Positions 1 through 40,334 of a stretch of DNA of 40,334 bases are shown piece by piece. The stretch is from contig JAFZKT010000036.1 in NCBI GenBank assembly GCA_017553545.1, positions 1 to 40,334 on the forward strand. The letters run 5' to 3'. This DNA is from Bacteroidales bacterium (GTDB taxonomy: Bacteria > Bacteroidota > Bacteroidia > Bacteroidales > UBA932). Within the stretch, counting starts at the first letter, position 1; each line of letters begins with the position of its first letter. Both the position numbers and the translations under genes were made by a program. Below the pieces are notes generated by a model. That model was given only the letters and a program-made list of their open reading frames with translations, made no database searches and was not told where the DNA came from.

Positions 1-1981
1 GTACGCGTGCGTGAAGCACGGTGAAGCCCTTGTCGGTGTCATGGTTCATGATCATACCGCGACGGGTGTTGAGGTCGCTCATGCAGGGACCCACATAGTC
101 GTTGGGCGTGATGATGTCCACGTTGTAGATGGGCTCGAGGATCTTCGGACCGGCGTTGCGGAAGGCCTCCTTGAAGGCGTTGCGGCCGGCGATGATGAAG
201 GCGATTTCCTTGGAGTCCACCGGGTGCATCTTACCGTCGTACACATACACGCGGATGTCACGGGCGTAGGAGCCGGTGAGCGGGCCTTCTTCCATCTTGG
301 ACTTGATACCCTTCAGGATGGCGGGCATGAAGCTGAGGTCGATGGAACCGCCAACCACGCAGTTGTAGAATTCCAGCTTGCCGCCCCACTCGAGATCCGT
401 GATGTCCTGGCTCTTGAAGTTGAAGATGACATCTTTTCCGTCGATCTTGAAGTTCTTGGGAGCTTCCTGGCCTTCCACATAGGGGCACACCAGCAGGTGA
501 ACCTCACCGAACTGACCGGCGCCGCCGGACTGTTTCTTGTGACGGTACTGGGCCGTTGCGATCTTGGTGATGGTCTCACGGTAAGGCACCTTGGGAGCGT
601 AAAGCTCAATCTGGAGCTTGAACTCATTGGTGACTCTCCACTTCACGTAGTTGATGTGCTGTTCGCCCATACCGGTGAGGATGGTCTGACGCAGTTCCTT
701 GGAGTATTCCACGCCGATGGTGGGATCCTGGGCCGCGATCTTGTTGAGGGCGTCGCCCACCTTGGCTTCGTCGTTCTTGTCCAGGGCCTTGACGGCGGTG
801 CGGTACTTGGCGTCCGGGAACACCATGTGCTTGATGGCTTCCTGTCCGGGAGCGGCCAGGGTGACGTCCGTCTTGCCGGCCTTGAGCTTCATCACGCAGC
901 CGATGTCACCGGCGCTGATGGAAGCGACCTTCTCCTTCTTGGAGCCGGCCACGGCGTAAATGGCGCTCAGGCGCTCACCGTTACCGGTTTCGGGGTTCAC
1001 CAGGTCTGCGCCCTCGTTGAGGGTGCCGCTCATCACCTTGAAGTAGGACACATCACCGAGGTGCTGCTCCACGCTGGTCTTGAAGATGAACAGGGAAACG
1101 GGACCTGCAGGGTCGCACTTGACGGAGCCGCCGTCCACGGTGGGCTCTTCCTTGCCTTCCGGTGAAGGAACCACGTTCACGATGAATTCCATCAGACGCT
1201 TCACGCCGATGTTTTCCTTGGCGGCCGTGCAGAACACGGGGATGGTTTCTCCCTTCAGGAGGCCCTGACGCAGGCCTTCGCGGATTTCATCGGTGGAAAG
1301 TTCCATGGTCTCGAAGAACTTCTCCATCAGTTCGTCGGAGCCTTCGGCGGCCTTTTCCATCAGTTCCGCACGGAGTTCCTCGGCTTCGTCCGCATAGGCG
1401 GCGGGGATGTCCAGTTCTTCGTTCTTCTTGTTGTAGAACTTCATGGTGATCACGTCCACGAAGCCTTCCAGGCCCAGGCCGGGATTCACGGGGAACTGGC
1501 AGAGGATGGCCTTCTTGCCGAATTCCTCACTGATGGCGGCTTTCACGCCGTCCCAGTTGGCTTTGTCGTGATCCAGCTGGTTCACGGCGATGACCATGGG
1601 GATACCGTACTGGTCTGCGTAACGGCCAAAGAGGGTGGTACCCACCTCGATGCCCGCAGAACCGTTCATCACCATCACGGCCGCTTCCACCACCTTGAAG
1701 GCGCTGAGGGCGCCGCCGGAGAAGTCGTCCGAACCGGGAGCGTCGATGAAGTTGATCTTGCAGCCACCGAACTCTGCGTACAGCGGAGTGGCGTTGATGG
1801 ACTTCTGGTTGGTCTGCTCGAATTCGGTGTTGTCCGACACGGTGTTCTTGTCTTCCACGGAGCCACGGCGGTCGATGACCTTGCCTTCGAAGAGCATGGC
1901 TTCGGACAGGGTGGTTTTACCGCTGCGGGGGGCGCCGATGAGGACGATGTTGCGAATGTTTTTCGTAGTGTAAGTTTTCAT
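1..1981 (-). CDS. fusA2: EF-G paralogue (EF-G2-like translation factor), 3' end cut by the window
   Basis: 660 codons are visible from ATG 1981; canonical EF-G is about 690-720 aa, so only the last few dozen residues are missing. EF-G domain order is clear: G domain, beta-barrel domain II, domain III (MGEQHINYVKWRV) and domain IV (SGGAGQFGEV, then DLNTRRG near the edge). The GTPase centre is degenerate. The P-loop GAPRSGKT (16-23) is kept, but switch I reads TNQKSIN (57-63) where EF-G has ERGITIT. G3 is DAPGS (80-84) instead of DTPGH, so the catalytic His is Ser. G4 is NQLD (134-137) instead of NKMD. This resembles the Bacteroides EF-G2 paralogue reported to support translation without GTP hydrolysis under starvation. 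Family assignment is strong; loss of GTPase activity is inferred from the residues. Confidence 0.9.
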   Translation of the reverse strand, partial: MKTYTTKNIRNIVLIGAPRSGKTTLSEAMLFEGKVIDRRGSVEDKNTVSDNTEFEQTNQKSINATPLYAEFGGCKINFIDAPGSDDFSGGALSAFKVVEAAVMVMNGSAGIEVGTTLFGRYADQYGIPMVIAVNQLDHDKANWDGVKAAISEEFGKKAILCQFPVNPGLGLEGFVDVITMKFYNKKNEELDIPAAYADEAEELRAELMEKAAEGSDELMEKFFETMELSTDEIREGLRQGLLKGETIPVFCTAAKENIGVKRLMEFIVNVVPSPEGKEEPTVDGGSVKCDPAGPVSLFIFKTSVEQHLGDVSYFKVMSGTLNEGADLVNPETGNGERLSAIYAVAGSKKEKVASISAGDIGCVMKLKAGKTDVTLAAPGQEAIKHMVFPDAKYRTAVKALDKNDEAKVGDALNKIAAQDPTIGVEYSKELRQTILTGMGEQHINYVKWRVTNEFKLQIELYAPKVPYRETITKIATAQYRHKKQSGGAGQFGEVHLLVCPYVEGQEAPKNFKIDGKDVIFNFKSQDITDLEWGGKLEFYNCVVGGSIDLSFMPAILKGIKSKMEEGPLTGSYARDIRVYVYDGKMHPVDSKEIAFIIAGRNAFKEAFRNAGPKILEPIYNVDIITPNDYVGPCMSDLNTRRGMIMNHDTDKGFTVLHARV

Positions 1982-2019
1982 CGTATTATTAATTACTTTT
2001 GCTAATTCTCTGAAAGTCT

Positions 2020-2028
2020 GCAAATGTA
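2020..2028 (-). promoter_or_regulatory. -7 box (TACATTTGC) for the EF-G paralogue
   Basis: It matches the Bacteroidota TAnnTTTG consensus on the minus strand, with the box G 40 nt upstream of ATG 1981. It lies 12 bp back-to-back from the plus-strand box at 2041. No convincing -33 TTTG was seen. Confidence 0.7.
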
Positions 2029-2040
2029 GTGATTTTTGCT

Positions 2041-2049
2041 TATATTTGC
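2041..2049 (+). promoter_or_regulatory. -7 box (TATATTTGC) for the beta-barrel gene
   Basis: TAnnTTTG match with its G 33 nt upstream of ATG 2081, giving a leader of about 28 nt. It is the divergent partner of the box at 2020-2028. Confidence 0.7.
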
Positions 2050-2080
2050 AACCGATAAACGCATCTCAAATACACGTAAT

Positions 2081-2746
2081 ATGAAGAAAATCATTGTAAG
2101 CGTCATGATGGCCGTCCTCTGCCTGAGTGCAGCCGGCCAGAACATCAAGGATTCCCTCTGGGAGGAGGATGACATCAACCTCACCATCGGTAATTCCAAG
2201 TGGGGCGTCGGGTTCCAGACCTCCTTTATGTACAACTATTCCCTGGGCGCTCCCGACGGAATGCTCCCCAGCGGCTTTGGATTGGAAATTATGCCCATTG
2301 AGCTGCGCTGGAACGGTTGGAGAAGCGGATTCATCACCATCGGCCTGGTGGACATGTTCTTCGATTGGCAGTATCTGGCAACCGATATGCGCTTTGATTC
2401 CACGGTTTCGCCCGTAGGCATCAAAGCCACCGCGCACGGCAGCGGAACCCGTTTCAATTTCGGCGTGGGCGTTCCCGTGGGCATCAGCCAGAATTTCGGG
2501 AAATTCGGCATTTCCCTCGCCGCCATCCCCGGCGTGGGATTCTACAGCTACAGCAACAACTACGACGAAAACAATTACCACATCGAGGAAACGTTCTATC
2601 CCCGGTCCAACCGCTACAACTTCCAGCTGGATCTGAAGTGCGGCCTGTGGTACGGCAATATCGGCCTGGTATTCCGCTACAGCCCCATGAAGTCCGTGGA
2701 TATGAACACCACCATCCTTTCCGTGGGTCTGTCCCTCCGCAGCTAA
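2081..2746 (+). CDS. Outer-membrane beta-barrel-like protein of unknown function
   Basis: 221 aa. The start at 2081 gives a clean signal peptide (MKKIIVSVMMAVLCLSAAGQ, cleavage near residues 18-20); an in-frame ATG at 2036 would overlap the -7 box. The mature chain alternates aromatic and small residues in short amphipathic strands (for example 'FNFGVGVPVGI', 'FGISLAAIPGVGFYSY', 'GNIGLVFRYSP') and ends in 'ILSVGLSLRS', as expected of a small 8-10-stranded barrel. No enzymatic motif is visible. It is followed after one base by rnhB, so the two are probably cotranscribed. The barrel call is inference from strand pattern. Confidence 0.6.
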   Translation: MKKIIVSVMMAVLCLSAAGQNIKDSLWEEDDINLTIGNSKWGVGFQTSFMYNYSLGAPDGMLPSGFGLEIMPIELRWNGWRSGFITIGLVDMFFDWQYLATDMRFDSTVSPVGIKATAHGSGTRFNFGVGVPVGISQNFGKFGISLAAIPGVGFYSYSNNYDENNYHIEETFYPRSNRYNFQLDLKCGLWYGNIGLVFRYSPMKSVDMNTTILSVGLSLRS

Positions 2747-2747
2747 A

Positions 2748-3350
2748 TTGTTGCCTTATCTGGAATACGGTCGGCTGGAAGCCGGCTGCGACGAAGCCGG
2801 CCGGGGTCCCCTGGCCGGCCCCGTTTTTGCCGCCGCCGTCATCCTGCCGCCGGAATTCGACCTTCCGGGGCTGAACGACTCCAAACAGCTGAGTGAAAGG
2901 CAGCGGGAAACCCTCCGGCCCCTCATCGAGGAGCAGGCCGTCGCCTGGGCCGTGGAGGCCGTCCAACCGGAGGAAATTGACAGGTTGAACATTCTATGGG
3001 CCTCCGTCACGGGAATGCAGCGGGCGGTTTTGAAACTGGATCCCGCCCCGGCGTTTCTCCTGATCGACGGCAACAAGTTCCGTCCTTTCGGCCCATACGG
3101 ATTCAAGGATTACAGGACTGTCGTGCACGGTGACGCCACCTACGCATCCATCGCCGCCGCATCCATCCTCGCGAAAACCTGCCGCGACGACTTTATGCGT
3201 CAGCTGGCGCAGGAGTATCCGCAGTATGGCTGGGAGCGTAACATGGGCTACCCCACACCGGATCACATCGACGCCATCCGCCGCTACGGCTATACGCCCT
3301 GGCACCGGAAATCCTTCCATGTGAAGGAGCTGGAGCCGTCGCTGTTCTAG
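2748..3350 (+). CDS. rnhB: Ribonuclease HII
   Basis: 200 aa, full length for the family. It cleaves the RNA strand of RNA-DNA hybrids, including single ribonucleotides in DNA. Visible motifs: EAGCDEAGRGPLAGPV (11-26), carrying the catalytic Asp-Glu pair; LNDSKQLSERQR; an Asp in 'LLIDGNKF'; and 'GDATYASIAAASILAKTCRD', the type II signature. The best start is TTG 2748, one base after the upstream TAA, which preserves the usual N-terminus 'LPYLE..EAGCDEAGRG'; a second TTG follows at 2751. Non-ATG initiation next to the upstream stop suggests translational coupling to the barrel gene. Confidence 0.95.
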   Translation: MLPYLEYGRLEAGCDEAGRGPLAGPVFAAAVILPPEFDLPGLNDSKQLSERQRETLRPLIEEQAVAWAVEAVQPEEIDRLNILWASVTGMQRAVLKLDPAPAFLLIDGNKFRPFGPYGFKDYRTVVHGDATYASIAAASILAKTCRDDFMRQLAQEYPQYGWERNMGYPTPDHIDAIRRYGYTPWHRKSFHVKELEPSLF

Positions 3351-3380
3351 ATAACCGTTTTTTATTACAAATAAATTACA

Positions 3381-3389
3381 TAACTTCGC
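3381..3389 (+). promoter_or_regulatory. Weak -7 box (TAACTTCGC) for the peptide-lipoprotein-M6 cluster
   Basis: One mismatch to TAnnTTTG (TTCG for TTTG), 23 nt upstream of ATG 3411 in an AT-rich gap after rnhB. It is the best candidate start of this operon. Confidence 0.4.
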
Positions 3390-3410
3390 AAGGATATACG
3401 CATATATATT

Positions 3411-3548
3411 ATGAAGCGACCCTACGAACACCCGGCCATTGATCTCATCCAAGTGAGGCCGCAGTGTCTTTCCAACGAATCTATCACTCCCGCCGGAGGA
3501 GAAACCGATTGGGTAAGAATACTGGTTGTTGACGAAGACCCCTGTTAA
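3411..3548 (+). CDS. 45-aa peptide of the MK-x-Y-x-x-P type
   Basis: ATG 3411 to TAA 3548. It begins MKRPYEHPAIDLIQV and ends in VVDEDPC. Short peptides starting MKK-x-Y-x-x-P followed by a hydrophobic stretch and an acidic/glycine-rich tail are common in Bacteroidales next to surface lipoproteins and secreted proteases; their role is unknown to me. There is no signal peptide or membrane segment. The two cysteines (residue 19 and the C-terminal residue 45) are notable. It sits 12 bp upstream of the fimbrillin-like lipoprotein with no promoter between, so cotranscription is likely. Coding is supported by the own start, upstream box and family-like N-terminus rather than by recognised homology. 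Confidence 0.6.
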   Translation: MKRPYEHPAIDLIQVRPQCLSNESITPAGGETDWVRILVVDEDPC

Positions 3549-3560
3549 AACGTGAATCCC

Positions 3561-4889
3561 ATGAATAAATCAGTATTTTGTATCCTGATTCTCTCCTGCC
3601 TCGCCTCTTGTGCGAAGAAGGAGGAAAAAATGCCGAATGGGGTTCAGTCCGTTCAGGCGGAGGAGCCTTCTCCCATTTTCCACGCCACCCTGGAAGAGAA
3701 CACCAAGGTATTTGTCAATGAAACCGAGGAAGGAGGGAAAAAGAGTCTGAAAGTCTTGTGGAATGCGAATGACTATATCAGCGTTTTCCCAAAGACCACC
3801 CGTAATAAGAAATACCGCTTTACCGGAGCCGATGGCGCCGCCAGCGGGGATTTTGAGGACGTAACGGAGAGTTTCGGCTCGGGTTCTGCCATCTCGTACA
3901 ACATTGCCCTGTACCCCTACAGCGCGGACGCTTATTATTATCCGGCCTTCGACTACATCCATACCACCTTCCCCAGGATTCAGGCATACCGCGCCGGTTC
4001 CTTCGGTCCCGATGCCAACCTGATGGTGGCCAAGAGCAACGATACGGACCTGTCCTTCAAGAACGCCGGGGGGTACCTGTGCCTGCAACTGTTCGGATCC
4101 GGAATCAACGTCCGCTCCGTCATTCTGAGCGGAAATGCCAACGAGTCCCTGTCGGGACCCGTCAATATCGGCTTTACCGGCCCGTCCATCAACGTTCAGC
4201 AAGTTGCCGGCCATGTGGAGGAAGGGATGCTGGAAGATTTGTCCGTGGTTACGCTCACGGATGAACTCGACGACAGCCGTTCTCTCCCGGATATGTCCTT
4301 CGACATCACAGACCCCTCTCTACTGACCAAAGACATTGTGCTTTCCGCCGCTTCTCCGGTGGAACTGGGAAGCAGTTCGGCCAGCTCCACCATTTTCTGG
4401 ATGGCGGTTCCTCCCGTCCATCTTCAAAACGGATTTACGGTAACCGTCGTTGACGACAATGGTCAGGTATATCAAAAATCCACCGGTAATGCAACCACCT
4501 TCCAGCGGAACAAACAGATTAAGATGAAGGCCTTTGAGTTGAAGCCGGCCAGCGCCCTGGCACCACTCACCAAGGACCAGATGGGTTCACATCCGGTTAC
4601 CGGAACGGGATACGAATACAGTGCCTCTACGGACCAGGTGAATATTTATGAGCAGGACGGCGAGGTATGGGCCCGCTTCCTCCGCGTCCCCAGCCTCACC
4701 ATGATTGAGATTGGACCGCTCCCGGCCGATGTTTCCGCCGGCACCACCGTCACCTCCAATGTCAAGACGTATGTGGGAGGAACGCAGACGGAAGCGAAAG
4801 AGAATATCAAGCTTACCGTTCAGTCCATCAGCGGGGGAATCATCAACCTGGTTTCCGACGAAGGGACCCGTTACGCCATCCGCTTTTAA
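3561..4889 (+). CDS. Fimbrillin-like surface lipoprotein
   Basis: 442 aa from ATG 3561; the GTG at 3552 is less likely because ATG 3561 gives an ideal lipoprotein signal, lipobox LASC with Cys17 followed by Lys-Lys-Glu-Glu. The N-terminal half matches the fimbrillin/Mfa-like pattern: a conserved 'VLWNANDYISVFP' (tryptophan, then Asp-x-Ile-x-Val-Phe), a 'YRFTG' strand, then an 'ALYPY' strand. The C-terminal third (from about residue 330) is a separate beta-rich domain. Known members are fimbrial subunits or surface adhesins anchored after lipidation. It lies 12 bp upstream of the M6 protease in the same operon. Family assignment is moderate; an adhesin role is inference. Confidence 0.65.
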   Translation: MNKSVFCILILSCLASCAKKEEKMPNGVQSVQAEEPSPIFHATLEENTKVFVNETEEGGKKSLKVLWNANDYISVFPKTTRNKKYRFTGADGAASGDFEDVTESFGSGSAISYNIALYPYSADAYYYPAFDYIHTTFPRIQAYRAGSFGPDANLMVAKSNDTDLSFKNAGGYLCLQLFGSGINVRSVILSGNANESLSGPVNIGFTGPSINVQQVAGHVEEGMLEDLSVVTLTDELDDSRSLPDMSFDITDPSLLTKDIVLSAASPVELGSSSASSTIFWMAVPPVHLQNGFTVTVVDDNGQVYQKSTGNATTFQRNKQIKMKAFELKPASALAPLTKDQMGSHPVTGTGYEYSASTDQVNIYEQDGEVWARFLRVPSLTMIEIGPLPADVSAGTTVTSNVKTYVGGTQTEAKENIKLTVQSISGGIINLVSDEGTRYAIRF

Positions 4890-4901
4890 AACGACACAGC
4901 C

Positions 4902-7418
4902 ATGAAAAAGATACTTCTTTCCCTGATCACTTTGCTGCTGGCCCTGTCGTTTGCATGGGCCGTACCCGCAGACCCCACTCCGTATGAGTACAAGCAGCCC
5001 GACGGCTCCATCATCGTGCTGCAAAACCACGGCGACGAATATTTCCACTGGACGACGGACGCTTTGGGCCGTGTAGTGGAATTCTGCGAAGACGGATACT
5101 GGCGCCTTTTCAAGGGTGATTTCAACGCAATGGCAGCCGCGGCCGAAAAAGTTCGCTCGGAGATGGACCTGGCCTGGTCGTCCCACGACAATCCGTGGGA
5201 AACGAACTTCGGAGACCGTAAAGTGCTCTGCCTTCTGGCAAACTTCTCGGATATCGCCTTTACTGTCTCGGACCCGTACACACACTTCTACAACATGCTC
5301 AATCAGCAGGGGTATGATTTCAATGGCGCAAACGGGTCGGTCCGGGACTATTATATAGACAACTCTTTGAACCAGTATCGGCCTGAATTCGACGTGTTCG
5401 GACCTGTCACGCTTTCGCAGACGGAGGAATACTATGATTCCAACGGCGTTTACCTTGCCATCCAGGAGGCATACGACCTGTTGTCATCGCAGATCAACAT
5501 CTCCGACTACGATACGAATAACGACGGGAAGATTGACATGGTGCTGTTCTACTTCCCCGGATATAATGAGGCTGAAGGCGGCCCCACAACCACCATCTGG
5601 CCCCACCGCGGCCATTCAGGCAGCGAATATTGCAAACTGGGCGGGCTGAGCCTCTGGCAGTATTTCTGCACATCGGAACTCCGTGGCAGCAGCGGAACCA
5701 ACTACGCCGCCATCGGCACCACCTGCCACGAATTCGCCCATTCCCTGGGTCTGCCGGACTTCTACGACACAGACAAATCTTCCAGTGGCGGCGAAAACAC
5801 TTTCACCACCGAGACCGTAGACTTGATGAGCGGCGGCAACTACAACGACAATGGCCGCAAACCTCCTTATCTGAATGCGTTGGAACGCTATATGCTGGGC
5901 TGGATGACGGATGAAGAGTTCCCGACACTTTATATGCCGGGCGACTATACGCTGCGCCCCATCAAGGAAAACAAGGCATACCGCCTCAATACCGGGAATC
6001 CAAACGAATATTTCATTCTGGAAGACCGTGTGCAGGATGCAAAGAGTGACGGAAGGTGGGGATGGGACAACTCCTCCGGAGTCTACAGAGGCCTCTACGT
6101 CTACCACGTGGACCAGTCCAACCGGGTTGTCTATGGCGGCCTCACGGCCAAGGCGATATGGAATTCGAACAAAATCAACGCCTATGGCGGTCATCCCTGT
6201 TTCCGCCTCATTCCCGCCATATCCAACCCCGGCAATAACCCCCAAAAGTACGGATACGGAAACAATACCACCAGTTATAATGTAACGTCCTGTACTCCGG
6301 TGGACTGGGACGGCAACCAGATAGGCGTAACGCTCACGAATATCACCCGATCCGGCGCCGCCGCCACCTTTACGGCCACGTTCACTTCCGGCCGCATCAT
6401 CTGCGGATATGTGAAAGATCTGGACGGGACGGCCATTTCGGGGGCCCAGATCAGTCTCACCCAGAGCGACGGCTCCTTCGATGGCGCTCCTGCGGTGGTG
6501 GACGGCAGCACAGTCTGCACCACGGACACTCAGGGCTACTATTCCTTCGAGCTGGATTCCGGCGCTTCGGATTATCAAATTGTCCGCGCCTGGAAGGAAG
6601 GGTACAAGCCCACCGCCGTCAATGTGACCATCTCAACGCTGGTTACCAACCTGGACTTTGTCCTCCTGCAGCCCGGACAGGGCCCGCGTGCGGACCTTAT
6701 CCGCTACGATGAGAATAACGACCTGGGTTCGCTATCCCTTGGAACCGGCACAAGGGCTGTCGGCTTTAAATATACGGCTGCGGAACTGTCTTCGATGGGT
6801 GCCGTCGGTGCCCAGCTGGAAACCATTACCTTCTATATGAACGCCGCAACCGGAACGACTGCTTATATCCTGGCGGACTTGGGCACCACCCAAACGCTCC
6901 GGAAGGAAATCACGTCCCAGTATGAGAAGAACCAGTTCGTCACCATCGATGTCATGGCCGACAACATTATCATTCCGTCCGGAAAGGATTTATATATTGG
7001 CGTCGGTTTTGTGGATATACAGAGCGGTACTTATCCTTTCAGTTACTTTGGCAGCGACACCGATACAATGGGCGCCTACAGGGTAAGCAACTTTTTGACA
7101 TCCGCATCCTGGAGCGCGTCGGGTTTCTCCGGCGATTCCTATCCCCACTATGCGGTATCGGCAACCCTCCGGCCAGTGCAGGGCGTCACTTTCTCCGACT
7201 TCGGCGTGAGTTATATCAAGGAAGAGAATGATGTTCCCACGCTGGTGCTTGCCCAGGGCAAGTCCTACAAGAGCACCACCTGGTATCTGGACGGCGTCGA
7301 GCAGGAGAATCCGCCTGCAACCACCTCCCTGTCCAGCGGCACACACACATACCTGGCCCGCATCCTTTACCATGACGGGTCCATAGAACGTGTGTATTAT
7401 GATGTGACCAAACAGTAA
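4902..7418 (+). CDS. Secreted M6-family zinc metalloprotease with carboxypeptidase-regulatory-like domain
   Basis: 838 aa. A signal peptide occupies residues 1-20. The catalytic domain carries HEFAHSLGLPD (276-286), the HExxHxxGxxD motif of immune-inhibitor-A-like metallopeptidases, preceded by a calcium-binding-like 'DYDTNNDGKID' (202-212) and followed by a met-turn-like 'VDLMSGGNY' (about 306-314). Residues about 497-585 form a carboxypeptidase-regulatory-like Ig fold ('GYVKDLDGTAISGAQISL' ... 'TDTQGYYSFEL'). The remaining C-terminus is beta-rich and ends 'HDGSIERVYYDVTKQ'; I see no typical type IX sorting domain. It is the second large gene after the fimbrillin-like lipoprotein, 12 bp downstream. 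It should cleave extracellular or host proteins; the substrate is unknown. Confidence 0.9.
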   Translation: MKKILLSLITLLLALSFAWAVPADPTPYEYKQPDGSIIVLQNHGDEYFHWTTDALGRVVEFCEDGYWRLFKGDFNAMAAAAEKVRSEMDLAWSSHDNPWETNFGDRKVLCLLANFSDIAFTVSDPYTHFYNMLNQQGYDFNGANGSVRDYYIDNSLNQYRPEFDVFGPVTLSQTEEYYDSNGVYLAIQEAYDLLSSQINISDYDTNNDGKIDMVLFYFPGYNEAEGGPTTTIWPHRGHSGSEYCKLGGLSLWQYFCTSELRGSSGTNYAAIGTTCHEFAHSLGLPDFYDTDKSSSGGENTFTTETVDLMSGGNYNDNGRKPPYLNALERYMLGWMTDEEFPTLYMPGDYTLRPIKENKAYRLNTGNPNEYFILEDRVQDAKSDGRWGWDNSSGVYRGLYVYHVDQSNRVVYGGLTAKAIWNSNKINAYGGHPCFRLIPAISNPGNNPQKYGYGNNTTSYNVTSCTPVDWDGNQIGVTLTNITRSGAAATFTATFTSGRIICGYVKDLDGTAISGAQISLTQSDGSFDGAPAVVDGSTVCTTDTQGYYSFELDSGASDYQIVRAWKEGYKPTAVNVTISTLVTNLDFVLLQPGQGPRADLIRYDENNDLGSLSLGTGTRAVGFKYTAAELSSMGAVGAQLETITFYMNAATGTTAYILADLGTTQTLRKEITSQYEKNQFVTIDVMADNIIIPSGKDLYIGVGFVDIQSGTYPFSYFGSDTDTMGAYRVSNFLTSASWSASGFSGDSYPHYAVSATLRPVQGVTFSDFGVSYIKEENDVPTLVLAQGKSYKSTTWYLDGVEQENPPATTSLSSGTHTYLARILYHDGSIERVYYDVTKQ

Positions 7419-7425
7419 ATTTCCC

Positions 7426-7434
7426 TATCTTTGC
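7426..7434 (+). promoter_or_regulatory. -7 box (TATCTTTGC) for lipoprotein 7452
   Basis: TAnnTTTG match 7 bp after the M6 stop codon, with its G 19 nt upstream of ATG 7452. It indicates an independent promoter for the small lipoprotein. Confidence 0.65.
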
Positions 7435-7451
7435 AGAAAACCACTTGACCT

Positions 7452-8090
7452 ATGAAGAAATTATTGATTCTCCTCTCTATGGCAGCAGTCCTGGCTGGCT
7501 GTGGAAAAGGTAACAAGGAAAACCCCAAAGCCAGCTACCTGCCCGGCTTCTGGGTATGCACGGAAAGACTCCACGGTGCCGCCGTGGACAAGGATCCGCT
7601 GGCCTTTGAGTTCAAGTCCTATAAAGAGGCCCACCGGAACAGCAATGGTTATACAAGCATCTATGACTGGGGCTTTCAGGGAGAACAGCTTGTTTTCTCC
7701 GGCATGGCTGTAAATCCTGCCATTGAACTCCTCCAGCTGGACAGCAAGCACATGAAATGGAACTGGACGCTGAACGGTGAAACCTGGACGGAGACATTCG
7801 CTAACGTAACGGCTTTTCTCCTTGATGGAAAGTGGAAGGCAAGATATATGAATGCCGATACGGTGTATGACGTAGTATTCACGTCAAACGGGAATTCCAC
7901 CTGGCAGAATGGAAGCAAAATTGAATCTATCCAATGGTTTATGGAGATCAATGACAACGGCCATATTCTCCTTTATTTCCAGGATAACGGAATCATTGGA
8001 GACCGTTTTCTCCTCAACCAGGTGGTCTCCGACAATGAGTTGGATTGGATGAGAACCCATGACTCCGTACATCTGAAGATGACCAAGTAA
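7452..8090 (+). CDS. Small lipoprotein, possibly lipocalin-like
   Basis: 212 aa. Signal peptide with lipobox LAGC (Cys17) followed by Gly-Lys. The mature part starts with 'YLPGFWVCTE' and shows repeated short beta-strands with 'LLQLDSKHMKWNW' and 'LLDGKWKARYM', reminiscent of lipocalin-like beta-barrels that open with a G-x-W motif. No catalytic residues were recognised. It has its own -7 box and is followed by a terminator, so it is probably monocistronic. It shares general architecture with the lipoprotein at 15791 (Cys17, early G-x-W), though I cannot establish homology by eye. Confidence 0.6.
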   Translation: MKKLLILLSMAAVLAGCGKGNKENPKASYLPGFWVCTERLHGAAVDKDPLAFEFKSYKEAHRNSNGYTSIYDWGFQGEQLVFSGMAVNPAIELLQLDSKHMKWNWTLNGETWTETFANVTAFLLDGKWKARYMNADTVYDVVFTSNGNSTWQNGSKIESIQWFMEINDNGHILLYFQDNGIIGDRFLLNQVVSDNELDWMRTHDSVHLKMTK

Positions 8091-8113
8091 GAAGCAATCA
8101 TATCCGACGAAGA

Positions 8114-8142
8114 AGCCCCCGGCAGGTGCCGAGGGCTTTTTT
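8114..8142 (+). terminator. Rho-independent terminator after the 7452 lipoprotein gene
   Basis: Ten-position stem (AGCCC-CGGC arms at 8114-8123 and 8128-8137, one C/A mismatch), AGGT loop and six Ts at 8137-8142. It lies between convergent genes and may also act on dpp7 transcripts, although the minus-strand T-tract is weaker (CTTCTTCG). Confidence 0.85.
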
Positions 8143-8159
8143 CGTGGGATTCCCTAACG

Positions 8160-10244
8160 CTATTTCACGAACGTGATTTCGTTTATGATATTATCTGCCT
8201 TGCCGTACTTCTCCACCAGCCAGAGGACGTAACGGATGTCCACGCAGATGCAGCGCTGGAGATCAGGCTCGAACATTACGTCGGAGGACATGCTCTCCCA
8301 GTTGCCGTCGAAAGCCAGGCCGATGAGGTTGCCGCGAGCGTCCAGTACGGGCGAACCGGAGTTGCCGCCGGTGATGTCGTTGTTCGTGAGGAAGCAGGTG
8401 TGCAGTTTGCCGTCCTTCTTGTCGGCCCAGCGGCCGAAGTCCCTGGCCAGGAGCAGCTCCTTGATGCCGGCGGGGAGAATGAATTCCGGATTGGACGGAT
8501 CTTCCTTCTCCAGCAGGCCGGCCGATGTGGTGTAATACTCATATTTAAGCGCATCCTTGGGGCTGTAGGGCAGCACGTGGCCGTAGGTGAGACGCATGGT
8601 GGAGTTGGCGTCCGGATACATGGCCTTTCCCTTTTGCCATTCCAGCAGGGCGGCGGCGAAGTCCTTGGAGGCTTTATCGGCCTTCGGATTCGGCATATAG
8701 TAAAGGGCGGGCAGGTACTTCATGATCACGGTGGCGACGCCGTTGTAAAGCTCAATGGCGGGATCCCCCCTCATTTCAGCCAGTGTGCAGGCCGACAGTT
8801 TCTCATAGGAAGTGAAGACACTCTTGTCGAAGAGGTTCTCCACATAGGCGGGGATATCCGTCTCCCCAAAACCTTCCCAGAGATAATCCTCCGGCTTGGC
8901 TCTGTCGCGGTAGAAGCTGAGCAGTGCCACGGCCTCCTTGCGGTCCAGGTCCTTCACATAGTCGCGGTACATCTCCTTCATGGGCTCCTTCGCCGCCTCG
9001 AAAGCCGCAACGGTATCCTGTCCCTGCTGCAGGCCTCCGCCGAAATTGCGGTTGAAGTAACCCACCAGTGCCACCAGTTCAACATTATAGGGGGCTTCCG
9101 TTACAAGGGTAAAGGCCCGCTTGGCTTCGTCGGTATCCGCGACCACCTTGGCGAGCGTCTTCACCGGATCCCCGTACTTCTTGACGCGGGCTGGATCGGC
9201 CTCAATCCAGGCTTTCAAATCGGCCTCTTTCTGTTCTTCCCGGCCGATGATATCAAGGTTCTCGAAGGCGAGCTCCTCACCCTGCCATTTCTTCCAGCCG
9301 TTGGCGCTGCCGGCATATTTGTCGGCGTACTTCAGCTGGACGGAAGGGTCTGCGCACATCGCTTCCCACATCAGGTCCTGGAGGACGGTGCGGGCGTCGA
9401 TGCGGATACGGTTGATGGAAATCATCTGCTTGAGCTGTTCCGCGGTCTGGTAACGCTGGGTGCGGCCGGGATAGCCCATCACCATGGCGTAGTCGCCTTC
9501 CTGCACGCCCTTGAGGGAGACCTTCAGGCTCTTGGCGGGCTTGTAGGGTACATTATCCTGGCTATACTCGGCGGGCATGTTGTCTTTGCCGGCATAGATG
9601 CGGAACATGGAGAAGTCGCAGGTGTGACGAGGCCACATCCAGTTGTCCGTTTCACCGCCGAACTTACCCATGGATGCCGGGGGCGCACCCACGAAACGCA
9701 CATCCTCATAAGTGCGGGTGATAATCAGGTAGTAAACGTTGTCGTTATAGAAACCCGTGATGAGAACCTCGCAGCCGGGGTTTGCGGCCAGGGCATTGGC
9801 TTCCAGGCCGGACTTGACGGTTTGGGGGTCATCGGCCTTTTCGATGACGCTGGTCACATCCTCCATGGAGACCAGGAAGGTGACGCTGAGGCCCGGGCAG
9901 GGGATTTCCTCTTTCAGATTCTTGGCCCAGTAGCCGTCCATCAGGTAATTATGCTCATCCGTGGACAGGCCCTGGATGCTGCTGTAGCCGCAGTGATGGT
10001 TGGTCACCAGGAGTCCCTGGTCTGAAATGACCTCTGCGGTGCAGCCCCCGCCGAAGTGCACGATGGCATCCTTCAGGGACGTCTTGTTAATGGAATAGAT
10101 TTCTTCCGGGGACAGTTTGCAGCCGGCGGCCTTGAGGTCCTTGCCGTTGAGCTGTTTCAGAAGAGGGAGGAGCCACATCCCTTCGTCGGCCATTGCATTG
10201 AAGCAGATGGCCAGGGTGGCCAGCAGGGTAAGAATTCGTTTCAT
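8160..10244 (-). CDS. dpp7: Dipeptidyl-peptidase 7 (S46 family serine peptidase)
   Basis: 694 aa with signal peptide (1-19); periplasmic. It releases dipeptides from oligopeptide N-termini, feeding amino-acid fermentation. The S46 chymotrypsin-like triad is visible: His in 'LLVTNHHCGY' (about 79-86), Asp in 'TDNWMWPRHTCDF' (about 196-210), and Ser in 'TGGNSGSPVLD'. Eighteen residues after the catalytic Ser the sequence reads 'FDGNWES'. In Porphyromonas enzymes Gly here marks DPP7 (hydrophobic P1) and Arg marks DPP11 (acidic P1), so this protein is DPP7-type. It is divergent from mrp across a 40-bp gap holding both -7 boxes. Confidence 0.92.
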   Translation of the reverse strand: MKRILTLLATLAICFNAMADEGMWLLPLLKQLNGKDLKAAGCKLSPEEIYSINKTSLKDAIVHFGGGCTAEVISDQGLLVTNHHCGYSSIQGLSTDEHNYLMDGYWAKNLKEEIPCPGLSVTFLVSMEDVTSVIEKADDPQTVKSGLEANALAANPGCEVLITGFYNDNVYYLIITRTYEDVRFVGAPPASMGKFGGETDNWMWPRHTCDFSMFRIYAGKDNMPAEYSQDNVPYKPAKSLKVSLKGVQEGDYAMVMGYPGRTQRYQTAEQLKQMISINRIRIDARTVLQDLMWEAMCADPSVQLKYADKYAGSANGWKKWQGEELAFENLDIIGREEQKEADLKAWIEADPARVKKYGDPVKTLAKVVADTDEAKRAFTLVTEAPYNVELVALVGYFNRNFGGGLQQGQDTVAAFEAAKEPMKEMYRDYVKDLDRKEAVALLSFYRDRAKPEDYLWEGFGETDIPAYVENLFDKSVFTSYEKLSACTLAEMRGDPAIELYNGVATVIMKYLPALYYMPNPKADKASKDFAAALLEWQKGKAMYPDANSTMRLTYGHVLPYSPKDALKYEYYTTSAGLLEKEDPSNPEFILPAGIKELLLARDFGRWADKKDGKLHTCFLTNNDITGGNSGSPVLDARGNLIGLAFDGNWESMSSDVMFEPDLQRCICVDIRYVLWLVEKYGKADNIINEITFVK

Positions 10245-10261
10245 TGTGTTTGTCTGTTTTC

Positions 10262-10270
10262 ACAAATGTA
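10262..10270 (-). promoter_or_regulatory. -7 box (TACATTTGT) for dpp7
   Basis: TAnnTTTG match on the minus strand, G 19 nt upstream of ATG 10244. It is separated by only two bases from the mrp box on the other strand. Confidence 0.65.
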
Positions 10271-10272
10271 GC

Positions 10273-10280
10273 TATTTTTG
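10273..10280 (+). promoter_or_regulatory. -7 box (TATTTTTG) for mrp; predicts a leaderless transcript
   Basis: TAnnTTTG match whose G lies 5 nt before ATG 10285. Transcription should start at or within a few bases of the start codon. Confidence 0.6.
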
Positions 10281-10284
10281 TAAT

Positions 10285-11349
10285 ATGAACAAAGAAGAAA
10301 TCTATGTTTGGCTGCAGGAGGTGCGACATCCTGCCAAAGAAGATAAAAGCATCGTAGAGCTGGGAATGGTGTCTTCGGTGGATGCGGCCGACGGCAGCAT
10401 CCGCGTCACCCTCGCCTTCCCCGGACGTCCGGACCCGCTGAAGAACTACCTGGTGGGGGCCACGCAGGCCTGCCTCTATCGGCACGCCCCCGGTGGAACG
10501 GACATCTCCGTGGACAGCATAGTGAAAGACCCCGCAAAACCCGCTCCCAAGGGCCTCCAGTTCAATCTGGAGCAATTGCGTGAGGTTCGGCACATCATCG
10601 GCATCGCCTCCGGAAAGGGCGGCGTTGGGAAAAGCACCGTGGCGGTAAATCTGGCCGTCGCCCTCGCTAAGCAAGGCTTCCGCGTAGGATTGGCCGATGC
10701 CGACGTCTACGGCCCCTCCGTCCCCACCATGACGGGAACGGAAGGCGTGACCATCGAGATGGTGGGCCCGGACGAGGAACACTCGCTCTTTGTTCCCGTG
10801 GAGAAATACGGTGTGAAATGGCTCTCCGTGGGCCACGTTTCCGGCGCGGGGCAGGCCCTCATCTGGCGCGGCCCCATGGCCTCCACCGCCCTCAAGCAGA
10901 TCATCCTCCAGACACAGTGGGGACCGCTGGATTTCCTTCTGATTGACATGCCTCCGGGAACCGGCGATATCCATATATCTTTAATCGGAGACATCCCCAT
11001 GACCGGCGCCGTCATCGTGACCACGCCGCAGGAAGTGGCTTTGGCCGATGTCCTCCGCGGGGTGAACATGTTCCGAAATCCCCAGGTGAACAAGCCCATC
11101 TACGGCCTCGTAGAAAACATGGCCTGGTTCACGCCGGCCGATCATCCTGATGAAAAGTATTACCTCTTCGGTCGCGACGGCGGTGTCCGGATGGCTTCCG
11201 AACTGGACATTCCCTTATTGGGACAGATTCCCCTTGTTCAGGGCATTCGGGAAGGCGCCGATGCCGGCACGCCCGTGGCTTTGTCCGCCGACCGTCCGGA
11301 CGCTCAGGCCTTCGCAGAGCTCGCCCGACGTTTAGCCGCTGCGGTATAA
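10285..11349 (+). CDS. mrp: Mrp/ApbC-family P-loop ATPase, Fe-S cluster carrier
   Basis: 354 aa. An N-terminal MIP18/DUF59 domain (about 1-85, with 'IVELGMV') precedes a ParA/MinD-type ATPase with deviant Walker A SGKGGVGKS (109-117), 'GLADADVYGPSVP' and 'LLIDMPPGTGD'. Family members bind and transfer [4Fe-4S] clusters. The usual C-terminal CxxC is absent: the equivalent position reads 'VENMAWFTPADHP', the form I associate with Bacteroidota Mrp. The start at 10285 was chosen because it matches the family N-terminus; the longer upstream frame runs antisense through dpp7. Its 3' end overlaps yfhO by 46 bp. Confidence 0.92.
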   Translation: MNKEEIYVWLQEVRHPAKEDKSIVELGMVSSVDAADGSIRVTLAFPGRPDPLKNYLVGATQACLYRHAPGGTDISVDSIVKDPAKPAPKGLQFNLEQLREVRHIIGIASGKGGVGKSTVAVNLAVALAKQGFRVGLADADVYGPSVPTMTGTEGVTIEMVGPDEEHSLFVPVEKYGVKWLSVGHVSGAGQALIWRGPMASTALKQIILQTQWGPLDFLLIDMPPGTGDIHISLIGDIPMTGAVIVTTPQEVALADVLRGVNMFRNPQVNKPIYGLVENMAWFTPADHPDEKYYLFGRDGGVRMASELDIPLLGQIPLVQGIREGADAGTPVALSADRPDAQAFAELARRLAAAV

Positions 11350-13871
11350 ACAGCCACCAATAGCATTATCAGCAACAGGATAGAGGCGATGGCGGAGATG
11401 ATGCCGCCGGTGCGATAACTGGCAGGGGCGAAGCGCATCACGATGTCGTGCTCCCCGGCGGGCAGCAGGGCGGCGCGAAGGGTCCAGTCCGCACAAAAGA
11501 TATCCACAGGCTTCCCATCCACGGTGGCGCTCCAGCCGTCCGGGTAGTAGATTTCGCTGAAGACGGCCAGGCGGTCCGTTGACGCGGAATAGTGATAGCG
11601 GAGTTCGTTGGGGGTGTAGGTGAGAAGCTCGATGTGATCCTCCTCGGAGGGATCCCCGGTCAGGTCGGGGATGACTGAAACTACTGCCTCACGGGCCAAA
11701 TCCACCTTCCCCAGTAGGGCAATCTCCTCTTCGGGCGTCTTGGCCTCCACCACGGAATCCACGAACCAGGCGGCGCCAAGGGCGTTTTCATTCACCAGCG
11801 GCGGATAATTGCCGCCCAGGATAATGTAACGCGTATTCAGCGCATTGAGAATGGGCGTCCTTGTAGTCATCCATTCCTTTACGTCGTTCATTTCCACGTG
11901 GTCGTCAGTGAGTTTATACAGGCCATTGACCTCGCCCATTAGGTAACGCTCGATGAGATCCTGGTACCGCTGCAGTTTGGCAGGCGAGTAGCCGCCCACG
12001 TTCTTGTGGTGGTAGGACGGCACCGAGGAATTGAATACGTTCACCGAGAGGTCCAGGACGCGGTACTGCGGGTCTTTGTCGGCCAATATCGCCTGGTCCA
12101 CCTGACGCTCCGCGAAAGGTTTGTTGAAGTCCTTCGGCGTGGTGAAATGATCCGCGTTCAAGTAACGGCGGCCCACCACGAAGAGGTTCAGGGCGCTGAG
12201 GGCACAAATACTGATGGCGGCTATCCAGCGACGGTATTTGACGCCCTTAGGCCGATAAGCCCAGAACAGCAGGGCGGCCGATCCTCCAATGAGAAACACG
12301 GCCGTGAGAGCGTCGTGGCGGAAAAGGGCGATGCGGTCCTGCACCAGGGCATCCAACAGCACATCCTGCACCCCGGCCTCCGAAGCAGCCGTGAAACTTC
12401 CAAAAAGCGTTGGGGTCATCCAGGCCAGAAGCGCGAAACCGCCGGTGAGGCCGAGTGCCCACCAGAAGGCCTTCATAAAACGCCTGGGGTCATAGGAGTT
12501 CCGTGTTATGCGGTCCAGCGTGACGAAGCCCAGTACGGGCAGTGTCACCTGCAGGATTACCAGAGCCATGGAAACCGTTCGGAACTTATTATACAGTGGT
12601 AATACCTTGAAGCAGAGTGCTGTAAACGCCATAAAATGACTTCCTACCGCCATCAAGACGGCAAGGACTGTTGCCGCCAGCAGCCACCATTTCTCCCGAC
12701 CTTTATAAAGACCGAGTCCCAGAATGAACAGGAAAATGGTGATGGCACCCATATACATCGGCCCTGCGGTGTAAGGCTGCGGCCCCCAATAAAGCGGCAA
12801 GGCTTTGGCGTATAGTTTCAGTTCCTTTTGGGGATAACCAGCCTCCCGAAGGCATTTGATAAACTCCGATTTATCGGGATCCATCGCCCCGTGGGTTGCG
12901 CCGCCGTTGAAGTCGGGGATCATCATGTTGGGGAGTTCCTCCCAGCCGTAGCTCCAGGCGGTAGCATATTCCAGATCCAGGCCTTTTTTGCCATCCCCTT
13001 TTGACAGTTCCGAACCCCCGCGCATGGTGTGGGGCGTGTATTTGGCCAGCGGCAGGAGTTTGTTCACATTGGTGGCAATGCCCGCTCCGCCCAACACCAG
13101 CAATAAGGCCGATGCGATCAGAAATGGCTTCCAAGCCTTGGTCCGGATGGTATGCACCAGTTCAACGATGGCGAAAATCAGAATGATGAGGGCCAGATAA
13201 TAGCTGATTTGCTGGTGGTTGGCCTTGACCTGCATACTGAGCGCCAGACCAAAGAGCGTGGCGCCCAACAGCACCTTCGACCATTCTTTGAGCACCCCAG
13301 TCGCTCTGCAGAGCGACCGGCCGGAGGCCGCGGGGGATGGTAGGGGGCAGCGCCCCCTCAGTAGTCCTTGCGCGTACGTATAAACAAGTGCTGCGAGCAC
13401 CCAGGGCATGAAGGCGATCGCCTGCATCTGGGTGTTATGCCCCGCCTGGATAATCACGAAGTTGTAACTGCAGAAGGCGATGGCAATGGCGCCGCCAATA
13501 GCCACGGGCCAGCTGACGCCCAGCGCCAGGAACAGCAAAAAGGCCCCCAGTAATGCCACAAACAGATAAGTGGCGGGACGCTTGCCCACCAGCAGAAGGT
13601 CATAGATCCACTGGGTGGCGTCGCCTTTCTTATTGGGATAAATGGCCGTGGTGGGCATGCCGCCGAACATGGAATCCGACCAATAGGCAGGATCATCCGG
13701 ATGCGCCTTGTTCCACTCGTGCATCTCATGGGACATCCCCACGTAACCGGTTATGTCACTCTGGTCCACGATTTTCCCATTCAGCACCTGCGGCACAAAG
13801 CCGTAACTGAGGGCCAGAAACAGGGCGACGATTCCAACGCCGATGGCTATTTTCTTCCAAATGTCTTTCAT
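11304..13871 (-). CDS. YfhO-family multi-pass membrane protein
   Basis: 855 aa. N-terminal membrane anchor (about 9-27), a periplasmic loop with 'DITGYVGMSHEMHEWNK', then about a dozen hydrophobic segments typical of GT-C-like YfhO proteins, and a C-terminal beta-rich domain ('YYPDGWSATVDGKPVDIF', then 'GEHDIVMRF') before a last helix. YfhO relatives are linked to envelope glycan decoration; the substrate here is unknown. Its ATG overlaps the stop of the upstream glycosyltransferase (ATGA), implying coupling. An unusual palindrome-rich insertion at about 13293-13366 encodes an Arg/Pro/Ser/Cys-rich stretch between two membrane segments. The 3' end overlaps mrp. Confidence 0.85.
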   Translation of the reverse strand: MKDIWKKIAIGVGIVALFLALSYGFVPQVLNGKIVDQSDITGYVGMSHEMHEWNKAHPDDPAYWSDSMFGGMPTTAIYPNKKGDATQWIYDLLLVGKRPATYLFVALLGAFLLFLALGVSWPVAIGGAIAIAFCSYNFVIIQAGHNTQMQAIAFMPWVLAALVYTYAQGLLRGRCPLPSPAASGRSLCRATGVLKEWSKVLLGATLFGLALSMQVKANHQQISYYLALIILIFAIVELVHTIRTKAWKPFLIASALLLVLGGAGIATNVNKLLPLAKYTPHTMRGGSELSKGDGKKGLDLEYATAWSYGWEELPNMMIPDFNGGATHGAMDPDKSEFIKCLREAGYPQKELKLYAKALPLYWGPQPYTAGPMYMGAITIFLFILGLGLYKGREKWWLLAATVLAVLMAVGSHFMAFTALCFKVLPLYNKFRTVSMALVILQVTLPVLGFVTLDRITRNSYDPRRFMKAFWWALGLTGGFALLAWMTPTLFGSFTAASEAGVQDVLLDALVQDRIALFRHDALTAVFLIGGSAALLFWAYRPKGVKYRRWIAAISICALSALNLFVVGRRYLNADHFTTPKDFNKPFAERQVDQAILADKDPQYRVLDLSVNVFNSSVPSYHHKNVGGYSPAKLQRYQDLIERYLMGEVNGLYKLTDDHVEMNDVKEWMTTRTPILNALNTRYIILGGNYPPLVNENALGAAWFVDSVVEAKTPEEEIALLGKVDLAREAVVSVIPDLTGDPSEEDHIELLTYTPNELRYHYSASTDRLAVFSEIYYPDGWSATVDGKPVDIFCADWTLRAALLPAGEHDIVMRFAPASYRTGGIISAIASILLLIMLLVAVYTAAAKRRASSAKA
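13300..13358. repeat. Cluster of three palindromes inserted in frame inside yfhO
   Basis: Three adjacent inverted repeats: a perfect 18-bp palindrome GTCGCTCTGCAGAGCGAC (13300-13317); CGGCC-GGA-GGCCG (13318-13330); and AGGGGGC-AGC-GCCCCCT (13342-13358). The coding strand reads through them without a stop, adding roughly 22-25 residues ('RGRCPLPSPAASGRS' and onward) that look foreign to the hydrophobic surroundings. This resembles known in-frame palindromic elements such as those of Rickettsia, but I see no second copy in the window. Confidence 0.7.
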
Positions 13872-15151
13872 AGGCTGTTCAGTAATTCTGCCAGGGCCTT
13901 GGTGGTGGCGCGGCGGGTATAGGGGCCGATGTCCCCGGCGGTGGCGGGGACGCCGCCATCGGAGAACTGCTTCCAGGCGTCGGCGATGAATTTTTTCATG
14001 GCGCGGGCATCGGCCCAGTCGGCCATTACGCCGGCCTGCGTGGAGGCAAGCACCTGCGCGGTGGCGCCGTCCGGCTGACCGATGCCCAGGACGGGACGGC
14101 GGGCAGCCAGGTATTCAAAGAGTTTTCCAGGGAGGATGGGCCTGTACTGAGGGTCGTTCCTCAAGGGAAGCACCAGCAGCGTGGCGGCCCGCTGTTCGCG
14201 GACGGCGGCGGCGTGGTCGCATTCGCCCAGCAGTTCCACGTTCGCAGAAAGACCTTCCGCCGCAATGGCGTCCAGTACCTCCTTATCCACCTTTCCCACC
14301 AGACGCAGGCGAAGGGCATCGGAAAAGGATTCACTGGCCGCGGCCAGTTTTCCCAGGACCTTCCAAAGCGTGAAAGGATTGCCGTCCTTGGCGAAAAGGC
14401 CGGTGTGGGTGATGTTGAAGTGCTTATCCCGACGGGGCAGCTGGCGGCCGGCGAAATCCGACTCGTCAAAACCGTTGGTGATACAGGCGACGGGCGTGGC
14501 GGTCTGGGCCTTGAACTCCTCCTGTACGAAAGGCGTGCAGGTGAGGACGGTGGAACTATTGTCCAGCACGGACTGTTCCTGACGGCGGAGTTTGGCCCAG
14601 GTACCCTTGGTCATGGGCAGATGCTTCAGATAGTACATCCTGGACCAGGGATCCCGGAAATCCGGCACCCAGGGAATACCCAGGGCCTTATGCAACTTCA
14701 GGCCGATGAGATGGACCGAATGAGGCGGGCCGGTGGTGACGATGGCGTCCACCGGGTGCTCTTTCAGATACTTTTTCAGCCGACGGACACTGGGGCGCAC
14801 CCAGCCCACGCGCGGGTCCGGGACGAAAAGATTGGCCCGGATCCAGAGGCTGAGTTTCTGTTTCCAGTTCTTCTGCCCGGAGGAGATTTCCGTCACTTCC
14901 GTGCGGGCCTCCTTCCCCATCAGGCGCTTGTAGGCGGCATAGGGCTCCCAGATGCGTCCGCGGATGACCTCGCACGACACTTCACGCTCCAGGGTGGGGT
15001 CCAGCGCGGGGTAATCGGCCCCCTCCGGGGCATAGACTACGGGCTCCCAGCCCTCTTTGGGCAGGTACTTGCAGAATTTCACCCAACGCTGCACGCCGCT
15101 GCCGCCGGACGGCGGCCAGTAATAGGCTATGATGAGGACGTGCTTTCCCAT
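13868..15151 (-). CDS. Glycosyltransferase, GT4-like two-Rossmann fold
   Basis: 427 aa from ATG 15151. Opens MGKHVLIIAYYWPPSGG, with 'GSGVQRWVKFCKYLPK' following, the N-terminal nucleotide-fold signature of family 4 glycosyltransferases. Later 'ITHTGLFAKDGNP' and a C-terminal acceptor/donor region with 'LPGKLFEYLAARRPVLGIG', the KxxEYLA motif contacting the sugar nucleotide. It probably adds a sugar to an envelope polysaccharide or lipid. A second ATG at 15157 falls just inside the predicted transcription start, so 15151 is preferred. It overlaps yfhO by 4 bp and they form one operon. The acceptor cannot be told from sequence. Confidence 0.88.
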   Translation of the reverse strand: MGKHVLIIAYYWPPSGGSGVQRWVKFCKYLPKEGWEPVVYAPEGADYPALDPTLEREVSCEVIRGRIWEPYAAYKRLMGKEARTEVTEISSGQKNWKQKLSLWIRANLFVPDPRVGWVRPSVRRLKKYLKEHPVDAIVTTGPPHSVHLIGLKLHKALGIPWVPDFRDPWSRMYYLKHLPMTKGTWAKLRRQEQSVLDNSSTVLTCTPFVQEEFKAQTATPVACITNGFDESDFAGRQLPRRDKHFNITHTGLFAKDGNPFTLWKVLGKLAAASESFSDALRLRLVGKVDKEVLDAIAAEGLSANVELLGECDHAAAVREQRAATLLVLPLRNDPQYRPILPGKLFEYLAARRPVLGIGQPDGATAQVLASTQAGVMADWADARAMKKFIADAWKQFSDGGVPATAGDIGPYTRRATTKALAELLNSL

Positions 15152-15157
15152 AAGCAT

Positions 15158-15166
15158 ACAAAGATA
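15158..15166 (-). promoter_or_regulatory. -7 box (TATCTTTGT) for the glycosyltransferase-yfhO operon
   Basis: TAnnTTTG match, G 8 nt before ATG 15151, so a leader of only a few nucleotides. Its partner box on the plus strand begins 12 bp away, with a T6 tract between them. Confidence 0.65.
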
Positions 15167-15178
15167 GCACTTTTTTGC

Positions 15179-15187
15179 TACCTTTGC
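15179..15187 (+). promoter_or_regulatory. -7 box (TACCTTTGC) for the deformylase gene; predicts a leaderless transcript
   Basis: TAnnTTTG match with its G 5 nt before ATG 15191. This placement also supports 15191 as the translation start, and with it the N-terminal signal sequence. Confidence 0.65.
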
Positions 15188-15190
15188 GCT

Positions 15191-15784
15191 ATGAAAAGCC
15201 TCCTCCCCTTCCTGTTCCTGCTGGCTACCGCCTGCGCGCCCCGCGGCGGGTGGACATCGGCCGAAAAAGCCATCATAGACCAGCCGGATTCCGTAATGCA
15301 CGTTTACACCATGCCCGGGGACAGCGCCGTCCTGCGGGCTGTGAGCACAGATTTGGGCGAGCGTGAACTGGCCTCCGAAGAGCTGAAGACGCTGCTCGCG
15401 AAGATGCTCCGCACCGTCACGGACCCGTCTCAGGACGGGGTTGGCATCGCCGCTCCGCAGGTGGGAATCAACCGCCGCATCGTGTGCGTTATGCGCTACG
15501 ACAAACCCGGGGAGCCGTTCGAATCTTTCCTGAACATCCGCATCGACAGTCTCATCGGCCCTGTTTCGCCCGGTCCCGAAGGCTGCCTGTCCCTGCCCGG
15601 TCTCTACGGCATCGTCCCCAGGCACCAGGCCGCGCAGATTTCCTATCTCACGCCGGATGGCAAACCCGTTACGGAAAGGGTGGAAGGGTACACCGCCATC
15701 ATCTTCCAACATGAATGCGACCACCTGGACGGCATTCTCTACACCGACCGCGCGGATTCCGTGTGGACCTTTAATAATTTCTAA
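15191..15784 (+). CDS. Peptide deformylase homologue with a predicted export/lipoprotein signal
   Basis: 197 aa. All three deformylase motifs are intact: GVGIAAPQVG (83-92), EGCLSLPG (130-137) with the metal-binding Cys132, and HECDH (174-178) with both metal His residues and catalytic Glu175. Cytosolic deformylases begin directly at the 'P-x-x-VLR' strand. Here that strand ('DSAVLRAV') is preceded by about 40 extra residues starting MKSLLPFLFLLATAC, a basic-hydrophobic signal with a near-lipobox cysteine at 15 (Ala rather than Leu at -3). It appears to be an extra, envelope-located paralogue; its substrate is unclear. Followed after 6 bp by another lipoprotein gene. Family call strong, export inferred. 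Confidence 0.85.
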   Translation: MKSLLPFLFLLATACAPRGGWTSAEKAIIDQPDSVMHVYTMPGDSAVLRAVSTDLGERELASEELKTLLAKMLRTVTDPSQDGVGIAAPQVGINRRIVCVMRYDKPGEPFESFLNIRIDSLIGPVSPGPEGCLSLPGLYGIVPRHQAAQISYLTPDGKPVTERVEGYTAIIFQHECDHLDGILYTDRADSVWTFNNF

Positions 15785-15790
15785 TTCCAT

Positions 15791-16570
15791 ATGAAAAAGT
15801 ATTTGTTCTGCGCTGCGGCCGTTCTTGCGCTGGCCGCCTGTAACAAAGGAGATGACGTAAACCCCCTGACACTGGAAGAAGCATATGACTGTCTGGAAGG
15901 ACAGTGGATCAGCGCTCCTTTCACCATCGAAGGACAACAAACGCGCGAAATCGTCCTGCTGCGCGGCAACACTGCTACCACCTTTTACTATTGGGCCGGA
16001 TGGAAATCCGGTGAGAATCTCGCTTGGGAACTGAAAAATAAGGGAGATGGAGACTACTCTTCCGGCACCATTATTTTAACATACGGTCCGGAAGATCAGC
16101 AGGAATCCGAATACCGGAAACTAAAAAGCGGAAGTATGGAACTGCGCGCGGACGGAAACACCTTTACCTCCTTTACCAGCATTCCCTATAAAACCGCCCA
16201 GGAAATCTACGACATCCTCTTCAATCAGGGGAAATGGTGGTTCTATACTTCGGGACAGTCCGAACACAACGGCGCTGTGGCCACGGAATACTTCAGCCGC
16301 GTGGCAGAGTTTAATAAGAAGAACAGCACCATGGAGTTGTATCTGGAATTTGGTTTTCGCGAAGATCCCTCTTCCATAGAGAAGACCGTCTGTGTGCCGG
16401 CAACGAGCATTCAGCTCACCACGAATCCTAATGAAACCTGCGAGGGTATGCTCACCACCCTCCCGGGCGGTGATCTCTATCCTGTATTCATGGTAACCCC
16501 CACAGGCTTCTACATGCGCGGGTTCGCCGGCTCCGGCATGGAGTGGATCTACATGACCCCGGCGAAATAA
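15791..16570 (+). CDS. Lipoprotein of unknown function
   Basis: 259 aa. Signal peptide ending in lipobox LAAC (Cys17), followed by Asn-Lys-Gly-Asp-Asp. The mature protein begins with a short helix ('TLEEAYDCLEGQWISAP') carrying a G-x-W motif, then mostly beta-strand sequence. No catalytic motif was recognised. It lies 6 bp after the deformylase stop and 15 bp before the LRR gene without a -7 box between, so the three are probably one transcript. It contains no GGCCGAT heptamer, unlike most flanking genes, which may indicate more recent acquisition (weak evidence). Confidence 0.6.
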   Translation: MKKYLFCAAAVLALAACNKGDDVNPLTLEEAYDCLEGQWISAPFTIEGQQTREIVLLRGNTATTFYYWAGWKSGENLAWELKNKGDGDYSSGTIILTYGPEDQQESEYRKLKSGSMELRADGNTFTSFTSIPYKTAQEIYDILFNQGKWWFYTSGQSEHNGAVATEYFSRVAEFNKKNSTMELYLEFGFREDPSSIEKTVCVPATSIQLTTNPNETCEGMLTTLPGGDLYPVFMVTPTGFYMRGFAGSGMEWIYMTPAK

Positions 16571-16585
16571 CATATCATCATTATT

Positions 16586-18004
16586 ATGCGACACTTTTTC
16601 CCCATACTCCTGGTGTGTTTCCTGGGCTCGGTTTTAGGAGCCTCCGCACACGATTTTAAATCCGGAGACCTTTATTTCAACATTACGGGAAAAGATGAAG
16701 TTGAGGTTACACATAAAGGGAAATTCGTTAAGGCGAATCATCCGTCCTACCCCGGGATAAAGGAGATAACCATTCCACCTTCGGTTAGCCGCCGAGGTAT
16801 CGTCTATAAAGTCACCAGTGTCGGAAAGGCAGCCTTTAGTGAATGCAAGGATCTGGAAAAGGTTATCATAGGGGAGGGCATCTCATCCATTGGCGATTAT
16901 GCTTTTCTCAACTGCATGGCACTCGAAGAGGTGGTTATACCTGAGAGTGTCCGGAAAATTGGCGAGAGTGCTTTCTGCAAATCGGGGCTGCCCCTGATTC
17001 GAATTCCACTGACGGTGCTGGAAATCGGGTCTAATGCGTTTTCCGGTTGCGAGCATCTCGCAAAGGTCTTCTACGACGGGGACCCCGACAATCCAACGGA
17101 CTGGAACATCCCTTCCGGATTGTTTGAGAACTGTAAATCGCTCGTTTCGCTTTCGTTGGAGGATCGGCGGGTTACCGGCGTCGGAGACCATGCCTTCCAT
17201 GCTTGTCGGCAGCTTCTATATTTCCCCTACAAGTACTGTAAAGTTATCGGGAATTACGCTTTTGCTTATTGTGACAAGCTAAGCGACACACAAGATGGCA
17301 TCCTCTATTTTGACGCCATTGAAACAATTGGGGAGCATGCCTTTAGTGGCTGCCTGTCCATACAGGAAGTTCTTGTTTCGTCCGAGAACCTTTCCTCTGT
17401 AGGAAGCTATGCTTTCGGCGGCTGTTCTTCATTAATCCGTGTCGTTCTCCCCAAGGGGGTCTCGGCCCTCCCCGGCGATGCGTTCTACGTGACTCCCCTG
17501 CAGGAACTGTATTGTTCCACTTATTCATATAGTATTTCCCTGCAACAATGCAAGCCCACAGTATTCTGTTACGAGAGCCTGTCCAACCTGAAAGACCCCG
17601 GCGAGGACCAGCCGACGGAAATATGCCATCTTACCTATGACAAATCCATCCGGAATAGCAAGGCGACACGCCTGAAGGTGGACATGTGCATCTACAATCA
17701 AGGCGGGTTTGTCATCAAGGTGGGAACGAATACGGATTTCTGCTTCAAAATTATCAAGTACAGTTATTTCCCGGATGCCAAGGAAGTTGTCTTTTACAAT
17801 CCCGACCGCCGCATTTCCCTTCATATCACACCCGACAATGCGGAATTGGTGTATGGCCAGAACTACAGGGAATACTTTTATGTGTCAGGCGCCTCCTCCT
17901 CCACAGACAATGTCAAGGCCATTGGACTGATGGCGGAAAAGTTCGCATTCAAAGAAAAGGGAGGCAGCCCTAGTACGTTGTATTATCACTATATGGGCTT
18001 CTGA
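16586..18004 (+). CDS. BspA-type leucine-rich-repeat surface protein
   Basis: 472 aa. Signal peptide (1-21). Residues about 60-315 hold successive LRR_5 repeats with the consensus (I)G..AF..C..L..V.IP, for example 'VTSVGKAAFSECKDLEKVII', 'ISSIGDYAFLNCMALEEVVI' and 'VGSYAFGGCSSLIRVVLP'. Such repeats build extracellular solenoids used in adhesion by Treponema, Tannerella and gut Bacteroidales. The last 130 residues or so are non-repetitive and end 'YYHYMGF'; no sorting signal is recognised. Its codon use looks more AT-rich than its neighbours, with no GGCCGAT heptamer. It converges on the repeat array at 18053. Confidence 0.85.
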   Translation: MRHFFPILLVCFLGSVLGASAHDFKSGDLYFNITGKDEVEVTHKGKFVKANHPSYPGIKEITIPPSVSRRGIVYKVTSVGKAAFSECKDLEKVIIGEGISSIGDYAFLNCMALEEVVIPESVRKIGESAFCKSGLPLIRIPLTVLEIGSNAFSGCEHLAKVFYDGDPDNPTDWNIPSGLFENCKSLVSLSLEDRRVTGVGDHAFHACRQLLYFPYKYCKVIGNYAFAYCDKLSDTQDGILYFDAIETIGEHAFSGCLSIQEVLVSSENLSSVGSYAFGGCSSLIRVVLPKGVSALPGDAFYVTPLQELYCSTYSYSISLQQCKPTVFCYESLSNLKDPGEDQPTEICHLTYDKSIRNSKATRLKVDMCIYNQGGFVIKVGTNTDFCFKIIKYSYFPDAKEVVFYNPDRRISLHITPDNAELVYGQNYREYFYVSGASSSTDNVKAIGLMAEKFAFKEKGGSPSTLYYHYMGF

Positions 18005-18052
18005 TACGATAGAGGCAGCACTTACCCAGGACCAAAAACTTCTGCTCTTTAC

Positions 18053-18175
18053 GGCGCAGGTACCCCTTGCGAATGGCGCAGGTGTCCCGGCAAAAATTAC
18101 ACCTGCACCAGTTTTAGCCTACACCTGCACCGTTCTGTTCGGGTACCTGCACCATTCGGGCCCCACACCTGCGCC
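18053..18175 (-). repeat. 22-bp-periodic array of GGnGCAGGT units, copy 1
   Basis: On the minus strand four direct units GG(C/T)GCAGGT lie at 18167-18175, 18145-18153, 18123-18131 and 18101-18109, exactly 22 bp apart with unrelated 13-bp spacers. Two inverted units follow at 18075-18083 and 18053-18061, again 22 bp apart. The last direct and first inverted unit form an 11-bp hairpin (18075-18085 with 18099-18109, one G.U-type position) around a 13-nt loop rich in T. Twenty-two is not a multiple of three, so this is not a repeat-protein gene. The gap 18005-18353 holds only this element and a putative terminator. Confidence 0.85.
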
Positions 18176-18187
18176 AGTTAGTATGTG

Positions 18188-18282
18188 GCACGGCAGAACC
18201 TCAATTTTGACCAAATATCCACGCTCTCCCGTGCTCCAGCACGACGGAACCCGAGATTTCGCTGATTATTTGTGTTGCGCCG
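18188..18282 (-). repeat. 95-bp conserved block, copy 1 (paired with 22475-22569)
   Basis: Read on the minus strand it aligns without gaps to 22475-22569, with 84 of 95 positions identical. The most conserved stretches are CGAAATCTCGGGTTCCG and, further on, AGCACGGGAGAGCG followed by TGGATATTTGG. In this copy CGTGCT-GG-AGCACG can form a hairpin, and AGCACGGC just outside one end is complementary to GCCGTGC at the other. It begins 71 bp after the stop of the DUF1508 gene on the same strand and leads directly into the 22-bp array. Confidence 0.85.
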
Positions 18283-18301
18283 TGCTGGACAGGATACAAT
18301 A

Positions 18302-18333
18302 AACGGCGACAACCCCGGAAGGCTGCCGCCGTT
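18302..18333 (-). terminator. Putative terminator of the DUF1508 gene
   Basis: Arms AACGGCG (18302-18308) and CGCCGTT (18327-18333) pair perfectly. On the minus strand the stem is followed by a T-rich TTTATTGTAT. It lies 21 bp beyond the stop codon at 18354 and before the repeat element, so the element would be transcribed only by read-through. Confidence 0.5.
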
Positions 18334-18353
18334 AACTAACTTAAAAAGGGAAA

Positions 18354-18683
18354 CTACAGTTCCTCTACGACGGGGGCTTCCGGAGCGTTCTTGGCGACGG
18401 AGGCGATGCCGGCCTTCAGCGTTGCCGGGGAGGCGTACATCTGGCTGGCGCCCACCACCTGGCCGTTGGAGGCTTTCAGGTTGAAGTAGGGCTTGCCGTT
18501 CTTGGCGACCTTCACCTCGAACCTTTCGGGAATAGCCGCGTTTTTCTTCACGGACTCGATGCCGTTCAGGCAGGCGGGTTTGGTGGTGTAGCCTTCGCTG
18601 GTGAGGATAACCTGGCCGTTGGTGGCCTTCAGGTTGAACTGATACTCCCCGTTTTTACGGAGTGTGATGACGAATTTACCCAT
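18354..18683 (-). CDS. DUF1508 (YegP-like) tandem-domain protein
   Basis: 109 aa. Two copies of the same roughly 48-residue unit: residues 2-50 ('FVITLRKNGEYQFNLKATNG') and 54-103 ('FEVKVAKNGKPYFNLKASNG'), each followed by 'GQV' and a helix ('CLNGIESVKKNA' / 'LKAGIASVAKNA'). This is the YegP fold, a small intertwined alpha/beta protein of unknown biochemical role, found widely in bacteria as tandem pairs. It ends in an acidic tail 'APVVEEL'. It has its own promoter box at 18709 and probably its own terminator. Confidence 0.9.
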   Translation of the reverse strand: MGKFVITLRKNGEYQFNLKATNGQVILTSEGYTTKPACLNGIESVKKNAAIPERFEVKVAKNGKPYFNLKASNGQVVGASQMYASPATLKAGIASVAKNAPEAPVVEEL

Positions 18684-18708
18684 AATTAGTTTTGTGTTGT
18701 TTTGGTAT

Positions 18709-18717
18709 ACAAAAATA
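18709..18717 (-). promoter_or_regulatory. -7 box (TATTTTTGT) for the DUF1508 gene
   Basis: TAnnTTTG match 27 nt upstream of ATG 18683, in an AT-rich 48-bp gap between galM and this gene. It predicts a leader of about 22 nt. Confidence 0.6.
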
Positions 18718-18731
18718 AGAATTATTCTGGA

Positions 18732-19787
18732 TTATTCCACATCAAAAGCCCAAATTATTGCCTCCTGGAAAACCTCCCCCGGCTTTAATACCGTAGAGGG
18801 ATACTCAGGCTTGTTGGGCGAATCCGGGCAGTGCTGGCATTCGATGGCCACGGCGTCGTAGTCTTCATAGGCGCGGCCGCCTTTTCCCACCGGGCAGCCC
18901 TTAAGCCAGTTGCCGGTGTAGATTTGCACGGCGGGCTGGGTGGTGTAAACGGTGAGATGCCGCCCTGAATGAGCGGCCCAAAGCTGTGCGGCCTCCGTCA
19001 ACTGCCCCGGCATGGCGCCGTCGATGAGGAAGCAGTTGTCGTAGCCCTTGCCGATTTTCAGCGCGGGGAAGTCGGCCTTGATATCCCGGCCGACAGCCTT
19101 CGCCTCCACGAAATCCATCGGCGTTCCCGCCACGTCTTCCGGAGCGCCCAGCGGGATCAACGACTCATCCGTGGGGAGCCACTGGGAGGCGTTGAGCTGG
19201 AGCTTATGGTCCAATACGCTGCCGGAAGCCTCCCCGTCCAGGTTGAAGTAGACGTGGTTGGTGAGGTTTACCACCGTGGGTTTGTCGGCCTGTGCCGTAA
19301 GGATGAGCTTGAGGGAATTGTCCTCCCCCCAGGTGTAATGCGCAACAGCTTTCAGGTTGCCGGGATAGCCTGCCTCGCCGTCCTCGGAGAAGTAGGTGAA
19401 TTCCACGGCATCACCCTCGATGCGGCTGTCCCACACCTGGTTCTGAAAGCCGTCGGGACCGCCGTGCAGGTGGTTGGGGCCGTTGTTGATGGGCAGCGAA
19501 AAATCCTTTCCGTCCAGCGTGAAATGTCCCTTCGCGATTCGGTTGGCATAGCGGCCGGGTATCTTTCCGGAGCAGGGGCCGTCGGCAAAATAGTCCAGGG
19601 GATTGGGATAGCCGATGACAACATCGGCCAGCCTCCCTTCCGCATCCGGCACATTGATGGAGACGATGGCGGCTCCTACGCTGCAAAGTTGCACGCTGGC
19701 GCCCGAAGCGTTCTTCAGGGTGTAGAGGAAAATCTCTTTTCCGTCGGGGGTCTTTCCCCACAGTTTTTTGTCGATGGCAGATGTCAT
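18732..19787 (-). CDS. galM: Aldose 1-epimerase (mutarotase)
   Basis: 351 aa. It interconverts alpha- and beta-anomers of glucose and galactose, the first step for galactose use by the Leloir pathway; galK lies 11 kb away at 30138. Motifs: 'GRYANRIAKGHF' substrate loop, 'INNGPNHLHGGPDGF', the catalytic His in 'VNLTNHVYFNL', and the general-base Glu in 'VAIECQHCPDSPN'. No signal peptide, so cytoplasmic. The start at 19787 was preferred over 19817 because it lies downstream of the -7 box at 19804 and matches the family length. Divergent from mutS. Confidence 0.95.
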   Translation of the reverse strand: MTSAIDKKLWGKTPDGKEIFLYTLKNASGASVQLCSVGAAIVSINVPDAEGRLADVVIGYPNPLDYFADGPCSGKIPGRYANRIAKGHFTLDGKDFSLPINNGPNHLHGGPDGFQNQVWDSRIEGDAVEFTYFSEDGEAGYPGNLKAVAHYTWGEDNSLKLILTAQADKPTVVNLTNHVYFNLDGEASGSVLDHKLQLNASQWLPTDESLIPLGAPEDVAGTPMDFVEAKAVGRDIKADFPALKIGKGYDNCFLIDGAMPGQLTEAAQLWAAHSGRHLTVYTTQPAVQIYTGNWLKGCPVGKGGRAYEDYDAVAIECQHCPDSPNKPEYPSTVLKPGEVFQEAIIWAFDVE

Positions 19788-19803
19788 GGTGAACAGTGTT
19801 TTT

Positions 19804-19812
19804 ACAAATGTA
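19804..19812 (-). promoter_or_regulatory. -7 box (TACATTTGT) for galM
   Basis: TAnnTTTG match, G 18 nt before ATG 19787. The divergent mutS box begins 13 bp away. Confidence 0.65.
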
Positions 19813-19825
19813 CGCAATTATTTCT

Positions 19826-19834
19826 TATCTTTGT
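19826..19834 (+). promoter_or_regulatory. -7 box (TATCTTTGT) for mutS; predicts a leaderless transcript
   Basis: TAnnTTTG match, G 7 nt before ATG 19840. Transcription should begin within about 3 nt of the start codon. Confidence 0.65.
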
Positions 19835-19839
19835 ATGCT

Positions 19840-22464
19840 ATGGCAAAAATCGCGGAAGATACTCCCATGCTGCGGCATTACTTCGAGGTTAAGGCAACGC
19901 ACCCCGAAGCCCTGCTGCTGTATCGCGTGGGAGACTTTTATGAGACTTATGCCGACGATGCCATCACGGCCGTGAAGGTGCTGGGCCTGGTCCAGACAAA
20001 GAAATCCAATGGGGAAAAGGGCCCCGTGGCCATGGCCGGCTTCCCGCATCACGCCCTGGAGAATTACCTCACGAAACTGGTGCGCGCCGGCTACAAAGTG
20101 GCGGTGTGCGACCAGCTGGAGGACCCGAAATTCGCCAAAAAGCTGGTAAAGCGCGGCGTGACGGAGATTGTCACCCCCGGCATCTCCTTCGGGGAGAATA
20201 TGCTGGAAGTGAAAGAGAACAACTTCCTGTGCGGTCTCACCGTGGAAAAGGACCAGTGCGGCGCCGCGTTCCTGGATGTATCCACCGGGCAGTTCCAGGT
20301 GGCGCAGGGTTCGCTGGACTACATTGCCACCCTGGTTGGTTCCCTGAAACCCAAGGAGCTGGTGGTCCAGCGCGGCTGCGAAAAAGGCTTCAAGGAGCGC
20401 CTGGGGGATATTTTCATTACCTCCATCGACGAATGGGCCTTCGTTTACGATGCCGCCGTGGAGCGCCTCAAGCGGCAGCTTCAGGTGGAAAGCCTGAAAG
20501 GGTTCGCGGTGGATCCCTATCCGCTGGGCATCTGCAGCTGCGGCGCGTTGCTGGTTTATCTGGAGCAGACGCAGCACAGCGGCCTCAAGAACATCTGCAC
20601 GTTAGGGCGCATCGACGAAGGAAAGTTCGTCTGGATGGACCGCTTCACCCTCCGTAATCTGGAAGTATTCCAAAGTGCGGCCGGGGAGGGCGGCGTCTCG
20701 CTGGTGCAGACGCTGGACCGCTGCTCCTCGCCGATGGGCGCCCGTATGCTGCGGCAGTGGCTGGCGATGCCCATCATGGACATCAAGGAGCTGGAAGGCC
20801 GATACGACATTGTCCAATACTTCACCGAAAATCCCGACACCCTGGAGGGAACGGAAATCGACCTCGGGAAAATCGGCGACATGGAGCGCATCCTGGGCCG
20901 TATCGCCACCGGGAAAGCCTATCCCCGCGAGGTGATGCAGCTGGGCCGCGGGCTTGCGCTCATCGGCCCCATCCGGGAACGCCTGCAGGACAGTCCCGCG
21001 CTGGAAAAACTGCTCAAGGGCCTGAAGAACTGCGAAAAGCTCCTCGCCGAAATCCGCCGCGTGATGGATCCGGAGCCCGCTATCCAGATTGGGAAAGGCC
21101 CCGTGATTGCGGAAGGCGTGGACGAAGAGCTGGACGAGCTGCGCGGCCTCTCCGCCGGCGGCAAGGATTACCTCCTGCAGATGCAGCAGCGGGAGGCCGA
21201 AAGAACCGGAATCTCTTCGCTGAAGATTGCCTACAACAACGTTTTCGGCTACTATATCGAAGTCCGCAACACTTACAAGGACCAGGTACCGCCGGAGTGG
21301 ATTCGTAAGCAGACGCTGGTAAATGCGGAGCGGTACATTACTGAGGAACTGAAGGCCTACGAAGAAAAGATTCTCACGGCCGAAGACCGCATCTACGCCA
21401 TTGAAACCCGCATTTACGGGGAACTCATCGGCCATATCCAGCAGCAGATCCCCGCCATCCAGTGCAACAGCCGGATCCTGGCGAAACTGGACGTTCTGGC
21501 CGGCTTTGCCCGGCAGGCCCTGGACTGGCACTACTGCCGTCCGGAAGTGAACGACTCCAAGGCGCTTGATATCCGCGCCGGCCGCCATCCTGTCATCGAG
21601 ACGCTGATGCCCGCCGGGGAGGAATACGTTCCCAACGACGTGTATCTGGATGCGGAAAAGCAGCAGATCATCATTCTCACCGGTCCCAACATGGCGGGTA
21701 AGTCGGCCCTGTTGAGGCAGACGGCGCTCATCGCCCTGATGGCCCAGACGGGATCTTTCGTTCCTGCAGCGGAAGCGCACATCGGCTATCTGGACAAACT
21801 CTTCACCCGCGTGGGGGCTACGGACAACATCTCCCGCGGCGAATCCACCTTCATGGTGGAAATGCTGGAGACGGCGATGATTCTGAACAACCTGAGCGGA
21901 CGTTCGCTGGTGCTGCTGGATGAAATCGGCCGCGGCACCTCCACCTACGACGGCATGTCCATCGCCCGCGGCATCGTGGAATACATCCACGAATACGGCA
22001 AGGGCGCCAAGACGCTTTTCGCCACGCATTATCACGAACTGAATGATCTGGAAGGCCTTTTCCCGCGCGTGAAGAACTTCCACGTGACGGTGAAGGAAGT
22101 GGGCCGGGAAGTGCTCTTCCTCCGCAAGATCAAGGAGGGCGGGACGGCGCACAGCTTCGGTATCCACGTGGCGCGGATGGCCGGTATGCCGGGGCCCGTG
22201 CTGGACAGCGCGGAACGCACCCTTAAGGCGCTGGAGAACAGCCAGCGGCTGGATGCCATCGGCGCGCTCACGCCCGTGAAGCCCCACCAGACCAAAGCCG
22301 GCAAAGTGGAGGGCGACGGTTCTCTGCAATTATCCATGTTCCAGCTGGACGATCCTCTGCTGGAGTCGTTAAGGGACCGTCTCAAGGCCGCGGACCTCAA
22401 CAACATGACGCCTCTGCAGGCATTTGACCTCCTGCGGGTGATGAAAGAAGAGTTGGGAATTTAA
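19840..22464 (+). CDS. mutS: DNA mismatch repair protein MutS
   Basis: 874 aa, normal for MutS1. The mismatch-probing Phe-x-Glu motif is present in GDFYETY (31-37, Phe33 and Glu35). The C-terminal ATPase has Walker A TGPNMAGKS (about 614-622), 'STFMVEMLET', the Walker B/signature region 'LVLLDEIGRGTSTYDG' and 'ATHYHEL'. It binds mismatches and small loops as a dimer and recruits MutL, which is not in this window. The start at 19840 gives the usual N-terminus; an upstream ATG at 19768 would run through both promoters. The repeat element at 22475 begins 10 bp after its stop codon. Confidence 0.97.
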   Translation: MAKIAEDTPMLRHYFEVKATHPEALLLYRVGDFYETYADDAITAVKVLGLVQTKKSNGEKGPVAMAGFPHHALENYLTKLVRAGYKVAVCDQLEDPKFAKKLVKRGVTEIVTPGISFGENMLEVKENNFLCGLTVEKDQCGAAFLDVSTGQFQVAQGSLDYIATLVGSLKPKELVVQRGCEKGFKERLGDIFITSIDEWAFVYDAAVERLKRQLQVESLKGFAVDPYPLGICSCGALLVYLEQTQHSGLKNICTLGRIDEGKFVWMDRFTLRNLEVFQSAAGEGGVSLVQTLDRCSSPMGARMLRQWLAMPIMDIKELEGRYDIVQYFTENPDTLEGTEIDLGKIGDMERILGRIATGKAYPREVMQLGRGLALIGPIRERLQDSPALEKLLKGLKNCEKLLAEIRRVMDPEPAIQIGKGPVIAEGVDEELDELRGLSAGGKDYLLQMQQREAERTGISSLKIAYNNVFGYYIEVRNTYKDQVPPEWIRKQTLVNAERYITEELKAYEEKILTAEDRIYAIETRIYGELIGHIQQQIPAIQCNSRILAKLDVLAGFARQALDWHYCRPEVNDSKALDIRAGRHPVIETLMPAGEEYVPNDVYLDAEKQQIIILTGPNMAGKSALLRQTALIALMAQTGSFVPAAEAHIGYLDKLFTRVGATDNISRGESTFMVEMLETAMILNNLSGRSLVLLDEIGRGTSTYDGMSIARGIVEYIHEYGKGAKTLFATHYHELNDLEGLFPRVKNFHVTVKEVGREVLFLRKIKEGGTAHSFGIHVARMAGMPGPVLDSAERTLKALENSQRLDAIGALTPVKPHQTKAGKVEGDGSLQLSMFQLDDPLLESLRDRLKAADLNNMTPLQAFDLLRVMKEELGI

Positions 22465-22474
22465 TTCCACCGCC

Positions 22475-22569
22475 CGGCGCAGCGTAAATAATTGGCGAAA
22501 TCTCGGGTTCCGCCGGGCTATAGCACGGGAGAGCGTGGATATTTGGCCAAAATTGGGGTTCTGCCGTGC
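22475..22569 (+). repeat. 95-bp conserved block, copy 2 (paired with 18188-18282)
   Basis: Gap-free partner of the minus-strand block at 18188-18282 (84/95 identical). It starts 10 bp after the mutS stop, in the same orientation. The palindrome TTTGGCCAAA is perfect here and has one change in copy 1. The hairpin CGTGCT-AGCACG of copy 1 is altered to CGGGCT-AGCACG, so strict base-pairing is not conserved at that place. Confidence 0.85.
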
Positions 22570-22581
22570 TGCTTCCAAACT

Positions 22582-22760
22582 GGTGCAGGACCCGGATGGA
22601 GCAGGTGCAAGGCTCGGATGGCGCAGGTGTGGGGACTGAATGGAGCAGGTGCATTTTTTGCCGGGGTTCCTGCGCCACTAGAACGCACGGAATGCAGAAA
22701 TGCGGCGCAGGTGCAGACACTTTCATTGCACCTGCTCCATTTGCACAGGGTACCTGCGCC
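22582..22760 (+). repeat. 22-bp-periodic array of GGnGCAGGT units, copy 2
   Basis: Direct units at 22582-22590 (ending GGA), 22598-22606, 22620-22628 and 22642-22650: the first step is 16 bp and the next two are 22 bp. As in copy 1, a T-run and GCCGGGG follow the fourth unit, then an inverted CCTGCGCC (to 22676). Copy 2 carries extra material: another direct unit (22704-22712) and inverted units at 22730-22738 and 22752-22760, again 22 bp apart. The gap 22465-22842 holds only this element and the long hairpin after it. Confidence 0.85.
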
Positions 22761-22774
22761 GCTCGATGCAATAT

Positions 22775-22835
22775 GGGCGGGGTGGAAAGCGAACAACGTG
22801 AGCGGAGTCCCCCGGACACCTGTTCCACCCCGCCC
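22775..22835. repeat. Long hairpin with a perfect 13-bp stem before the transporter stop
   Basis: GGGCGGGGTGGAA (22775-22787) pairs exactly with TTCCACCCCGCCC (22823-22835) around a 35-nt loop. It lies 7 bp beyond the stop codon of the minus-strand transporter. No T-tract follows on either strand, so it is not a standard terminator; it could be a REP-like element or a transcript-stabilising 3' stem. Confidence 0.6.
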
Positions 22836-22842
22836 CGCAGAA

Positions 22843-24201
22843 CTACATCAGCAGATTCGTGACAAACACCACGATAATGCCCACGGGGGCGACGTAACGC
22901 ATCAGGAAATAGACGGCGCCGAAGAGGCGGACGTTCTTCGTGCCGCCGTTGGTGAATTCGTCGCGGACATCGGCCTTGGACATCTTCCAGCCCACGAAGA
23001 GGGTGAAGATGAGACCGCCCATCGGCATCAGCCAGTCGGAGCACAGGTGGTCCAGGAAGAAGAAAAAGGTGGCGCCCAGAATCTTCACACCGGAAAGCGG
23101 GCCGAAAGACAGGCTGCACAGTACCCCCACCAGCCAGCAGAGGAACCCCAGCAGCAGGGTGGCGTTGCGGCGTTTGAAGCCCTTTTCGTCGGCGAGAAAA
23201 GCCACGCCCACTTCCAGCATGGAGATGGCCGATGTCAGCGCGGCCGCCAGGATGGTCACGAAGAAGAAGACCGATATAACCGAACTCACCAGCGGCACGC
23301 CCTCGCCCATCTTGTTGAAGATATAGGGCAGGGTTTCGAACAGCAGGGACGGCCCGTCGGTAGGCTTAAGCCCCGCGGCAAACACGCTGGGGATGACGGC
23401 GAAAGCGGCGATGAGGGCGAAGATAAGGTCGCTCACGGCCGTCCCCACGCCGGAAATGTGCAGGTCCTCCTCCTTTTTAACGTATGAGGCATAGGTGAGA
23501 ATGGCCCCCACGCCCAGCGACAGCGAGAAGAAGGCCTGTCCCAGGGCGGCGGCGCAGGCGCCCGCCGTCAGACGGGAGAAATCCGGCTTCAGCAGATATT
23601 CCACGCCCGCAAACGCGCCCGGCAGCGTGAGGGAATAGACGGCGATGACCAAAATCAGCAGGAACAGCGCCGGCATCGCCAGTTTGGAGAACTTCTCTAT
23701 CCCCTTGGACACCCCGCCCAGGACCACGGCCACCACTGCGGCCATAAAGACCGTATGCGTGAGGATGGGCTGATAAGGCGAGGAGATGAAGCGGCCGAAA
23801 AAATCTGGAATCTCGGAGGCCGGCATATCCATGAAGTCGAAGGAGAGGGACTTGAAGAGGTATTCCACGCTCCAACCGCCCACTACGGAATAGTAACTGA
23901 GAATGAGTATCGGGGAAATGATGGTCAGCAGGCCCGCCCAGCGCCAGGGAGTGCCCGGGGCTAGTTTTTTCATCGCGCCGAAAGTGTCCGAGCGGGAACG
24001 GCGGCCGATAATGGATTCCGCGTATAAGATGGGGAGTCCAAGAACAAGGGTGGCGGCGATATAGACCAGAATGAAAGCCGCGCCGCCGTATTCGCCCAGA
24101 ATATAGGGGAAGCGCCAGATATTGCCCAGGCCCACGGCACTTCCGGCCATGGCGGCAATGACAGCGAAGCGGCTGCCGAATTTTTCTCGTTTCTGTTCCA
24201 T
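22843..24201 (-). CDS. Sodium-dependent transporter, neurotransmitter:sodium symporter (NSS/SNF) family
   Basis: 452 aa, about 11-12 membrane segments. The N-terminal signature GSAVGLGNIWRFPY (20-33) is the unwound TM1 that binds Na+ and substrate in LeuT; 'LGLPILYAESIIGRRSR' follows. Bacterial members usually import amino acids or tryptophan-like substrates; the substrate here cannot be told. ATG 24201 was preferred over TTG 24204. It is the last gene of a thyA-folA-transporter run, 21 bp after folA. The association with folate enzymes is probably organisational. Confidence 0.9.
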   Translation of the reverse strand: MEQKREKFGSRFAVIAAMAGSAVGLGNIWRFPYILGEYGGAAFILVYIAATLVLGLPILYAESIIGRRSRSDTFGAMKKLAPGTPWRWAGLLTIISPILILSYYSVVGGWSVEYLFKSLSFDFMDMPASEIPDFFGRFISSPYQPILTHTVFMAAVVAVVLGGVSKGIEKFSKLAMPALFLLILVIAVYSLTLPGAFAGVEYLLKPDFSRLTAGACAAALGQAFFSLSLGVGAILTYASYVKKEEDLHISGVGTAVSDLIFALIAAFAVIPSVFAAGLKPTDGPSLLFETLPYIFNKMGEGVPLVSSVISVFFFVTILAAALTSAISMLEVGVAFLADEKGFKRRNATLLLGFLCWLVGVLCSLSFGPLSGVKILGATFFFFLDHLCSDWLMPMGGLIFTLFVGWKMSKADVRDEFTNGGTKNVRLFGAVYFLMRYVAPVGIIVVFVTNLLM

Positions 24202-24222
24202 CAAGTTCGTTTTACCGTCCTT

Positions 24223-24714
24223 TTACCGGCGACGGTAGACCGCAAATTCAAACGTGTAGCCGGTTTCCGGATCCGTATGGGTTTCGCTGGTGCTCTCCCT
24301 TTCCCAGAGGAGGGGATCAATCTCCGGGAAGAAAGTGTCCGCGTCCGGCACCGTGGCGTGCACGTGGGTGATGTAGAGCCTGTCCATATCCGGCAGGGCA
24401 GCCCGGTACACGGACGCGCCGCCGATGACGAAGCATTTCTCCGCCCCGGTGGCTTCTGCTGCCGCATAGGCCTCATCGAAGGAATACACGCAGGTAACCT
24501 CCGGGATGGGGTCTCCGCCCAGGTTCAGCACGATGTTCGTGCGGCCCGGCAGGGGACGGCCGATGGAGAAATACGTGGTGCGTCCCATGATGACGGGGAA
24601 GCCTTTGGTGGTAGCCTTAAAGTATTTCAGGTCTTCGGCGATGTGCCAGGGGAGGGCATTCTTTACGCCGATTTCATGATTCTCGCCGATGGCGACAATG
24701 AGCGCTTTGATCAT
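24223..24714 (-). CDS. folA: Dihydrofolate reductase
   Basis: 163 aa, typical DHFR length. It reduces dihydrofolate with NADPH, regenerating the cofactor oxidised by thymidylate synthase. Motifs: '[28 protein letters not shown]' region with the Trp-x-x-x-x-Asp active-site pattern, '[18 protein letters not shown]' for NADPH binding, and '[15 protein letters not shown]'. Its ATG overlaps the thyA stop (ATGA at 24711-24714), so the two enzymes of the thymidylate cycle are translationally coupled. Confidence 0.96.
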
Positions 24715-25505
24715 ACGGCAACAGGTGCTTTGATGGCGGGCCAGGGGTCATAGCCCTCCAGGGTAAAGTCTTCGTAGCGGAAGTCGAAGATGGACTTCAC
24801 GTCCGGATTCAGTTTCATCACGGGCAGCGGGCGCGGCTCACGGGAGAGCTGCAGGGCCACCTGCTCGAAGTGATTCTTGTAAATATGGGTATCTCCCGTG
24901 GTATGGATGAATTCCCCGGGCTGCAGGCCGCACACTTGGGCGATCATCAGGGTGAGCAGGGCGTAAGAGGCGATGTTGAAGGGCACGCCCAGGAACACGT
25001 CCGCACTCCGCTGGTACAGCTGGCAGGAGAGTTTTCCGTCCGCCACGTAGAACTGGAACAGGCAGTGGCAGGGGGGAAGGGCCATCTTGTCGATTTCCCC
25101 CGGATTCCAGGCGCTTACCAGTATTCTGCGGGAGTCCGGATTGTGTTGTATCAGGTCGATTACATTCGAAAGTTGGTCGATTGCCCTTCCGTCCGGGGCG
25201 GGCCAGGAGCGCCACTGGTGGCCATAGACCGGACCCAGGTCTCCGTTTTCATCGGCCCATTCATCCCAGATTGTTACGCCGTTCTCCCGTAAATACTTGA
25301 TGTTGGTATCTCCGGCGATGAACCACAGCAGCTCATGGATGATGGATTTCAGGTGCACCTTCTTGGTGGTGAGAAGCGGGAAACCGTCGGCCAGGTTGAA
25401 ACGCATCTGGTAGCCGAAAACGCTCTGCGTTCCGGTGCCGGTCCTATCCTCTTTCATCACGCCGTTCGCGCGGATATGTCTTAGTAAATCAAGGTATTGT
25501 TTCAC
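24711..25505 (-). CDS. thyA: Thymidylate synthase (ThyA)
   Basis: 264 aa, the standard size. It methylates dUMP to dTMP using methylenetetrahydrofolate. N-terminus [11 protein letters not shown] matches the family exactly, so the GTG at 25505 is the start. Motifs: '[17 protein letters not shown]' phosphate-binding loop, catalytic Cys in '[12 protein letters not shown]', '[20 protein letters not shown]' and 'GDTHIYKNH'. The -7 box ends 7 nt before the GTG, which makes it a predicted leaderless GTG-initiated message. Confidence 0.97.
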
Positions 25506-25510
25506 GACTT

Positions 25511-25519
25511 ACAAAGGTA
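25511..25519 (-). promoter_or_regulatory. -7 box (TACCTTTGT) for the thyA-folA-transporter operon; predicts a leaderless transcript
   Basis: TAnnTTTG match lying in the 24-bp gap after the upstream stop codon. Its G is 7 nt before the GTG start at 25505. Confidence 0.65.
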
Positions 25520-25529
25520 AGTAAAAAAT

Positions 25530-28500
25530 TTAAAAATCTACCGAGAAGATGAGGGAGACGGAGTAGGGTTTCTCCTGCCAGGTGTAAGGGTAGAGCGTGC
25601 CGCCGAGGTAGTTGAAGGACACGCCCACGGACGCGTCGAAGGGCAGGAAGAACAGCCGGGCCAGGGAGGCGGAAAGGTCCGCGCCAACGCTCCAGAGGTT
25701 ATATCCGTAAGGCAGGCCGGTATAGTCCGCGTGAGGCGTCAGCAGGAAGTTCTTGATATAGGCCACGGCAGGGATGGAAATATCCCCCACATAGATGGGG
25801 ATGGCATAATCCGCCGTCGCGCGCCACTGCCAGGCGAAGTTCTGGCCGATGAGCGAAGACACCCCGGACGACGCGCCGAACCCGCGGGGAGACACGGAAG
25901 CGTAAAGATCCCCGATGAAACAGGTGCTCAGCTTTTGTTGCCCCACGAAGGTGAGCCGAAGGCCCTGCGAACGCGTGAAGCCCGGCAGATAGCCGTAAGC
26001 GTAGGCGTAAGTGTTGGGCGCATAATAGGCATCCAGGCCGGGCCGAAGGCCAATTCCTGCCTCCACGCCCAACCCCCAGCGGGGATATACCTGGCTGCGC
26101 GCCCGCCGCGCCATCACATAGCCGCGAAGGGAAGCGGAAAGGTGGCTGACGGCCGGACCGGAAATATCAACGTGCTGTTCCGCCCGGGAATACAGGGCGG
26201 GGAGCCCTTCCAGGGTCCCGTTGATACGGAACTGCTCAAAACCGGAAGTAAAGGCGTTGTTGCTGAAGGCGTACTGCGCCTGGGGCGTGAAGCCGTACAA
26301 CACGCCGCCGTTATTCCAGGACAGCGGCACGTAGGCGCGCAGGGAGCCGGTGATTTCCGGTGTGTTCTGTAAAACGGCAACGGTCCGGTAGGCCCCTCTG
26401 TCGCCGTTGAAATAGTTCTGCATCACATAGCGGCGGGACTGCCTGTCCCCCATGTGCAGATTGCCTTCCAGTACGGGATATAGCCCCGTATAAACAGCCT
26501 GCAGGTGCAGGGAAGCGCGCCAGGGGCCGTCCAGATCCAGGTCCGGATGGAAGGCCAGGCCTATCATCCCGGAGAAAGTGCCCAGCGTATTCTGGAAATA
26601 GCCGCTCAGGCCAGGGGAAGCCGTGCTGTAGGAAAAGTCCGCGCTGCCGCTTTTCACGGCGTCGTAATCCACATAGAGCGGGGCCCACGAGTGAAGCCGT
26701 AGCGGGTGCGCCCACTTATAATAGCGTTTGGGGGCCGACATGGGAACCGGCGCGTCCAGATCCGGCGCGGCGCCCAGCGACTGCTCCTGGGCAGTAAGGG
26801 CATCCTCCACGGGATGGGAAGATGTCGCGGTCCAGGAAACATCTTTGGGCTGCAACGCGCTCAGCGGCGTACGGTAAAGCGGACGGCCTTCCAACGCCTG
26901 CGATACATAGTAGAGGTATTCGCCGTCCGTGGTGAAATCCGTGGCGCCGAAGGGCGTCGATGTAAGTTGCTGCAGACGGCCGGTGGACGGGCAGTAACGG
27001 TAAAGCTCGTTCACGCCGCTGTGGTCGCTCACCCATTCCAGGCAGTTGCCATCGGCCGAAAGATTCACCAGTTTCTGCTCCGAAGGCTCCAGCACCGGCG
27101 TCCAGTTGTCATCGGCCCCCAGTTTATACAGGCCGATGCCTTCCCGCGAAATACCCGCCACATAGATATCTTCCCCTATCCAGGCCGACTCCGTCCCCTG
27201 CACCCCTTCGGGCAGCGGGACACGGCGGAGGACCGTACCGCCCAACACCTGCAGCACCACCAGGGCCGATCCTCCCTCCACGGGATACTCCACCACCGAC
27301 AACCGTTCCCCCTCCGGAGAAGGCTGCGGGTTGTAATAGCGGGTGCCGCGGGTAATCTGGCCGGATTCCTCCGATATGAGGTTATAATAACAGATGACGG
27401 AACTGCCATCCAGGCCCCAGCGGGGGTGATTGCGGGTTTCCGACCAGTAGAGGCAGCCGTCTTTCAGGAAAATAGAGGAAGCATTGGAAGCGAACGAACG
27501 GATCACCCGCACCTTCCCGTCCTTGTAGCGCACCAGCTCTCCGGGACGCAGATAACTCTTCCTCAGAGCCAGGATGCCGTCTTCCGTCCACTGTGGGGAT
27601 GAGTACTCCGGGTCATAGGCTTCGTCGGGCGTGAGCGCTTCCATGGGCATAAAGGGGCCGCGGGCGTCCCGCTGCTCCCGCCAGATATCGTTGAAATGGC
27701 CCTGGATGTCGGCGAATGCCTCTTTGAAGGGCTTCCCGGCGTGATCCGCAATCACCTTCCGTGAATTGTACGGCGCGAAATACCAGGGCTTTTCCCAGGC
27801 CAAGTCCAACGCCTCCCGTAAGATGAGAGGGTCATTGTACAAGGTGCGGGCGCCGGCCAGGGTTACATAGCCCAGCGCATAGTGGTCCGGCGTATAATGC
27901 TTATAGGAACCGTAGCGCCAGTGGTCCCAGTCGCGGGTTTTCCCGGCCGCCAGGGCCACCTGGTAATAGTTCAGGAAATCAGCCGTACGGGCGCGGGTGC
28001 CGCGGGCAAGGCCGGTTTCGGCCACCACGGCGTCGCCCTCCGCCAGGGACTGCTCAATATAGAGCTGCCAATAGACAGGCGCCCACATCTCCCCCGTAAT
28101 CCAGGGAAGGAAGCCACGCTGTCCGAACTGCAGTTGCGCCTGATGGCGGGGTTCGTGGGCCGACAACTGGAGATTCCAGGGAATGGGCTCCGGACCGTAG
28201 GCTTCCGGATGGGTGAAAAGGTCCATCCGGCCGGGGGCCCAGCCCACCGATCCGTTGGAATAGGGGTTGTGCGTATGCAGCACTACGGGAAATCTGTGTG
28301 ACAGCCCCATGCCCGGGGTCATTCCGCCAAGACTGTTTCCCATGGGCAGGCGGAACTGCTCCAGCGCACGGCCGTAACTGCGGGCCAGGGAATCCGCCCC
28401 TTCCGGGAAGATGACTTCATAATGCGCGGTCTCAAGGCTGTACCAGCGCAGACGGGAAGGGTTGTCTCCCGGGAGATAAAACTGGGCGAAAACGGGCGCC

Positions 28501-28553
28501 CCGACCACCCAAAAGGCCAGCATCAGCAGATATTTCCTCACTTGCGCGCGCAT
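25530..28553 (-). CDS. Large exported protein: HEXXH metallopeptidase-like domain, beta-propeller and C-terminal outer-membrane barrel
   Basis: 1007 aa from ATG 28553 (a TTG at 28562 lies inside the -7 box). Signal peptide 1-23 (ending VFA|Q). Residues about 35-300 resemble gluzincin peptidases: HEPRH (133-137) with a possible third ligand Glu172 in 'SLAEGDAVVAE'. Residues about 310-620 are WD/TolB-like propeller repeats ('YNPQPSPEGERLSVVEYP', 'VNLSADGNCLEWVSD', 'FTTDGEYLYYVS'). From about 650 onward are long amphipathic strands ending in terminal Phe ('VSLIFSVDF'), typical of outer-membrane barrels. It may be a barrel-anchored peptidase. Whether the peptidase is active, and the substrate, are unknown. 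Confidence 0.75.
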   Translation of the reverse strand: MRAQVRKYLLMLAFWVVGAPVFAQFYLPGDNPSRLRWYSLETAHYEVIFPEGADSLARSYGRALEQFRLPMGNSLGGMTPGMGLSHRFPVVLHTHNPYSNGSVGWAPGRMDLFTHPEAYGPEPIPWNLQLSAHEPRHQAQLQFGQRGFLPWITGEMWAPVYWQLYIEQSLAEGDAVVAETGLARGTRARTADFLNYYQVALAAGKTRDWDHWRYGSYKHYTPDHYALGYVTLAGARTLYNDPLILREALDLAWEKPWYFAPYNSRKVIADHAGKPFKEAFADIQGHFNDIWREQRDARGPFMPMEALTPDEAYDPEYSSPQWTEDGILALRKSYLRPGELVRYKDGKVRVIRSFASNASSIFLKDGCLYWSETRNHPRWGLDGSSVICYYNLISEESGQITRGTRYYNPQPSPEGERLSVVEYPVEGGSALVVLQVLGGTVLRRVPLPEGVQGTESAWIGEDIYVAGISREGIGLYKLGADDNWTPVLEPSEQKLVNLSADGNCLEWVSDHSGVNELYRYCPSTGRLQQLTSTPFGATDFTTDGEYLYYVSQALEGRPLYRTPLSALQPKDVSWTATSSHPVEDALTAQEQSLGAAPDLDAPVPMSAPKRYYKWAHPLRLHSWAPLYVDYDAVKSGSADFSYSTASPGLSGYFQNTLGTFSGMIGLAFHPDLDLDGPWRASLHLQAVYTGLYPVLEGNLHMGDRQSRRYVMQNYFNGDRGAYRTVAVLQNTPEITGSLRAYVPLSWNNGGVLYGFTPQAQYAFSNNAFTSGFEQFRINGTLEGLPALYSRAEQHVDISGPAVSHLSASLRGYVMARRARSQVYPRWGLGVEAGIGLRPGLDAYYAPNTYAYAYGYLPGFTRSQGLRLTFVGQQKLSTCFIGDLYASVSPRGFGASSGVSSLIGQNFAWQWRATADYAIPIYVGDISIPAVAYIKNFLLTPHADYTGLPYGYNLWSVGADLSASLARLFFLPFDASVGVSFNYLGGTLYPYTWQEKPYSVSLIFSVDF

Positions 28554-28558
28554 ATGCC

Positions 28559-28567
28559 GCAAATTTA
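28559..28567 (-). promoter_or_regulatory. -7 box (TAAATTTGC) for the 1007-aa protein; predicts a leaderless transcript
   Basis: TAnnTTTG match, G 7 nt before ATG 28553. An identical nonamer stands on the other strand 12 bp away. Confidence 0.65.
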
Positions 28568-28579
28568 GCCAAAAAAGCT

Positions 28580-28588
28580 TAAATTTGC
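28580..28588 (+). promoter_or_regulatory. -7 box (TAAATTTGC) for the DUF5106-thioredoxin lipoprotein; predicts a leaderless transcript
   Basis: TAnnTTTG match, G 6 nt before ATG 28593. It mirrors 28559-28567 with an A6 tract between them. Confidence 0.65.
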
Positions 28589-28592
28589 TACG

Positions 28593-29546
28593 ATGAAGCG
28601 ATTGCAGCCCCTATTTGTCGCCGCCATTGCGGTTTTGGCATTAGCCTGCGGCCCCAAGAAGGCCAAGGCGCCGGCCCCCATCACGCGGGATTTCCCCATG
28701 GTGGAGATTCCGCGGATGATTGTGGAGCCCACCCAGCGCATGGAATGGCTCTGCAGCCATTTCTGGGACCATTACACTGCCACGGACAGCCTCTATTTCT
28801 GCGATTCCGTTACCGTGAACGGCGTTCCCATCGAACAGGTGGAAAAGCAGGTGGGAATGTTCGCCACACTCGTGGAGCAGATTCCCCTGCCCGAAGGGAA
28901 AAAGGCCATGAGCAAGCTCTACGGCCGGCTGGAAGAATTCCAACTGGCCCACCCGGAGGGGAATGTGCTGCCGGAGGTCGTCAGCCTCATCAGCCGCTAT
29001 TTCTATGACCCCAACTCGCCGGTTCGCAGCGAAGACCTGTACCTGCCCTTTGTCAGCGAGCTGGCTTCATCGGCCTTTATCCGGGAGGACTACAGGGCGG
29101 GCTATGCCTGGGACGCGAAAATCTGCGCCCTTAACCCCACCGGATCCATTGCTACGGACTTCCAGTTCATCGACGGAGCCGGCCACCGCCGCACCCTGCA
29201 TTCCGTAAAGGCGGACAAAACCCTTCTCATCTTCGGCAATCCGGACTGCAAGGCCTGCCGGGAACTGGTGAACCTGATGGACGGCTATCCGGAAATCCGG
29301 ACCCGCATCCGGGACGGCTCCCTGAAAGTGGTGGACATCTATATCGACGAAGATATCGACGGCTGGAAGGCCCATCTGGCCGATTATCCCCCGCAATGGG
29401 TCTGCGGCTACGACCCTTCTTTCTCCATCCGGAGAGACCGCCTTTACAGCGTACGCGCCATCCCGTCGGTGTATCTGCTGGATGCAAAAAAAACGGTGCT
29501 GCTGAAAGACGCAACACCGGAGAAACTATTGCAGGCGCTCCTCTAG
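28593..29546 (+). CDS. DUF5106 / thioredoxin-like lipoprotein
   Basis: 317 aa. Signal peptide with lipobox LALAC (Cys19). The N-terminal part (about 45-175) is helical and of DUF5106 type ('MEWLCSHFWDHYTATDS'). The C-terminal part has a thioredoxin fold: 'LLIFGNPDCKACRELVNLM' with a CxxC redox pair (Cys-Lys-Ala-Cys), and a cis-Pro region 'AIPSVYLLDAKKTVLL'. Bacteroidales use such proteins as periplasmic or surface thiol oxidoreductases, often in surface-protein folding. The partner is unknown. Its TAG overlaps the stop of the convergent CpXC gene in a shared CTAG. Confidence 0.82.
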   Translation: MKRLQPLFVAAIAVLALACGPKKAKAPAPITRDFPMVEIPRMIVEPTQRMEWLCSHFWDHYTATDSLYFCDSVTVNGVPIEQVEKQVGMFATLVEQIPLPEGKKAMSKLYGRLEEFQLAHPEGNVLPEVVSLISRYFYDPNSPVRSEDLYLPFVSELASSAFIREDYRAGYAWDAKICALNPTGSIATDFQFIDGAGHRRTLHSVKADKTLLIFGNPDCKACRELVNLMDGYPEIRTRIRDGSLKVVDIYIDEDIDGWKAHLADYPPQWVCGYDPSFSIRRDRLYSVRAIPSVYLLDAKKTVLLKDATPEKLLQALL

Positions 29547-30157
29547 CGGAAGAATTGCCCTATCCAGTCTTTATCCACCCGAGCAAAGCCTTCGGCGGGA
29601 CGGACGGAAGGATTGCGGGACAGAATGCCCCGCGCATCTTCGTACACGTTGAAGCCGACATTCAGCACCTGCATCTGCCCGTTCAGCGGAAAAGCCATCA
29701 CCAGTTCGTTGTCGGCCCCTTCCAGACGGAGGAACTTGAGGGCGGCGTCCGCGGCTTCGGGGTTTCGGCCGGAAAGTTCCTGCCGGGTGACCCACTTGAC
29801 CATTTCCATCACGCAGTCGTCCAGACCGGCGTCGTGGATGTTAACTTTCTCCACCAGTTCGCCCACTTCCCTGACCAGGCGGAGGGAATAACCCTCCAAC
29901 TCCCTGACGGCATCGGCCACCTGTGCGGGCGGTTCCCCGCCGCCGGGCAGCAACCATACCATCAGTTTGGATTCCGGATCATGGTATAAAGTCTGGTAAA
30001 CCGCCAGATTGCGCTGGCCGCAATACGGACACTCCCACACGAATAAAGAGCCGTCCTTGACCCGGGCCTTCAGCGACGGATCAAGGGCGACGTTGATGCT
30101 TTCCCGGACCTCGATCTCCGTGGTCCGCCGGCAGTTTTTACAGGACGCGGGCACCAT
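29543..30157 (-). CDS. CpXC-domain zinc-ribbon protein
   Basis: 204 aa. An N-terminal zinc ribbon with 'CKNC' (6-9) and 'CPYCG' about 36 residues later matches the CpXC family. The remainder is a mixed alpha/beta domain with 'ELEGYSLRLVREVGELVEKV' and no catalytic motif. The function of the family is unknown. Its ATG lies inside the 3' end of galK (20-bp overlap, different frame), so translation is probably coupled to galK even though no functional link is evident. Confidence 0.75.
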   Translation of the reverse strand: MVPASCKNCRRTTEIEVRESINVALDPSLKARVKDGSLFVWECPYCGQRNLAVYQTLYHDPESKLMVWLLPGGGEPPAQVADAVRELEGYSLRLVREVGELVEKVNIHDAGLDDCVMEMVKWVTRQELSGRNPEAADAALKFLRLEGADNELVMAFPLNGQMQVLNVGFNVYEDARGILSRNPSVRPAEGFARVDKDWIGQFFR

Positions 30158-31280
30158 CGCTGATGACTACGTCGTAAATCTTGGGGGCGTGGCCGAATTC
30201 GGCTTCGAAGCCCTTCTTCGCGGCGGCGATGAAACCGTCGTAGAGCTCCTCCTTCACCAGGTTGATGGTGCAGCCGCCGAAGCCGCCGCCCATCACGCGG
30301 GAACCCGTGACATCCATCTTGCGGGCCAGTTTGTTCAGCCAGTCCAGTTCCGGGCAGGAAACTTCATACAGGCGGCTGAGGCCGAAATGGGTCTGATACA
30401 TCATCTCGCCCACGGTCTCATAGTCCCCGCGCTCCAGGGCGTCGCAGACGTCCAGCACGCGCTGCACTTCCCCAATCACATATTCGGCCCGGATGAAGTC
30501 TTCCTCGCTGATGATGCCACGGACTTCGTCCAGCCACAGGCGCTTGGCATCCGAGAGGAAGTCCACCTCCGGGTGCAGTTTCTTGATTTCCGCAGCAGCC
30601 CTTTCGCAGGATTCGCGCCGCTTGTTGTAGGCGCTGGAAGCGAGCTCGTGCTTCACGCAGGAGTCAATGAGCACCAGCTTGTAACCCACGGGGTTGAAGG
30701 GGAAGTACTTGTATTCCCCGGTCTTGCAGTTCAGGCGGATAAGGGAACCTTTCTTGCCGAAGATGGAGGCGAACTGGTCCATGATACCGCACTTGACGCC
30801 GCAGTAATTGTGTTCCGTGCTCTGGCCGATTATCGCCAGCTCAAACTTCTCAATCCCGTTGCCGTTGATCTCATTGATGGCGAAGGCAAAGACGCTTTCC
30901 AGGGCGGCCGATGAACTCAGCCCCGCGCCCAGGGGAACGTCGCCGGCAAAGACGGCGTCAAAACCCTGCACCTTGCCGCCCCGCTTGAGGGTTTCCCGGC
31001 AGACGCCGAAGATATAGCGGGCCCACTGCTGCGCGGGTTTGTCCTCTTCCTTCAGGCCAAACTCCACATATTCGTCAAAGTCGATGGAGAAGAGTTTCAC
31101 CTTGTCTGTCCCGTTGGGCTCGATGGCCGCCATGATGCCGAAGTTGATGGCGCCGGGGAACACGTAACCGCCATTGTAGTCCGTGTGCTCGCCGATGAGG
31201 TTGATGCGGCCGGAAGACATGTACAGTTTGCCCTCCTTTCCAAAGAGACTCTTGAATTTTTCCTGGATCTTGGTTTTCAT
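30138..31280 (-). CDS. galK: Galactokinase
   Basis: 380 aa. It phosphorylates alpha-D-galactose to galactose-1-phosphate, after GalM (18732). GHMP-kinase motifs: GRINLIGEHTDYN (24-36, galactokinase signature), 'PLGAGLSSSAALES' phosphate loop, 'CGIMDQFASIFGKKG' and 'GSRVMGGGFGGCTINL'. Cytoplasmic. The promoter box at 31306 starts within the last codons of the upstream endonuclease gene. galT and galE are not in this window. Confidence 0.97.
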   Translation of the reverse strand: MKTKIQEKFKSLFGKEGKLYMSSGRINLIGEHTDYNGGYVFPGAINFGIMAAIEPNGTDKVKLFSIDFDEYVEFGLKEEDKPAQQWARYIFGVCRETLKRGGKVQGFDAVFAGDVPLGAGLSSSAALESVFAFAINEINGNGIEKFELAIIGQSTEHNYCGVKCGIMDQFASIFGKKGSLIRLNCKTGEYKYFPFNPVGYKLVLIDSCVKHELASSAYNKRRESCERAAAEIKKLHPEVDFLSDAKRLWLDEVRGIISEEDFIRAEYVIGEVQRVLDVCDALERGDYETVGEMMYQTHFGLSRLYEVSCPELDWLNKLARKMDVTGSRVMGGGFGGCTINLVKEELYDGFIAAAKKGFEAEFGHAPKIYDVVISDGARVL

Positions 31281-31303
31281 ATCGCGTGTTATTAATTGTC
31301 GGT

Positions 31304-32242
31304 CTACAAATATACTATTTTTATTGCAATGGGCCGATGGTCGCTCACTCCGCCCAGATACCGCGGTCCGGAGTAGGTGCGGAAGGGTTTCGTGCCGCCG
31401 TGCTCCTTGTCCGGCACGGTGAGGAAGGGCGGATGCAGGATTTCCATGGGGCTGCTCTGCACTTCAGGTGTCACGAAGAACATGTCAATCACCTCCCAGC
31501 CGCCGTCGAAGCGGATGGTCCCCTCGCCGGCCAGATGATGCGGTTCCGCCAGGTTGATAAACTCCGGTTCCAGGGTTTTGTAGACGGGATTGGCGGGCGT
31601 ATCGTTCATATCCCCCATGGACACGATGCGCGTTGTGCCGGCCTGCCGCAGGGAATCGGCCAAAAACTTGATCTTCCCTACCGCGATGGCACGCCGGGCC
31701 GATGAAACCTCCTTACCGCCGTACTGCGACGGGTGGTGGTTCACCAGGAAGGCAATGGGTTCTCCGCCACCCACCGGCCGGAATTCCGCCAGCAGGATGT
31801 CGCGCGTGGGAATGAGCGTGGAATCCGCGTCATACAGGTGGATGGGTTTGGCGCTTGTCAGTTCCAACCTGGATTTCCGGTACAGCAGCGCCACGTCAAT
31901 GCTCCGCCGGTCCGGGGAGTCGAAATGGACAATCCGGTAGTCCATTTTCCGCAGGGCGGTATCTTCCAGCAGGCGCTCCAGCGCGAAGCGGTTTTCCACC
32001 TCCGCCAGGCCGATTACGTCCTGGGTTCCCGACCACAGGATGGTCTTCGCGATGGCGTTGCACTTTGCCTTGAAACGGCGTTTGGTCCAGTGTTTCTCCC
32101 CCTTGGAGGAAAACTCCATTTCGGAAGCGCTGGTACCGTCGGCCTTCCAGTCGAAGAGGTTCTCTACATTCCAGAAAAGCACCCGCAGCGAATCTTCCGG
32201 CTGCGCCGCCACCAATGAAAGTGCAATAAGAAACTTAAACAT
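31304..32242 (-). CDS. Endonuclease/exonuclease/phosphatase-family protein, exported
   Basis: 312 aa from ATG 32242, which overlaps the ychF stop by 8 bp; the longer start at 32266 lies deep in ychF. N-terminus MFKFLIALSLVAAQ reads as a signal peptide, so probably periplasmic. EEP-fold motifs: 'VLFWNVENLFD', 'DVIGLAEVENRFALE' (Mg-binding Glu), 'FLVNHHPSQYGG' (His), 'VSMGDMNDTPANP' (Asp/Asn) and the terminal 'VSDHRPI' (Asp-His). It should cleave phosphodiester or phosphomonoester bonds; in this subgroup the substrate is not known. It may provide extracellular nuclease activity. Confidence 0.85.
   Translation of the reverse strand: MFKFLIALSLVAAQPEDSLRVLFWNVENLFDWKADGTSASEMEFSSKGEKHWTKRRFKAKCNAIAKTILWSGTQDVIGLAEVENRFALERLLEDTALRKMDYRIVHFDSPDRRSIDVALLYRKSRLELTSAKPIHLYDADSTLIPTRDILLAEFRPVGGGEPIAFLVNHHPSQYGGKEVSSARRAIAVGKIKFLADSLRQAGTTRIVSMGDMNDTPANPVYKTLEPEFINLAEPHHLAGEGTIRFDGGWEVIDMFFVTPEVQSSPMEILHPPFLTVPDKEHGGTKPFRTYSGPRYLGGVSDHRPIAIKIVYL
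31306..31314 (-). promoter_or_regulatory. -7 box (TATATTTGT) for galK
   Basis: TAnnTTTG match, G 27 nt upstream of ATG 31280. It overlaps the last codons of the endonuclease gene. Confidence 0.6.
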
Positions 32243-33338
32243 TGAACAGGAAATGCATGATGTCACCGTCTTGCACGACGTAATCCTTTCCTTCGATGGC
32301 CATCTTGCCGGCGGCGCGGACGGCGGCTTCCGTGCGGTACTGCACGAAATCCTCGTACTTGATTACCTCCGCGCGGATGAAGCCCCGCTCGAAGTCCGTG
32401 TGGATGACGCCGGCGGCGCGGGGCGCCTTGTCCCCGGCGACGATGGTCCAGGCGCGACATTCATCGGCTCCGGCGGTAAAGAAGGTGCGCAGGCCCAGGA
32501 GTTTGTAGGCGCTCTGGATGAGACGCACCACGCCAGATTCCTCCAGCCCCATTTCCTCCAGGAACATCCGGCGGTCCTCATAGCTCTCGAAGGATGCGAT
32601 TTCCGCTTCCGCTGCGGCGGCCAGCACCAGCAGTTGGGCATCTTCCCCGGCGATGGCGGCACGGACGGCTTCCACATAGGCGTTCCCCGTGGCGGCCGAT
32701 GCCTCGTCCACATTGCAAACGTAGAGGACGGGCTTGTTGGTAAGGAGATACAGTTCGCGGGCCATCTGCTCCTCTTCCGCATTCTCCAGGGAGACCGTGC
32801 GGCAGGATTTCCCCTGCAGCAGGGCATCGCGGTATTTGAGCAGCACGCCCAGCAGTTTCTTCGCATCTTTGTCACCGCCCGTGGTGGCCATTTTCTCCAC
32901 CTTCTTGATGCGGTTTTCCACCGTCTCCAGGTCCTTGATCTGGAGTTCGGTGTCCACCACTTCCTTATCCCGGACCGGATCCACGGAACCGTCCACGTGG
33001 ACGATGTTTCCGTCGTCGAAGCAGCGGAGCACGTGCAGGATGGCGTCGCATTCACGGATATTGGCCAGGAACTGGTTGCCCAGTCCCTCGCCATTGGAGG
33101 CGCCCTTCACCAGGCCGGCGATGTCCACTATCTCCACCGTAGCGGGGATGGTGCGCTTGGGCTGGCAGATCTGGGTGAGTACCTCCAGCCGCTTGTCCGG
33201 CACATTGGTGGACCCCACGTTCGGGTCGATGGTGCAGAACGGGAAATTCGCGCTCTGGGCTTTCCCGGAGCTGACGCAGTTAAACAAAGTAGACTTGCCG
33301 ACATTCGGCAAGCCTACGATTCCACATTTCAGTGACAT
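32235..33338 (-). CDS. ychF: YchF/Ola1-type redox-regulated ATPase
   Basis: 367 aa from ATG 33338; in the longer frame the upstream residues are translated repeat sequence (CHSERSEES). G1 motif GLPNVGKSTLFN, switch region 'VDIAGLVKGASNGEGLGNQFL', and NKPVLYV in place of the GTPase NKxD, which gives the family its ATP preference. A coiled coil lies in the middle and a TGS domain at the C-terminus ('DYVVQDGDIMHFLFNV'). Associated with ribosomes and stress responses. It ends 8 bp inside the start of the endonuclease gene. Confidence 0.96.
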   Translation of the reverse strand: MSLKCGIVGLPNVGKSTLFNCVSSGKAQSANFPFCTIDPNVGSTNVPDKRLEVLTQICQPKRTIPATVEIVDIAGLVKGASNGEGLGNQFLANIRECDAILHVLRCFDDGNIVHVDGSVDPVRDKEVVDTELQIKDLETVENRIKKVEKMATTGGDKDAKKLLGVLLKYRDALLQGKSCRTVSLENAEEEQMARELYLLTNKPVLYVCNVDEASAATGNAYVEAVRAAIAGEDAQLLVLAAAAEAEIASFESYEDRRMFLEEMGLEESGVVRLIQSAYKLLGLRTFFTAGADECRAWTIVAGDKAPRAAGVIHTDFERGFIRAEVIKYEDFVQYRTEAAVRAAGKMAIEGKDYVVQDGDIMHFLFNV

Positions 33339-33365
33339 AGATTCTTCACTTCGTTCAGAATGACA
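33333..33365 (-). repeat. SERSEES-type interspersed repeat at the ychF start
   Basis: On the minus strand the sequence runs TGTCATTCTGAACGAAGTGA, then AGAATC and the ychF ATG. Translated in the upstream frame it gives CHSERSEES, the hallmark of a short extragenic repeat seen in many Bacteroidota and other genomes. It fills the 31-bp gap between the ppiD stop (33370) and ychF. The start codon of ychF lies at its edge. Confidence 0.7.
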
Positions 33366-33369
33366 ACTG

Positions 33370-35466
33370 CTAGAAGAAGCGAGCCCTGTTGTCCTTAACT
33401 TTCTCTTCGCTCTCTTTGGAAAACAGCAACTGGGCGTGTCTGTTTTCAATCCGGCTCTGCGCCTGCTTGGCATCGTCCTCCGTAAAGAATGAACGCGTTT
33501 CACGGCTGTTCACCTTAAACACATAGATGCCATTGGAACCGGCTACGGGGCCTGAGATGACACCTTCCTTGGCCGATGCCACCGCACCGATGAACGCGGG
33601 ATCAGTGGACGGGGCGGAAGAGGTGGAGAAGGAAACTTCGGTGAGGTTGGACACGGTGGTCCCCAGTTTTTCCGCGATTTCTTCCAGGGAAGCAAGACCT
33701 GCAATGTCGGCGGCCACCTTCTCCTTGCGGGACTGGCTGTACTTCTGACGATAAAGCTTGGAACGGATGGCTTCGCTTACGTCGGCGAGGGGGGCGTAAC
33801 CTTCTTTCTTGACTTCCTTCACCGCTACGACAAAGTAAACCTGACCCCGCTTGCCGCCTTTCACCTTATCAAGTTCTTCCGAAACCTTGCCGGCTTTATT
33901 ATCAAACGCCCAGCGTGTGACGTTCTTGGCGTCTGACACACCGCTGTAGTATTCCCTGGCTTCTCCCCCGGACATGGTAATGGTTGTGGTCTGGGAATGA
34001 ATGCCCATCTCCTCACAGGCGGCCTTGTACTTTTCATAATCACCCGCGGCGCGGTTGGTCAGCTGCTGCGCCTTGTTGAAAGCGGCATTGTTGGTTTCGT
34101 CGCTGGCAATGGCGGTTTTCGCAAAGATGGCGACTTTCTTCTTGGGAAGGGCCTTGGTGGCCTTTGTCACTTCCACGACGTTCACGCCATTCCGGTTAGT
34201 CAGGATGAACGGCTGGCCGATTCTCGCCGTGAATACGGACTCGAAACCGGAGCCGGAAATCATCTCTTGGGTCAACCAGCCAAGGTTCCCCATTTCGCCG
34301 TCGGCGGCGTTAATTTTATCCAGAGATAGGGTGACGGCAACTTCGGAGAACGAACCGTTCTTCAGGGTAGAGAGCAACTCCTCTGCCTGTTGACGGGATT
34401 TTGAATCATTCGTCTCGCTGAGCAGGATGCGGCGCACATAGACGGAATCCGGAACGGAAGCCGTCTCCATAATGCGGGCGGCATAGAAAGAATCTCCGGA
34501 GCGGAAGACCGGGGAGACCCCGTCCTTGTTCTCCGAAACCCAGCTGTCAAGTTCAGAACTCCCGCTGTAGAGTTCGCCGTCCTTGTACCAGTTCTCATCC
34601 AACTGACGGTCGCTGTTCTGCAGCAGGAAGGCACGCATGTTGTCGGCCGATCCAAAGGAATCGTAAAGGGACGCAAACTTTTCATTCTCCGCCTCTACGT
34701 CCGCTGCGGAAGGAGTCTCTCCGTCAAATACGGCATACTCTATAACGCGGGCCTCTTCCTGTTTGTAGTTCTCCTTGTGATCCTTGTAGTACCGTTCGAT
34801 TTCCGCCGGGGAAACCACGATGGAAGAATCCACCGGGTAATAGCTGTTGGGAACCATCACGAAGTCCACGTTGGCCACGGTGTTATTTTCCTCAATGGCG
34901 CGCCTGACCTCCAGGGAGTTTACATAGCCGGCGGCATTGAAGAGGGCATAATACTTTTGGATGAGAAGCCCCGTGCGGCATTTATCCACCATGTATTTAC
35001 GCTGACGCCGCCTCATCTCACCAAGCTGGCTTTTTTCTTTGCACTCTGCATCGAACTGCTGCGCCAATGAATCTGAATACACCCCGTCCTGGTCATAGAA
35101 GTAAAGGCTGAAGGCATCACGCAGTTCATCCTCTCCAACGGAAACGCCGGCTTTTTCAATGGCCGGGAGATAAAGGTTCTTTATCACCAAATCATTCCAG
35201 ACTTCATCACGAATCTGACGCTGGATATCCTCTCCGGAAGTGGGAAGTCCTTCTGATTCGTAGTATCTGGAATATTCCGCCACTTTATCGTTGAATTCTT
35301 CATAAGAAATCTTTTTCCCGTCAATCTTTCCAACGGTATCATTACCGGAAGACTGGAAGAAACCTAAAATGTCCTGCGGGGAAACAAGGAACAGGAGCAA
35401 ACCGATGGCAATGATGATGGTTGCACCAATGCCGAATTTAGTTCTGATGGTCTCGAGAGCTGCCAT
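33370..35466 (-). CDS. ppiD: PpiD/SurA-type periplasmic peptidyl-prolyl isomerase
   Basis: 698 aa. One N-terminal membrane anchor (about 12-31, 'IGATIIIAIGLLLFLVS') followed by a SurA_N-like helical domain ('VGKIDGKKISYEEFNDKV'), a parvulin domain around 340-450 ('VRRILLSE', then 'GEMGNLGWLTQEMISGSGFE') and a further PpiD-like C-terminal region. It is a membrane-anchored chaperone for outer-membrane protein folding. The context with lptC and two envelope genes supports this. It has its own -7 box at 35503 in the 67-bp gap after lptC. Confidence 0.9.
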   Translation of the reverse strand: MAALETIRTKFGIGATIIIAIGLLLFLVSPQDILGFFQSSGNDTVGKIDGKKISYEEFNDKVAEYSRYYESEGLPTSGEDIQRQIRDEVWNDLVIKNLYLPAIEKAGVSVGEDELRDAFSLYFYDQDGVYSDSLAQQFDAECKEKSQLGEMRRRQRKYMVDKCRTGLLIQKYYALFNAAGYVNSLEVRRAIEENNTVANVDFVMVPNSYYPVDSSIVVSPAEIERYYKDHKENYKQEEARVIEYAVFDGETPSAADVEAENEKFASLYDSFGSADNMRAFLLQNSDRQLDENWYKDGELYSGSSELDSWVSENKDGVSPVFRSGDSFYAARIMETASVPDSVYVRRILLSETNDSKSRQQAEELLSTLKNGSFSEVAVTLSLDKINAADGEMGNLGWLTQEMISGSGFESVFTARIGQPFILTNRNGVNVVEVTKATKALPKKKVAIFAKTAIASDETNNAAFNKAQQLTNRAAGDYEKYKAACEEMGIHSQTTTITMSGGEAREYYSGVSDAKNVTRWAFDNKAGKVSEELDKVKGGKRGQVYFVVAVKEVKKEGYAPLADVSEAIRSKLYRQKYSQSRKEKVAADIAGLASLEEIAEKLGTTVSNLTEVSFSTSSAPSTDPAFIGAVASAKEGVISGPVAGSNGIYVFKVNSRETRSFFTEDDAKQAQSRIENRHAQLLFSKESEEKVKDNRARFF

Positions 35467-35502
35467 TTTATGTTAGTTTTTTTAATATTTCGATAAAGGG
35501 TT

Positions 35503-35511
35503 GCAAAAATA
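35503..35511 (-). promoter_or_regulatory. -7 box (TATTTTTGC) for ppiD
   Basis: TAnnTTTG match, G 38 nt upstream of ATG 35466, in an AT-rich gap. Confidence 0.6.
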
Positions 35512-35533
35512 CGAATTTTCTTCGAAAATCCCA

Positions 35534-36163
35534 CTATTTTTTTGGAAGGGGGCCGATAAAATTCACCATATCAATGACAACGTTGGTTGAATCGGCGTCA
35601 AGAAGGAACTCGTTGTCAAAGGGGTTGAGCAGGATGGCGTTCCGTGCCATTTCGTCCGATCGCATCCCCACGCCCTGCATATAACCGGACGGCGCTGTCA
35701 GCTTTATATAGCAATCCGTCCAGATTTCACGCTTTTCGCTGTCCCAGTACAAGGTGTCCGTCTCCATTTTCTCCTGTTTGACGATGTTCGTCACCACCAC
35801 TTTCCCATAGGCCGACCAACGTTCCTCGTTGATCCGGTTGGGCTGTACGTCGTGGCGCGCCTCCCGGGCGACGATGGTGGTTTCCAGGGTCCCGTCTTCC
35901 GCATAGGCAAAGACATGGATGCCCTTCGGAAAGAGGTCATACGTGAGGGTGTCCAGCTCATAACTCTCCATCCTGGGCGCTTCTACACGCAGTTTCAGCA
36001 CACCATTCTCCGACTGGACGAAGAACATGCTGTCCAGGGTCTGGATGGGCGTAACCGACAGATCCAGCTTCTCCGCTTCGGACAGTTTTCCCTTGCATGA
36101 ATAGACGACGAAAGCAAGCGCCAGGGCGCTTGCCATCATCGAAAATATGCTTCTGAATTTCAC
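35534..36163 (-). CDS. lptC: LPS export protein LptC, lipoprotein form
   Basis: 209 aa. N-terminal signal with lipobox VYSC (Cys23), the usual form in Bacteroidota where LptC is lipidated rather than a bitopic protein. Mature part follows the LptC beta-jellyroll pattern: 'MFFVQSENGVLKLRVEAPRM', 'TYDLFPKGIHVFAYAEDG', 'REARHDVQPNRI', 'TDTLYWDSEKREIWTDCYIKLT' and 'GVGMRSDEM'. It bridges LptB2FG to LptA in LPS transport. It lies 3 bp after the TPR gene stop, so cotranscribed. Confidence 0.92.
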   Translation of the reverse strand: MKFRSIFSMMASALALAFVVYSCKGKLSEAEKLDLSVTPIQTLDSMFFVQSENGVLKLRVEAPRMESYELDTLTYDLFPKGIHVFAYAEDGTLETTIVAREARHDVQPNRINEERWSAYGKVVVTNIVKQEKMETDTLYWDSEKREIWTDCYIKLTAPSGYMQGVGMRSDEMARNAILLNPFDNEFLLDADSTNVVIDMVNFIGPLPKK

Positions 36164-36166
36164 TGC

Positions 36167-37531
36167 TTACTGGACACGGACGGTAGTGGTGGCCGACATG
36201 CCGCCGCAGGAAACCGTATAGCTCTGTCCCTTGGTGAGGTCATACATGAAGGCGTCGGATGCAGCCGGATAATAACGGGATGCGTTGGCAATCTTTGCAG
36301 AGGCGTCGGATGCCAGGGAAGCATCCACGTTGCGGGCCTTCTGGTAGTAATCCGTGGCCACCCAATAGCGGGCCCACTTGCCTACCGTGTCACCACAAGG
36401 GGCCGAAGCCCAGAGGTTACCCATGATCAGGTAGGCCTTGCCGGCATAACCTTTATCCAGGTCGATGGCCCGACGGGCAGCGTCATAAGCCTTTCCGCGC
36501 ATACCATTCTTGTAGCAGAAGGCGGCCATTTCGTAATTGTACTGGGCATCCAGATCCTCGCCGGACTCTTCCGCATCGATGGCCTGCTGCAGGCTGGCGG
36601 CAGCATCGGCCACGTTTCCGCGGGCGGCGTTCAGCTTGTACAGGGCATAAGCGCTGCTGTGGGAAGGTTTCATCTTATGCATCGAGTTCACGGCCTTGTA
36701 GTAGAGGTCTGTGGAGGCGCAGCCTTCGGTCTTCTGCATCATATTGACGATGTTGGAAACCAGCGACAGGTTCTCAGGATCCGCCTCATAGCGGGGACCG
36801 AAAATGGTGATAAGGTTGTCGCAGGAGGCCACGTTGCTGGAGGCGAAGATGGATTCAACCTCTCCTTTCTGTTTGGCCTTGTCCTCTTCTTCAGCCTCAT
36901 CCTTGCAGACATAGTTCTCCATGTGGCCGGAGACTGTGTCGTACAGACTGATGATGTCCTCGGCGCCCAACTGGTTGTCCCGGTACAGGGCGACGGCCGA
37001 CGAAAAGACATTCCTCAGAATCTTGGGTGCGGTTTCATCGCCCAGTTCATCCATGATGGGTTTCAGGGATTCGTAGAAGAATTTCTGGTCGTTGTTGTTG
37101 AGATCCGAGATGTACTGGATTACATAGAATCCCTTATTGGTAAGGATTTCCCTCTTGGTATCATACACAACGCCGTTTTTCTTGGCCTGGGGATAATACT
37201 GCAGACGCTCGTCCAGGAGGGTGAGCAAAGAGTCGTACTGGGCGTGGGCCAGTTCGAAGTTTTTCGCCGCGATATTCCTGTCAAGCGCACTTTTCATCAT
37301 CTTGGCTCCATGAATGTAGATGTTCTGCTTGAAATTCTTGGGGCAGATGGAATAAGCGACACGCCAGCTGGTGAATGCGTCCTTGTTATTTTTCGCAGCA
37401 AGGTAATCCTGATAATAACGAGTGTACTCGCTGCAGGGATCCGGATTCTGCTGCGGCTGGGCCGAAGCATTGAAGGCGCCGACCATAAAGAGGCCGGCTG
37501 CAGCCATAAGGAGAATACCTAACTTTTTCAT
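36167..37531 (-). CDS. Exported TPR-repeat protein
   Basis: 454 aa. Signal peptide (1-24, cleavage after 'NASA'). Mature part is largely helical with TPR-like pairs, for example 'AYALYKLNAARGNVADAAASLQQAI', 'YNYEMAAFCYKNGMRGKAYDAARRAI' and 'DLDKGYAGKAYLIMGNL'. The C-terminus ends in a short beta stretch 'GQSYTVSCGGMSATTTVRVQ'. Its position between a barrel gene and lptC is a layout I recall from Bacteroides genomes, and suggests an envelope-assembly role. No specific function is known. Confidence 0.8.
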   Translation of the reverse strand: MKKLGILLMAAAGLFMVGAFNASAQPQQNPDPCSEYTRYYQDYLAAKNNKDAFTSWRVAYSICPKNFKQNIYIHGAKMMKSALDRNIAAKNFELAHAQYDSLLTLLDERLQYYPQAKKNGVVYDTKREILTNKGFYVIQYISDLNNNDQKFFYESLKPIMDELGDETAPKILRNVFSSAVALYRDNQLGAEDIISLYDTVSGHMENYVCKDEAEEEDKAKQKGEVESIFASSNVASCDNLITIFGPRYEADPENLSLVSNIVNMMQKTEGCASTDLYYKAVNSMHKMKPSHSSAYALYKLNAARGNVADAAASLQQAIDAEESGEDLDAQYNYEMAAFCYKNGMRGKAYDAARRAIDLDKGYAGKAYLIMGNLWASAPCGDTVGKWARYWVATDYYQKARNVDASLASDASAKIANASRYYPAASDAFMYDLTKGQSYTVSCGGMSATTTVRVQ

Positions 37532-37576
37532 ATCAAAATAGTTTTTTTCAGTCTCAAATTTTCAATTTCCGTACCA

Positions 37577-38863
37577 TTACTCATAAGCACGCTTCTGGAA
37601 CCAGATGTCAAACACGTTGAATCCAACGTTGAAACCAAAGTAGTTTTCCTTGACGGAAGCGCCTCCAAGGCCTCTTTGGCCGATGTCTATACCCAGCGAA
37701 ATACCATTATACCAACGGAAGACGGGAAGGGTGACGCCCAGGGTGATACCGGCGGTATTGACAGGGTTTCCACCCACCGTATAATACGATTGTTCGAAGT
37801 ATGCGCCGGCCCGGTAAGTACACCGCCTGAGGTAATAACGGATATCCGACCGGTTGGGTGTGAATTCGGCTCCCAGGCGGAAGCTCTGACCAACGGAAGG
37901 GGCAAATACCGCATCTCCGCTATTGGAGAAGCCTATCACCTGGTCCAGATTGCTGGAACTCCAGTCCGTGCGGGTGTAATCGAATTCGGCGAAGAATTTA
38001 TCCCCAAGGGAATAGGACAGGCCTATACCCAGCTCGCTGCCCAGCCGCAGGTTTTTGTCCTTCAGTTCTATTACGCTTCGCTGCCGGTCATAGCTTCCCT
38101 TTTCCGTGTAATGGACACTCTGTCCGTTCATCTTAGAGGCCAGCTGGTAGGTGGCGCCCAGGGTGAGGGCCGACTTCCCCGCAAGTTTCTGCGCATACTG
38201 CAGGCCGAATTTAACGCCCAGACTGCTCACCCGGAGGGAGTCCCCGGACTGGAAATTACGGTAAGAGGATTCTGCGTAGGAGGTGCCGGCATCCTTGGAT
38301 ATGTTGCCAAAGTTGTAGTTGAATTGGGCTCCCAGGGAGAGGCGGTTCCAAAAAGTTACGCCCGCGCCGGCGAAGAACTGGTACAAGCCGCCGTTTCCGG
38401 CCGATACGAAAGTCTGTTTTCCGCTGTCCGGATCTATCTTGGACGAGGTGATGGAATAGCCCACATCGCTGATGGGGCGGATGCCAAGCATCATGGCCGT
38501 GTGGCGCCAAAGCGGGAAGGAAATGACAAAATCGTCTATATTCAGCAGCGTATTGACGTTTTTCTTATTGCCGTCGCTGAAAATGGACATCCGTCCGGCA
38601 AGGCCGAAATCCGACATGAAGGACAGGGAGTCCCGCGCGGTGACGGCGGCCGGATTCAGGACGTTGACGAAACGGTTGTTGCGGGCCGCAATGCCCACGC
38701 CGCCCATTCCGCGGTTCCAGGATGTCCCGCTCTGGTGCAGCTGCCCCACCCCGAAAACGGAATAAGGGGAATAGCCGCCGTAGGTACCGTCCGTCTGCGC
38801 AAAAACGCCGGCGGCGGTCAGAAACAGCGACAAAAGCACCAGGTTAATTTTCTTTCCGAACAT
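37577..38863 (-). CDS. Outer-membrane beta-barrel protein, FadL/OMPP1-like
   Basis: 428 aa. Signal peptide (1-22, ending 'GVFAQ'). The mature start 'YGGYSPYSVFGVGQLHQSGTSWNRGMGGVGIA' followed by 'FVNVLNPAAVTARDSLSF' is the OMPP1/FadL-like pattern with a plug-like N-terminus and Asn-Pro-Ala motif. Alternating strands fill the rest. It sits in the coaX-barrel-TPR-lptC cluster, with its ATG 20 bp inside coaX. The substrate is unknown; some relatives take part in type IX secretion (PorV-type), but I cannot assign that here. Confidence 0.8.
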   Translation of the reverse strand: MFGKKINLVLLSLFLTAAGVFAQTDGTYGGYSPYSVFGVGQLHQSGTSWNRGMGGVGIAARNNRFVNVLNPAAVTARDSLSFMSDFGLAGRMSIFSDGNKKNVNTLLNIDDFVISFPLWRHTAMMLGIRPISDVGYSITSSKIDPDSGKQTFVSAGNGGLYQFFAGAGVTFWNRLSLGAQFNYNFGNISKDAGTSYAESSYRNFQSGDSLRVSSLGVKFGLQYAQKLAGKSALTLGATYQLASKMNGQSVHYTEKGSYDRQRSVIELKDKNLRLGSELGIGLSYSLGDKFFAEFDYTRTDWSSSNLDQVIGFSNSGDAVFAPSVGQSFRLGAEFTPNRSDIRYYLRRCTYRAGAYFEQSYYTVGGNPVNTAGITLGVTLPVFRWYNGISLGIDIGQRGLGGASVKENYFGFNVGFNVFDIWFQKRAYE

Positions 38864-39569
38864 ACTCGTCTGCCATTAAGGTAAGTCCCATCAGGACCAG
38901 GTTGCAAATTGCAAAGATGGAACTTTTCATCCGTTTTGCAAAATAATTCGCATCCCCGCCGGTAAATACCGTGATGTTGTCCGGATGGGCACGCAGGTAC
39001 CCCTCGATTTCAAATATGATGCCTGAAACTACTCCACTTTCAATGGAGGACTGCTCTGAAAGGCCGGTTTCAACCGGATTCTCGGGAATTTCCACCAGAG
39101 GGAGGGAACGGGAATAACGGCTGAGGGCTTTGAAGCGGGTGTGGAACCCCAGGGAGATGTTACCACCCAGGTAAACACCCTCCGCGTCCGTGAAATCTAC
39201 CGAAAGGGTGGTGCCGAAATCCACGATGGTGCAGCCCCTTCCACGGAACAGATAACGGGCCGCCAGGATGGCCGCCGCACGGTCGTACGACAGGTAGGCC
39301 GGCAGACCGTGCGAGAGGAGCGCCTCCCGATGGTTGGCGTCCAGCACCAGCAGCCGCGAACATTCGCCCCCCAGCGTGTTTACATCGGCCTCTGAAAGGG
39401 GGAAGACGGAGGAAATCACCAGGGCGACCGGCTTTTCCCGCTGGGTAAGGGAGAGGATGAAGTCCATATACTTCTCCCCCTGGTAGCGGAAAGTCTTGCC
39501 CAGGGTCATGGACTCCGACCAGGCGGCCTTCAGCGCGGTGTTTCCTATTTCTACCACCAAGTTCGACAT
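38844..39569 (-). CDS. coaX: Type III pantothenate kinase
   Basis: 241 aa. It phosphorylates pantothenate in the first step of coenzyme A synthesis. ASKHA-fold motifs: 'VVEIGNTALKAAW' (phosphate 1; Glu7 where most members have Asp), 'LSYDRAAAILAARYLF', 'CTIVDFGTTLSVDF' (DxGT) and 'GVYLGGNISLGF' (GGxI). Ends with 'TVFTGGDANYFAK' and 'NLVLMGL'. Located 18 bp after the mfd stop and overlapping the barrel gene by 20 bp. Type III enzymes need a monovalent cation and are insensitive to CoA feedback. Confidence 0.93.
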   Translation of the reverse strand: MSNLVVEIGNTALKAAWSESMTLGKTFRYQGEKYMDFILSLTQREKPVALVISSVFPLSEADVNTLGGECSRLLVLDANHREALLSHGLPAYLSYDRAAAILAARYLFRGRGCTIVDFGTTLSVDFTDAEGVYLGGNISLGFHTRFKALSRYSRSLPLVEIPENPVETGLSEQSSIESGVVSGIIFEIEGYLRAHPDNITVFTGGDANYFAKRMKSSIFAICNLVLMGLTLMADEYVRKEN

Positions 39570-39574
39570 AGCTC

Positions 39575-39583
39575 ACAAAAGTA
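39575..39583 (-). promoter_or_regulatory. -7 box (TACTTTTGT) for coaX; predicts a leaderless transcript
   Basis: TAnnTTTG match inside the 18-bp gap between the mfd stop and coaX. Its G is 7 nt before ATG 39569. Confidence 0.6.
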
Positions 39584-39587
39584 CGAA

Positions 39588-40334
39588 TTATTGCAGTCTT
39601 TTCAAAATCCGGAGGGCCTTGTCCAGGGTATCCACGCCCCGCGAAACGGTGCGCAGCCGGCCGCCTTCCTGGTTGAACTTGTACTGTGCCTGGTTCTCGT
39701 TCACGTGGCTCAGTACCCGCTCAAACACCTTGGATTTATAGTAGGCCGACATGGGATTGCTCACGAAGAACATGATCTGCATCCCGTTCTTGACGATAAT
39801 CTTTTCAAAGCCAAGTCGGGAACCCAGATTTATGATTTTCACTACATTAAGCAGGTTCTTGACTTCCTCGGGCAACGGCCCGAAACGATCCTCGATCTGC
39901 CGGCCGATGCGGTCGATTTCCTTCTCTTCAGTCTGGGCGTCCAGCATCTTGTAAACGCGGATTTTTTCGGCCGATATATCAATGTAGTCGTCGGGAATAT
40001 GGGCGGGTTTGTCGGTTTCGATGGTACAGTCGTCCACAAACTTTTCCGCGCTTCCCTTTACCTGGATGCCGGTTTCCACGCCCAGTTCCTCCATCGCTTC
40101 GGAGAGGATCTTCTGGTAGGTTTCGTAACCCATATCCGTAATGAAGCCGCTTTGTTCGGCCCCCAGGAGATTTCCGGCGCCGCGGATGTCCAGGTCCTGC
40201 ATAGCGATGTTGAAGCCGCTTCCCAGGTCGCTGAACTCTTCAATGGCCCTCAGGCGCCTCCGGGCTTCGTCCGTCAGGGAAATCAGCGGCGGAACTATCA
40301 GATAACAGAAGGCCTTGCGGTTGGAGCGGCCCAC
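39588..40334 (-). CDS. mfd: Transcription-repair coupling factor Mfd, C-terminal part
   Basis: The last 248 codons are visible; the 5' part is beyond the right edge. The first residues GRSNRKAFCYL are the end of the helicase motif VI region, followed by 'RLRAIEEFSDLGSGFNIAMQDLDIRGAGNLLG', the conserved TRG motif that couples ATP hydrolysis to translocation in Mfd and RecG. The rest is the TRCF C-terminal domain D7 ('DDYIDISAEKIRVYK', 'IGRQIEDRFGPLPEEV'). Mfd removes stalled RNA polymerase and recruits UvrA. Confidence 0.96.
   Translation of the reverse strand: MGRSNRKAFCYLIVPPLISLTDEARRRLRAIEEFSDLGSGFNIAMQDLDIRGAGNLLGAEQSGFITDMGYETYQKILSEAMEELGVETGIQVKGSAEKFVDDCTIETDKPAHIPDDYIDISAEKIRVYKMLDAQTEEKEIDRIGRQIEDRFGPLPEEVKNLLNVVKIINLGSRLGFEKIIVKNGMQIMFFVSNPMSAYYKSKVFERVLSHVNENQAQYKFNQEGGRLRTVSRGVDTLDKALRILKRLQ

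What the first reader, a model, noticed from the sequence alone, without database searches (positions are those of the whole stretch)
18188..22569. A 95-bp conserved block present twice, inverted, downstream of unrelated genes
18188-18282 (minus) and 22475-22569 (plus) align with no gaps and 84 identities. Neither codes for protein, and the conservation exceeds what chance gives. Both lie just downstream of a gene on the same strand (DUF1508 gene, mutS), in the gap between convergent genes, and both lead into the same kind of repeat array. This looks like an undescribed interspersed element: a MITE-like mobile repeat, a REP-type structure or a 3'-UTR/non-coding RNA module. I do not recognise it.
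Basis: seen in the sequence. Interest (0 to 1): 0.8.

Follow-up and report, generated by a model that had tools for sequence, protein, structure and literature searches.

The report
Tandem-hairpin mobile repeat with its transposase
The 95-base block is one of at least 14 copies of a small repeat in an uncultured Bacteroidales genome; two copies flank a single-strand-DNA transposase-like gene that probably spreads them, and repeats beside many related genes, though different in sequence, keep the same two-unit layout about 52 bases apart.

Summary
Observation confirmed: 84 of 95 ungapped identities. The block (element A) is a head-to-tail dimer of two ~49-bp units, each with AGCAC...GTGCT arms. 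Fourteen copies were found in this 80.5%-complete MAG, all with a 51-bp internal offset. The adjoining array is a separate repeat, B. Copies of A flank both sides of a 312-aa Y1/HUH transposase-like gene on contig C81, the layout of REP/RAYT systems. Among 71 homologue loci the best tandem offset beside the gene is 51-53 bp in 42 of 70 downstream windows, against 8 of 129 distant windows and 2 of 17 windows beside E. coli rayT and shorter-matching Bacteroidota Y1 genes. Downstream repeats match between loci in 7 of 8 gene pairs at least 75% identical, and in 0 of 2,407 other pairs. In one relative the mutS gap is about 3 nt, so A+B is probably inserted there. A has no conserved GT[AG]G foot, is head-to-tail, and shows no compensatory change above shuffles. 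Verdict: a new variant of the REP/RAYT kind.

The parts
22471..22571 (+). Element A copy C29b: unit 1 about 22471-22519, unit 2 about 22522-22570, offset 51 bp
18187..18286 (-). Element A copy C29a: unit 1 about 18238-18286, unit 2 about 18187-18235 (read on the minus strand)
22575..22760 (+). Element B: 22-bp-spaced GGMGCAGGTG repeats, then a core with inverted CACCTGCKCC repeats; neighbour of A, not part of it
18053..18181 (-). Second, more divergent B-like array beside the other A copy
19840..22464 (+). mutS, ends 6 bp before A
22843..24204 (-). SNF-type symporter gene, convergent with mutS
18354..18683 (-). DUF1508 gene, upstream of the second A copy on the same strand
16586..18004 (+). 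LRR (BspA type) protein gene, convergent with the DUF1508 gene

Best explanation
Element A is the cognate repeat of a REP-associated-type Y1/HUH transposase encoded elsewhere in the same genome (C81:22081-23019, 312 aa). Each copy is a ~100-bp head-to-tail dimer with a fixed 51-bp offset. Shown: dispersed copies; copies on both sides of the gene; the 51-53-bp dimer layout beside many related genes whose repeats differ in sequence; repeat sequence shared only between close gene relatives. Inferred: a transposase dimer recognises the two like-oriented units on single-stranded DNA, much as TnpA binds the left and right ends of IS200/IS605 elements (recalled geometry), cuts near the GTGCT foot (CT dinucleotides, by analogy with TnpAREP, PMC8266576 passages) and copies or moves the dimer to other intergenic sites. 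The two window copies would be such insertions beside B arrays.
For: 14 copies with a 51-bp offset. A lies 4 bp after the stop and 166 bp before the start of the C81 gene, both in gene orientation. The gene: NCBIfam REP_Tyr_transpos 19.5 bits, E 7.7e-4; H71, H73 and Y129 invariant in 25 homologues; 20 of those 25 match Pfam Y1_Tnp at E <= 0.1. Flank matching: 25 of 58 loci direct at >= 40 bits, against 1 of 348 mismatched pairs. Offset 51-53: 42 of 70 downstream and 44 of 71 upstream windows, against 8 of 129 distant windows, 18 of 350 shuffles and 2 of 17 windows beside other Y1 genes. Junction TGCT-NN-AGCA near genes 35 times, 1.05 expected. Repeats match in 7 of 8 gene pairs >= 75% identical, 0 of 2,407 others. 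mutS gap about 3 nt in G151, 378 nt here.
Against: C81 alone matches no Pfam family at E <= 0.1 and stays below the NCBIfam cut-off of 80 bits. About 40% of flanks do not show the 51-53 offset, and 30 of 58 loci show no flank match at >= 40 bits. No compensatory changes above shuffles. Only 14 copies. No precise empty site with A's boundaries was found in the loci fetched. Five copies sit in shared D-type flanks, so they may have travelled with D. Loci are not all independent: duplicates were dropped only if the last 200 aa were identical. Cutting and movement are untested.
Confidence: 0.75

Rival explanations
1. Solo relics: many A copies are what remains after recombination between the two direct repeats flanking a complete transposase unit, as solo LTRs arise, rather than dimers that moved alone.
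For: Flanking repeats match mostly in direct orientation (25 direct, 5 inverted of 58). The gap holding copy C81far in G000 looks orthologous to the gap where G176 carries a RAYT with its own repeats (L102, compared by eye).
Against: Five copies 92-95% alike at separate places suggest spread of the dimer or of a D-flanked composite. No remains of the gene were noticed beside other copies, but this was not searched systematically.
Confidence: 0.12
2. A 3'-UTR element, terminator or non-coding RNA.
For: Both window copies lie downstream of a gene on the same strand. The arms pair in 87% of cells, against 28-39% when slid.
Against: No Rfam match; no covariation above shuffles; neighbouring genes vary in orientation over the 14 copies; matches in 1 of 149 family genomes, the own one.
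Confidence: 0.05
3. An array of binding sites for a host DNA-binding protein, not mobile.
For: Fixed spacing near five helical turns.
Against: Copies flank transposase genes, and repeat sequence follows the gene.
Confidence: 0.06
4. A single local duplication.
For: The two window copies are each other's nearest relatives.
Against: Twelve other copies in the genome.
Confidence: 0.02

Closest known systems
REP sequences with RAYT/TnpAREP (REPtrons; PMC2817692, PMC6006769, PMC8266576)
   Same: A Y1/HUH gene with copies on both sides and further copies between genes; each gene has its own repeat family; several such genes per genome.
   Different: Units ~49 bp, arranged head-to-tail at 51-53 bp; no conserved GT[AG]G foot; protein ~310 aa; 14 copies instead of the >100 usual for REPs. 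PMC2817692 (abstract passage) calls RAYT genes always flanked by inverted REPs; PMC3733652 (passages) calls head-tail dimers absent, under-represented or negligible.
TnpAY1 subclass 2.6 (RAYT group 5), mostly Bacteroidetes, flanked by atypical structures (PMC6006769, sections 11, 12 and 15 part 2, and passages)
   Same: Phylum; atypical flanking structures without GT[AG]G; copies elsewhere in the genome.
   Different: Mean length given as 179 aa; the text I read describes no tandem dimer or spacing. I could not compare with its sequences or supplement, so relationship to 2.6 is open.
TnpAY1 subclass 2.1 (C-terminal HTH domains; PMC6006769)
   Same: Long protein with a C-terminal extension.
   Different: 2.1 is reported without REP-like sequences; an HTH in our family is my reading, not a tool result.
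REPIN
   Same: A dimer of REP-like units as the dispersed unit.
   Different: REPINs are inverted pairs; A is head-to-tail.
IS200/IS605-derived MITE (recalled)
   Same: Two like-oriented hairpins as possible left and right ends.
   Different: The gene lies between two dimers, not inside one; ends and cutting untested.

Membership tests
REP/RAYT (REPtron) | Y1/HUH protein with HxH and catalytic Tyr | tested here: met
   H71, H73, Y129 invariant in 25 homologues; weak family matches: NCBIfam 19.5 bits below cut-off, Pfam Y1_Tnp in 20 of 25 members but not C81; profile to PDB 2xm3 transposase E 0.008
REP/RAYT (REPtron) | Gene flanked by repeats found elsewhere in the genome | tested here: met
   C81 gene with A on both sides, 12 other copies
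REP/RAYT (REPtron) | Repeat family specific to its gene | tested here: met
   7 of 8 pairs >= 75% identical, 0 of 2,407 others; orthologous position may add to the first figure
REP/RAYT (REPtron) | Conserved 5' GT[AG]G foot | tested here: not met
   Absent from 9 of 14 copies; single occurrences at differing positions in 5
REP/RAYT (REPtron) | Flanking repeats in inverted orientation | tested here: not met
   Direct at C81; 25 direct, 5 inverted of 58 loci. E. coli rayT flanks also matched directly in this test, so it discriminates poorly
REP/RAYT (REPtron) | High copy number (>100) | tested here: not met
   14 copies in an 80.5%-complete genome
REP/RAYT (REPtron) | Single-strand cutting of the repeat | not testable with these tools
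   needs purified protein
REPIN | Inverted pair of REPs | tested here: not met
   14 of 14 copies head-to-tail at 51 bp
Non-coding RNA | Compensatory base changes or known family | tested here: not met
TnpAY1 subclass 2.6 | Sequence membership of the protein | not tested
   no reference sequences of the subclass at hand

The most novel reading that the evidence does not exclude
A distinct class of RAYT system in uncultured, largely ruminant-associated Bacteroidales, in which the mobile unit is a head-to-tail dimer held at 51-53 bp (about five helical turns) whatever its sequence. The two units would act as left and right ends of a minimal single-strand transposon, with the C-terminal extension of the ~310-aa protein possibly setting the spacing.
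Probability: 0.45. Interest if true: 0.75.

Novelty: new variant of a known kind. Interest (0 to 1): 0.6.

Why it matters
Repeat sequences change completely between related transposases while the 51-53-bp spacing stays. That separates what the enzyme may measure from what it reads, and gives a simple computable signature for finding such pairs. Six Y1-like genes and several repeat families in one small genome also make a natural set for testing one-to-one pairing.

Tried and rejected
Rfam at gathering scores (only two tRNAs in neighbouring loci) and at E <= 1 (nothing). Covariation for two structures: no better than shuffles. Phage and plasmid collections: no match to the mutS-symporter gap at E <= 1e-5. 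Synteny of the DUF1508 gap: its neighbours were not found in the stretches taken upstream of mutS in G151 and G167, so that copy has no empty-site comparison. Empty site inside D-type flanks: none in the fetched own-genome loci. ORFs over A copies: the two longest tested have no Pfam family. A gene paired with B: not found; B gives matches in 20 of 300 genus genomes, own included, mostly partial. In some searches at most two first-look candidates per genome were scored, so counts there are lower bounds. Structure prediction: unavailable.

Full report
Observation. The two 95-base blocks align ungapped at 84 of 95. They lie between convergent genes: mutS and an SNF-type symporter, and an LRR protein and DUF1508. 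The element is about 100 bp: two units 51 bp apart, each with AGCAC...GTGCT arms.

Copies. A search of the window's own genome (1.76 Mb, 89 contigs, 80.5% complete) with the mutS-side stretch showed two separate repeats. Element B is the adjoining array, with 13 further places at E <= 2e-18. A consensus search gave 12 A copies covering 100-102 of 102 query positions and one half copy. Extending that one and finding another beside the C81 gene made 14. In 14 of 14 the best internal offset is 51 bp. Closest copies often lie on one contig (C29 pair, C33 pair, C81 pair). Five others, each 92-95% identical to its closest copies, share D-type flanks to varying extent.

Transposase. Pfam Y1_Tnp and NCBIfam REP_Tyr_transpos searches together found six Y1-like genes in the genome, on C9, C12, C20, C26, C60 and C81. 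None reached the NCBIfam cut-off; C26 passed the Pfam cut-off. C81 has A 4 bp after its stop and 166 bp before its start, both in gene orientation. C26 has family C on both sides (51-bp offset), the downstream copy lying behind a second gene; C20 has family D upstream. C60 has GCTTAAGATGG repeats on both sides, seen by eye. C12 and C9 showed no 51-53-bp dimer.

Relatives. Homologues of C81 occur in 56 of 149 family genomes at E <= 1e-5 and 55 of 300 genus genomes at E <= 1e-30, own genome included in both. A occurs in 1 of 149 (own) and 3 of 300 (at most two candidates per genome scored): own; G383, a 25-base match that looks like chance; and G151, an A-like dimer with the same arms, a 52-bp offset and a different interior. 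In a draw of 395 genomes of the phylum, 16 matched a profile of the family at E <= 1e-10; outside the own genome the listed matches covered only profile positions 7-163 of 309. Named relatives are 27 loci titled as Bacteroidales or Bacteroidia; many titles name a ruminant (sheep, goat, yak, water buffalo, water deer, dairy cattle), others are RUG or UBA records. Several of these contigs have the same lengths as contigs of G genomes, so the two sets overlap.

Layout rule. Of 59 homologue loci, one had too short a flank. Of the other 58, 25 have up- and downstream flanks matching directly at >= 40 bits, 5 inverted, 28 either; mismatched pairs gave 1 of 348 in each orientation. For the tandem test the 59 loci were pooled with the 27; L145 and L155 were left out and 13 with identical last 200 aa dropped, leaving 71. 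With offsets 25-100 allowed, the best was 51-53 bp in 42 of 70 downstream windows and 44 of 71 upstream ones; distant windows gave 8 of 129 and shuffles 18 of 350. Among windows scoring 18 or more, 32 of 34 downstream, 29 of 35 upstream and 3 of 7 distant had 51-53. The upstream figure is the best of several windows per locus, so the distant control fits the downstream figure better. By set, downstream: own 1 of 1, family-level 12 of 29, the rest 29 of 40. Beside E. coli rayT and 16 other Bacteroidota Y1 genes, 2 of 17 downstream windows had 51-53 and no upstream one did. The junction TGCT-NN-AGCA occurs 35 times within 400 bp of the genes, at 13 of 71 loci, own included, against 1.05 expected; 9 in 192 kb further out; 0 in gene bodies. 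B and D do not follow the 51-bp rule.

Co-divergence. Downstream repeats match at >= 40 bits in 7 of 8 gene pairs at least 75% identical and in 0 of 2,407 pairs below that. Shared position of close relatives may add to the first figure. The repeat of the G366 gene has 4 matches in G366 and 4 in G430, at least one in G366 and two in G430 away from the gene, and none in five other genomes tried, own included.

Insertion. In G151 (82% identical over the mutS end) mutS and the convergent symporter are about 3 nt apart; in G167 (82%) about 138 nt, with a different inverted repeat; here 378 nt, holding A and B (distances worked out from the hit ends). Loss in relatives is less likely, since A is seen in so few genomes, but not excluded.

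Against. No compensatory changes above shuffles, although arms pair in 87% of cells against 28-39% when slid (the nested alternative behaves alike). C81 alone has no Pfam match. Thirty of 58 loci show no flank match. E. coli rayT flanks, and several of the 16 others, also match directly in the flank test, so direct orientation by itself is not special; the 51-53-bp dimer is.

Literature. Seen: outline, passages and sections 11, 12 and 15 (part 2) of PMC6006769; passages of PMC3733652, PMC8266576, PMC2817692 and PMC12306157; otherwise search listings. In these I found no 51-53-bp head-to-tail RAYT repeat. The library holds open-licence papers only, and the supplement of PMC6006769, where subclass 2.6 structures are tabled, was not readable here. 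The IS608 end geometry is recalled; the helix-turn-helix look of the C-terminal extension is my reading.

Verdict. A mobile REP-like dimer with its own RAYT-like gene, a new variant of a known kind. Movement, cutting and the role of the spacing are inferred.

Noticed in passing
window 22575-22760; L003-L015: Element B: dispersed repeat with 22-bp-spaced GGMGCAGGTG copies on one side and inverted copies on the other of a conserved core; no gene paired with it was found.
   Followed up: partly
L033-L037 (own contigs C73, C37, C4, C82): Five A copies lie inside shared D-type flanks (GGACCTGGTCC palindromes), a composite of A and D.
   Followed up: partly
L060:1150-2500: The Y1 gene on C9 is enclosed by near-perfect inverted repeats (CCGTGGTCGTAACTATTTGATTCACTG and its complement) and ATCGATGGC palindromes, more like an insertion sequence.
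   Followed up: no
L184, after mutS: In G167 the mutS-symporter gap holds a different inverted repeat (GGGCCAGGTGGGATTT...AAATCCCACCTGGCCC).
   Followed up: no
L039:1501-1602 and L102: The gap holding A copy C81far looks orthologous to the gap where G176 carries a RAYT-like gene with its own repeats.
   Followed up: no
L064, just upstream of the gene ending at 1902 (minus strand): Inverted repeat GCCGTTTCA-TTTTTGC-TGAAACGGC directly before the C81 gene, perhaps an operator.
   Followed up: no
L006, L007, L009, L017, L021 left flanks: A further repeat of well over 100 bp (GTTCGACGACGTTATGGGC...GGACGTCCAGCG) precedes several A and B copies.
   Followed up: no
L011 and L014 left flanks: Paired TAAAGCACAC...GTGCTTTA units beside B copies, resembling the repeats next to the C60 gene.
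   Followed up: no
L051:2269-2955: A 228-aa gene without Pfam match sits between the C26 Y1 gene and its downstream repeat.
   Followed up: partly
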